Shown: positions 1 through 43,308 of the stretch, one piece after another
Layout: each line of letters begins with the position of its first letter
Position numbering within the stretch: position 1 is the first letter of the stretch
From: Pseudobdellovibrionaceae bacterium
GTDB lineage: Bacteria > Bdellovibrionota > Bdellovibrionia > Bdellovibrionales > UBA1609
Assembly (NCBI GenBank): GCA_025354795.1
Contig: JANXMF010000076.1
Coordinates: forward strand, 1-43,308
Length of the DNA stretch: 43,308 nucleotides
Direction: 5' to 3'
Position numbers and translations under genes: made by a program
The notes under the pieces: generated by a model
Told to the model about the DNA's origin: nothing
Databases searched by the model: none
The model's input: only the letters and a program-made list of their open reading frames with translations

Positions 1-1999
1 TCTTGCTGGCCATAAGATGGGTAACCAGAGCGTGAAGCAAGCGATCACGAGTCACTTTGCTTCCGCCCAATTCGTAAAGTAGCGCGACCTTTAGCGTGTC
101 CCGCGTACTCACCGGATGACCGGCCAAATTCCTTTCGAGCAAGGTCGCGGCCTCTGAAAATTCAGCCGAGGCTTCGAGCTCAGCTGCCAACTCGTCTTTC
201 TTGCCTAATTTTTTAAGAATCGCGATGAGCGTTTTTTGATCCCCCAGCTTAACCGCCAAAACCTTGGCGTTGGCGCAGGACTGCGGCAATAGCACATTGG
301 CTTCGCAATCTTCCGCAAACACCGTTAGCGCTTCAGGTTTGTTGCCCAACTGAGTGGCCGCTTCAAAGCGCGCCGAAGTTTCCACTTTGCGGATAGCCGC
401 TAGTTCTTCCCAGTGCTCTTGAGTGTCGCGCACCCAGCCCGCATAACGGGGGTCCGCGGTCCACAGATGCGCCTGCTTTTGCACCGCCGCGAAGTCCTTC
501 TTATTGGCCAATATATCCAGGGCTAAATGCTCACTCTGGATGGACCATTTGTCAGGCGCGCCGCTCTTAGGCAGTAGCGCAAGTTCAACGAAAATCGGCA
601 ACGCCTTGGCACTGTCTTCGTTTTGATAGTGAGCAAAGCCAATCTGGTAGAGTCCTTCGCGCGTTTGCGCGGACGTCTGCGTGAACGTTTGCAGGGCGGT
701 CATCTCCTCGATTACCACTTTTAGATCGCGGCTAGTCTGCGCCAGCGAGGCCCGGATCTTGCGCAAACGCACTTCTTCGGCTTGACGCTTGGCTTGAACG
801 TCTTCCGCAATCCAGATTTTGAGTTGATCGATTTTCTCGGCGCTCTCGGAAGTGGCGGCGATCCAACCATCAATCATCTGCCCGCGTTCATTGCGGGTCG
901 GATAAAGCGCGAGATAAAGCATCACGGCCTTTTTAAAGTGCGCGATACTCTTTGGACTGCTGACACGCTCGCCATCGAGCTGCACCGTCAAGCGGCGCAA
1001 GATTTTTTCACTGTCGAGATCGCCAGCGTCGCCCTTGTCATGAAGGTCCATGGCGCCGTCAATATCCGTGGCAAACTTATCCCAATCGCGAAAGCCGTAG
1101 TCCTCTTCCATTAATCGCACGTAAGACTTCAAGCTCGGAGATTTGCGATTCACCACATCAAGTATATAAACGCCGGCATGGCGATTGCCGTGGGAGAAAT
1201 AGGAGCCCGACAACTCCCCGATCAGCACCGGCCGCTTCAGTTTGCCGCTTAATTTTTCAATTTGATCAAGCGAATCCTTGCCGTCATCCGGCTGCCCGCC
1301 TAAAAATCCGATCAAGTCGCGAAGGGCTTCCTCACGAATCTGACCCTTTGAATCCCAAAGCGCTTGGTTCATTTCCTGAATCGCATCCTTGGCATGCTCT
1401 TGGCGCTGGAAAACCCAGGCGAGGCGATAGTGAATATAGGAACAAACATCTTGATTCGAGCAGAGAGTCAGCGCTCTTTTATAATATCCCTCGGCTTCCT
1501 TAAGCTCCCCGGCTCCGCCGCGATTTTCCAAAACCTCAGCAAGGCGTAACGCCGACTCACGCTGGACTTCCGGCATGCTGACCTCGCTCGCTAAGTCTTT
1601 CCAAATACTTTCGGCGGTTTGATTCTCGCCCAAGTCAGCATAAAGACGCGCGAGCTGAAATTGAATCTTGCCGCGGGCATTTCCACTCGGCTTGCGAAAT
1701 TGGCCTTTCAGCCCCGTGAGTGAATCTTGGTAGAGCTGTACCGCGCGTCGTCGCGCGGTCTTAGTTCGGGCTATGGTTTGCGCACTCGGCGTGGGCTCAC
1801 TGGAGAGAGTCAGGGCCTCGTTAATGAACGCGTCGGCAAGCTTTAATGTCAGTTGAGGACGGCTGGAGTCGCGGGTACCAACGCTGTTGAGCAAACCCTC
1901 CACATCGCGAATATAGGCGGCGTTGTTCGCGAGCGCGGCACGTGCTGGTGGTAGACAAAATAAGATATAAGCCAGTGGAATGAAAAAACGTTTTGTCAT
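1..1999 (-). CDS. Exported tetratricopeptide-repeat protein of the TolQ/TolR cluster (3' end outside window)
   Basis: This frame is not in the ORF track because its stop lies beyond base 1. I read an open frame of about 666 codons from an ATG at 1999. It begins with a Sec-type signal (MTKRFFIPLAYILF...PARA) and then shows helical repeat sequence with TPR-like spacing, for example AKDAIQEMNQAL preceded by YIHYRLAWVF. The middle is charged and rich in Lys, Glu and Ala. The start is translationally coupled: its ATG overlaps the TGA of the second TolR-like gene (ATGA). In Myxococcus gliding loci and in many delta-proteobacterial TolQ/TolR loci, periplasmic TPR proteins accompany the motor proteins. 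A scaffold or adaptor role in the periplasm is therefore inferred. No enzymatic motif is seen. Confidence 0.8.
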   Translation of the reverse strand, partial: MTKRFFIPLAYILFCLPPARAALANNAAYIRDVEGLLNSVGTRDSSRPQLTLKLADAFINEALTLSSEPTPSAQTIARTKTARRRAVQLYQDSLTGLKGQFRKPSGNARGKIQFQLARLYADLGENQTAESIWKDLASEVSMPEVQRESALRLAEVLENRGGAGELKEAEGYYKRALTLCSNQDVCSYIHYRLAWVFQRQEHAKDAIQEMNQALWDSKGQIREEALRDLIGFLGGQPDDGKDSLDQIEKLSGKLKRPVLIGELSGSYFSHGNRHAGVYILDVVNRKSPSLKSYVRLMEEDYGFRDWDKFATDIDGAMDLHDKGDAGDLDSEKILRRLTVQLDGERVSSPKSIAHFKKAVMLYLALYPTRNERGQMIDGWIAATSESAEKIDQLKIWIAEDVQAKRQAEEVRLRKIRASLAQTSRDLKVVIEEMTALQTFTQTSAQTREGLYQIGFAHYQNEDSAKALPIFVELALLPKSGAPDKWSIQSEHLALDILANKKDFAAVQKQAHLWTADPRYAGWVRDTQEHWEELAAIRKVETSARFEAATQLGNKPEALTVFAEDCEANVLLPQSCANAKVLAVKLGDQKTLIAILKKLGKKDELAAELEASAEFSEAATLLERNLAGHPVSTRDTLKVALLYELGGSKVTRDRLLHALVTHLMASK

Positions 2000-2523
2000 G
2001 AGCCGCCACGTGAAATCACGGCCAGTTGCACCGTGGAATAGGTTTGCGTTGGGAGCATTCCCATAAACTGGGACACCATCGTGCTGGGCAAATTACGATC
2101 AGCTTGAAGACTGATCACGCCGCTAAACTTTTGCTGCGGATGAGCGCGCTGCCACATTTCACGCAACTGTTCGAGCCGATTCATAAGCGGTGTCGGATCA
2201 AGGAGTAGCGCCTGAGTTTTCCCAACTAGTTTTTGATCCAGGTAAATTTCATCGGAAGAAATCGCCAACACCGGCGAGTCTTCGAGTTCACGCGCCGTGA
2301 CCGCCACCGGCAGAGTCACACCCTTAGTGGTCATCACCAGCTCAGGAGATGTTGAAAAGGTTTGCAGCAAGAAAATCACCAGCAGACTAAACATGTCCAC
2401 CATGGATGTTAAGGTCAGCCCGGCAATCATAATCCTTCGACGCGTGGCCTTGCGCTGCTTGCGCTTGAGCAGATGCTGATGAAAAGTTCCGACCGATAGG
2501 TTCTGCGCGCCAAGTTGTGCCAT
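1996..2523 (-). CDS. ExbD/TolR-like proton-channel partner, second copy
   Basis: A 175-residue biopolymer-transport protein of the ExbD/TolR/MotB-like class. It has a basic cytoplasmic N-terminus (KRKQRKATRRR) and one membrane helix, LTLTSMVDMFSLLVIFLLQT. Asp43 sits in the position of the essential channel aspartate of ExbD/TolR. A periplasmic domain of about 120 residues follows. The ATG directly abuts the stop of the preceding TolR-like gene, and its own stop overlaps the start of the TPR gene. It is clearly different in sequence from the first copy, so this is not a recent duplication. One TolQ with two unlike TolR proteins is the composition of AglR/AglQ/AglS in Myxococcus. Assignment to that system, rather than to Tol-Pal or TonB energisation, is an inference. 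Confidence 0.85.
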   Translation of the reverse strand: MAQLGAQNLSVGTFHQHLLKRKQRKATRRRIMIAGLTLTSMVDMFSLLVIFLLQTFSTSPELVMTTKGVTLPVAVTARELEDSPVLAISSDEIYLDQKLVGKTQALLLDPTPLMNRLEQLREMWQRAHPQQKFSGVISLQADRNLPSTMVSQFMGMLPTQTYSTVQLAVISRGGS

Positions 2524-3039
2524 TTAGGGCCTCACCGGGACCAGCCCAAGGCTGACTATCCCTAAATCACGTAAGGTGTCCATCACCGAAACAATTTCGC
2601 CATAACTGACGCCCGCTTGGGTTGTCACCCGAGCGGCCGAGATCGCCTGACCCAGTTTCGCCTTAAGATCAGTGACTGCGCTCACCGGCAAACTACTAGC
2701 GAAGGCAGTGACCACTGCGCGCAATTTGGTAAGCCTAAGCTCGTTGCTCTCGGCCTCGACTTTGAGCACTTGATCGCGCATTCCCGCGCGCTTTAGACTG
2801 AGTTCGAGGGCTTGCGGTTTAACGTACTTGATTTCCATTTCATAGGTATTTTGCGCGTCTTTGGGTGCGTCGATGCCCACCAATTGCTTGATGTTCACGC
2901 CGCCGATTTCCATCCATACGGCCGTCATCAACAAGAAGCAAATGCACATCGAAAGCAAATCGATAAACGGCACTAGATTGATTTCCGCATCCAGACTCCG
3001 CCGTCGTCCGGAGGAAGGGCTTGGACCCGCGCTTGCCAT
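2524..3039 (-). CDS. ExbD/TolR-like proton-channel partner, first copy
   Basis: A 171-residue ExbD/TolR family protein. A short Ser/Arg-rich cytoplasmic tail leads into DAEINLVPFIDLLSMCICF, which matches the family's N-x-x-P-F-I-D signature at the start of the single membrane helix. Asp27 is the likely proton-carrying residue. The remainder is a periplasmic domain ending VSLGLVPVRP. It lies 4 bp downstream of the TolQ-like gene and directly abuts the second TolR-like gene, so the three should be co-transcribed and assembled together in the inner membrane. Family membership is firm; the driven machine is unknown. Confidence 0.88.
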   Translation of the reverse strand: MASAGPSPSSGRRRSLDAEINLVPFIDLLSMCICFLLMTAVWMEIGGVNIKQLVGIDAPKDAQNTYEMEIKYVKPQALELSLKRAGMRDQVLKVEAESNELRLTKLRAVVTAFASSLPVSAVTDLKAKLGQAISAARVTTQAGVSYGEIVSVMDTLRDLGIVSLGLVPVRP

Positions 3040-3043
3040 ATGA

Positions 3044-3778
3044 CTACGCTTCCAGCATGGGCTCGGCCGCGATTTTGGCGCGGGCTGCCGATGTCTTCAT
3101 TCCACGCTTCAGCATGCTTTCGCCTTCCGAGAGGAAAACCAAGTCGTGATAAATCTCGGTAGTACTTTCGGTAATTTCGCCCACCAATCGATCGGTGCGA
3201 TTCTGAAAATATGCGAACGCCACCAACGCGGGAATGGCCGTGAGCAAGCCGAACGCGGTACAGTTCATGGCTTCCGAAATCCCTTTGCTTAGCATCATGG
3301 CGCGGTCGGCAGGATTGGCGCTGGCCACCGCGGCAAAGGAGTGAATCATCCCGACGATTGTTCCGAGCAGTCCAAGCAGTGTCGACACGTTACCGTACAT
3401 GGCCAAAAAGCCAGTGCGACGATCAATCCATGAAATCTCGTTGTTTAGCTTTTCGTCCATGCGCGCTTGGATCTCTTCATCGCCCGCCCCGCTGGCGCGC
3501 AGCCCACAACCAATCGCCGCAATCTTTCCCATGCTGGTGGCGTTGAACGATTTGGCGTAAGTTTCAGCGTTGCGGTACTCGCCACGCAGGATATTCGACA
3601 GTAAATATTTGCGGAAATCTCCAGGCGTCATTTTGACTTTGACGGCGAAGAAATAGGTGCGTTCCAAAATCAGGCCCAAAGTTAAAAGTGCAAAAGCCAA
3701 AATGAAGTACATAAATACTCCACCGCCCTCGAACGCGCTGATAATAAACATAGGCTTCACCGTACTCACTGGATCCAC
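3044..3778 (-). CDS. TolQ/ExbB/MotA-like proton-channel subunit
   Basis: An inner-membrane protein of the TolQ/ExbB family, 244 residues from the start chosen here. I take a GTG at 3778 because AAAGGGGGG lies just upstream. The ORF-track start at 3823 is a TTG with no visible ribosome-binding site. Helix 1 is FMYFILAFALLTLGLILER. The MotA/TolQ/ExbB core with helices 2 and 3 contains YGNVSTLLGLLGTIVGMIHSF and AFGLLTAIPALVAFAYF, both typical of the family. It heads an operon with two TolR-like genes and a TPR gene. The expected role is to form, with the TolR-type proteins, an ion-driven motor that transmits proton-motive force to the periplasm or outer membrane. Confidence 0.9.
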   Translation of the reverse strand: MDPVSTVKPMFIISAFEGGGVFMYFILAFALLTLGLILERTYFFAVKVKMTPGDFRKYLLSNILRGEYRNAETYAKSFNATSMGKIAAIGCGLRASGAGDEEIQARMDEKLNNEISWIDRRTGFLAMYGNVSTLLGLLGTIVGMIHSFAAVASANPADRAMMLSKGISEAMNCTAFGLLTAIPALVAFAYFQNRTDRLVGEITESTTEIYHDLVFLSEGESMLKRGMKTSAARAKIAAEPMLEA

Positions 3779-3904
3779 GATCCCCCCTTTATAAAAAAAC
3801 CGTCGACTGCTTGCAGATAGCAAACACGTTCATTGATGCTTTCGCAGATATTCAAACCCGTCAAACTTTTTTAATGGGGTTAGCTGTGGCTATGCAGTAC
3901 AGAA

Positions 3905-3917
3905 TCTGTGACAGAAC
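3905..3917. promoter_or_regulatory. Possible operator motif TCTGTGACAGAAC upstream of the TolQ operon
   Basis: The intergenic stretch 3779-4022 contains TCTGTGACAGAAC, a short dyad (TCTG-TGA-CAGA). The identical 13-mer occurs at 11298-11310 in another intergenic gap. The site is about 125 bp upstream of the TolQ start and about 40 bp upstream of a weak TTGACG (3864-3859, minus strand). A shared regulator site is inference; two occurrences are not strong statistics. Confidence 0.25.
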
Positions 3918-4002
3918 TCGTGAGCCAGGATCGTCAATATGCTCGCAGAGATCCCGGCACGACGGATTTAATACACGACGTCATTAGGAAAGAACAGCGG
4001 CG

Positions 4003-4024
4003 AACGCTTTTTTTGGAAAGCGTT
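4003..4024. repeat. Inverted repeat at the 3' end of the SprT-like gene
   Basis: AACGCTTT and AAAGCGTT form a perfect 8-bp stem around a 6-nt loop, overlapping the stop codon of the minus-strand SprT-like gene. The position suits a transcript end. There is no clear T-run on the minus strand, so a Rho-independent terminator is only a possibility. Confidence 0.35.
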
Positions 4025-5141
4025 AAAATTTGCCGGAGAGCATGCGCCCGAGATTTTGCGTGCGTGCGGTCACCGGCTTGTTCAGCGTGATTTTGCGTCC
4101 AGCCGAGTTTCCGGCCGCGAAAGCCGATGAATCAATGCGCTGAGCAGCTGTGTACGTCGTCGAAAGTCGGGGATAGACGGAGGCAATGTAGCGGGAGGCT
4201 TCGCGATCACCATTGAACCTCGCCAACGCTTGGGCAATGAGGCCGGACTCTTGTTCCCCTTTGGATTCCAGGGGGGCGCGCTCTGCGGCCTTCAGTTTGG
4301 CGGCAAACCCATGCAAGACTCCCAACCAAAAAGATTTCCGTGCTACGCGCGATAACCGCGGTTCCTGCACCAGCCTTTGCGCCAGCAATTCCTTCAGTTG
4401 GCGGTGAATAAAAGAATAAACGTACTCGGCCATCAACACATTTTCGCGGCGACCAATGATTTCTATTTTGCGCTGTCGCTCAGAGGAAGCAACATCATAG
4501 GTTTCGCCTAAAATCACCTCCACAAAAAAATGGCTCACCAAAATATTAGCAATCCGCTTTTCATGGGCTCCCATTCGTCTTCTGCCGGTCGCGATTTCCA
4601 GATGCACGAACTGCGACTGATCTTTTCGCTCCAAATTGTAGCGTGCATAGATTTCGCGCACCCGGTGCATAGCCAAAACCGCCTCGTGCTCGTTGGCGGA
4701 GGCCGCAAGAGCCAATAGCTTGCGTACTTTCTCGAGCATCTTCTCGCTTAGGTCGTCCCTCCGCTGCAACCGCCAGTCGAGTTCGGTGCTTTGCAAATTG
4801 AGCGACGCTCTCGCGTATTGCTCGGGGACACCCAAACGTTGACAGGCACGCTGAAAGGCATCGCCATGGGGGCGCGCGCTCTCAGCCGTTTCTTGTTGCG
4901 CCAATTGATGCGCCATCTCATGCCTTAGGACTCCCAAGACCTGGAACCACGGATGCGCCCGCAAAAGTTTTCGCGCCAACTGAAGAGTTCCGCTTTCACT
5001 GTTCCACAGTCCCCAATATTCATCGGAATCAACAATTTCAATCACTGCCGACTCCAATTTTACTTTGTGCAAGCGCACAATGTGGCGATACTCGGCATAG
5101 AGTTCGATTACGGCTTTGCGTTCCCAGTCGTTGAAATCCAT
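4023..5141 (-). CDS. SprT-like zinc metallopeptidase with DUF2786 domain
   Basis: A 372-residue protein from the ATG at 5141, chosen because AAAGGGAC precedes it. The track start at 5258 lies inside a remnant coded on the other strand. Residues 1-110 look like a SprT-type zincin: the HEMAH motif at 74-78 supplies two zinc ligands and the catalytic Glu, and His92 (RPHGDAF) is the likely third ligand. Residues around 130-172 match DUF2786 (KVRKLLALAASANEHEA). The C-terminal 200 residues are basic and helical with no domain I recognise. There is no signal peptide, so it is cytoplasmic. SprT/Spartan proteins act on DNA-bound proteins; applying that role here is inference. The gene stands alone, upstream of the TolQ operon on the same strand. 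Confidence 0.82.
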   Translation of the reverse strand: MDFNDWERKAVIELYAEYRHIVRLHKVKLESAVIEIVDSDEYWGLWNSESGTLQLARKLLRAHPWFQVLGVLRHEMAHQLAQQETAESARPHGDAFQRACQRLGVPEQYARASLNLQSTELDWRLQRRDDLSEKMLEKVRKLLALAASANEHEAVLAMHRVREIYARYNLERKDQSQFVHLEIATGRRRMGAHEKRIANILVSHFFVEVILGETYDVASSERQRKIEIIGRRENVLMAEYVYSFIHRQLKELLAQRLVQEPRLSRVARKSFWLGVLHGFAAKLKAAERAPLESKGEQESGLIAQALARFNGDREASRYIASVYPRLSTTYTAAQRIDSSAFAAGNSAGRKITLNKPVTARTQNLGRMLSGKF

Positions 5142-5331
5142 TAGTGTCCCTTTAGTCCTTGCTGAAATTCGCGACCTTGAATATAAAGCTAAGTCCGGTC
5201 CCATCCGTATTACAGCCCAGCAAAACCACGCGGTCAACGCGCGCGACGGCGGCGCCAACGATCCGCAAAACCTAACAACATTCTGTGCATTCCATCACGA
5301 TCTCGTCCATCAATTGAGATTTTTCGAATGA
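5116..5331 (+). pseudogene. HNH endonuclease C-terminal remnant
   Basis: The plus-strand frame ends with NHAVNARDGGANDPQNLTTF followed by CAFHHDLVH. This matches the C-terminal half of HNH nucleases (H, then R..GG..dp.NL..lC..HH..lvH). The N-terminal part of the domain, with the first CxxC and the usual LEVDH-type strand, is missing. The frame upstream of about residue 25 has no homing-nuclease character and overlaps the start of the SprT-like gene in antisense. I read it as a decayed gene end rather than a working enzyme. A short intact ORF cannot be excluded. Confidence 0.45.
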
Positions 5332-5389
5332 AGTCATCACCAAAAATCTTCGCTCGACAGGGTCACGTCAAAGCGCCTAAGCTCAAGAT

Positions 5390-6016
5390 ATGAAGATCGT
5401 TGAAAAACATGCCCTCTGGCTGCGCCTCGTTCATTGGTTTAACGTGCCCTTAACTTTGCTTATGATTTGGAGCGGAGTGCTCATCTACTGGGCTAATGGT
5501 GTTTACCCTGGTTTTTTTCCCAAAGCATTTTATCGGACGCTAGATTTGCAACAAAAATTGGCCGAGGGTATGGCGATGCATTCTCTTATCGCGTGGCTTT
5601 TGATCGTTAATGGAATAATCTACTTGTGTTTACTTGCGGCATCCGGCCACTGGCGGGAGATTTTTCCGAACCGCAAGACTCCGGCGCAAGTTGTTCCCAC
5701 TTTGCTCGCCGATCTCGGCCTAATCGAAATGCCAAACACCGGCGACAAATTCAATGCCATGCAACGATTGGCGTACACGGGTGCCATCGGGCTTGGAGTG
5801 GTGGCGGTGCTTTCCGGTTTCGCGATTTATAAGCCGGTCCAACTAGAGTGGTTGACGGACTGTTTTGCGGGATACGAGGGCGCACGGCTCACGCATTTTA
5901 TCTGTATGTTGGGGCTCTCCGGCTTCATCGCTGTTCACCTGGTTCAGGTTGTACGGGCGGGATGGAATAACTTTCGTGCCATGGTCGCCGGCTTTGAGGT
6001 GGAAGATGAACGCTGA
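5390..6016 (+). CDS. b561-type diheme cytochrome, membrane electron donor
   Basis: A 208-residue membrane protein of the cytochrome b561/b subunit class (Ni-hydrogenase or thiosulfate-reductase b type). It has four hydrophobic helices with histidines in ligand positions: HALWLRLVHWFNVPL near the N-terminus, MAMHSLIAWLL in helix 2, and THFICMLGLSGFIAVHLVQ in the last helix. It overlaps the downstream molybdoenzyme gene by 11 bp, so the two are translationally coupled. The probable role is to pass quinol electrons through the inner membrane to that enzyme. It replaces the MsrQ-type partner found with E. coli MsrP. The functional pairing is inferred from gene order. Confidence 0.85.
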   Translation: MKIVEKHALWLRLVHWFNVPLTLLMIWSGVLIYWANGVYPGFFPKAFYRTLDLQQKLAEGMAMHSLIAWLLIVNGIIYLCLLAASGHWREIFPNRKTPAQVVPTLLADLGLIEMPNTGDKFNAMQRLAYTGAIGLGVVAVLSGFAIYKPVQLEWLTDCFAGYEGARLTHFICMLGLSGFIAVHLVQVVRAGWNNFRAMVAGFEVEDER

Positions 6017-6734
6017 GTTAAAACGCCGGAGCACAAAAAGTTTCGCGGTTCTGCTCCTGTTTATCATTATTTTCATCGGCACTTGGACCTGGCTCAAGCG
6101 GCAACCCGGCGTCGATGAGACGCCAAAACCGTTCCGCCAAGTTTTGGAATTAAACGGCGCAATATGGCAGGCGTTGTTTAATCCGACCCGCCTGGTGCAT
6201 TCGCCACCACCGCCTGAAAAAAAGATTCCGCGCGTGAATGGCACCCTTGGACTGAGCGAAAATATTAACCCCGAAAACTGGCGACTGGAAGTCACCGGTG
6301 ACGATGAAGACGACAACAGTCCCCACCTTAGCCTCACACTGCGGGATCTCCAGGCGCTTCCGCGCACCGATAGCAACACGCAATTGCGCTGCGTGGAAGG
6401 TTGGAGTGAAAACATGTCGTTTGCCGGCGTGAAATTTTCCGATTTCGTACAAGCCTATAAATTAAAGACCATGCCCTATGTTGGCCTTGAGACTGAAGAT
6501 GGCAACTATTATGTTTCCGTCGACATCGAAAGTATGATGCATCCGCAAACGCTGTTGGCGTATGAGATGAACGGCGCACCGTTGTTGCCAAGGAACGGGG
6601 CTCCACTGCGATTGGTGATTCCCACCAAATACGGAATTAAGAATTTAAAGCAAATCAGCCGTATCTTCTTGTCGGCGACCCGACCACCCGATTTTTGGGC
6701 GGAACGGGGTTACGACTGGTTTGCAGGATTGTAG
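6006..6734 (+). CDS. Molybdopterin-dependent oxidoreductase of the sulfite oxidase/MsrP fold
   Basis: I start this 242-residue protein at the ATG at 6006, inside the track ORF, because the earlier part is out of frame with the cytochrome. A short N-terminus with KRRSTKSF precedes an uncleaved-looking membrane helix (FAVLLLFIIIFIGTWTW). This resembles a Tat signal-anchor, which would suit a folded cofactor enzyme. The oxidoreductase molybdopterin domain covers roughly residues 75-242. Cys129 in LRCVEGW is the expected molybdenum ligand. The C-terminus (PTKYGIKNLKQISRI, then FWAERGYDWFAGL) is typical of YedY/MsrP-like proteins. No dimerisation domain is present. The substrate is unknown; methionine-sulfoxide or another S/N-oxide reduction in the periplasm is plausible. 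Confidence 0.87.
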   Translation: MNAELKRRSTKSFAVLLLFIIIFIGTWTWLKRQPGVDETPKPFRQVLELNGAIWQALFNPTRLVHSPPPPEKKIPRVNGTLGLSENINPENWRLEVTGDDEDDNSPHLSLTLRDLQALPRTDSNTQLRCVEGWSENMSFAGVKFSDFVQAYKLKTMPYVGLETEDGNYYVSVDIESMMHPQTLLAYEMNGAPLLPRNGAPLRLVIPTKYGIKNLKQISRIFLSATRPPDFWAERGYDWFAGL

Positions 6735-6941
6735 ACCGTCCGACCAAGGACCTGAACACAGTCACCAACCGAATCCGTGCGACGACAAAGGTTGTTCCAA
6801 GAAGAAAGCGTCAGGGCCATGTATCAACGGATCGCCGAATTTAAACGCTGGTTCATTATTTCGGACTTGGTTGTGCACGGCGAGGCCCAAAAAACCAGAG
6901 AAAAATTCCATTACGTAATAGGCAAAAACCAAGACTTTTAA
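6731..6941 (+). pseudogene. Decayed coding fragment beside tRNA-Val, unrecognised
   Basis: Between the molybdoenzyme and tRNA-Val there is protein-like sequence in two frames. Frame A (from 6731) reads DRPTKDLNTVTNRIRATTK. Frame B (6783-6941) reads QEESVRAMYQRIAEFKRW, later ending REKFHYVIGKNQDF and a TAA. Together they look like one short helical protein broken by a frameshift, or a remnant. The only ATG (QEESVRAM) has no ribosome-binding site. I do not recognise a family. It could be a relic of an insertion near the tRNA. Confidence 0.3.
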
Positions 6942-6974
6942 CGCTTACAAACAAGTGACCTAAGTGCTTGAAAA

Positions 6975-7051
6975 TGGTGCGCTTGTGCAGATTTGAACTG
7001 CAGACCCCTACCATGTCAAGGTAGTACTCTAACCAACTGAGCTACAAGCGC
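6975..7051 (-). tRNA. tRNA-Val (anticodon GAC)
   Basis: The minus strand folds as a standard tRNA. The acceptor stem is GCGCTTG/CAAGCGC, followed by A and an encoded CCA. The D arm is AGCTCAGTTGGTTAGAGT. The anticodon stem is CTACC/GGTAG around the loop TTGACAT, which gives anticodon GAC (valine, GUC/GUU codons). A T arm with TTCAAAT follows. Length is 77 nt including CCA. It is 41 bp downstream of lipB on the same strand. Confidence 0.96.
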
Positions 7052-7067
7052 ATCGCGAGAAGGCCCT

Positions 7068-7096
7068 AAGTTCGGCGAGAAAGCCGGTCTTGTCAA
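7068..7096 (-). promoter_or_regulatory. Putative promoter of tRNA-Val
   Basis: A perfect TTGACA (7096-7091) overlaps the lipB stop codon. After a 17-nt spacer comes a poor -10 (GAACTT). The spacing would start transcription a few bases before the mature tRNA. The -10 is weak, so this rests mainly on the -35 and its position. Confidence 0.35.
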
Positions 7097-7731
7097 CTCT
7101 GCGCAAGGCAAAAATTATCACCGTCGACCCCGCCCTGCTCGAATGTGGCAACCCATCGTGCATAAACTTCCTCTAGCGCGATCCCCTCGCCCATTCGTGC
7201 AACGGCTGCCCCAGACACACCACACGCCCTTATCAAAGCATAATCCGAAAGCGCATTACTGACATTGATCGCCAAGCCATGCGTCGTAATACCGCCCCGC
7301 AGTCGCAAGCCGAGCGCCATGATTTTACCCTGAGATGTATAGAGCCCGGGTTGGGCTTCGTCCCAACGCGCCTCGATCTGCCAGGACCGCAAACACTCAC
7401 GAGTAATTTCGACCAGTCGGCAAATCCATGAGCGCAAGTCCTCCCGCCGCAACTGAATCATCGGAAAAATCACCAGTTGACCCGGATGATGAAGCGTCGC
7501 CTGTCCTCCACGATCGAGTTGCAGCAGTGAAAATCCCAGAAGGGCCAACTCCGCCTGGGGAATCGTAAGATCTGTTCGCGCGTCACCACGCACTCCGAGG
7601 GTGACGACGGGCTCAGATTCAAAAGCCAGAATTACACCGCGCGACTCGCCCGTCGCAATCCGCCGATGCCATTGCTCTTGTGCAGCCAGCGCCGCTTGAA
7701 AAGAAACCCGCCCGAGAAAAACCTTATCCAT
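7093..7731 (-). CDS. lipB: Octanoyl-[ACP]:protein octanoyltransferase LipB
   Basis: A 212-residue LipB-type protein. It transfers octanoate from acyl carrier protein to the lipoyl domains of pyruvate, 2-oxoglutarate and glycine-cleavage complexes, the first step of lipoate assembly. Diagnostic blocks are DRGGQATLHHPGQLVIFP (substrate-binding loop), GKIMALGLRLRGGITTHGLA with Lys136, and RACGVSG with the predicted catalytic Cys170. Length is normal for the family. No lipA is visible nearby, so the pathway genes are dispersed. The ribosome-binding site is weak. A TTGACA element lies about 120 bp upstream. Confidence 0.93.
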   Translation of the reverse strand: MDKVFLGRVSFQAALAAQEQWHRRIATGESRGVILAFESEPVVTLGVRGDARTDLTIPQAELALLGFSLLQLDRGGQATLHHPGQLVIFPMIQLRREDLRSWICRLVEITRECLRSWQIEARWDEAQPGLYTSQGKIMALGLRLRGGITTHGLAINVSNALSDYALIRACGVSGAAVARMGEGIALEEVYARWVATFEQGGVDGDNFCLAQS

Positions 7732-7826
7732 AGGGCAAGAGTCATAGCGCGCCTTCGGGCATCAGGTCCAGCGAACTGGGAGTCATGGTCTTGCGCGGTG
7801 AGATTCAAGCGCGGCAGGGAGCTTAA

Positions 7827-7855
7827 ATCTGAACTTTAGTTTTCAGTGCTGTCAA
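7827..7855 (-). promoter_or_regulatory. Putative lipB promoter
   Basis: A perfect TTGACA (7855-7850) lies just downstream of the preceding lipoprotein gene. It is followed after 17 nt by TCAGAT as a weak -10. It would give lipB an independent transcript with a leader of about 90 nt. Confidence 0.3.
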
Positions 7856-7856
7856 A

Positions 7857-8795
7857 CTAGTAGAGTTCGACCCGATCGTTTTCCTGAAATCCAGACCCTG
7901 AGTGGATCACGGTGATCGCCCCATCCTTGCCGAAATAGGTGACAACTTCCACCGTACCTTTGAGGCGGCCGGGAGCGGTGCCAATGAAGCGACCCGTTTC
8001 CGGATCGTAAACATCGTCGCCCTCTTCGCTGACTTTTAAAATATCGCCAACCTGCAGTCCAGACAAGCGGCCAGCGTTGACGAACACACGCTCACCGGAG
8101 ACCATCGCCACGCGCCCTTCCCAGCTCAACTTTTCCACCGACTTTAGAATATTGGGAATCGCACCTAAAAAGGCCTTGCGGATGGCCGCGCGTATCAGTT
8201 CTGGATCTTCACTAAGCGAATTCGAAATATCTCCGCGTTGGGCGACGTGGGTGGTGGAAGCATCGGTCGTGCCCGAGCGCACTTCGTTGAGAATCTCCTT
8301 GCCATTTTTACCGGCGAAGATCCGCACCCGCACCTGTGACGACACTTGCGCCTTTTGCTGGCGAATTAGCCCCACTGTATCACCCAGGCGCTTGGCTTTG
8401 ATGCTCAACACTTTTCCTTCGACCACCGCCGCCACTCCCATGGTGGAGGCCAGGCGCGACACTTGCGCTAAGTCATATTCATTTTCTTCGGTCAGATATT
8501 TTTTGGGATCTTGCGGAAAGTCTTCGGGCGAGACAATGACGAATTGGCGAGTCTTTAGAAGCTCGCGCACCACGGTCTGGCGCGCCACTTCGGTCATCGC
8601 TTGCGCATGATCGGGGCGCTCGTCGAGAAATGGTAAAACCAAAATGCGGTGACGAGGAGCTTCCTCTTCACCACGTGCGGAATAACTGACGTCTTTGGTT
8701 TCAATCGTCGGCGTTTTGTCGGCGGCTTGGCCGGGGCCGAACAGGTGGCTGCATCCGGCCGCACTAAACAATATCAATATTAGGCTTAATCTCAT
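7857..8795 (-). CDS. Lipoprotein with CsgG/FlgT-like architecture
   Basis: A 312-residue predicted lipoprotein. The signal MRLSLILILFSAAGC has a clear lipobox ending at Cys15. Residues about 48-210 (HRILVLPFLDERPDHAQAM onward) resemble the CsgG/TolB-N-like fold found in FlgT-middle and curli-secretion lipoproteins: ILVLPF, a regulatory loop, helix, then AAVVEGKVLSI. The C-terminal 80 residues (VFVNAGRLSGLQVGDILKV, then DPETGRFIG) resemble the FlgT C-terminal domain. It lies 33 bp downstream of another exported protein on the same strand and probably shares an operon with it. A flagellar-motor or envelope-complex role is inferred. CsgG-type secretion is less likely because no curli genes are present. 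Confidence 0.7.
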   Translation of the reverse strand: MRLSLILILFSAAGCSHLFGPGQAADKTPTIETKDVSYSARGEEEAPRHRILVLPFLDERPDHAQAMTEVARQTVVRELLKTRQFVIVSPEDFPQDPKKYLTEENEYDLAQVSRLASTMGVAAVVEGKVLSIKAKRLGDTVGLIRQQKAQVSSQVRVRIFAGKNGKEILNEVRSGTTDASTTHVAQRGDISNSLSEDPELIRAAIRKAFLGAIPNILKSVEKLSWEGRVAMVSGERVFVNAGRLSGLQVGDILKVSEEGDDVYDPETGRFIGTAPGRLKGTVEVVTYFGKDGAITVIHSGSGFQENDRVELY

Positions 8796-8828
8796 GTCTT
8801 TTAGTTTATGCGAAAATCCGCCAAGGAA

Positions 8829-10001
8829 CTACTCGGCTGAGGCCGAGGACAGGGCTTTCACGTTCAAAGCCAGACTCTCGTCTTGGGCGCTCACCACCTC
8901 AATCATATACAGCGGAAAGCGCGCTTTCTTAAAGGCCTGCGCCAACTCTTGCGTCGTAACCGGAGTCTCAGCTTCAAAGGTCACTCGCCCCGGCTCAAGC
9001 AGCCGTTCCTTGAGAATGCGAATCTCGCGCATTTGCGCCATTTGCCGCTTGAGCTCGGCCTGCTGCCGGTAGGACATGGCGCCCGAAAGCGCGATTTTCA
9101 CCACATTTAAATTCAGATTGCCGGCATTTAAAGACTCAACCAAGTGATGAGATAAATCCTCGATCACCTTCTTTTCACTTTGCTCCAGCGTAGCCAGCAC
9201 CACTTTGGGTGAGTCAGACGGCACACTCTCACTGCGCTGGACCTCGCCAATTAGGCGTCCCGACTTGGCCTGCCAAAGCTGCAGGTCATAATCGAGCTTG
9301 GCCTCAGCGCCCTCCCTATTCAAGCGGGTGACACTGACCCGGCCGCTCAAGACCACGTCGGCCTTTAGGTACTGAGCAAACAGCATCTGCTCCTCGCGCT
9401 TTAAATTTTCACCCCGGTAGGCCGCAGGGATGGCCATGCGAAAACTGGTTTTGGTGGGATCAAGGACATAGGTATTTTTGGATTTGAACTTGGCTGTGAC
9501 GTGGGTGAAGAACTTGGTAAAGAAGTCTTGCACGGACGTAGACTTGTTGGTCTCCTGTCCCGCCGCCCACCATAAAAATCGCGCACCGTGGCTATCACTG
9601 ACCTCGACCAACGGCAAAACTTTCACACCACCGGAATTGAGCACGCCCTCTTCGCGCAACCAGGTTTCAATCGCATCGGGCGAAAGCCGTAAGCTCACCG
9701 TAATCTTCTGCATCCCGCCACCCGTGTCCTGCGGTGGTGAGCCCTTAATAAAAAGTACAAAACGCCGGGAATTCTTCATCAATTTGGCTTTGAGGCCGGG
9801 CCAATAGCGCGCCATACGCTCCCCCCCGAGCAGGTCCTCAGCGATACGTGCAGCACCCTGCTCGGTGGCCTGATCAAATGCATCCTGTTTAGCCTCAGAG
9901 CCGCCCTTTGCCGTGGTGATGTCCAAACTCAAATCCTGCAGCTCGCGGGCGTGGGCGGTCAGGACGATTAGCGCGATAGAAAGGCATTTCTTAAACGACA
10001 T
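8829..10001 (-). CDS. Exported protein of unknown function, partner of the FlgT/CsgG-like lipoprotein
   Basis: A 390-residue protein with an N-terminal signal (MSFKKCLSIALIVLTAHA) and no further membrane helices. Residues 30-110 (AKQDAFDQATEQGAARIAED) follow the pattern of FlgT N-terminal or DUF2066-like domains: a run of helix that marks repeated A-x-x-x-A, then a beta region ending ITVSLRLS. The middle (FAQYLKADVVLSGRVSV) again looks like the TolB-N/CsgG type fold. A basic helical region, RQQAELKRQMAQMREIR, precedes the C-terminus. I cannot name a family. Its pairing with the following lipoprotein suggests a two-component periplasmic assembly. Confidence 0.65.
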   Translation of the reverse strand: MSFKKCLSIALIVLTAHARELQDLSLDITTAKGGSEAKQDAFDQATEQGAARIAEDLLGGERMARYWPGLKAKLMKNSRRFVLFIKGSPPQDTGGGMQKITVSLRLSPDAIETWLREEGVLNSGGVKVLPLVEVSDSHGARFLWWAAGQETNKSTSVQDFFTKFFTHVTAKFKSKNTYVLDPTKTSFRMAIPAAYRGENLKREEQMLFAQYLKADVVLSGRVSVTRLNREGAEAKLDYDLQLWQAKSGRLIGEVQRSESVPSDSPKVVLATLEQSEKKVIEDLSHHLVESLNAGNLNLNVVKIALSGAMSYRQQAELKRQMAQMREIRILKERLLEPGRVTFEAETPVTTQELAQAFKKARFPLYMIEVVSAQDESLALNVKALSSASAE

Positions 10002-10107
10002 AAGGGCGATGTTACGCGAATTTTATTTGCTAGGGCAATTTTTAGTTCCCACATTGGCCGAAAATGTCATACAACCTGAGCCTTCGTTAAATTAAGAGGA
10101 GAACACT

Positions 10108-10374
10108 ATGCTTGAATACGATCGCAAGAAATTGGGCCATTTTTTAAAAGGTGTCCGCGAAACCGCCGCCATCACCCAAGCCCAAGTCTCAGAGCGCCTG
10201 GGTTACACCAGTCCGCAATTCATTTCGAATATTGAACGCGGTATTTCGGTAGTGCCCCTCAAGACTTTGGCGCGCATGATCAACCTCTACAAAGGCAGCC
10301 CTGAGCCGGCGATCAAAATCATTTTGGACAGCCAACGCAAACTCTTGCGCGATAAATTAACGCGAAGCAGATAA
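10108..10374 (+). CDS. XRE-family helix-turn-helix regulator
   Basis: An 88-residue Cro/CI-type DNA-binding protein. The HTH covers residues 8-66: ITQAQVSERLGYTSPQFISN is helix-turn-helix 2-3, followed by IERGISVVPLKTLARMINLY. There is no sensor domain. AGAGGAG sits 8 bp upstream of the ATG, a strong ribosome-binding site. Its 3' end overlaps the 3' end of the convergent epimerase-like gene by 18 bp. Targets are unknown; the neighbours do not form a toxin-antitoxin pair. Confidence 0.88.
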   Translation: MLEYDRKKLGHFLKGVRETAAITQAQVSERLGYTSPQFISNIERGISVVPLKTLARMINLYKGSPEPAIKIILDSQRKLLRDKLTRSR

Positions 10375-11262
10375 AATATTTGTCAGGGCGGACTTTAGCG
10401 AGGGATACCGCCATTTCATAGCGTATTCCTCAAGCCGCCCTGGAACGACCCGCTGGGAACCTAGCAGGGCCTCCGCCAATTCACCGTATAATATGCGCAT
10501 GGCGAATGCAGGCATCGGAAGACTTGAGAAAGTCTTGAGTTGCTTAGTCAACTCGCTCGTCAATTCCTGATTGGTGATGGGTTGAGGCGCGACTAAATTG
10601 AAAGCCCCGTGGGCACGCTCTTGGTTCAGCAGCAAAATCAGGGCCTCGACGAGATCATCCATATGAATCCAGCTGAACCATTGTCGGCCCGATCCGATGC
10701 GGCTACCGCCAAGTCTTTTGAAAATGGGTGTCACTTGGGCCAGGTAGCCACCCTCATGGCTGAGGATAACCCCAAAGCGCGCGCACACACAGCGGTCCGC
10801 CGGAATCGCCTGCGCTGCCGCTTCCCACTCCAAACAAAGTTCCGCTAAAAAATCGTGGCCAGGCGCCGAGTTCTCGCGCAGAATTTCATCATTTCGATCG
10901 CCATAAATACCGATGGCCGAAGCCGTGATTAAAACCGAAGGCGTAACACCCGCTAGAGTTAGTCCGACTTTAAGATTTTGAGCCGTGCGAACACGCGATT
11001 CGACCAGATCATGCTTGCGCGCGGGAGTCCAGCGTTTCGCGACTATACTCTCACCCGCCAGATGAACCACGGCTTGCACGTCGGCAAATGCCAAGGCAGG
11101 CGCGGGCTCTTTTACTCCCTGCCAGGTAATGACCTGGGCTGGGAAAGGCAGCGGCACTTTGGGATTACGAAGTAAAACCACAAGGCTGTGGCCTTCTTTC
11201 ACCAGACGCAAGCCGAGCGCCTGACCAACTAGGCCGGACGCGCCCGTGAGGACGATTTTCAT
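10357..11262 (-). CDS. TIGR01777-type NAD(P)-binding epimerase-like protein (YfcH/SDR39U1)
   Basis: A 301-residue atypical short-chain dehydrogenase of the SDR39U1 group. The N-terminus MKIVLTGASGLVGQALGLRL holds the GxxGxxG nucleotide loop. ASAIGIYGDRNDE is the family's active-site region, and a DUF1731-like C-terminus ends GRLEEYAMKWRYPSLKSAL. E. coli YfcH and human SDR39U1 have no established substrate, so the reaction is unknown. It is cytoplasmic and single-cistron here. A hairpin-forming inverted repeat lies 31-51 bp upstream of the start. Confidence 0.9.
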   Translation of the reverse strand: MKIVLTGASGLVGQALGLRLVKEGHSLVVLLRNPKVPLPFPAQVITWQGVKEPAPALAFADVQAVVHLAGESIVAKRWTPARKHDLVESRVRTAQNLKVGLTLAGVTPSVLITASAIGIYGDRNDEILRENSAPGHDFLAELCLEWEAAAQAIPADRCVCARFGVILSHEGGYLAQVTPIFKRLGGSRIGSGRQWFSWIHMDDLVEALILLLNQERAHGAFNLVAPQPITNQELTSELTKQLKTFSSLPMPAFAMRILYGELAEALLGSQRVVPGRLEEYAMKWRYPSLKSALTNILSASR

Positions 11263-11292
11263 ATAACTCCAAGGTGCCGGACGACGCTGCTT

Positions 11293-11313
11293 TAGGTTCT
11301 GTGACAGAACCTA
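11293..11313. repeat. Perfect inverted repeat TAGGTTCTG-TGA-CAGAACCTA (hairpin or operator)
   Basis: A 9-bp perfect stem with a 3-nt loop lies between the XRE gene stop and the epimerase-like gene start. On the plus strand it is followed by TTTTC, which is terminator-like, but no plus-strand gene ends there. On the minus strand it lies just after the XRE stop and before the next start. It contains the same TCTGTGACAGAAC found at 3905-3917, which favours a protein-binding site. Confidence 0.4.
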
Positions 11314-11317
11314 TTTT

Positions 11318-11545
11318 CTAGTAATTTATAGGCGGTTGCAAGCGGCGCTCGATCTCTTGCTCCAGATCAATGCCGAGAACTTTTAGCACGTTCACCAGAT
11401 CGCTCGCGCGAATCTCGCTACGGCCGCGGAAAAAGCGGTTCACGCTGATGCGTGAGATTTCACAATCTTGTGCAATGCGTGTTTGCTTCACCTTCAACCG
11501 ATTCGCCAACAATGCCACCTGCTGCCCCAACTTGGACTCTTCCAT
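11318..11545 (-). CDS. Small XRE-family helix-turn-helix regulator
   Basis: A 75-residue DNA-binding protein. I start it at the second Met (MEESKLGQ) because AAGGGGGAGGGG immediately precedes that ATG; the track's first ATG would sit inside this ribosome-binding site. HTH residues are about 20-60: KVKQTRIAQDCEISRISVNR, then FFRGRSEIRASDLVNVLKVL. It is a Cro-like repressor without a ligand domain. It lies upstream of the epimerase-like gene on the same strand with the inverted repeat between them. Autoregulation or control of that gene through the repeat is a testable inference. Confidence 0.82.
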   Translation of the reverse strand: MEESKLGQQVALLANRLKVKQTRIAQDCEISRISVNRFFRGRSEIRASDLVNVLKVLGIDLEQEIERRLQPPINY

Positions 11546-11768
11546 CTTCCCCTCCCCCTTCATTCTTGATCACTGCCGATGGTGTTTTCGTGACACCGGT
11601 CTGCAGCTGTATAGGAAGAGGAGCAAAGTATGTACCAGGTCCATGTGGTGTACATTAGGCTCTACATTTTCGGCCATTGCTCTTGTATGCGTTCCACTTT
11701 GGTCTGGCGCTTATAATGGCCGCTAACTTTGGTTATGAGTGGAGCCAAAGAGACCCCGGCGAGATCCG

Positions 11769-14700
11769 CTACTGGAAGGCCAGAGGGATCTCGAGTCGCA
11801 ACAATTCATCGAACGCTTCGCTCGACGCGAGGACCCCCGCAGGCTCTTTGATTTCCATTTCGGCGGTCCGTTTAAGATCTTGTAAGTGCAGACGCAGATT
11901 CAGCGTGGTGGAACCGGGAAATTTATCGGCCCACTGGCGAATGGCGGGGAGTTTCGCGGAGTCATCTGGTTGCATGTCTAAAGTGATGCGGCGAACCGAT
12001 TTGAACATCTCGTCGACACTGCGTAAGCTTTCAGCAATGATCTTGGTGTGCTCTTCCTCGCGCTCCACCGTCCCGCTTAAAACCAGTGCAGCTTCGGATT
12101 TAAGAATCCTTTCGAACTGCGCGAAAGTATCGGGAAAAATGACCGCTTCGACGCTGCCGGTGGTGTCTTCGATGCGAGCAAAGGCCATGCGGGTGCCTTT
12201 TTTGGTGATGATCTCCCGTAAGGTCGAAATCAGGCCGACCACTTGGGTCTTGGTTTTACTCTCTAAATTATTGAGGCTTGCGATGTCTTTGGCTCCCCAA
12301 ACCTTTCCTACCCGCTCCAGCCCCCGCAGGGGATGATCGGTGAGGTAAAAGCCCAGCACTTCTTTTTCATAAGCCAGAGACAACGCCCGGCTCCAGCGTT
12401 CTAGTCTACTGATCTGCACTTTGTTGTCGGCCAGTGTTTCTGGCGGAGCCAGGTCAAAGAGCGAGGCCTGGCCCACCTCTTTGGCGGCGCGAGTGCCTTC
12501 CGAGCGTTCGATAAACTGGGCGAAACCGCCAAACAGTTCGTTGCGGTTGTAACCGAAGCCATCCATTGCGCCGGCTTTGATGAGTGCCTCGATCGCCTTT
12601 TTGTTGACCTTTTTGGTGTCCACTTCTTCAAAGAATTGCTCTAAGTCACTGAATTTTCCGCCAGGAAGCCGCGCGCGGGCGCTGACAATCGCTTCCACGG
12701 CACCCTCACCCACACCTTTGATTGCGCCCAGGGAAAACAAAATGCGCTCACCTTGGGCTGAAAATTTATAAGACGAGTGACTCACATGCGGGGGCACCAC
12801 CTCGATCTTGTGCTGGCCGGCGTCTTTGACGTACTTAACGATTTTGTCGGTGTCGCTCATCTCCGTACTTAGGAGAGCGGCGTAGAACTCCACAGGATAA
12901 TAATTTTTGAGCCAGGCGGTTTGCGCCGCGACCACGCAGTAGGCAGCCGCGTGGGATTTGTTAAAGCCGTACTTGGCGAATTCCGCCATAAGGTCAAACA
13001 GATCCTCGGCTTTTTCAAGGTCATGGTTGTTTTGTTTAGCGCCCTCAAGAAAACGCGACTTTTGTACCGCCATTTCGGCGGCGATTTTCTTACCCATCGC
13101 ACGCCGGAGCATATCGGCTTCACCAAGGGAGTAATTGGCGATGCGCGCCGCCACCAGCTGCACCTGCTCCTGGTAGACGATGACCCCGTAAGTTTCTTTG
13201 AGCACGCCTTCGAGTTCAGGGAAAATATAATCGACTTTTTTCTCGCCCTGCTTGCGCGCTAAATAATCGGGAATCATATCCATTGGACCGGGCCGATAAA
13301 GCGCATTGATCGCCACGATGTCTTCAAAGCAATTGGGCTTGGCCTTACGGATCAGGTCGGTGATGCCCTCACCTTCAAACTGGAAGATTCCCGCGGTATT
13401 GCCCTGGCACATGATCGAATAGATCCCCGGATCAAGCAGAGAGATATCTTGCACGGTGAATTTTTTGCCGCGATTGGCGGCCACTAAATTGAGCGCCTCT
13501 TGAATATGGGTCAAAGTTTTAAGACCCAAGAAATCGAATTTGATTAGGCCGATTTTTTCCGCGTGCTTCATGTCGAATTGCACGACGTTTTCGCCCTCAG
13601 TGCCGCGATAAAGCGGCGCGTGGTCCATTATATTGCCGTCGGCGATAATCACGCCGGCCGCGTGAATGCCGGCATGACGAACCAAGCCTTCCACCTTTTG
13701 CGCCAAGTCCATGAGAGTATTGACCTTTGGATCCATTTCCATCAGGTCGCGCAGGCGCGGCTCGGTGCTGATCGCCTCGGCCAAAGTAATGCCAAGTTTT
13801 TCCGGCACAAGCTTTGCCACCGCATCGACATCCGCGTACATCATACCCATCACACGGCCCACGTCGCGAATCGCCGCGCGCGTTTGCAAGCGTCCGTAGG
13901 TGATAATCTGCGAGACGGAACTGCGCCCGTATTTCTGCGTGACGTAGTCGATCACACGGCCGCGATGCTCCTGACAAAAGTCGATATCAAAGTCCGGCAT
14001 GCTGACACGCTCAGGGTTTAGAAACCGCTCGAACAGTAAGTTGTAAGGCATTGGATCGAGATCGGTAATGCGTAAACTGAAAGCGACAAGTGATCCGGCA
14101 CCGGAACCTCGTCCCGGACCCACCGGTATTCCTTGATCTTTCGCCCAACCAATAAAATCTTGTACGATTAGAAAATAACCGTTGAAGCCCATGTTCGCGA
14201 TCACGCCGAGCTCAAATTCCAGCCGATCCCGATACTTGGCGTGCTGATCTTCAGGAACACTTTCACCGCGCTTTGCCGCCTCTTGAAAACGCCGCTCCAG
14301 GCCTAGCCGCGAGAGTTTGGCGATTTCATCACTAAGCGACAGGCCTTCGGTCGTCGGGTAAGACGGCAGATGGTAGACTTGCCCACCGCTTGCATCTTTC
14401 AATTCGAATTTAAGATTGCAGCGATCCGCGATTTCCAGCGTACGGTCACAGAACTCGGGATGATCGCGAAACAATTCGCGCATTTCGTCAGGACCCTTAA
14501 AGTAAAACTGATCGCTGCCTAAACGAAAACGCGACTCATCCTGCAAGGTTTTATTGGTGCCGATACAAATTAAAACTTCTTGCGCCAGCTGCTCTTCTTT
14601 GGAGATATAGTGCACATCATTGGCCGCGACCAAAGGCACGCCGGCCTTCTCACTGGCCTCAAATAAAAATGGAATTAGTTTTTCCCAACCTTTGACTGCC

Positions 14701-15236
14701 GTTCGGTTCACTTCCAAATAAAATCGGTCTCCGTAAATATCCTTGAAAAACTGAATGCGCGCCAGTGCGGCTTCAGGTCCCTTGTTGAGAAAAGTCCAGT
14801 TGACGTCGCCGATTAGGCCGCCGCTCAAGGCGATTATGTCGTTGCTGTATTTTTGCAAAGTCTCGTCATCGATCCGCGGGCGGTAGTAAAACCCCTCTTG
14901 ATATCCGATGGTCGAAAGTCTGCAAAGGGTTTGATAGCCCTTGTAATTTTGCGCGAGCAGAACCAAACGCCGAGTCGGTTGGGACGCGGCTTCGCGGTCC
15001 TCGCCTTTAATCAGGCGGGACTTAGGTGCGATAAAAACCTCGAGACCAACGATCGGTTTGACGCCGGCGTCTTTGCAGGCAAAATAAAATTCGATGGCGC
15101 CAAACATATTGCCGTTGTCAGTGAGCGCCAAGGCCGGCATGCCGTAGGCCGCGGCCTTTTTGGCTAAAGCCTTAGCTTGGCAGGTCGCCTCAAGCAGCGA
15201 GTATTGCGAATGTACGTGCAAATGGACAAATGACAT
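11769..15236 (-). CDS. dnaE: DNA polymerase III subunit alpha
   Basis: A 1155-residue replicative polymerase of the DnaE1 type. The PHP domain starts at residue 4 (HLHVHSQYSLLEA). The polymerase core follows with GPGRGSGAGSLVAFS, PDFDIDF at about 411-417 carrying two of the catalytic aspartates, RPGPMDMIPDYL, and ADMLRRAMGKK. A helix-hairpin-helix region (VNKKAIEALIKAGAMDGFG) and an OB domain at about residue 990-1070 (TQVVGLISTLREI) complete the standard order. Length is normal. It starts 1 bp after the guaA stop codon, so the two are translationally linked. It is the main chromosomal replicase subunit. Confidence 0.97.
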   Translation of the reverse strand: MSFVHLHVHSQYSLLEATCQAKALAKKAAAYGMPALALTDNGNMFGAIEFYFACKDAGVKPIVGLEVFIAPKSRLIKGEDREAASQPTRRLVLLAQNYKGYQTLCRLSTIGYQEGFYYRPRIDDETLQKYSNDIIALSGGLIGDVNWTFLNKGPEAALARIQFFKDIYGDRFYLEVNRTAVKGWEKLIPFLFEASEKAGVPLVAANDVHYISKEEQLAQEVLICIGTNKTLQDESRFRLGSDQFYFKGPDEMRELFRDHPEFCDRTLEIADRCNLKFELKDASGGQVYHLPSYPTTEGLSLSDEIAKLSRLGLERRFQEAAKRGESVPEDQHAKYRDRLEFELGVIANMGFNGYFLIVQDFIGWAKDQGIPVGPGRGSGAGSLVAFSLRITDLDPMPYNLLFERFLNPERVSMPDFDIDFCQEHRGRVIDYVTQKYGRSSVSQIITYGRLQTRAAIRDVGRVMGMMYADVDAVAKLVPEKLGITLAEAISTEPRLRDLMEMDPKVNTLMDLAQKVEGLVRHAGIHAAGVIIADGNIMDHAPLYRGTEGENVVQFDMKHAEKIGLIKFDFLGLKTLTHIQEALNLVAANRGKKFTVQDISLLDPGIYSIMCQGNTAGIFQFEGEGITDLIRKAKPNCFEDIVAINALYRPGPMDMIPDYLARKQGEKKVDYIFPELEGVLKETYGVIVYQEQVQLVAARIANYSLGEADMLRRAMGKKIAAEMAVQKSRFLEGAKQNNHDLEKAEDLFDLMAEFAKYGFNKSHAAAYCVVAAQTAWLKNYYPVEFYAALLSTEMSDTDKIVKYVKDAGQHKIEVVPPHVSHSSYKFSAQGERILFSLGAIKGVGEGAVEAIVSARARLPGGKFSDLEQFFEEVDTKKVNKKAIEALIKAGAMDGFGYNRNELFGGFAQFIERSEGTRAAKEVGQASLFDLAPPETLADNKVQISRLERWSRALSLAYEKEVLGFYLTDHPLRGLERVGKVWGAKDIASLNNLESKTKTQVVGLISTLREIITKKGTRMAFARIEDTTGSVEAVIFPDTFAQFERILKSEAALVLSGTVEREEEHTKIIAESLRSVDEMFKSVRRITLDMQPDDSAKLPAIRQWADKFPGSTTLNLRLHLQDLKRTAEMEIKEPAGVLASSEAFDELLRLEIPLAFQ

Positions 15237-15237
15237 T

Positions 15238-16764
15238 CTACTCCCACTCGATTGTGCCTGGAGGTTTGGAGGTGACGTCGTATACCACGCGGTTCACGCC
15301 CCTCACTTCGTTGGTGATGCGATTTGAAACATGGGCCATAAATTTAGCATCAAAGGGATACCAGTCGGCGGTCATGCCGTCGCTCGAGGTCACAGCTCTG
15401 AGCGCAACCACTTTGTCATAGGTCCGATTGTCGCCTTGCACACCCACTGTCCGCACCGGCAGCAGCACACAAAAGGCCTGCCAAATTTTTTCGTAAAGGC
15501 CGTTTTTCTCGAGTTCGCCAATGTAAATGGCGTCGACTTCTTTGAGAATGTTCAGGTCCTCTTCGTTGATCGGTCCAATCAGGCGAATAGCGAGCCCTGG
15601 ACCCGGAAAGGGATGGCGCCACAGAAACTTATGCGGAATTTCTAAATCAGCGCCGATGCGTCGCACTTCATCTTTGAAAAGTTCACGCAGTGGTTCGATC
15701 AATTTTAGACCCAGATCTTTGGGCAGGCCACCCACGTTGTGATGGGATTTGATCGTCACGCTGGTCCCGCGCGGACTGACCGATTCGATCACGTCCGGAT
15801 AAAGAGTACCTTGCGCGAGCCACTGACACTCACCGACTTTTTGAAAGGCCTTCTTAAACACCGTGATAAACTCACGGCCAATAATCTTGCGTTTTTGTTC
15901 AGGATCTTCCACGCCGTTAAGTTGCGCTAAGAAATCCTTGCGGGCGTCATAGCCATGAACATTCAAACCGAGTTCCGCATACATTTTGAGCACGTTTTCA
16001 AATTCGTTTTTACGCAGCAAACCGGTGTCGACAAAGACGCAATTCACCTGGTCATAACTTAAAGCCTTGGTGAGAAGCGTGGCCACCACGGTGGAATCCA
16101 CCCCACCACTGAGCGCGCATAAAACTCGCTCCTTCTTTCCCACCCGCTCTTGAATGTCAGCAATCAGATGGTCGCGAATGGCACCGCTGGCCCAATTCAC
16201 TTTGGCTTTACAAAATCCAAATAAAAATTCGCGTAAGAAATCAGTGCCGCCTTCGGTGTGCGCCACTTCGGGATGGAATTGCACCGCCCAGAATCCGTTG
16301 CCCACCAATGCCGCCGGATGATCATTGCCGGAAGTCGCGACCACCCGCGCGCCCGGGGGCGCCTTGGTGATCACGTCGCCGTGACTCATCCATACCTTTT
16401 GTGAAGCCCGCCACGACCCTAATTTTTCATGCCATTCGACTGTATTAAAACCATATTCGCGTTTTGCAGCTCGCTCCACCGTGCCGCCCAGACCTTGAGC
16501 CAGAAGCTGCATGCCATAACAAATCCCAAGAGTCGGCGCAATTTGGAGTAGACCCTTGACGTCGGCAATCGGTGCGTCCGCATCGTCTACGGAATTAGGT
16601 CCGCCACTGAGAATTATGGCTACGGGTTTGCGTGCCGCGATGTCATGAAGAGGCGTATTGAAGCGCAGTAACTCCGAATAAATTCCCATTTCCCGACAAC
16701 GCCTGGCGATCAATTGCGTGTACTGGGAGCCAAAGTCCAGGATAGCGATTCCACCATTTACCAT
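15238..16764 (-). CDS. guaA: GMP synthase (glutamine-hydrolysing)
   Basis: A 508-residue two-domain enzyme that converts XMP to GMP with ATP and glutamine. The class I amidotransferase domain holds Cys82 (GICYGMQLL) and His164/Glu166 (FHPEVAHT). The ATP-pyrophosphatase P-loop is LSGGVDSTVVATLL. The dimerisation domain ends in the canonical NRVVYDVTSKPPGTIEWE. The fold and length are complete. It heads a two-gene unit with dnaE. With purK/purE 2 kb away, this makes a loose purine neighbourhood, though these are on opposite strands and not one operon. Confidence 0.97.
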   Translation of the reverse strand: MVNGGIAILDFGSQYTQLIARRCREMGIYSELLRFNTPLHDIAARKPVAIILSGGPNSVDDADAPIADVKGLLQIAPTLGICYGMQLLAQGLGGTVERAAKREYGFNTVEWHEKLGSWRASQKVWMSHGDVITKAPPGARVVATSGNDHPAALVGNGFWAVQFHPEVAHTEGGTDFLREFLFGFCKAKVNWASGAIRDHLIADIQERVGKKERVLCALSGGVDSTVVATLLTKALSYDQVNCVFVDTGLLRKNEFENVLKMYAELGLNVHGYDARKDFLAQLNGVEDPEQKRKIIGREFITVFKKAFQKVGECQWLAQGTLYPDVIESVSPRGTSVTIKSHHNVGGLPKDLGLKLIEPLRELFKDEVRRIGADLEIPHKFLWRHPFPGPGLAIRLIGPINEEDLNILKEVDAIYIGELEKNGLYEKIWQAFCVLLPVRTVGVQGDNRTYDKVVALRAVTSSDGMTADWYPFDAKFMAHVSNRITNEVRGVNRVVYDVTSKPPGTIEWE

Positions 16765-16831
16765 GGCGGAAACTTTATGCGAAAGGGGGCGCAGAGTCCA
16801 TGCGTTAATCCTATAGAGCCGTGCGCTAAAT

Positions 16832-17359
16832 CTAGGGACTCGCGGTGAACGGCATTTGACCTAAGGTCATATCCACCAGGCGGCGTATGCGTACCAGCTC
16901 CCGCATCATGCGCAGAGAATCGACCAGGGGATTCACAGTTGAACCGGCAACATCGTTCCACAAGATGGGCATGGTCATGATTTTAAAACCCATCTTCTCA
17001 CAAAGCACCAGGATCTCCACGTCAAAGGCAAAGCCTGGGACTTTTTGCCGGTCGAAAATGGCGTGAAGCGCGGTGGCTCTGAAGAACTTAAAACCCGCCT
17101 GGGTGTCCTTGATGCCCTCGACTGAAAAGTACTGGGTCAAGCGATTGAACGTCAAACTCATGGCGCGGCGAATGGGATTGCGGCCCTCGCCGTTTTGTGG
17201 ATTGGCACTCCAACGGTCACCGATCACCACATCGGCCTCAGGGGCTTCGGCAAACGCGAGCATGACCTTAAAGATTTCGGGTAAAGACGTCGCCAAATCG
17301 GCATCCATAAAACCCCCAAAAGGCGTGTGGATATGGCCCATGCCGGCTTTGACATTCAT
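16832..17359 (-). pseudogene. 5'-truncated family 2 glycosyltransferase (dolichyl-phosphate mannosyltransferase-like)
   Basis: This frame encodes 175 residues that correspond to the second half of a DPM1/ALG5-like GT2 enzyme. It has KGMNVKAGM (the N-K-G...V-x-x-G-M loop), FMDADLATSLPEI with the DxD-type metal site, KDTQAGFKFF, and PGFAFDVEILVLCEKMGFKI. The first 70-80 residues, with the nucleotide-binding VPxYNE strand, are absent. The frame is closed by a TGA 11 codons upstream of the ATG. Directly upstream lies an unrelated small exported ORF. I conclude that the gene is a deletion remnant. The other possibility is an internal start giving a non-catalytic protein. Confidence 0.7.
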
Positions 17360-17423
17360 GCCTTTTGATTTCCTCCGCCCGCAGTGGAATCAGAAGGAGC
17401 CACAACCACAATATCAGGGTCAC

Positions 17424-17576
17424 TTAACAACGCCCACAATTCCCCGCGCCCCAAGCCGCCTCCTGGGCCTCTCTATCCGCGAGCCAAATCGCGGCTTCGG
17501 GACAAGACAGGAGTGGCAACACCTCGGCGCTGACGGCGATAGGCAAAAGCAAGAACGCGAGCAAACATTTAAACAT
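17424..17576 (-). CDS. Small exported peptide, 50 residues, not in ORF track
   Basis: ATG at 17576 is preceded by AAGGTGGAGGAACGCT, a strong GGAGG ribosome-binding site. The product is a clear signal peptide (MFKCLLAFLLLPIAVSA) plus about 33 residues with three cysteines (LLSCPEAAIWLADREAQ, then a C-terminal GNCGRC). The leader carries a 7-bp direct repeat, AGGTCTGAGGTCTG. Its TAA is followed immediately by a GTG opening a second hydrophobic frame (TLILWLWLLLIPLRAEE), which runs into the truncated glycosyltransferase in another frame. I do not recognise a family. It may be the surviving head of a disrupted locus or a genuine small periplasmic protein. Confidence 0.5.
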   Translation of the reverse strand: MFKCLLAFLLLPIAVSAEVLPLLSCPEAAIWLADREAQEAAWGAGNCGRC

Positions 17577-17662
17577 AGCGTTCCTCCACCTTCAGACCTC
17601 AGACCTATCAAAAATAGCCTGAAAGTTGAGCAAAAATACGAGCTGTGGAAAAAGTTTCGCGG

Positions 17663-18727
17663 CTATTCCCGTAGGCTAGTACGCTTGTACATACGTTGGG
17701 GGTTCACAAAAAAGGTGGCAACCCCACCTCTCAACTCCGCATAGCTCTTGCCGCGCGCACAAATCGTCATGAGGGCATGGCCAAATTCAAGCCAGCCGCT
17801 GGTCATGCGCAAATGGAAACGAAAGCGCTTGAGGCCGTCCTCAGGAGTGAAATAACGCTCAAGCGTGGTCAATAATAAGAGGCAGGCGCGGCCATATTCA
17901 GCGCCCTCCTCGGTTTCCGTACTGGGCACCGTTTCGCCCTCGTGGCCGTCTGGATTCGCCATTCCCAAAGCCTCACCCACTTGCCACATGAGCCATGGGC
18001 GGGCGGCTAGTGCACGGCCAATCATGACGGAATCACAGCCCGTCTGCGTGAGCATCGCGAGGACATCCTCGAAACATTGCACATCGCCGTTTCCCAGGAC
18101 GGGAATTTTTAAAGCACTACGGACCCGGGCGATCTGTCCCCAGTCCGCAACCCCCCGGCGCTTTTGCGTACTCAACCGCGGATGCAACGTGATCCATGCG
18201 GCACCCGCCGCCTCAAGACCGCGCACAAAACGCAGCAGAAATTCCTCATCTTGCTGAAGACCGGCACGCAGTTTGACCGAAACCGGAACACCTGCGTGCC
18301 GAACCGTCATGCGCACAACCTCCGCGGCATAATCTGCGTCGCCCATTAAGGCCACACCATAATTGTGGCGAAGTGCTTTGCTCACGGGGCAGCCCATATT
18401 TATGTCGATTCCGGCCGCACCCCACTCGACCAATTTGCGCACTGACTCTTTAATGGGTTGCTCTTCGTTACCCAGAATTTGCGGGACCAGCGGGTCCTCA
18501 CCTGCGCGCAAAGTTTCAGGCGTTTGGCCAAGCTCTTCTTTAGGCAGCCGCCATGTCGAAAGCATTTCGGTGGGCCAAGGTGTTTGCACGCCCGGTGGAC
18601 AATAACTCTTCACCAAAACCCGCAAGGCGACGTGGGAAAGTCCCACCATCGGCGCTAGGCACACCGGAAAGTTGACCTTCCCGTTTAAAAGCGGTCGTTG
18701 CAGATAATTGTTGCCACTCAATGTCAT
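17663..18727 (-). CDS. dus: tRNA-dihydrouridine synthase
   Basis: A 354-residue FMN enzyme that reduces uridines in tRNA D-loops. FPVCLAPMVGLSHVALR is the N-terminal TIM-barrel strand with the flavin site. INMGCPVSKALRHNYGVALM contains the active-site Cys and the family signature. VSVKLRAG, WITLHPR and VLGNGDVQ are the phosphate-binding strands. The helical tail (EYGRACLLLLTTLERYFTPE) is of the DusB/DusC type. I do not assign a subtype. It starts 47 bp from purK on the opposite strand, so their promoters share this short gap. Confidence 0.93.
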   Translation of the reverse strand: MTLSGNNYLQRPLLNGKVNFPVCLAPMVGLSHVALRVLVKSYCPPGVQTPWPTEMLSTWRLPKEELGQTPETLRAGEDPLVPQILGNEEQPIKESVRKLVEWGAAGIDINMGCPVSKALRHNYGVALMGDADYAAEVVRMTVRHAGVPVSVKLRAGLQQDEEFLLRFVRGLEAAGAAWITLHPRLSTQKRRGVADWGQIARVRSALKIPVLGNGDVQCFEDVLAMLTQTGCDSVMIGRALAARPWLMWQVGEALGMANPDGHEGETVPSTETEEGAEYGRACLLLLTTLERYFTPEDGLKRFRFHLRMTSGWLEFGHALMTICARGKSYAELRGGVATFFVNPQRMYKRTSLRE

Positions 18728-18774
18728 CCTTCATCCCAATAGCCTAAAGCACCACAATTAGCTACCTTAGGGCG

Positions 18775-19884
18775 ATGAAAAGACCGCAGATCGGAATTTT
18801 AGGCGGTGGCCAGTTGGCCCGAATGCTAGCCCTTGCGGCCTATCCGTTGGGCGTCGATGTATCTGTTCTTGCCACGAACCGTGGTGAACCCGCCGCCCAG
18901 GTGTGTGGGAGCGTGCTGTGTGGCAGCCCCGACAACGAAAGCGATTTGACCAAGTTCTTTGCCAACCTCGGAGCCGTGACCTTTGAGAGCGAGTTTGTCG
19001 ACACTGCGCGGGTTGCGCGCGTGGTGCCCCCGACTTGCCAGGTCTTTCCTGCTCTTACGGTCATCGGCACGATTCAAGATCGCCTGGAGCAAAAGCGTCT
19101 GCTCGATCGCTTTAAAATTGCGACGAGCCCGTGGCTTGAGATTGATTCGACCAGCGATTTAAAAAGGGCCGCGGAAAAATTTCCTGATGGCCTGGTTTTA
19201 AAACAACGACGCTTTGGTTACGACGGCCACGGCACTTTCATAGTGCGCAATCCGGCGCGCAACTTGGATCCGAGTCTATTGCAAAAATCTAAGAGCGGTT
19301 TTATCGCCGAGAAATGGATTCCTTTCACGCGTGAGCTTGCCACTTCCTTTGTGCGCTCAATCAGCGGAGAATTTTTAACGTTGCCTATGGTAGAAAGTGT
19401 GCAAATGGACGCTCGCTGTTTTTCGGTGCGCGGCCCTATCACCCATGCGGCTCATAAAAAAATGAGCACCAGTTTCAAACGTCTCATGACTGAACTTGAC
19501 TATCATGGTGTGCTCGCGACTGAGTTTTTTGAAGTCAAAAAAGCGTTGTTGGTGAACGAACTCGCGCCGCGCGTGCACAACTCGGCCCACTATTCCATTG
19601 AGGGCCTAGTCTGCTCGCAATTTGAGTACCACCTGCGCGCGGGTCTAGGGATGCCGTTGCCGCTGGTAGCTGCGGCTGGACCCGGTGCGTGGGCGATGAT
19701 CAATTTGCTGGGCTCAAGTACGACGCCGCCGCGTTTGAACTGGTCGACAGCGGGTAAACTTCACTGGTATGGTAAGAGTGAAAATCGGCCGGGGCGCAAA
19801 ATGGGTCATATTACGGTGCTCGATAAAAATTCCTCAGAGGCCTTAAAGCAGGCCCTGCGCTGGCGAAAGGATTTTGTATTATGA
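18775..19884 (+). CDS. purK: N5-carboxyaminoimidazole ribonucleotide synthase
   Basis: A 369-residue ATP-grasp enzyme that converts AIR, ATP and bicarbonate to N5-CAIR in purine synthesis. [20 protein letters not shown] is the typical N-terminus. The ATP-grasp central part is [17 protein letters not shown], and the catalytic loop is [27 protein letters not shown] before the ATG is a fair ribosome-binding site. The stop overlaps the purE start by 4 bp (ATGA), so the two are translationally coupled, as in many bacteria. Confidence 0.96.
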
Positions 19885-20375
19885 AACGCCAAGTCGCGAT
19901 AATTATGGGTAGTACCTCCGACGCGCGCGTGATGAAGGATGCGGTCAAAGTTCTTAAAGATTTAAACATCGGATTTGAAAGCAAGATCGTATCGGCCCAT
20001 CGCACGCCAGAATATATGCAAGAGTACGCAAAGCAAGCCGAAGCTCGGGGCTTTAAAGTAATCATTGCCGGTGCCGGCGGGGCCGCGCATTTGCCGGGCA
20101 TGGTAGCGTCGTACACGGTGCTGCCGGTGATCGCGGTGCCAGTGGCGACCACTTCGCTTAAGGGACTCGATAGTTTATTAAGTATCGCGCAAATGCCTAA
20201 GGGCGTGCCGGTCGCGACCATGGCGATCGACAATTCACACAATGCGGGCCTACTCGCGGCGCGGATTCTGGCGCTTGGTTCAGCTAGACTCACCCGGGCG
20301 CTGCACCAGCACCGACGTGGTTTAAGAGTGAAGGTGGCGAAAGCGCAGGGGTCGCTTAAAAAATTGTTGAAATAG
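19881..20375 (+). CDS. purE: N5-carboxyaminoimidazole ribonucleotide mutase, class I
   Basis: A 164-residue PurE that moves the carboxyl group of N5-CAIR to C4 of the ring, directly after Pur[30 protein letters not shown] and [16 protein letters not shown] are the three active-site blocks of class I enzymes, which work with PurK. Length is normal. It ends convergently with the NamZ-like gene, with 29 bp between stops and no obvious terminator. Confidence 0.97.
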
Positions 20376-20404
20376 GTCACACCCCTCCAAATTCAAAACA
20401 CGCC

Positions 20405-21595
20405 CTAATAGAGCAAATAAGCCTGTCGCTCCTCGCGCCAAGCATTTTCGTCAGCCAACAAAGACTCGTCCCATTCTGCAATCCGCGGTTTGGAATCAGC
20501 GACCCAGTCCCGAAGTTTATCGGTGCCGCTCAAGATATCGATTGGCATAAGTTTGGTTTCATACTCATAGGGAGGCTGACGCCAAATTTCGAGCCCCGGA
20601 TGAATGCGCTGAGTGGCTTTCAAAAACAAGTTCATAAGACGATAGGGACGAAACGTTTGTGCATTGTAAAATGGCCCGTCGATATGGACCTGAATGCCAT
20701 TAACAAGTTCGCCCTTGAATTTATGAAAAGTCGGCTCGTAAAAGGCCGGACGTATCATGCAGCCGCGCAACCACCCCGGTGCCATTTGCTCCATCTCCCT
20801 AATAATTTTCGTCATCGAAAGCCCGGGCGCACCAAAAAGCTCAAGCGGAATCGTGGTACCGCGGCCTTCGGAGAGATTGGTGCCCTCAAGCAAAACCGTG
20901 CCGCAATAAGTTCTAGTGGTGGTCAAGCGTGGAATATTTGGTGACGGATTGACCCAGCTCAAATCGGGCCAAGGCTCCTCTTTCGGGTGGTAACTATTCA
21001 TGGCTATGACGGTGAGATTGATCTTTAGCTTTTTGAAATCACGATACCAAAGCGCCGCCTCGCCCAAGGTGAGACCGTGGCGCATCGGCAGCGGTGCCGC
21101 ACCCACGAAGCTGGCGAATTTCATATCCAGAGTGTGGCCTTCGATTTCGCGGCCGGCAGGATTGGGGCGATCGAGCACCCAGATTTCTTGCCCGCTATGA
21201 TTGACCGATTCCATCATATAAAAGAGCGTAGTGAGAAAAGTGTAGATCCGGCAACCGACGTCCTGTAGATCGATAAGCAAAACGTCCCAGCCTTTAAGCA
21301 TGTCCACCGTGGGCCTGCGCACTTTGCCGTATAGGCTCATAATCGGAATATGCAGTTGCGGGTCGAGGTAATCCTCGCTCTCGATCATATTGTCTTGTTT
21401 TTCGCCGCGCATCCCGTGCTGAGGCCCAAAGCCCGAGACGACTTTGAGCCCTTTGATCAGGCTCAGCTGATCCAGCGAATGCTGCAGCGATTGCGTGACC
21501 GATGCAGGGTGACCTAAAAAGGCCAGGCGCTTTTCAACTAATTTGGCTTGGAGTTCCGGCTCGTTTAATAGACGCTCAATCCCCAGTTGAAACAC
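20405..21595 (-). CDS. DUF1343/NamZ-like exo-beta-N-acetylmuramidase
   Basis: A 396-residue protein of the DUF1343 family, whose Bacillus subtilis member NamZ cleaves terminal MurNAc from peptidoglycan fragments. Family blocks include VSGFGPQHGMRGEKQD, IPIMSLYGKVRRPT, LLIDLQDVGCRIYTF, LDRPNPAGREIEG and PMRHGLTLGEAALWY. I see no signal peptide, so cytoplasmic recycling of muropeptides is more likely than secretion, although start choice affects this. The start is a GTG with AAAGG upstream. It lies 16 bp downstream of the PuuD-like gene and is probably co-transcribed with it. The substrate is inferred. Confidence 0.88.
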   Translation of the reverse strand: MFQLGIERLLNEPELQAKLVEKRLAFLGHPASVTQSLQHSLDQLSLIKGLKVVSGFGPQHGMRGEKQDNMIESEDYLDPQLHIPIMSLYGKVRRPTVDMLKGWDVLLIDLQDVGCRIYTFLTTLFYMMESVNHSGQEIWVLDRPNPAGREIEGHTLDMKFASFVGAAPLPMRHGLTLGEAALWYRDFKKLKINLTVIAMNSYHPKEEPWPDLSWVNPSPNIPRLTTTRTYCGTVLLEGTNLSEGRGTTIPLELFGAPGLSMTKIIREMEQMAPGWLRGCMIRPAFYEPTFHKFKGELVNGIQVHIDGPFYNAQTFRPYRLMNLFLKATQRIHPGLEIWRQPPYEYETKLMPIDILSGTDKLRDWVADSKPRIAEWDESLLADENAWREERQAYLLY

Positions 21596-21611
21596 GCTCT
21601 AGCCTTTCTGT

Positions 21612-22331
21612 TTACATTAAAACCGAAAGCAAAACCACGAACACCGCGGTCAGCGCAAAACCACAGGTCAAGACGCCCTTGATCGTGGTCAACGGTCCGG
21701 TCTTTCCGACGATGCCGTTGGCTTGGAGACCCAAAATCAGCAACAGTGCAACAATCCAATAAACACAAACTTGCGAAGAGTCCGTCACGCTAAAGCCCAA
21801 ATGATTGGCCGCGAGCATAAAAAACAACATGGGAATCGAAAATAACGTATTGGTGCGCGAAGCGAGTCCCGCTTTAGCCGCAGCCATTGCCGCTGCAGGA
21901 TTCGCGGCCGCACCACCTGCCACCGCGATCGCATTCTTGATCACGATCTGTTGTTTGGGCCAAATAACGATCATAACGTTCAAAAACATCAGCGTACCAA
22001 AAGTGGCACCCGTCAAAATATTAATCCAAAACGGCGTGTTGAAAACGGCCATGCCCGCTCCAGACACATCAAGATGAGCGCGAATCATAAGCATCACAAA
22101 GCCGGTCGCGAACGTCCACATCGAGCCATAGCGAAACCACCAAAGAGCCCGTGGCAGGAGTTTTTGAATGGCGTGGGATTTATTGCCGGCGTCAGTGGTC
22201 TCTGCCATAAATGCGCCATGCACATAGTTGAAATAATAGAGTAGGCCGATCCACATGACGCCAAAAAACAAATGCAGCCAACGCATCAGAAAATGAAAAC
22301 CTAAAATATTACTGGTCAATGTTTGCAACAT
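21612..22331 (-). CDS. Membrane protein of the urate-oxidase N-terminal (PuuD-N) family
   Basis: A 239-residue membrane protein with about six helices. FLMRWLHLFFGVMWIGLLYYFNYV at the N-terminus, GTLMFLNVMIVIWPKQQ and FSIPMLFFMLAANHLGF match the membrane domain of PuuD-type urate hydroxylase (DUF989). Conserved histidines in helix 1 and near ANHLGF could bind heme. The C-terminal cytochrome c domain (CxxCH) of true PuuD is absent. Urate oxidation is therefore uncertain, and a quinol or heme membrane role is equally open. GGGG lies 7 bp before the ATG. Confidence 0.8.
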   Translation of the reverse strand: MLQTLTSNILGFHFLMRWLHLFFGVMWIGLLYYFNYVHGAFMAETTDAGNKSHAIQKLLPRALWWFRYGSMWTFATGFVMLMIRAHLDVSGAGMAVFNTPFWINILTGATFGTLMFLNVMIVIWPKQQIVIKNAIAVAGGAAANPAAAMAAAKAGLASRTNTLFSIPMLFFMLAANHLGFSVTDSSQVCVYWIVALLLILGLQANGIVGKTGPLTTIKGVLTCGFALTAVFVVLLSVLM

Positions 22332-22405
22332 TTGAAAGCCCCTTTGCTAAAAGTTTTGCACTCGCGCAATCATTTGTATGATCGATGCGCGACCCTGTCC
22401 AGCGT

Positions 22406-23209
22406 TTAAAGAAATTCAATTTGCTGTCCGGTCGCCAAAGCCAGCAGCACCAGCCCGCCCAAAATCACCCGGTAATAGCCAAAATACTTCAGGCCGAAAC
22501 GCTCGATGGCCCGCACAAAATAATAAATGGTGAGTAGCCCCACCGCAAACGAAACCAAGTTTCCCCACAGCAAAATATTCCACTGTTCCGCACGGATTTC
22601 AGGATAAACCTTAAGGACTTTTAAAAAAGTCGCGCCGCTGAGAGTGGGCACCGCGAGAAAAAACGAGAACTCGGTGGCCGATACCAAACTCAAGCCTTCA
22701 GACAGCCCGCCCCAGATTGTCGCTGCAGAGCGTGACATGCCCGGAAAAAAAGCCAAACACTGAAACAAGCCGATCTTGAAGGCAGACGGAGCCTTCAATT
22801 TCTCAACGCTGACCACCCGCACCTTATGGTGGCGAAGCCAATGATCGGTCAAAATCAAAACAATGCCGCCCATGAACAGCATCGCACCCACAACCCACAC
22901 ATTGCCCAAAATTAAATCGATGCGTTTCTTCACCACCAGACCAATGATCGCGGCCGGCAAAAAAGCCATAAAGACCTGAGGATAGATCTTGAAATTGAGC
23001 AAGAATCGCCGCCAGAACAACATTAAGACAGCCAAAATTGCACCAAACTGCACCATCACAGTGTAGTCTTTGACGAAGGCGTCCTGGTTGATGCCCATCA
23101 CCCAGGACGTGAGAATAATATGGCCCGTGGAAGACACCGGTAAATACTCCGTCAATCCCTCGACCACAGCCAATAACATCGCTTGCGCAAAACTCATGCT
23201 CTTAAGCAT
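22406..23209 (-). CDS. uppP: Undecaprenyl-diphosphatase UppP (BacA)
   Basis: A 267-residue inner-membrane enzyme that removes a phosphate from undecaprenyl diphosphate to recycle the lipid carrier for peptidoglycan and polysaccharide export. The two reentrant-loop motifs are present: VVEGLTEYLPVSSTGHIIL and FFPGMSRSAATIWGGL. About eight hydrophobic helices are visible. Length is normal. It may start at the second Met (MSFAQ), 4 codons in. It lies 20 bp downstream of the DMT transporter on the same strand. Confidence 0.96.
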   Translation of the reverse strand: MLKSMSFAQAMLLAVVEGLTEYLPVSSTGHIILTSWVMGINQDAFVKDYTVMVQFGAILAVLMLFWRRFLLNFKIYPQVFMAFLPAAIIGLVVKKRIDLILGNVWVVGAMLFMGGIVLILTDHWLRHHKVRVVSVEKLKAPSAFKIGLFQCLAFFPGMSRSAATIWGGLSEGLSLVSATEFSFFLAVPTLSGATFLKVLKVYPEIRAEQWNILLWGNLVSFAVGLLTIYYFVRAIERFGLKYFGYYRVILGGLVLLALATGQQIEFL

Positions 23210-23229
23210 TCAGGAGTTGAAACTTAAAA

Positions 23230-24114
23230 TCAATCTTTCTTCTCAAATGTTGTCGCAAACAATGCGGAAGCAAAAATGATCGCGGCCCCGAGAGCCTCGG
23301 TAAGTCTGAGCGACTCGCCCAACAGCATCATGGCGAAAAACAATGCAAAGGGCGACTCGAGCAAAAACATTAAGCTCGAAACAGTGGCTGAAAGACGGGC
23401 CTGCGCGCGCACCTGAAGATAAAATGCAATTACAGTGGAGCCGAGCGCCAACGAAAGGGTTCCCAGTAAGGCATGGGTGGGCCACTCCGCAATATGCCCG
23501 ATTTTTGTGCGCAGTTCGTGACCATACAAAAACGGTACGGTTAACAAAAGTGACCACACACATTGGTAAATGTTGAACACAAAGGGCCGATCGACGCAGG
23601 GGCTCACCACTCCCATCCAATAAATTTGCCCGGCCGCAGTGAGCGCACAGGCAAAGGTCAATACATCGCCAAAATTAAGCGGCGAAAACCCCAAGCCTAC
23701 GATCAACAGCATGCCAAGAAACGAGCTCAGTACACAGAGCACCAGCCGCGCCGGCAACCGCCGCCCGCGCAAGAGCAATTCGAGAATGGGCACAAACACC
23801 ACATACAGTGTCGTGATAAATCCGCTTTTGGTCGCGCTGGTGTAAAGCAGACCCCAGGTCTGAAAAGTCAACGTTGCCACTAAAAATAGTGCCGGCACGA
23901 ACGAGCGGCGGGCGTATTCGTTAAATTTGGCGCGAGCGGGCTTGGCGAGTAGGAACGGCAGGCCCACCAGGCTTGCGAGCACAAAGCGCAAAAACGAAAC
24001 CTCGAAGGCATCGACAGCTTCCAGCGCCCATTTGGTCGCAATAAATCCAAAACCCCACAAACCCGCGGCCACCAACAGTTCTGCGACCGGGCCCCAAGCT
24101 CGAAATTTGGCCAA
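23230..24114 (-). CDS. EamA/DMT-family transporter
   Basis: A 294-residue protein with ten predicted helices arranged as two EamA repeats: LLVAAGLWGFGFIATKWAL near the N-terminus and LGTLSLALGSTVIAFYLQVRAQARLSAT in the second half. I chose a TTG start at 24114 because CGGAGG sits 5 bp upstream and the protein then begins just before helix 1. The track start 27 codons earlier adds an unlikely polar extension. DMT exporters move amino acids, nucleosides or other metabolites; the substrate cannot be told. Antisense ORFs here are shadows. Confidence 0.88.
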   Translation of the reverse strand: MAKFRAWGPVAELLVAAGLWGFGFIATKWALEAVDAFEVSFLRFVLASLVGLPFLLAKPARAKFNEYARRSFVPALFLVATLTFQTWGLLYTSATKSGFITTLYVVFVPILELLLRGRRLPARLVLCVLSSFLGMLLIVGLGFSPLNFGDVLTFACALTAAGQIYWMGVVSPCVDRPFVFNIYQCVWSLLLTVPFLYGHELRTKIGHIAEWPTHALLGTLSLALGSTVIAFYLQVRAQARLSATVSSLMFLLESPFALFFAMMLLGESLRLTEALGAAIIFASALFATTFEKKD

Positions 24115-24214
24115 GAAAACCTCCGACGCGGAGTCTAGAAAGTCGCCCGGCAAATGTCCATCAGCGTTTTGCTCTTGCGCGCCAAGCTTTACCACTTAAT
24201 CCAAAAGCAATTGA

Positions 24215-24481
24215 AAAACCTTTCCTTCCATCCTTAAGCCGGAAGTCGCTAAGATCTTCGAACACGGCAACACGTTTTACTCTGGCGTGGCCGATGAAGT
24301 GGAGGAGATGCAACCCGGGTCTGTGCTGTCGGTACCGACTTCCCCCTTGCGCTTACTGCCGATGCTCGCACAGGATCCAGGCCCGTTCCCCTACCACAAC
24401 AGCGTCACTAATCCGGCGCTGCACAATGTGATCGCAGCCTATTTCAGCGCGAGCTATTTACCGCTCAAGATCTCCGCGTAG
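24215..24481 (+). pseudogene. Orphan C-terminal coding fragment, unrecognised
   Basis: This 480-bp gap between the transporter and the M1 peptidase holds an open frame with protein-like composition: KTFPSILKPEVAKIFEHGNT, then a Pro/Leu-rich part, then VIAAYFSASYLPLKISA and a TAG. The frame is closed by a TGA at its 5' edge and has no good start; the track ATG at 24287 has GTGGAGGAG downstream rather than upstream. It reads like the tail of a lost gene. I do not recognise it. Confidence 0.35.
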
Positions 24482-24490
24482 CTGATTCGA

Positions 24491-24496
24491 TATAAT
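24491..24496 (+). promoter_or_regulatory. TATAAT -10-like box upstream of the M1 peptidase
   Basis: A perfect TATAAT lies about 100 bp before the TTG start of the M1 aminopeptidase gene. No good -35 stands 16-18 bp upstream (AGATCT region). It is the only consensus -10 in this gap. Confidence 0.35.
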
Positions 24497-24597
24497 AGCA
24501 CTCCGCTCTCAACCGCAAAGCACAATAATTCTCTCCGCTTGTGCTTGGTCGGCAATTTGATACAACCAGCCCTTGTTCAAATTCTGAGGAGGCCCCA

Positions 24598-27270
24598 TTG
24601 AGAATACTCTTACTTGCCGCTTTGTTCACTCTAACTCTGGCGGGATGCAAATCCACGTCGCCAACTGCCACCCCCGAGGTGACGTCCCCAGCCGAAGGAT
24701 CGTCGAACCTCTCGGCGACTGAAGCCCAAAGCCGGGCGGCCCGTGTGAGCGCGGTTCAATACCAATTGCAGGTGACTTTGCCGGAAACCGATAAAAGCTA
24801 TTCCGGAAAGAGCGAAATTCACTTTGATCTAAGCGACAACAGCCGATCGCTGCGTCTTGATTTCTTCGAAGGCCAAGTGGCGCATATGACCTTGAATGAT
24901 CAGACCATTGCTCCGGACGCTAAAAAAACTTATTGGATCGAATTGCCCGCGCATCTGTTGCGTAAAGGCGGCAACACCGTAAAAATTGATTTTACCCATG
25001 ACTATTCGCACCAAGGTCAAGGTTTGCATCAGTTTGTAGATCCCGAGACTAAACAAGTCTTTCTCTACACCCAGTTTGAAACCTTTGACGCCAATCGTTT
25101 TATGCCGTGTTTTGATCAGCCCGACTTACGCGCGACTCTGGCGCTCACCGTCGACGCCCCTGCCGCTTGGCAAGTAATCAGCACTTCGCAAGAGACGAGT
25201 GCCGCCGTGCAGTCGAATCACCGCAAGCTTTGGACGTTTCCCGCCACACCCCCAATCGCCACCTACCTGTTTTCCTTGCATGCCGGCCCTTACCAAGTGT
25301 GGACCGATCGCTTTGAAAATATGCCGCTTCGACTTTTTGCGCGACCCGCAATGGCAAAGTACGTGCATCCGAAAGATTGGTTCACGATCACCAAACAAGG
25401 TTTGAAGTTTTACAATTCCTTCTTCGCGTACCGCTACCCGTTTAAAAAATATGACCAAATCGTGGTGCCGGAGTTCAATGCAGGCGCGATGGAAAATGTT
25501 GCCGCCGTGACTTTCACTGAACAAACGTTGCAACGTTCCATGCCAACCCGCGCACAGCGCCGCCACCTTGCAGGAATTATTCTGCACGAAATGGCGCATA
25601 TGTGGTTTGGCGATATCGTCACCATGCGCTGGTGGAATAACCTCTGGCTGAACGAGAGCTTTGCGACATTTATGGCTTCGCTGTCCATGGCGCAAGCGAC
25701 TGAGTTTAAAGAGGCGTGGCAAGACTTTCACGACGAAAAGAACTGGGCGTACTGGGAAGACGGACTCGTCACCACCCATCCGATTGAAGCCCCGGTTGGG
25801 AGCGTAAAGGAAGCGTTCGCCACTTTCGATGGTATTACCTATGGCAAAGGCGCCAGCGTGTTGCGCCAGCTCTACACTTACATGTCGCCGGAGAAATTTA
25901 AAAAAGGCTTACAGAATTATATTCAAGCTTACGCCTTTAAAAATGCCGATCTCAAACAGTTTGTCGACATGTTGCAGGCTCAGAGCGAAAAGGACTTAAA
26001 TCTGTGGGCCGATCGCTGGCTCAAGCAAAGTGGTCCGGACCAGTTAAGCGCTAAATGGACTTGCAATGGCGATTCGCTAGAAAACATCACTTTGACCACA
26101 ACGCCTAAAAATCCCAGCGCCGGACCCACCGAGTTCCGTCCGCAAGTGATTCATGTGGCCTTGTTCAAACCTCAAGACAAAAAATTTAGCCAACCCATCG
26201 TCATGGATGTGGAAATGAAAAAATCCGGGCAGCTCATTGTCGGCCATTGGCCATGCCCGGCTTTTGTTTATCCCAACTATCAAGACGATGGTTACGCGCA
26301 GGTTTCGCTCGACAGCGTGAGTTTGAAATATGCAAAAGAAAACTTGAGCCGTGTTCACGATCCACTTCTGCGGACTATGATATGGAATGACATGTGGCAA
26401 ATGGTGCGGGACACGCAAATGCCGCTCAGTGACTACATTCAAATTGTAGAGCAACATTTTCCGGTCGAGAACGACGAGATGCTGCTTAATGACATCGTCG
26501 GCACCATTTCGGGCCGTCGTGGCGAGCACGGCACTACTCTTCAGTATTGGCCTATGCAAACTCCTACTGGCATAGCCAGCCGCATGAAATTTATCGGCGA
26601 AATGGAAGCCCAATATTTGAAACACATTCAAATGGCCGCGGCCGGTTCGGATTTGCAGAAATTCTGGTTTGACAGCTATGCGAGCGTCGCCCAAACCGAA
26701 AAGGCGTTGGCGCAATTGGTGAGCTGGTCAAAGCAACCCAAAATCAACGCCAAATTTGCGTTGGATCTCGATCGCCGTTGGGCCTTGGCCCGTCAGTTGG
26801 CGCGTTTTCAGCACCCCGCAGCCGCCGGATTGATCACCCAACTTAAGCGCGAAGATCCTTCGGAACGCGGTAAGAAATCGGCACTCTCGACCGAAGCCGT
26901 GCAGCCCAATATAGAAGTTAAACGCAAATGGGTGCAAATGGTGGAAACCGCCAAGCCGGCGGTCTCTTTCGCTGAAGCCCGCACGGTCATTGGCAATTTG
27001 TTTCCGCTGGGTCAAGAGGATTTGGCCAAACCTTTTGCCAACGACTTTTATACCTACATCAGCAAATACGGAAATTCAGAAGACGAAATATTTGTGAACA
27101 CCATCGCCCGCAATATGTCGCCGCTGTTTTGCGAAGAGCCAGGCTCTGGACGCATGAAGGAATTTTTAAAGACCGGTACTAAATTTTCGCCTAGCGTACA
27201 TAAACAGCTGAGGGTGCAACTACAGGAAGACGAACGCTGTCAGAGCATTCGCGCTTCGAGTAAACTTTAA
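24598..27270 (+). CDS. M1-family aminopeptidase, lipoprotein
   Basis: A zinc aminopeptidase of 890 residues. I take the TTG at 24598 as start: GAGGAGG lies 5 bp upstream and it yields a perfect lipoprotein signal (ILLLAALFTLTLAGC). The track start adds a polar 19-residue extension. The M1 exopeptidase motif GAMEN is at about 297, and HEMAH at 330-334 plus Glu353 form the HExxH-18-E zinc site. The C-terminal half is helical, ERAP1-C-like. The order and length match the PepN/ERAP group. Membrane-anchored extracytoplasmic peptide degradation is inferred. It ends convergently with the S41 peptidase gene, the two stops overlapping by 4 bp. Confidence 0.93.
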   Translation: MRILLLAALFTLTLAGCKSTSPTATPEVTSPAEGSSNLSATEAQSRAARVSAVQYQLQVTLPETDKSYSGKSEIHFDLSDNSRSLRLDFFEGQVAHMTLNDQTIAPDAKKTYWIELPAHLLRKGGNTVKIDFTHDYSHQGQGLHQFVDPETKQVFLYTQFETFDANRFMPCFDQPDLRATLALTVDAPAAWQVISTSQETSAAVQSNHRKLWTFPATPPIATYLFSLHAGPYQVWTDRFENMPLRLFARPAMAKYVHPKDWFTITKQGLKFYNSFFAYRYPFKKYDQIVVPEFNAGAMENVAAVTFTEQTLQRSMPTRAQRRHLAGIILHEMAHMWFGDIVTMRWWNNLWLNESFATFMASLSMAQATEFKEAWQDFHDEKNWAYWEDGLVTTHPIEAPVGSVKEAFATFDGITYGKGASVLRQLYTYMSPEKFKKGLQNYIQAYAFKNADLKQFVDMLQAQSEKDLNLWADRWLKQSGPDQLSAKWTCNGDSLENITLTTTPKNPSAGPTEFRPQVIHVALFKPQDKKFSQPIVMDVEMKKSGQLIVGHWPCPAFVYPNYQDDGYAQVSLDSVSLKYAKENLSRVHDPLLRTMIWNDMWQMVRDTQMPLSDYIQIVEQHFPVENDEMLLNDIVGTISGRRGEHGTTLQYWPMQTPTGIASRMKFIGEMEAQYLKHIQMAAAGSDLQKFWFDSYASVAQTEKALAQLVSWSKQPKINAKFALDLDRRWALARQLARFQHPAAAGLITQLKREDPSERGKKSALSTEAVQPNIEVKRKWVQMVETAKPAVSFAEARTVIGNLFPLGQEDLAKPFANDFYTYISKYGNSEDEIFVNTIARNMSPLFCEEPGSGRMKEFLKTGTKFSPSVHKQLRVQLQEDERCQSIRASSKL

Positions 27271-28391
27271 TTGTTTTGTTTAATGCGCTGAAGCGCGGCC
27301 GCCAGTGCGTCCTCATTCTCGGGGACGCGCTGGTCTGGACTATAGCCGATTTTCTCAGGGTTACGGCGATCCCTAAATTCGCTACGCATAGTACTCAACG
27401 AAACCACCACATGGGAATTCGGCAAACGCACTCTTCCGAGTTCGCCATATTCCACCATGCCGCGCGAATTTTCCCCCACAAGTACCCGGTGTGGCAGCTT
27501 CTCTAGCGCCTGCAAAGTGTTCTCGCACGCCGAAGCACAGCGCTTGTCGATCAACACATAGATATTTTCTGCAAAGGCCCTCGTCACAGGAACCTCGGCA
27601 TAGGTTTCAACCGCTACACTCGGAAAAGCATGCGCTTTGGCCCGCTTCATCCACTCCAAGAGACGCTGGCGGCGCACTTCCTGATAGGGCCCTGGTGTCC
27701 GACCATTGTGTAAGCTTCTAGCATTTTGATAAGCGATGTCATTGGCTTGTAGAGCGAACGCTTCGGGTGTTTGTATCCAGGTGCGCCCGCGAATCGGTGC
27801 CGGTACATTCACATCGCGCGCAAGACCATAGAGGACGCGCGCCATTTCAATGCCCATGGAGTCATCGCCGCCGCTATTCCCGCGCAGGTCGATAATAAAT
27901 GGCTTACCTTGAGCGTGCAAAGCTTGAATTGCCGATAAAAATCCTTCCCATTCCCGATCTGCTTCGTCGGCGAAATGCGCGAGGCCCACTACTGCCACCG
28001 GCTGTGATCCCGCTCGGCGCCACTCGATGACCCATGGCTTGCTTTGATCGTTAATATTTGCGCCCGCATGCCCCGGAACTGGATTGGCACCACACCTGTT
28101 AAAATCAATATTCGCCGCCAAATGGCTATCCGCTACCTGCTCAAACGCCTCGGCCAAAGCCAAGCACAGGGCTTCGGAGTCCGAAACCGCAGGGGCAAAC
28201 GAATCCAGGGCGGCAAGCAACGACGGAGGTCCGGCATAAGCCAGTTGCACCGCGGATTTTAGCAGTTGCAGATCTTCCTTCACGTCAGCCGCACTAAAAT
28301 GTGCAACAGCCGTGAAATCAGAAGTGGGTTCAAAGAGGAGGCTCTGAGCCTCAGCCACGGAAAACATAAAAAGTAGGGGAAGGAAGCGCAT
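27267..28391 (-). CDS. Exported S41-family (C-terminal processing/tricorn-type) peptidase
   Basis: A 374-residue protein from the ATG at 28391; the track's two preceding GTG codons lack support. A signal peptide (MRFLPLLFMFSVAEA) is followed by a short N-terminal domain. The S41 catalytic core then holds FIIDLRGNSGGDDSMGIEMA (the strand and oxyanion loop) and IYVLIDKRCASACENTLQAL, with the likely nucleophile Ser in CASAC. No PDZ domain is visible, so it is unlike CtpA and closer to the small tail-domain S41 proteins. Substrates are unknown. It sits beside the M1 peptidase gene on the opposite strand. Confidence 0.87.
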   Translation of the reverse strand: MRFLPLLFMFSVAEAQSLLFEPTSDFTAVAHFSAADVKEDLQLLKSAVQLAYAGPPSLLAALDSFAPAVSDSEALCLALAEAFEQVADSHLAANIDFNRCGANPVPGHAGANINDQSKPWVIEWRRAGSQPVAVVGLAHFADEADREWEGFLSAIQALHAQGKPFIIDLRGNSGGDDSMGIEMARVLYGLARDVNVPAPIRGRTWIQTPEAFALQANDIAYQNARSLHNGRTPGPYQEVRRQRLLEWMKRAKAHAFPSVAVETYAEVPVTRAFAENIYVLIDKRCASACENTLQALEKLPHRVLVGENSRGMVEYGELGRVRLPNSHVVVSLSTMRSEFRDRRNPEKIGYSPDQRVPENEDALAAALQRIKQNN

Positions 28392-28422
28392 CACCACACC
28401 CGCAAATATGCGAACCTTGTGC

Positions 28423-29880
28423 CTAGGGAATGCAGTCGCGCAGTAAGCCCTGAGAGCAGCGGGCGCGAATATGCTCGCTGATCATTGTCCATATATTGAC
28501 GTCTTTGGAATTAATACCCGATTCCGCGTGGGCGAGGCCCGCGAGTTTGCGTGGATCTTTGGAGTGGCCAGGCAAGAATTGACTCCAGTCCAGACCCGAC
28601 TCGCTCGCAGGTTCGCGACCGCCGCCGTAACCTGAAAATCCCTCACCGGGATTCAACGCCGCTTGCTGACTATAACCGCCACCACCGGATTCGTTGCCCA
28701 AATTGAAGCTCTTTGCGGGCGGTGCCGCCGCTGGGGGCGCTACCGCTGCCAAACTAGCGCCTTGGCCGCCGCCTCCGCCACCTGAAAATCCGCCCCCGCC
28801 CGGTACACTCGCAATCGTCGGCGCGCCACTGGGCGCCGCTGCAACCACCGCTTTCGCCGCACCCGCATTGTCGGCGTTTTCGGCGGGATTGAATGCACCC
28901 TTAGCCGCGCCGCCAGGTCCATCGCCATCCATCGCCACTTTTGCAAAGGGTATTGGCGGACTCGTGGGCGCCAGCGGTTGAGCTGGACAACTGCCACCAA
29001 CCATAGCGGGATTGGAGCAATCCGCTGCGGGCAATCCGGCGTCGGTGGGATTGGGATTGAACGGCTGCTGATCTTGGGCCAGATATTGATTCAGAAGATT
29101 CGAGCCCATCCCGGCAATCGCGGCGATGTCGCTAAAGCTCATCGGATGACTTGATCTGGGGGTGGAATCGCTGCTCGAGGTTTTCCTCAGTGCGTCCGCA
29201 GCCTTTTCGGTGTCGCGTATCGCGGCTTGTAAGTTGGAGCGCAAATCTTGCTCCGAGTAGCGAGTGCAGGCCTTCTCATAATCCGCTATCTGCCGATTCG
29301 CCTCAGCGGCATCGGCACTCTTTAATTTGCTCACTACCTTCTTCATTTCGTCGATCTGAAAGAGACAAGCATCCTTACGGCCAAGACATTCACCGACAAC
29401 TCCGAAGATAAACACAGTCTTAAGCGAACTTCGGCTAAGTCCGATTTCGGCAACCCGTTTTAGGCTGTCCCCGTTTTGGCTGTCTGAGCTCAATGATTTT
29501 TTGGCATCGTGGGCGTCGCCGGGAGGCAGGTTGCAACGATCCATATCCTTGGCCTCACAACAGCCATTGGCGTTTTCTTGCAAGCTTTTCAAACCACCCA
29601 TCGCCGCACTAGTCTTTTCACTCGCACTTCCGCTGCTTTGCCAATAACTGGAGGCTGCGGGAAGGGCATTGCCATCAGAAGCATTGCATCCTGTGGCATT
29701 GCTATGGGCACGGCAAAAACCAACTTTAAAAGGAGTGCATTCCTTTGAGCTTTCGTTTTGTTTGCATTCCGGAGTATTGTCGCGATAGGCAGGCCAGGTA
29801 CCAGACCCAGCCGCAGAACCAAATCGCGGCCAAAGCCCGATTGAAACCAGCGCAATGGAAAGTGGGACAATTACTCGCAT
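28423..29880 (-). CDS. Large exported low-complexity protein of unknown function
   Basis: A 485-residue protein from Met20 of the track ORF, where a signal peptide begins (MRVIVPLSIALVSIG...GSAAG). The N-terminal 150 residues are polar with about ten cysteines (CCEAKDMDRCNLP), suggesting disulfides or metal binding. Next is a Lys/Ala helical part (KKVVSKLKSADAAEANRQIA). Residues about 270-420 are rich in Pro, Ala, Gly and Ser, with PGGGGFSGGGGGGQGA. The C-terminal 60 residues are ordinary (VNIWTMISEHIRARCSQGLL). No domain is recognised. The periplasm or outer surface is the likely location. Strand assignment is supported by the signal peptide; the opposite-strand ORFs are artefacts of the GC-rich repeats. 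Confidence 0.75.
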   Translation of the reverse strand: MRVIVPLSIALVSIGLWPRFGSAAGSGTWPAYRDNTPECKQNESSKECTPFKVGFCRAHSNATGCNASDGNALPAASSYWQSSGSASEKTSAAMGGLKSLQENANGCCEAKDMDRCNLPPGDAHDAKKSLSSDSQNGDSLKRVAEIGLSRSSLKTVFIFGVVGECLGRKDACLFQIDEMKKVVSKLKSADAAEANRQIADYEKACTRYSEQDLRSNLQAAIRDTEKAADALRKTSSSDSTPRSSHPMSFSDIAAIAGMGSNLLNQYLAQDQQPFNPNPTDAGLPAADCSNPAMVGGSCPAQPLAPTSPPIPFAKVAMDGDGPGGAAKGAFNPAENADNAGAAKAVVAAAPSGAPTIASVPGGGGFSGGGGGGQGASLAAVAPPAAAPPAKSFNLGNESGGGGYSQQAALNPGEGFSGYGGGREPASESGLDWSQFLPGHSKDPRKLAGLAHAESGINSKDVNIWTMISEHIRARCSQGLLRDCIP

Positions 29881-29975
29881 CTCTTTATTGTACACAGTGG
29901 CGGTAAAAACTGAACCAGACCTTAGTGAGTGTCGCAAAATGAGACAGTCAAAAACCTAGCAAATAACTTAGTGCA

Positions 29976-30710
29976 CTAATAATTCCAGCGCGCGGCAATC
30001 TCTGTCCCGCCGGAGATTGGAATCGGCACTATCTGGACCCGTTCGCCACCCTGACCAACACTATGCTGGGAGTAATAAATCCCGTAAGCACAAGTGAGCC
30101 CAATGGTGGCACCCGCTACTACATCGTGCACATGGTGCTGATGGTCGTTGATTCGGCTATAGGCTACAAAGGTCGCCATCGCCATTGCCGGCGCGCCATA
30201 ATACCATCCATGCTCAGCCGCGACGACGCCCGCAAACGCGAAAGCCGTGGTCGCATGGCCCGAGGGAAAACTGTTGCGCACATTCGCATCATAGGGCCGC
30301 GGTTCGCGAATGGTGTACTTCAAAACCGTGGTGATCAGTGCCGAGTAAACGGTGGCCTCCACCATCACGAGACTGCGTTCGAAACCCTTAGGCACCCCGC
30401 TCCAGTAAGCCAAACCCATGCCTCCAACATAGAGTGCATTGGGCACCAGCTGCCCCAAGGCATCGCCGTACTTTGACGAAGCTCCGAGCGGCTTTTGTTG
30501 AACGGTGGTGATTTCGAAGGGATCTTCCACGGACTCGTGGCTCGCCAGCACAGCCAGAGTCAAACCCGTTCCGCTGAGCAAAATCCAACGGGAGTCGGTG
30601 GTGATCGGTGACTTAAGATCTTCCACCAAGCTGGCGTTTGCCATTGGCATAAAAATCGGTATCATCAAAACGACGCTCAAACATTTCTTGAACAACAAGG
30701 TCACTCCCAC
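29976..30710 (-). CDS. PAP2-family phosphatase A
   Basis: A 244-residue member of the PAP2/haloperoxidase superfamily with a signal peptide (FKKCLSVVLMIPIFMPMANA). The three phosphatase motifs are present: KYTIREPRP, FPSGHATTAF and SRINDHQHHVHDVVAG. The His residues in the second and third motifs are catalytic in the family. Substrates are probably lipid phosphates such as undecaprenyl diphosphate, phosphatidylglycerol phosphate or lipid A. The start is uncertain: the track uses a GTG, and a TTG five codons in fits GGGAG better. The start lies only 14 bp from that of the divergent second PAP2 gene. Confidence 0.88.
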   Translation of the reverse strand: MGVTLLFKKCLSVVLMIPIFMPMANASLVEDLKSPITTDSRWILLSGTGLTLAVLASHESVEDPFEITTVQQKPLGASSKYGDALGQLVPNALYVGGMGLAYWSGVPKGFERSLVMVEATVYSALITTVLKYTIREPRPYDANVRNSFPSGHATTAFAFAGVVAAEHGWYYGAPAMAMATFVAYSRINDHQHHVHDVVAGATIGLTCAYGIYYSQHSVGQGGERVQIVPIPISGGTEIAARWNY

Positions 30711-30724
30711 TTGACGACTCTATT

Positions 30725-31630
30725 ATGCGCGCCATTTGCTTAACAACGATTTTATTTTTGACCGGCATGCGTGGGCACGCCGAGGAGCGTATCCCGTTGC
30801 TCTCCGTTGTCACCGAAGTCCCCACCACGACTCTCGATACTTTTGAATATTCCTTTACCAAGCGCAGCCTTCCCGCCTGGGCGGTAATTCTCACTACCAG
30901 CGCGGCGTTTTACCACTACGACGAGGACCTCCTCAAAGCTGCAAAGAGCGATGGCCGGCGCTGGGGGCTTGGCAATTCGGACACCACCAAAACAGTAGTG
31001 CATGGCTTTGGCTTTGACCTTCTCCGACTGCCGAGCGACACCGGATCGGCGCTTTATTTTTTGGGCGACGGCTGGACGCACTTTCTGATGAGCTTTAGTT
31101 TCTTGGGCACTGGCTACTTCTCGGGCGCCAATCGTCCCTACAATACAGGACTTGAAATTATCCACGGCATGATCACCTCGACTGTGATCAGTCAGGCACT
31201 TAAGCGCGCGACCGGTCGCGAAAGCCCCAGCGTTTCCAGCGCACCGCGCGGAAAATGGCGGCCCTTTCCGAGTGTGACGGGTTATCAGGCGCACACCCCG
31301 ATGTACGACGCGTTTCCGAGTGGGCATATTATGACGGCGACGCTGACGTTTACGATTATCAATGAGAATTATCCGGAGTATTTCAAATACGTAGCGCCGG
31401 CGGAAGCACTGTGGCTGACGGTGCTTGGTTTTCAGATGATGAACAATGGTGTGCACTGGGCCAGTGATTACCCCCTCGGCATCGGCATCGGTTATGCGGT
31501 GGGAAAAATGTCGGCGCATTTGGCTCAACGGCATAAGCAAGAGGGGGCGGCCAGGAGCGCAAGTCAGTGGATGATTTATCCCGGCATTGGGCCTGATGGG
31601 CCGGAACTAAACGCACTGTACGCTTTTTAA
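30725..31630 (+). CDS. PAP2-family phosphatase B, divergent from A
   Basis: A 301-residue exported protein (signal MRAICLTTILFLTGMRGHA) with PAP2 motifs KRATGRESP, AFPSGHIMTATLTF and NNGVHWASDYPLGIGIGYAVG. It is larger than gene A and differs throughout, so this is an old duplication or independent acquisition. Its substrate is probably a lipid phosphate in the outer leaflet or periplasm. No ribosome-binding site is visible before the ATG. Because 14 bp separate the two start codons, each promoter must lie inside the other's coding sequence or the transcripts are leaderless. Confidence 0.86.
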   Translation: MRAICLTTILFLTGMRGHAEERIPLLSVVTEVPTTTLDTFEYSFTKRSLPAWAVILTTSAAFYHYDEDLLKAAKSDGRRWGLGNSDTTKTVVHGFGFDLLRLPSDTGSALYFLGDGWTHFLMSFSFLGTGYFSGANRPYNTGLEIIHGMITSTVISQALKRATGRESPSVSSAPRGKWRPFPSVTGYQAHTPMYDAFPSGHIMTATLTFTIINENYPEYFKYVAPAEALWLTVLGFQMMNNGVHWASDYPLGIGIGYAVGKMSAHLAQRHKQEGAARSASQWMIYPGIGPDGPELNALYAF

Positions 31631-31810
31631 GCGCTCGAAAAAACACTGCAGATTGCACAGTCAAGTATGGAAGTGGCGACAAAGCTCAAAGTGACATTTC
31701 ACGCCACCACTTGTAATCAAACTGGGCGCCTCGCCCCTACCTTCGCGGCCCCCGGCCTGCATGCACCTTGCAATTTCCTAAACGCAGAACCTTTAAACAT
31801 GGAGAAACCC

Positions 31811-32164
31811 ATGACCCGCACCGCAAATCCCGCAGCCCTCATTATCTGCATCTTCGCACTGGCTGGCACGGTTTTGTTCTTTCCTTATAGCGAAGGTCCC
31901 GGGCCGTCGCGGGTCGCGCGTATTATACATGGCTTTGTGGGCTTGCCGCTCGAGATTGTCGCGGGAGCGTTGCACGCGGGCGTGGTCGACGTGGTCCTTT
32001 TTGGTAACGCGACCGAACGCCATCAATTTGCGAAGGGTGTCCCCACTCGCTTCGGACAGATGAATTACAGTGTCGACGATTATCTAGCATCGACTTACGG
32101 GTGGTCGGAAGTGCAGATCCATAGCCTTGGTCATCGCTTAGGCTTTTCAAAACTTTGGCACTAG
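31811..32164 (+). CDS. Small membrane-anchored protein of unknown function
   Basis: I start this 117-residue protein at the ATG at 31811, where GGAG stands 6 bp upstream; the track's first 48 residues have no signal-like or conserved character. The N-terminus carries a hydrophobic helix (AALIICIFALAGTVLFFPYS) that works as a signal-anchor. Two amphipathic segments follow (ARIIHGFVGLPLEIVAGALH), then a soluble tail with SVDDYLASTYGWSEVQIHSL. I do not recognise a domain. It follows PAP2 gene B by 180 bp and may be independent. Confidence 0.6.
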   Translation: MTRTANPAALIICIFALAGTVLFFPYSEGPGPSRVARIIHGFVGLPLEIVAGALHAGVVDVVLFGNATERHQFAKGVPTRFGQMNYSVDDYLASTYGWSEVQIHSLGHRLGFSKLWH

Positions 32165-32241
32165 AACCTCACAGGCCTCACCACTACCACCGCAGCAAGA
32201 ATTAGACCTCATGGTTGTTGAGTGCGCCTCGGCTGGTACGA

Positions 32242-33111
32242 CTAGCGCCTCCGGGAAGAGTCGTTGATCGCGGCCGGCGCGGTAATCTGCCGCGCAAAAA
32301 TAATCAACACCAACAATGTCACCACGTAAGGAAGAATTTGCACAAATTGATTGGGTAATTCCACGCCACCCATCGACCTCCCCTGCATTTGAATCTGCAC
32401 GGCATCGGTGAATGCAAAAAACAAACATGCGAAAAAAGTCGGAATGGGTTTCCACGCACCAAAAATCACAGCCGCCAGCGCGATAAATCCGCGACCCGCC
32501 GCCATGTCGCGCACGTAACCACTGCCTTGGCACAAACTCAAATAAACTCCACCCACGCCCGCCAAAACTCCGCCCTCGACCACCGCGCGCAGGCGCACGC
32601 GCTGATAGTCAACACCTTGATTAACCAATGCCGCTGGATTTTCTCCGGCCGCCGACAGGCGAAGACCGTGACGAGTGCTGGTAAATAAAAAATGTAGAGC
32701 CCACAGTACGCATAAGGCCAGTGCAAAAAATGGCCACGTCTGATGGAACGTATTGGCGAGTGCAGGCGTAGAGCCCATGACATTAAACAAAGCCTTGTTG
32801 AGTACCGGAATCAGCCCCGCCGCCAAAAGATTAAACGCGGTGCCCACTACGATCTGATCGCCGTGCCCCCAAATACAAATAAGCGCAAAAATCAGCGACA
32901 CCAAAGCTGAGGCCACAACCCCGGCAGCCACTCCGAGGACCAGCTGTCCACTGAGCGCCACCACCGCGGCGGCGGTAAAAGCCGAGAACAGCAGATTCGC
33001 TTCCAAAGCAATATTGGCAACACCGCTGCGTTCGCTCAGCAAGCCTCCATACGCCGCAAACAAAAGCGGCACCGAAAGCCTCAGTGTGCTCATCAATAGA
33101 TCCACAATCAT
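32242..33111 (-). CDS. BMP-family ABC importer, permease 2
   Basis: A 289-residue permease of the branched-chain/sugar-type (BPD_transp_2) superfamily. The track ORF of 452 residues is too long. The true ATG is at 33111 (MIVDLLMSTLRLSVPLLFAA) and overlaps the stop of permease 1 as ATGA. It has about nine helices; VANIALEANLLFSAFTAAAVVAL is typical of NupQ/YufQ-like permeases. Its gene ends near a basic tail (NDSSRRR). It is the last gene of the four-gene transporter operon. Confidence 0.92.
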   Translation of the reverse strand: MIVDLLMSTLRLSVPLLFAAYGGLLSERSGVANIALEANLLFSAFTAAAVVALSGQLVLGVAAGVVASALVSLIFALICIWGHGDQIVVGTAFNLLAAGLIPVLNKALFNVMGSTPALANTFHQTWPFFALALCVLWALHFLFTSTRHGLRLSAAGENPAALVNQGVDYQRVRLRAVVEGGVLAGVGGVYLSLCQGSGYVRDMAAGRGFIALAAVIFGAWKPIPTFFACLFFAFTDAVQIQMQGRSMGGVELPNQFVQILPYVVTLLVLIIFARQITAPAAINDSSRRR

Positions 33112-34142
33112 GACGTCACCTTTCGCCACAAATTGTGCAAGCCAACTTGGCTCGCCACCGCCAGCACGATCAACGCTTGGATCACCGTGGCCAAGTCGCG
33201 CGAAACAAACCGGGTATCCATATCGAGTTCGAGCGCGCCTTTGGTGAGAGCGCCAAAAAGCAGTGCCGCAAAAACAATTCCCAGCGGCGACTTGCGCCCG
33301 AGTAACGCCACCGCAATTCCGATAAACCCGACGCCTGAGGTAAAGCCTTCGCGGGCCTTGAAGGCAAAGCCCAAAACCGGACTTGCCGCCGCAAGACCTG
33401 CCAACCCTCCGGATATAAACATCGCCAGTATAGTTTGGCGGCCGATGTTCACGCCCGCGCGCGCCGCGACTTGGGGCGCCTCTCCCGCCAGTCGTTGAAA
33501 ATAGCCAAGGCTGGTGCGGCCCATGATAAAGCCATAAATCACGATCAAACACAGGGCCAGTGCCAACGTCCAATTGGCCGGGCTGGTGCCACCGATCCAT
33601 TGGGGCAGAGCACCGATTTGGAAGCCGCCACCGACCACTGCGGTCTCTGGTCCCTGCGACTCGGGATTTTTGAACACCCGCAAGATAAAGAAGCTGGCCA
33701 GACCATAGGCGATAAAATTCAACAAAATCGTGGTGAGCACTTCATGGCAACCGCGCCGCGCCTTCATCCACCCGGCGAGCGCTCCCCACCCTCCGCCCAC
33801 TAAAAATGCCAGGGTCAGTGCCAACGGCAGCGCCACCAGCATCGGTAAGTCGTGGGCCAAAATCCCAATTGCGGCGAGAGCCACTCCCCCCAATGTCATC
33901 TGTCCGTCCGCACCAATATTGAACAGGCCCGCTTGCAGCGCCCACGCCACCGATAGCCCGCTCAGGAGCAAGGGTGTGGCGTAAAAAAGCGAGTAGCCAA
34001 CATCAGTGGCTGAGCCAAACGCGCCCCGCACCAAGACCAAGAAAACATGCCCAGGATTTTCACCCAGAATAGTGGCAAGGGTCAGCGAGAGGGCCAGGCC
34101 TATAAACAAAGAAACAATAGTAACATAGATATGTTTAGGCAT
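33108..34142 (-). CDS. BMP-family ABC importer, permease 1
   Basis: A 344-residue inner-membrane permease with about ten helices. YATPLLLSGLSVAWALQAGLF, followed by NIGADGQMTLGGVALA, is the conserved core of NupP/YufP-type permeases. FKAREGFTSGVGFIGIAVAL is the other strong block. It overlaps the ATPase gene by 8 bp at its 5' end and permease 2 by 4 bp at its 3' end. The two permeases should form a heterodimer. Confidence 0.93.
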   Translation of the reverse strand: MPKHIYVTIVSLFIGLALSLTLATILGENPGHVFLVLVRGAFGSATDVGYSLFYATPLLLSGLSVAWALQAGLFNIGADGQMTLGGVALAAIGILAHDLPMLVALPLALTLAFLVGGGWGALAGWMKARRGCHEVLTTILLNFIAYGLASFFILRVFKNPESQGPETAVVGGGFQIGALPQWIGGTSPANWTLALALCLIVIYGFIMGRTSLGYFQRLAGEAPQVAARAGVNIGRQTILAMFISGGLAGLAAASPVLGFAFKAREGFTSGVGFIGIAVALLGRKSPLGIVFAALLFGALTKGALELDMDTRFVSRDLATVIQALIVLAVASQVGLHNLWRKVTS

Positions 34143-35628
34143 GCGCCACTCCAGTCATCGCCGCCCCGATCTGGGCGCGATTAAACTGCGCGCGCGTAAA
34201 CTCGCCGCTCACCTGGCCGTCATAAAAAACGTAAATCCGGTCGCAGAGTTTCAAAAGCTCATCCAGCTCGCTGCTCAATAGCAAAACGCCAAGGCCTTGG
34301 TTGCGCAGCTCAACCAACTTTCGGTGTAATAAATCGATGGCGCCGAGATCCACGCCACGAGTAGGCTGGTGGCAAATCACGAAGCGGGGCGCGCGCCCTC
34401 CTACCTCGCGCGCAAAAACCAATTTCTGTTGGTTACCGCCGCTCAGACTTGCAACCGGGGCGAGCAAATCACCCGCGCGCACATCGAACTCCTTGGCCCA
34501 AGCAGCCGTGGTGCCCTCGATTGCCGCACGCTTGAAAATATTATGTTTCAGAAACGCAGACTCAAGACCTATTATCATATTGGTGTAACAAGATTCTTCG
34601 AGCCATAGCGCCTGGGCCAGGCGGTCTTCGGGAACCAGGGCGACACCGAGCCCCCGCACCTGTGAGGTGTTTTGCAACTCTTCATCGAAAAGCCGGGCAC
34701 TGCCGTGGAATTCGCGCAAACCCATCAGTGCATCCACCAATTCGCTCTGCCCAGAACCCTCTACTCCGGCGATGCCAACGATTTCTCCGCGCTGAACGTG
34801 AAGCGAAAGGCCAGGCTCAGCGTGCGCATCGCCGACGCGTAACTCGCGCGTCACCAAAGCGGCCTGCCCATGTACCGCGGGCCGGGCTACAGCGAAGTCA
34901 GGCATCGTGCGACCAATCATGGCTTCGACAATTTCGGCCGCCACCGCACCTTTCACTTCGCCCTGCACGATGGAGCGTCCCTGACGCAAAACGCTGTAGG
35001 TGTCGCAAACCGCAAGCACTTCGCCAATTTTGTGCGTGATCAAAATAATGGTGCGGCCGGAGTCTCTGAGCTTGCGTAGCAACACGAAAAATTCTTCGAT
35101 CTCAATCGGTGTGAGCACCGCCGTGGGCTCATCTAAAAAGAGCACCTGGGCCTGGCGAAATAACAATTTCAAAATTTCAACCCGTTGCTTTTGTCCAATC
35201 GAGAGGTCACGCACCAGCGCATCCCAAGGCACACTAAGGTGGCGCATCGGCAGGAGTTCCTCTAACTGCGCAATCGCCTCGGAGCGCCGTAAAACTCCAA
35301 GAGCAGAGCAAACTTCAGCGCCCACTAAAATATTGTCGATGACGGTGGAATTTTCCAGCAAAGTGAAATGCTGTTGCACCATTCCGAGTCCGCGACTGAT
35401 GGCCTCGCGAGCAGAGCGCCACTCGAATTTCTCGCCGCCCACACGAATTTCACCCGAGGTGGGCGGATAAAGCCCGAACAGCACCTTCATCAGGGTTGAC
35501 TTGCCGGCACCGTTTTCGCCCAACACCGCGTGAATACGGCCGGGCGCGAAACGAAACGACACCCGATCCAGCGCCGTGCAATGCGCGAAAGTTTTACTGA
35601 GACCAACGGTTTCCAGCTGCAGACTCAT
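34135..35628 (-). CDS. BMP-family ABC importer, dual ATP-binding protein
   Basis: A 497-residue protein with two ABC domains in one chain, as in sugar/nucleoside importers (RbsA, NupO/YufO). Domain 1 has Walker A GENGAGKSTLMKVL, signature LSIGQKQRVEIL and Walker B VLFLDEPTAV. Domain 2 has a changed P-loop (GVEGSGQSELVDAL), signature LSGGNQQKLVFARE and a Walker B-like FVICHQPTRGVD with His replacing Asp/Glu. This is the usual asymmetric arrangement with one degenerate site. It couples ATP hydrolysis to import. Confidence 0.95.
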   Translation of the reverse strand: MSLQLETVGLSKTFAHCTALDRVSFRFAPGRIHAVLGENGAGKSTLMKVLFGLYPPTSGEIRVGGEKFEWRSAREAISRGLGMVQQHFTLLENSTVIDNILVGAEVCSALGVLRRSEAIAQLEELLPMRHLSVPWDALVRDLSIGQKQRVEILKLLFRQAQVLFLDEPTAVLTPIEIEEFFVLLRKLRDSGRTIILITHKIGEVLAVCDTYSVLRQGRSIVQGEVKGAVAAEIVEAMIGRTMPDFAVARPAVHGQAALVTRELRVGDAHAEPGLSLHVQRGEIVGIAGVEGSGQSELVDALMGLREFHGSARLFDEELQNTSQVRGLGVALVPEDRLAQALWLEESCYTNMIIGLESAFLKHNIFKRAAIEGTTAAWAKEFDVRAGDLLAPVASLSGGNQQKLVFAREVGGRAPRFVICHQPTRGVDLGAIDLLHRKLVELRNQGLGVLLLSSELDELLKLCDRIYVFYDGQVSGEFTRAQFNRAQIGAAMTGVAHA

Positions 35629-35631
35629 GAC

Positions 35632-36642
35632 TCAGTTCATTTTTTTAAGCGTATAAAAATCCGGAACTTTGATCTCGCCGGCAATGATTTTTTTGCGTAT
35701 CTCATCGAGTTTCACTTTGTAGGGTGCGATCAGCTTTTCATTGTTTTCATCGACGGCATAGTCAATGCCATTGTCTTTAAGCCCGAACGAACGCGTACCC
35801 GGAGTGAATTTGCCAGCGGCTTGCTCCTTGATCACATCGTAGACGGCGATATCGACCCGCTTCAGCATACTCGTCGCCACGCGCCCCGGTTTCAACCCGT
35901 TTTGATTGCTGTCGACGCCAATCGCGTAAGCTTGCCTTTCAGCTGCGGCATCAAAAACACCGAGACCCGACGCTCCGGCCGCATGAAAAATAATGTCGAC
36001 CCCGCGACTGTATTGCGACAACGCCAGCTCCTTGCCGCGCCCTGGATTGACCCATGCCGTGCTGTTGACACCGACGTAATTCACATCCACCTCAGCCTTG
36101 GGATTCGCCGCCTTCACGCCCGCGCCAAAGCCCATTTCAAAACGCCGAATCAAAGCAATGTCCATCCCACCGATAAATCCCACCTTGGCCGATTTCGACA
36201 TCAGTCCCGCCAAATATCCAACCAGGTAGCTGCCTTCGTGTTCGGCAAACATCAAAGTGGACACATTTGGCGATTCGACCACGCCATCGACAATCGCAAA
36301 ATGCGTCGCCGGGAATTGTGGCGCCACTTTCTTGACCGCGTCAACTTGCGCGAATCCAATCGCTAGAACCAGCGGATAGCCGCGCTCGGCAAAACTACGC
36401 AATGCCGGTTCAAACGCGGCATCATCAGGAGATTCCACCATCTTAAGCTCAATGCCCAATTCGTCGGCAGCTTTCGTAGCCCCGCGGAAGGCACCGCTAT
36501 TGAATGATTTGTCGTCCTTTCCGCCCTTGTCCAAAACCAACCCAACTTTGAGCTTGTGGGACTCCTGCGCCTGCGGCGCCGATTTGGTACAGGCCGTGCT
36601 CCAAAGCAGCGTTAAAATCACGATTTTAGAGAGTTTATTCAC
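35632..36642 (-). CDS. BMP-family substrate-binding lipoprotein (nucleoside-type)
   Basis: I start at a GTG at 36642, since AGGTGG lies 4 bp upstream and the product then begins with a lipoprotein signal (NKLSKIVILTLLWSTAC). The track start adds 45 residues of noise. The mature part (KVGLVLDKGGKDDKSFNSGA, then AFRGATKAADELG) is the BMP/PnrA-like basic membrane protein fold. Treponema PnrA and Bacillus NupN bind purine or other nucleosides. The length of 336 residues fits. It heads the transporter operon (lipoprotein, ATPase, permease 1, permease 2). Nucleoside specificity is inferred from the family. Confidence 0.92.
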   Translation of the reverse strand: MNKLSKIVILTLLWSTACTKSAPQAQESHKLKVGLVLDKGGKDDKSFNSGAFRGATKAADELGIELKMVESPDDAAFEPALRSFAERGYPLVLAIGFAQVDAVKKVAPQFPATHFAIVDGVVESPNVSTLMFAEHEGSYLVGYLAGLMSKSAKVGFIGGMDIALIRRFEMGFGAGVKAANPKAEVDVNYVGVNSTAWVNPGRGKELALSQYSRGVDIIFHAAGASGLGVFDAAAERQAYAIGVDSNQNGLKPGRVATSMLKRVDIAVYDVIKEQAAGKFTPGTRSFGLKDNGIDYAVDENNEKLIAPYKVKLDEIRKKIIAGEIKVPDFYTLKKMN

Positions 36643-36761
36643 AAGACCACCTATCCGGCTTAGAGAGGGCCTGAAACTACAGCAAACTGATTTAGAAATA
36701 AAGCCTGTCGCCGCTAACGCAGGTGGAAATGACGTTGATTCTAAGTATTTTCGCCTAGAGA

Positions 36762-37616
36762 ATGTCCCCGGTGACAAACAATATCCCTTTCTTATCTGAT
36801 TTTGGCCCGCGTGACGGTCGTCCGCTGATTTTTTTCCATGGTTTTCCTGGATCCCATAAACAAGGAGTAGTGGTGGAGAAATGGGCCGTTAAATTCAATC
36901 TACGCGTTCTTTGCCCTGACCGGCCCGGCTACGGCGAGTCTCTACCCCTGCCTGGCGCGGGCCTGAAGGAATTTATCGCAGGCCTTGAACAGGCGCTTAC
37001 ACTCAAGCAGATCGAGCGCTTCTTTTTGGTCGGAGTCTCAGGCGGCAATCCCGCGGCCCTTTCCGCCGCCGCGTATTTTGGCAATCGGGTGCTAGCCCTG
37101 GGCAGTATCTGCGGATTAGCGCCTTTTACCGAAGCGCGCGATTTTTATCCGCCCTATGCCCGCCGCGGCTTCGACCTTGCCAAACGCACACCTGAGGCTC
37201 TGCTGCGAATGATCACTCAGCAATATGTTAAAAATATTCGGCCCGAAAGTCAGTTAAAAACACTTATCCCTCGACTCACACCTCCCGACCAGAAGGTGCT
37301 ACAAGATCCGGAAACTCTAGCGGCTTTGATGGAGTCCATGGTGCTGGCCCGCAAACAAGGCTCGGCCGGGATCGTCTTTGATCTCAAGAGCTACGTCAAT
37401 CCTTGGCCCTGCCAGCTCGATAAAATCACTTGCCCGTATTATTTGTGGCACGGCCAGCTCGATGTGGTATTGCCTTATGCGATGTCCACCTATGTGCATG
37501 GTCAAGTGCCGCATTCCAAACTGAAGCTATTCCCGGATGAAGGCCACTATTCGCTGCCCATCATGCGTGGCGAAGAAATTTTAAGCGATTTAATCTCCCG
37601 CGCGGAAGGATCATAA
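36762..37616 (+). CDS. Alpha/beta-hydrolase fold protein
   Basis: A 284-residue cytoplasmic hydrolase. PLIFFHGFPGSHKQG is the oxyanion HGxP loop, FFLVGVSGGNPAALSA holds the probable nucleophile Ser in GVSGG, WHGQLDVVLP supplies the Asp and FPDEGHYSLP the His. The substrate is unknown; epoxide, ester and lactone hydrolases share this fold. It starts 119 bp from the divergent BMP lipoprotein gene and its stop is 2 bp before the thioredoxin-TPR gene, so those two form an operon. The ribosome-binding site is weak. Confidence 0.9.
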   Translation: MSPVTNNIPFLSDFGPRDGRPLIFFHGFPGSHKQGVVVEKWAVKFNLRVLCPDRPGYGESLPLPGAGLKEFIAGLEQALTLKQIERFFLVGVSGGNPAALSAAAYFGNRVLALGSICGLAPFTEARDFYPPYARRGFDLAKRTPEALLRMITQQYVKNIRPESQLKTLIPRLTPPDQKVLQDPETLAALMESMVLARKQGSAGIVFDLKSYVNPWPCQLDKITCPYYLWHGQLDVVLPYAMSTYVHGQVPHSKLKLFPDEGHYSLPIMRGEEILSDLISRAEGS

Positions 37617-37618
37617 TT

Positions 37619-39211
37619 ATGTCGAAAGTACTCATGGCCATGGTGTTTTCGCTCCAAGTTCAGGCCGCCTCACGCAGTGGCTCTGCCCTTTCCAGCGAAC
37701 TGAAAAATCAGGAATTCACGGCCTCTTTAAAAGAAGGCTTTCATTTCAATGAAAAGGCCCCCAATTCCCTGTCCCTCGACGGACACCTGCTCAAAGCCAA
37801 AAGTTTAAGCGTGCGAAAGGTGGAATTTAGCGGGTTGCCGCAGGAATTTCAAAGTGGCCGGGCCATGCTTTACGTGTGTGACGACGCGCTGACTTTTTGT
37901 GAAACCCGCGCTCTCGACCTGAAAACGGGAGGCGACGCTAAACTCGCAGCCGCTCAAACCAAGAATGTGAAAACCAAGGTCAATGCTCTGGGCTTTATCG
38001 AAGACAATTTCGCGTATGCAGTGGCCCAAGCCAAAAGCAAAAAACAACTGGTCCTGATCGACTTTGGCGCGCGCTGGTGCCCCAGTTGCGTGCGCCTCGA
38101 GCGCGAGGTTTTTGCCACCGCCGAGTTTAGAAAAGCCAGCAAGGCGATGATCAAACTCCGCCTCGACGCCGATATTTTTGAAAACTCAGTGCTGATGGAT
38201 AAATTCAAAATCGATAGCATTCCTGAGCTCTTAATCCTCACCGCCGATCAAGAAGAGGTTTCGCGTCTAGAAGATTATCAACCGCTCAGTGACATCACCG
38301 CTTTTTTAAATGACGCCGTCGCTAATCCGCAAAGCTTAACCCAGCTCGCCAGTGCCCGCGGTGACACGAAACGCCTGGGCCTGAGACTTTTGGCCGCCAA
38401 ACGCGCCAAGGAGGCGCTGCCTTATTTGGAAAAAGTGCAGCCGCCGCCTCTGGAATTATGGAACGCGCGCTTGGCTATCGCGAAGCCCGATAAAAAAGCC
38501 TACGCCAAAGCTCTTAAAGCTGCGCTCAAGGCCGAGCCGTCGAGTTCGCGTTCGCTCGGCTGGCGCACCCAGTGGATCGACCTCATGGACAATAAGGATG
38601 AAATCAAAAAACTGCGAACCGAGGGCCTGGCTCTGGCCGATACACTCTTGAGCGACGACGCAAAGCTGCGGGAAGCCGTGAAGAGCGAACCTCCCAACGA
38701 GTTTTCTGGTTATGACAAGTTTTTGGTGGCCTTTTACCGCGGCCAACTGGCTGAGGCGGGAGGCCTTTCTCCCGACGAGGCCGCCGCGGGCTGGAAAAAA
38801 TCGGCGGAGGTGATCAAAGGTTTGAACATACCGGTGGCCCGCATCGGCACCGGCATGCGCTATCTTAACGTTTTGGGCATGGCGAAAAATTGGCAAGAAC
38901 TAGAGGAGCTGTCGGCCGCCATGCTTAAGCTGGAACCGAAGAATCCAGAGATTGAGCGCCGCCGGCTCAAAGCCCTTATCGAACTCGGTAGATTTGCCGA
39001 AGCTATTCCGTTGGGCGAAAAGGTTTTGAAGAATTCCTTTGGGCGCAACGAATTTTGGGTCGCCACGCTGCTTGCCGAGGCCTACGTCAAGAGCGAACAC
39101 AAATTGCAGGCCAAGGCTTTGATCTTCCGCTATCTTGGGCGCCATGAGATCAATTGGCCCAATATGGCGTCGTCGCGCAAGACTCTTGAGAAACTACAGG
39201 GAGAGATTTGA
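37619..39211 (+). CDS. Exported thioredoxin-like protein with C-terminal TPR region
   Basis: A 530-residue protein with an N-terminal signal (LMAMVFSLQVQA). Residues about 30-115 form a beta-rich part (VEFSGLPQEFQSGRAMLYVC). Residues about 130-240 form a thioredoxin domain of the DsbD-gamma/thiol-disulfide type with W-C-P-S-C at 153-157 (GARWCPSCVRLEREV). The rest, to about 530, is helical repeat (AKEALPYLEKVQPPPLELWN, LGRFAEAIPLGEKVL). The layout suggests a periplasmic thiol-reducing or folding factor with a protein-binding tail. No DsbD membrane part is visible. It is cotranscribed with the hydrolase. Confidence 0.88.
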   Translation: MSKVLMAMVFSLQVQAASRSGSALSSELKNQEFTASLKEGFHFNEKAPNSLSLDGHLLKAKSLSVRKVEFSGLPQEFQSGRAMLYVCDDALTFCETRALDLKTGGDAKLAAAQTKNVKTKVNALGFIEDNFAYAVAQAKSKKQLVLIDFGARWCPSCVRLEREVFATAEFRKASKAMIKLRLDADIFENSVLMDKFKIDSIPELLILTADQEEVSRLEDYQPLSDITAFLNDAVANPQSLTQLASARGDTKRLGLRLLAAKRAKEALPYLEKVQPPPLELWNARLAIAKPDKKAYAKALKAALKAEPSSSRSLGWRTQWIDLMDNKDEIKKLRTEGLALADTLLSDDAKLREAVKSEPPNEFSGYDKFLVAFYRGQLAEAGGLSPDEAAAGWKKSAEVIKGLNIPVARIGTGMRYLNVLGMAKNWQELEELSAAMLKLEPKNPEIERRRLKALIELGRFAEAIPLGEKVLKNSFGRNEFWVATLLAEAYVKSEHKLQAKALIFRYLGRHEINWPNMASSRKTLEKLQGEI

Positions 39212-39215
39212 AGCT

Positions 39216-39377
39216 TTGAAATCTGGGACACTCGCTTGCCCGATGGTCACACGGGACTTCGCCAGATGCTGCCTTTGTAGCGAGAGCCGTCCCGCCACGG
39301 GCGTCGTAAGCGGGAAGATCGATGCGGTCACAGTCCAAGCTTTATGGGACCAGTTTCTAGAGCACACCAGTCATTGA
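39216..39377 (+). CDS. Possible small cysteine-containing ORF after the thioredoxin gene
   Basis: Between the thioredoxin gene and the convergent yceI gene an open frame of 53 codons runs from a TTG (SD-like AGGGAGAG about 12 bp upstream), with an ATG 9 codons in. It has four cysteines (LACPMVTRDFARCCLCSES) and an ordinary hydrophilic tail (IDAVTVQALWDQFLEH). Its end overlaps the yceI 3' end by 20 bp. It may be real or chance; no family is recognised. Confidence 0.3.
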   Translation: MKSGTLACPMVTRDFARCCLCSESRPATGVVSGKIDAVTVQALWDQFLEHTSH

Positions 39378-39935
39378 GGTTTTAGCAACCTCCGTCTCAG
39401 TGGTGATTTGCACTTCGTCCGCCACCGTGATGCCAGAAAACGTAGGAATATCGATCCCGTAGGCTGAAAGTTTCAACGCGAAAGACGACGAGGCCGTGAT
39501 TTTGCTGTCCGAAGCCTTCAGCTTCATCACCACAGTGATTGGTTTTTCTTTACCATGCAACGTCAGCGTCGCAGGAACGTTAACCTCGCCGCCCGTCTTC
39601 AGCAGGCTCGCCGCAAACTTTGCATCTTTAAAATTCAGCGTGGCTTCTTTAAATTTTTCCACTTCTAAGTACTTTTCTTTCATATGGCGGTCGCGCATGC
39701 CGATGCCGGTCTCAAGACTCGCAAGGTCGACTTTGGCTTGGCCATTGAGCAACACCTGATCTTTATCTTTGGTAAACTTCAAATCGCCAGTGGGGCCAAG
39801 ACCGGTCCCACTGATTTTTAGCGCGGAAGGGCGGCCGATGGCCAGGAACTCAGTTTTTCCCTTAGCGGCTTCCAAAGTGACGGAATGCCCCAGTGAGCCG
39901 AACATTAAAACAAACAATAAACAGGTTTTTGCCAT
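39357..39935 (-). CDS. YceI-family periplasmic lipid-binding protein
   Basis: A 192-residue protein with signal MAKTCLLFVLMFGSLGHS. The mature part is the YceI lipocalin-like barrel: ETGIGMRDRHMKEKYLEVEK is the family signature around the M-R-D-x-H-x-K motif, followed by ATLTLHGKEKPITVVMKL. YceI proteins bind polyisoprenoids or similar amphiphiles in the periplasm. The exact ligand is unknown. The gene lies 100 bp downstream of pgi on the same strand and may share its transcript or have its own promoter. Confidence 0.93.
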   Translation of the reverse strand: MAKTCLLFVLMFGSLGHSVTLEAAKGKTEFLAIGRPSALKISGTGLGPTGDLKFTKDKDQVLLNGQAKVDLASLETGIGMRDRHMKEKYLEVEKFKEATLNFKDAKFAASLLKTGGEVNVPATLTLHGKEKPITVVMKLKASDSKITASSSFALKLSAYGIDIPTFSGITVADEVQITTETEVAKTSMTGVL

Positions 39936-40035
39936 TTTTTTCTCCCCAGTTAACAGGCCCGCCCAAATTAACGTTGGCCCCGAAAATTTTCTACTGAAAA
40001 AATCGCGAATGAAATAATGATTAGGTCGTCAACTC

Positions 40036-41223
40036 TTATGTAATGCGTTCGTTACGTTGCAAGATCTCCTGAGCGTACTTTTTACCGATCTCAACGCCGG
40101 GTTGATCGAAGGCGTTGATCTGCATGGCCTCGGCCACCAGCGCGATCGTCATCTGCCACAACATAAACAGGCCGCCTAAAGTATTTTCATTTAGCTCACC
40201 GATCCGCAAGCTGGTGAAACCAATACCCGAGTCCTCAAGCGAGCGGGCAAACGCCTCGGCTTCGGCCGAGAGAATCTGGCCAAAGGAGGTCGGCGAGCCT
40301 CCGAAGAGTTGGCGCTTGAACTTATCCGTTTCCTGCTCCGCGCCTGTCACCCGATTTAAAAACACAAACTTGTCATGGGCGCCATCAATCAACTGCTGCA
40401 CCACCGAGTGCTGATCGCGTGGCCCCTGGCAGGCCATGGGTGTGCTTGCCCTTGGCGCGGGCTTACCCGAATAGTCGCTCTTTTTGCCGAGTGATTCGCC
40501 CCAGAGCTGCTGCCACCAAGCTCCGAAGCTACCGAGCGCCTCCGAGTAAGTCCACATTTGCGTGACCCACTCTTCGCGCTGCCAGGACTGCAAAGTCGCG
40601 CTGGCCAACTCCACCGCCAGTGGCAGATTCTGCAAGGCCCATGCAGCTCCCTGGCGAAAGCCATCCACATCGAGACCAATTAGTCCCGCAGGCAACATTG
40701 CGGCCGCTGTTAACACCGAAAAGCGCCCCCCTACATTGGGCGGTATCCATAGCGTGTGAACATTTTCGCGCTTAGCCCACTGTTGCAAGGCGCCCTCACC
40801 CGGGCTGGCAACGACAGTACAGCGGGAAAGTTCGAGTCCCTGAGCGTGGAGTTTTTCGATCCACGCCAAAGTTTCCAAAGTCGCGCCGCTTTTTGAAACC
40901 AACACAAAGTGACCGCGCCTTTTTAAACGCTTAAAATCCTGCCAAGCCGTGGGATCGGGTGATTCGAGAAACCCTATCTGTGCCGGGCGCGCGAGGCATT
41001 GCTGAACGACCCGGCTGCCGAGATTGGAACCGCCAATCCCGACGACGAACACCGGCTCGCCGGTGGGAAGACTATTCACGCGGGCTGTGACCGCCGACCA
41101 GTCGTGTTTGAGCTCGGGAATTTTGACAAAGCCGGCTTCATACCGGCGCATGACCGCGGGCCAAAGTTCGGTCAATTTTGCGGCCAGTTGGGCATCGCCC
41201 GCGCGCGAGTGAATTTGAATCAT
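40036..41223 (-). CDS. pgi: Glucose-6-phosphate isomerase
   Basis: A 395-residue isomerase interconverting glucose-6-phosphate and fructose-6-phosphate. I use the ATG at 41223; the track's preceding TTG and GTG codons have no supporting site. SIS-fold motifs are VVGIGGSNLGSRVVQ, VLVSKSGATLETLAW, GGRFSVLTAAAMLPAGLIGL and FGQILSAEAEAFARSLEDSG. It is shorter than the 450-550-residue standard enzymes and lacks their extended N-terminal and C-terminal arms, as in some compact bacterial Pgi forms. The active-site signatures are intact, so I regard it as functional. Confidence 0.92.
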   Translation of the reverse strand: MIQIHSRAGDAQLAAKLTELWPAVMRRYEAGFVKIPELKHDWSAVTARVNSLPTGEPVFVVGIGGSNLGSRVVQQCLARPAQIGFLESPDPTAWQDFKRLKRRGHFVLVSKSGATLETLAWIEKLHAQGLELSRCTVVASPGEGALQQWAKRENVHTLWIPPNVGGRFSVLTAAAMLPAGLIGLDVDGFRQGAAWALQNLPLAVELASATLQSWQREEWVTQMWTYSEALGSFGAWWQQLWGESLGKKSDYSGKPAPRASTPMACQGPRDQHSVVQQLIDGAHDKFVFLNRVTGAEQETDKFKRQLFGGSPTSFGQILSAEAEAFARSLEDSGIGFTSLRIGELNENTLGGLFMLWQMTIALVAEAMQINAFDQPGVEIGKKYAQEILQRNERIT

Positions 41224-41255
41224 CACCAAGACATAGCAGCCTGAAACGGATTCGT

Positions 41256-42839
41256 CTAGCGACCCTGTGCCAAGCTTTCCAAACGCCGGCGCACGGCGAG
41301 GTCATCAGGCCGCAAGCGTAAGATTTTATTGAAAGCGCCGGCCGCGGCCGCGACATCCCCCACTTGCAAATAGAGCTTGGCCAGATTCTCGTAGCCTAAA
41401 ACATAGGTGGGCAAATGCGCGACGGCTTGCTCTTCAAACGCGATCGCCTGGCGCGCGTCGCCCCGGCGTTCGGCGAGCGCCGCCATATTGTTGAGGGCAC
41501 GGGCGTAAAATGGAAAGACCGCAAGCGCCTGACGAAAATAGCGTTCCGCATTTGCTCCATCGTTTTGGCTCAAATAGTAAACGCCAATATTGTTGTAAGG
41601 ATCGGCAAAGTCGGGCTTGTGCACAATAGCCGCTTCAAAATAAGTGAGGGCTTGCGCCCCTTCTCCCCGATTCAATAAGATCGCACCCAAATTATTTTGC
41701 GCGAGCCAGGCCTGAGGATTTTGCGTGACGGTGTCGCGCCATAGAGATTCTTCGCTCTTATAAACCGCGGCCCGCTCGAACGTTAGAACCGCGAGCACGG
41801 GCACGGCCAGCCACACCACGGGCCGCGCGCACAGTCCGATGATGGCTAAAATGGCAAGATACTGCCAATGATCCGCCACCAACGAGTAGCGCATAAAATA
41901 GATCGTGAAAAATCCAAGCGCCGGAAAAATGGCCAAAGCGAAAAAACCCAGGCCCAGCACCCACCGACGCGGCAAAAAAAACGCAGCGCCAACAAACGCT
42001 GCAACCACCGAGAGCGCGGGTACAAGACCCCAGTCTGGGAACTGCGGATAAACAAACATCAAGGGCCACGGCACCAGGGCTTTGAGCCAATAAAACCAAA
42101 ATGCAAAGCCCGCACCGACTGCTCGTTCCATAAAGCCGACGGCGTGTACCGCCTCTCCACCATAGACTTGGTCATAGGCATACCAATTCAAATTGACTAA
42201 ACCTAAAACCAAGGAGGCCGCAAAAAAGGGTGCAAGCCTTATCCATTCCACTTTAGTGCTACGCCACCACGCCAGGCCCAGCATGATTAGCGGCCACGTG
42301 ACCACCGAAGCTTTGGTCAACAGTGCTAGGATAAACAAAAATAGAGACAAAGCATAAGGACCCTCGGAGCGCTTCGCTTCATACCGAAGCCAGGCGAGCC
42401 CTGAGCCTAACACCAAGCCCGTGGATAGCGTGGTTTTCAGCTGAAAAATCCAGGCGACCGCTTCCACATTTACCGGATGGATCGCAAAAATAAACGCCGC
42501 TAGCAAACCCCCGCGCCAGTTGAAATGCGTAAAAATCCTCCACACCAGTATCGCATTTGCGCAATGGACCGCGAGATTTACCAGGTGATATCCAAACGGC
42601 CAATCACCAAACCAGCGGCGGAGGCACCAAAAGACCGTGTAGGTCAGCGGCCAAAAATCCGTGGATTCGCGGCTCCACCAAACTCGCCACCAACCATCTG
42701 AGCGATTGACCACGTCGTCGTTGACGATAAAGGTGTAGTCATCCCAGATAAAACCGCCGTGTAAACAAGGCCAGTACGCTAAAAGCGGCAGCAAGATCAG
42801 GCCGAAATAGGGGCCAAAACGGCGGACTGTCAGTAACAT
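41256..42839 (-). CDS. TMTC/PMT-like multi-pass membrane protein with C-terminal TPRs
   Basis: A 527-residue protein with roughly nine to eleven membrane helices followed by TPRs. GGFIWDDYTFIVNDDVV near residues 28-44 carries the acidic pair in the first periplasmic loop that is typical of GT-C O-mannosyltransferases and TMTC proteins. HPVNVEAVAWI is another TMTC/DUF1736-like block. The C-terminal 150 residues hold several TPRs: AWLAQNNLGAILLNRGEGAQ, then ALTYFEAAIVHKPDFADPYN. The family transfers sugars from lipid-linked donors to protein; function here is inferred. It starts 139 bp from the divergent helicase gene. Confidence 0.87.
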   Translation of the reverse strand: MLLTVRRFGPYFGLILLPLLAYWPCLHGGFIWDDYTFIVNDDVVNRSDGWWRVWWSRESTDFWPLTYTVFWCLRRWFGDWPFGYHLVNLAVHCANAILVWRIFTHFNWRGGLLAAFIFAIHPVNVEAVAWIFQLKTTLSTGLVLGSGLAWLRYEAKRSEGPYALSLFLFILALLTKASVVTWPLIMLGLAWWRSTKVEWIRLAPFFAASLVLGLVNLNWYAYDQVYGGEAVHAVGFMERAVGAGFAFWFYWLKALVPWPLMFVYPQFPDWGLVPALSVVAAFVGAAFFLPRRWVLGLGFFALAIFPALGFFTIYFMRYSLVADHWQYLAILAIIGLCARPVVWLAVPVLAVLTFERAAVYKSEESLWRDTVTQNPQAWLAQNNLGAILLNRGEGAQALTYFEAAIVHKPDFADPYNNIGVYYLSQNDGANAERYFRQALAVFPFYARALNNMAALAERRGDARQAIAFEEQAVAHLPTYVLGYENLAKLYLQVGDVAAAAGAFNKILRLRPDDLAVRRRLESLAQGR

Positions 42840-42978
42840 GGTCTAAGGATATCGCGCTTTATTTAGAGGGACCGGGCATTTTTTCCAGGTTCGGACTTAA
42901 ATCCAGCAAAATGGCGCGAAGCGTGCTATGAGACTCTCAGTTATGGCACACCCGTAACCCAACCAGAAATGAGATCCC

Positions 42979-43308
42979 GTGCAGACATTTAACGAACTGA
43001 AGTTAAGCGCGCCGCTAATGCGTGCGATTCATGATCTAGGCTATGAAAAACCCACCCCTATTCAGGCGGAAACTCTCCCGATTCTTCTCGGGCCGGCCAC
43101 CGATTTTCTCGGTCTTGCCGCCACTGGCACTGGTAAAACCGCGGCTTATTCGATTCCAATGCTCGAGCGCATCAATCCCTCGCTCAAAGCGGTGCAATGC
43201 TTGATCCTTTGTCCCACCCGAGAACTGGCGCTGCAAGTGAGCGGTCAGATCACGCTGCTCGGCCGGCATCGAGGCATTCGTGCCGTCGCGGTATATGGCG
43301 GCGCAGGC
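42979..43308 (+). CDS. DEAD-box RNA helicase (3' end outside window)
   Basis: An open frame of 110 codons from a GTG at 42979 to the window edge; it is not in the ORF track because it lacks a stop. Q motif YEKPTPIQAETLPILL, motif I AATGTGKTAAYSIP and motif Ia CPTRELALQ identify a DEAD-box ATP-dependent RNA helicase. The frame then continues into GGAG before the edge. The nearest ATG (ATGAGATCC) is out of frame. RNA remodelling in ribosome assembly or decay is the family role; the subtype (RhlE, DeaD, SrmB) cannot be decided from the N-terminus. Confidence 0.93.
   Translation, partial: MQTFNELKLSAPLMRAIHDLGYEKPTPIQAETLPILLGPATDFLGLAATGTGKTAAYSIPMLERINPSLKAVQCLILCPTRELALQVSGQITLLGRHRGIRAVAVYGGAG

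Follow-up and report, generated by a model that had tools for sequence, protein, structure and literature searches.

Results

One TolQ, two TolR and a TPR protein at the contig end

The four genes at one edge of the DNA analyzed here very probably open an operon, of which they make up the 5' half, for a surface motor of the AglRQS-Glt type that spans the envelope and is driven by protons, presumably with a role in gliding or prey engagement. The window (43,308 nt) is the whole contig C218 (JANXMF010000076.1) of an uncultured Pseudobdellovibrionaceae bacterium, represented by a 3.15-Mb bin of 243 contigs that is 94.12% complete and 3.91% contaminated (GCA_025354795.1). All four genes lie on the minus strand. 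The first encodes a TolQ/AglR-like predicted motor ring subunit of 244 amino acids with three hydrophobic segments (positions 3044–3778; PF01618, 3e-27). Its GTG start at 3778 aligns with an ATG start in the closest relative, at locus L036, and a Shine-Dalgarno-like motif read from the sequence (AAAGGGGGGA, positions 3781–3790, minus strand), presumably functional, lies a few bases 5' of it. Two TolR proteins with one TM helix each follow: TolR1, which has the position and type of AglQ (2524–3039; 171 amino acids; PF02472, 5e-15), and TolR2, which has those of AglS and a longer cytoplasmic N-terminus (1996–2523; 175 amino acids; PF02472, 1.4e-10). The last gene (2–1999), open at the contig end, encodes the first 666 amino acids of a GltD-like periplasmic TPR protein with weak TPR matches and a hydrophobic signal-like segment at its N-terminus. 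TolQ and TolR1 are 4 bp apart, TolR1 and TolR2 0 bp, and TolR2 and the TPR gene share an ATGA overlap; the original prediction of a gap-free operon of these four genes was thus correct in genes, coordinates and spacings. One MotA/TolQ/ExbB and two ExbD/TolR proteins in one operon is the composition of an Agl-Glt-type motor in the broad sense. Locus L036 is the closest relative found (TolQ 75% identical, motor proteins 57–77%). The order TolQ-TolR1-TolR2-TPR-GltF-GltG is unbroken in 15 of the 15 close loci with enough sequence, and the arrangement of the edge genes is therefore not a product of chance. Upstream on the same strand, apparently outside the operon, lies a gene for a SprT-like/DUF2786/DUF7168 protein (window:4023-5258).

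The operon appears to continue on two further contigs

That no TolA, TolB or Pal was in view, as the original prediction had stated, is true but is no evidence by itself, because position 1 of the window is the end of a contig. The continuation was found by searching the host bin with the genes of L036, a single contig on which nine of the ten operon genes are complete and the tenth begins. Contig C138 (3,114 bases) opens inside the TPR gene and encodes its C-terminal 267 amino acids (L116:3-806). The TPR protein is 52% identical to the 935-amino acid L036 homologue, on which the window ends at approximately residue 658 and C138 resumes at 669 (residues 669–932 match). After the TPR gene, C138 encodes an 87-amino acid GltF/CglF homologue, a 394-amino acid GltG and the beginning of a lipobox protein, its first two gene junctions being 4-base overlaps. 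Contig C164 opens in the rest of the lipobox protein and goes on with an outer-membrane barrel and GltC. No exact sequence overlap was found between the window end and C138, and the order C218-C138-C164 is based on homology to the relatives, not on overlapping reads. We infer that the operon runs across these three contigs in the order TolQ, TolR1, TolR2, GltD-like TPR, GltF/CglF, GltG, cadherin-like lipoprotein, outer-membrane barrel and GltC. Close relatives have the same gene order, and several of them close with a von Willebrand (MIDAS) lipoprotein. Looking beyond base 1, as had been proposed, thus uncovered Glt homologues (GltF/CglF, GltG, the OMP_myx_plus barrel and GltC) and not TolA, Pal or TonB.

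NCBIfam profiles were run on the host bin's own downstream genes. The barrel (OMP_myx_plus, TIGR04565; 1e-18, 67.6 bits, cut-off 60) and the AgmX/PglI C-terminal domain on GltG (NF033768; 4e-29, 100.6 bits, cut-off 40) passed, and GltF/CglF (CglF, 1e-9, 38.3 bits), GltG (9e-36, 123.6 bits) and GltC (5e-15, 55.3 bits) gave significant matches under the equivalog cut-offs. Because these cut-offs were far from reached, CglF, GltG and GltC are homologues and not curated equivalogs. GltG with its AgmX/PglI C-terminus, GltF/CglF, GltC and the OMP_myx_plus barrel are linked, as expected for an Agl-Glt system. The host GltG (394 amino acids) aligned only to profile positions 456–647 of 650 and lacks the N-terminal FHA domain of M. 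xanthus GltG. Neither the host nor its close relatives have a gene for the GltE TPR lipoprotein between GltD and GltF, and GltI and GltJ are not in the operon. The TPR protein fits GltD in position, size and signal-like N-terminus, and no curated GltD model matched it; its profile matches the proteins in the GltD position of other clusters, with scores that the TPR repeats inflate.

The lipoprotein encoded after GltG and before the barrel has a lipobox and predicted tandem Ig/cadherin-like domains (confident for approximately residues 44–370); cadherins and an RTX adhesin rank highest among its matches in the PDB. In several relatives, where contigs allow, the lipoprotein, barrel and GltC genes are followed by a co-directional gene for a von Willebrand MIDAS lipoprotein (in L037: NF052240, 1.8e-8; Pfam VWA, 6.8e-8). 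The profile of this MIDAS family found nothing among solved structures. In the host bin, the gene after GltC (L138:2639-3448, on C164) is convergent and encodes a 269-amino acid lipobox protein that is weakly von Willebrand-like and has a degenerate MIDAS-like motif (LDMSGT); none of the fetched loci contains a homologue of it. Profile comparison with the MIDAS family gave p 0.004 and probability 9, and the AlphaFold model (mean pLDDT 32.5) was too low in confidence for use. That this gene stands where several relatives have the MIDAS gene could reflect an adhesin swap or fast evolution.

The window TolQ separates from Tol-Pal and ExbB

The window TolQ scored 83 bits against TIGR02796 (TolQ; cut-off 221) and 58 bits against the ExbB equivalog (cut-off 206). 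The bin has a Tol-Pal set of its own on contig C12, with TolQ (233.8 bits, cut-off 221), TolR, a TolA-like protein and TolB. In the TolQ tree, which the original prediction had named as a test, a 99% branch split the window TolQ from the bin's Tol-Pal TolQ and ExbB-like proteins. Membership in Tol-Pal was rejected on the TolQ score, the separate set on C12 and the tree, and membership in ExbBD-TonB on the ExbB score and the tree. Phage records gave weak and uninformative tolQ/exbB-like matches. Just past the Tol-Pal genes on C12 lies a MotB-like gene (L124:7786-8529; MotB plug and OmpA), and the host may have a flagellar motor too.

The window type is sister to Bdellovibrio-type clusters and patchily distributed

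A tree of concatenated TolQ-TolR1-TolR2 (49 rows), in which Hyalangium and Anaeromyxobacter represented the Myxococcota and M. xanthus itself was absent, resolved four groups: the window type (100/100), a Bdellovibrio type (100/99), a canonical Glt type (100/100) and a Myxococcota AglRQS type (91/73). A closed genome of the model predator's genus (G037) has clusters at 2.44 and 0.41 Mb in the Bdellovibrio-type group and one at 0.80 Mb in the canonical Glt-type group. From number and position, we take the clusters of G037 to correspond to Bd2367-2377, Bd0411-0421, Bd0828-0838 and one near Bd1473-1483 of HD100. In this tree the Bdellovibrio-type group forms the sister lineage of the window type (100/99). 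Topologies uniting the window type with the Myxococcota AglRQS-type clade (p-AU 6.7e-5) or with the canonical Glt type (p-AU 2.3e-4) were rejected. The likeness of the 1+2 composition to Myxococcus AglR/AglQ/AglS rather than to Tol-Pal, as originally predicted, therefore holds for the Agl-Glt kind and not for orthology: the window operon is a predicted AglRQS-Glt-like machine, not an AglRQS orthologue. The tree also agrees with the choice of Bd0828-0838 as the cluster closest to AglRQS by Luciano et al. (PMC3169522). Published proteomics shows Bd0411-0421 rising once the prey has been entered and Bd2368-2377 rising on exit from it (PMC12546842).

We searched 369 genomes of the phylum with the TolR2 profile of the window type. 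Window-type TolR2 was found in 48 of them (161–281 bits). Within the host's order it occurred in 2/117 near-complete genomes (next best, 116 bits) and in one 54%-complete genome (G250), and no searched genome of the model predator's genus had it. As far as sequence can tell, the window type is a further lineage of such clusters, patchy in the phylum, a pattern that both loss and transfer fit. The host bin has two more one-TolQ-two-TolR sets, on C105 (L121:8075-11479) and C23 (L122:5259-7045), one of them with an adjoining 584-amino acid AgmX/PglI-tailed protein and TPR genes on the opposite strand, as well as a separate GltC-barrel-MIDAS group on C64 (L139:8926-12484). It also encodes MglA (C66): the PF00025 match was weak at first, and the identity was confirmed by PDB comparison to the solved gliding-motility protein MglA (E 1e-82). 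Sets of 2+2 composition, in which two adjacent TolQ-like genes precede TolR1 and, where visible, TolR2, were seen in mostly Myxococcota-assigned bins (L061, L066, L069, L072, L073, L078, L083, L086, L100, L104, L108, L112, L115).

The channel Asp of TolR2 is invariant and that of TolR1 is repeatedly lost

Asp27 of TolR1 and Asp43 of TolR2 each lie within the single hydrophobic segment of their protein, as predicted for channel residues. TolQ residues T140 and T174 align with T145 and T178 of E. coli TolQ, and no aligned relative has anything but Thr at either position (187 and 188 rows). The window motor thus has the channel Asp in both TolR proteins and the two channel Thr in TolQ, as expected for this class. 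The two TolR proteins are indeed unlike: their common stretch covers only 28 residues around the hydrophobic segment (39% identity, E 7e-5). The channel Asp of TolR2 is invariant among 14 close homologues and present in 141/141 non-redundant TolQ-TolR1-TolR2 sets. The TolR1 residue in these 141 sets is Asp in 114, Ser in 18 (L012, L017-L020, L022, L023, L025-L028, L030, L031, L155, L163, L164, L172, L173), Ala in 8 (L130, L157, L169-L171, L174-L176) and Asn in 1 (L158); one example reads FISLLSV in place of FIDLLSV. On the tree, the TolR1 Asp changed at least six times, and the window type always keeps both. Sets lacking the TolR1 Asp with the TolR2 Asp intact are predicted natural one-Asp motors. 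In L130 (8181-8726) and its relatives L157, L174, L175 and L176, the TolR1 Ala is accompanied by a Lys a few residues on, in the same predicted membrane helix (LLAVMVKLVPVLL).

Discussion

The operon is real and intact, and its genes are best explained by a lineage within the known Agl-Glt kind. In the machine that we propose, five TolQ would surround a TolR1-TolR2 dimer, and proton flow via the two Asp sites would cause rotation or a stroke of this dimer. GltG and the TPR proteins would pass the force across the peptidoglycan to an assembly of barrel, GltC and lipoprotein, which would shift a surface adhesin against the substrate or a prey cell, with slow gliding or adhesion-driven traction as the likely result. 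This surface-motor reading is based on the gene families and their order, the continuity over three contigs, the intact channel residues, the separation from Tol-Pal and ExbB, the Bdellovibrio-type clusters as closest outside lineage, together with their rise around prey entry and exit if they match those of HD100, and MglA in the bin. It also draws on M. xanthus, where AglRQS is a proton motor in which Asp28 of AglQ is essential (PMC3858216) and the adhesin CglB is a von Willebrand protein (PMC13104615). Against it count the missing M. xanthus components (GltE, the GltG FHA domain, GltI and GltJ), the CglF, GltG and GltC scores far under equivalog cut-offs, the contig joins by homology, and the host gene after GltC, which is convergent and weakly von Willebrand-like instead of a co-directional MIDAS gene.

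A further point against the surface motor is that in M. xanthus AglRQS also powers a non-motility task, spore-coat assembly via Nfs (PMC3858216). This precedent, together with the patchy distribution of window-type clusters, leaves some room for an Agl-Glt-like machine in non-gliding surface transport, such as the transport or wrapping of polysaccharide or the placement of adhesins on the cell surface. We consider this rather unlikely, since the cadherin/Ig-like lipoprotein in the operon and the MIDAS lipoprotein in relatives fit surface traction and no polysaccharide export gene was recognized among the operon genes examined. A divergent Tol-Pal or ExbBD-TonB system for envelope constriction or nutrient import has very little probability left. 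It could appeal to the TolQ/TolR family folds and to the TonB-like C-terminus of GltG (TIGR01352, 0.007 on the L036 homologue; GltG and GltJ resemble TonB, PMC9389320), but the bin's TolQ above the curated cut-off belongs to the set on C12, each window-type TolQ is paired with two TolR, and the tests named with the original prediction, the TolQ tree and the genes past base 1, both went against it. Equally improbable is a decaying or non-functional leftover of a gliding cluster: the rarity in the host's order (2/117) would fit, but no frame is interrupted, the two Asp and the two Thr are all in place, the start codon and the gene overlaps are preserved, and identity to the motor proteins of L036 is still 57–77%.

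In 2022 it was described as unknown whether AglQ and AglS pair with each other or each with itself (PMC9389320). We tentatively suggest, with more doubt than confidence, that the TolR pair is an obligate heterodimeric axle whose indispensable power site is the AglS-type one (TolR2 Asp43), the AglQ-type site (TolR1 Asp27) being optional. The window would then be the two-site form, from which sister lineages differ by having repeatedly become one-site (Asp to Ser, Ala or Asn), and if so, the Bdellovibrionota offer a ready series for testing a 5:2 motor on one protonatable Asp. Related sets without the TolR1 Asp are a direct test of the number of proton sites that such motors need. A literature search for AglQ, AglS and heterodimer found no paper, which does not prove that the loss of the TolR1 Asp is undescribed. 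According to a 2026 review, identifying the motor behind Bdellovibrio gliding, its adhesins and the path of the force is a major open challenge (PMC13104615). In the window type, a single compact operon, conserved between families, encodes the motor, the path across the envelope and candidate surface proteins. Deletion, tagging and purification would be simpler here than with the M. xanthus genes, which are scattered.

The system is familiar in outline, its window-type version so far unstudied. The clusters at 2.44 and 0.41 Mb of G037, presumably Bd2367-2377 and Bd0411-0421 of B. bacteriovorus, likewise run TolQ-TolR1-TolR2-GltD-GltF-GltG-lipoprotein-barrel, and GltC and a MIDAS gene then follow where the fetched stretch reaches, as in relatives of the window type; the window type, however, is a clade of its own (100/100) with at most approximately 46% TolQ identity to them. 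The Bd0828-0838 type (0.80 Mb of G037; L129) shares the motor, GltC, GltD, GltF, GltG and barrel families but has another gene order, GltE and an FHA domain on GltG, of which the window type has neither of the latter two. The Agl-Nfs spore-coat machine of M. xanthus has the same motor class and a Glt-paralogous trans-envelope part; it is sporulation-specific and uses the common AglRQS motor, whereas there is no evidence of sporulation for the host. With AglRQS and Glt of M. xanthus, the window type has in common one TolQ-like and two TolR-like proteins with the channel Asp, homologues of GltC, GltF, GltG and the barrel, a GltD-like protein, and MglA in the genome. It differs in that its operon lacks GltE, the FHA domain of GltG and GltI/J, and in that the motor and Glt genes form one operon instead of the three clusters of M. 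xanthus.
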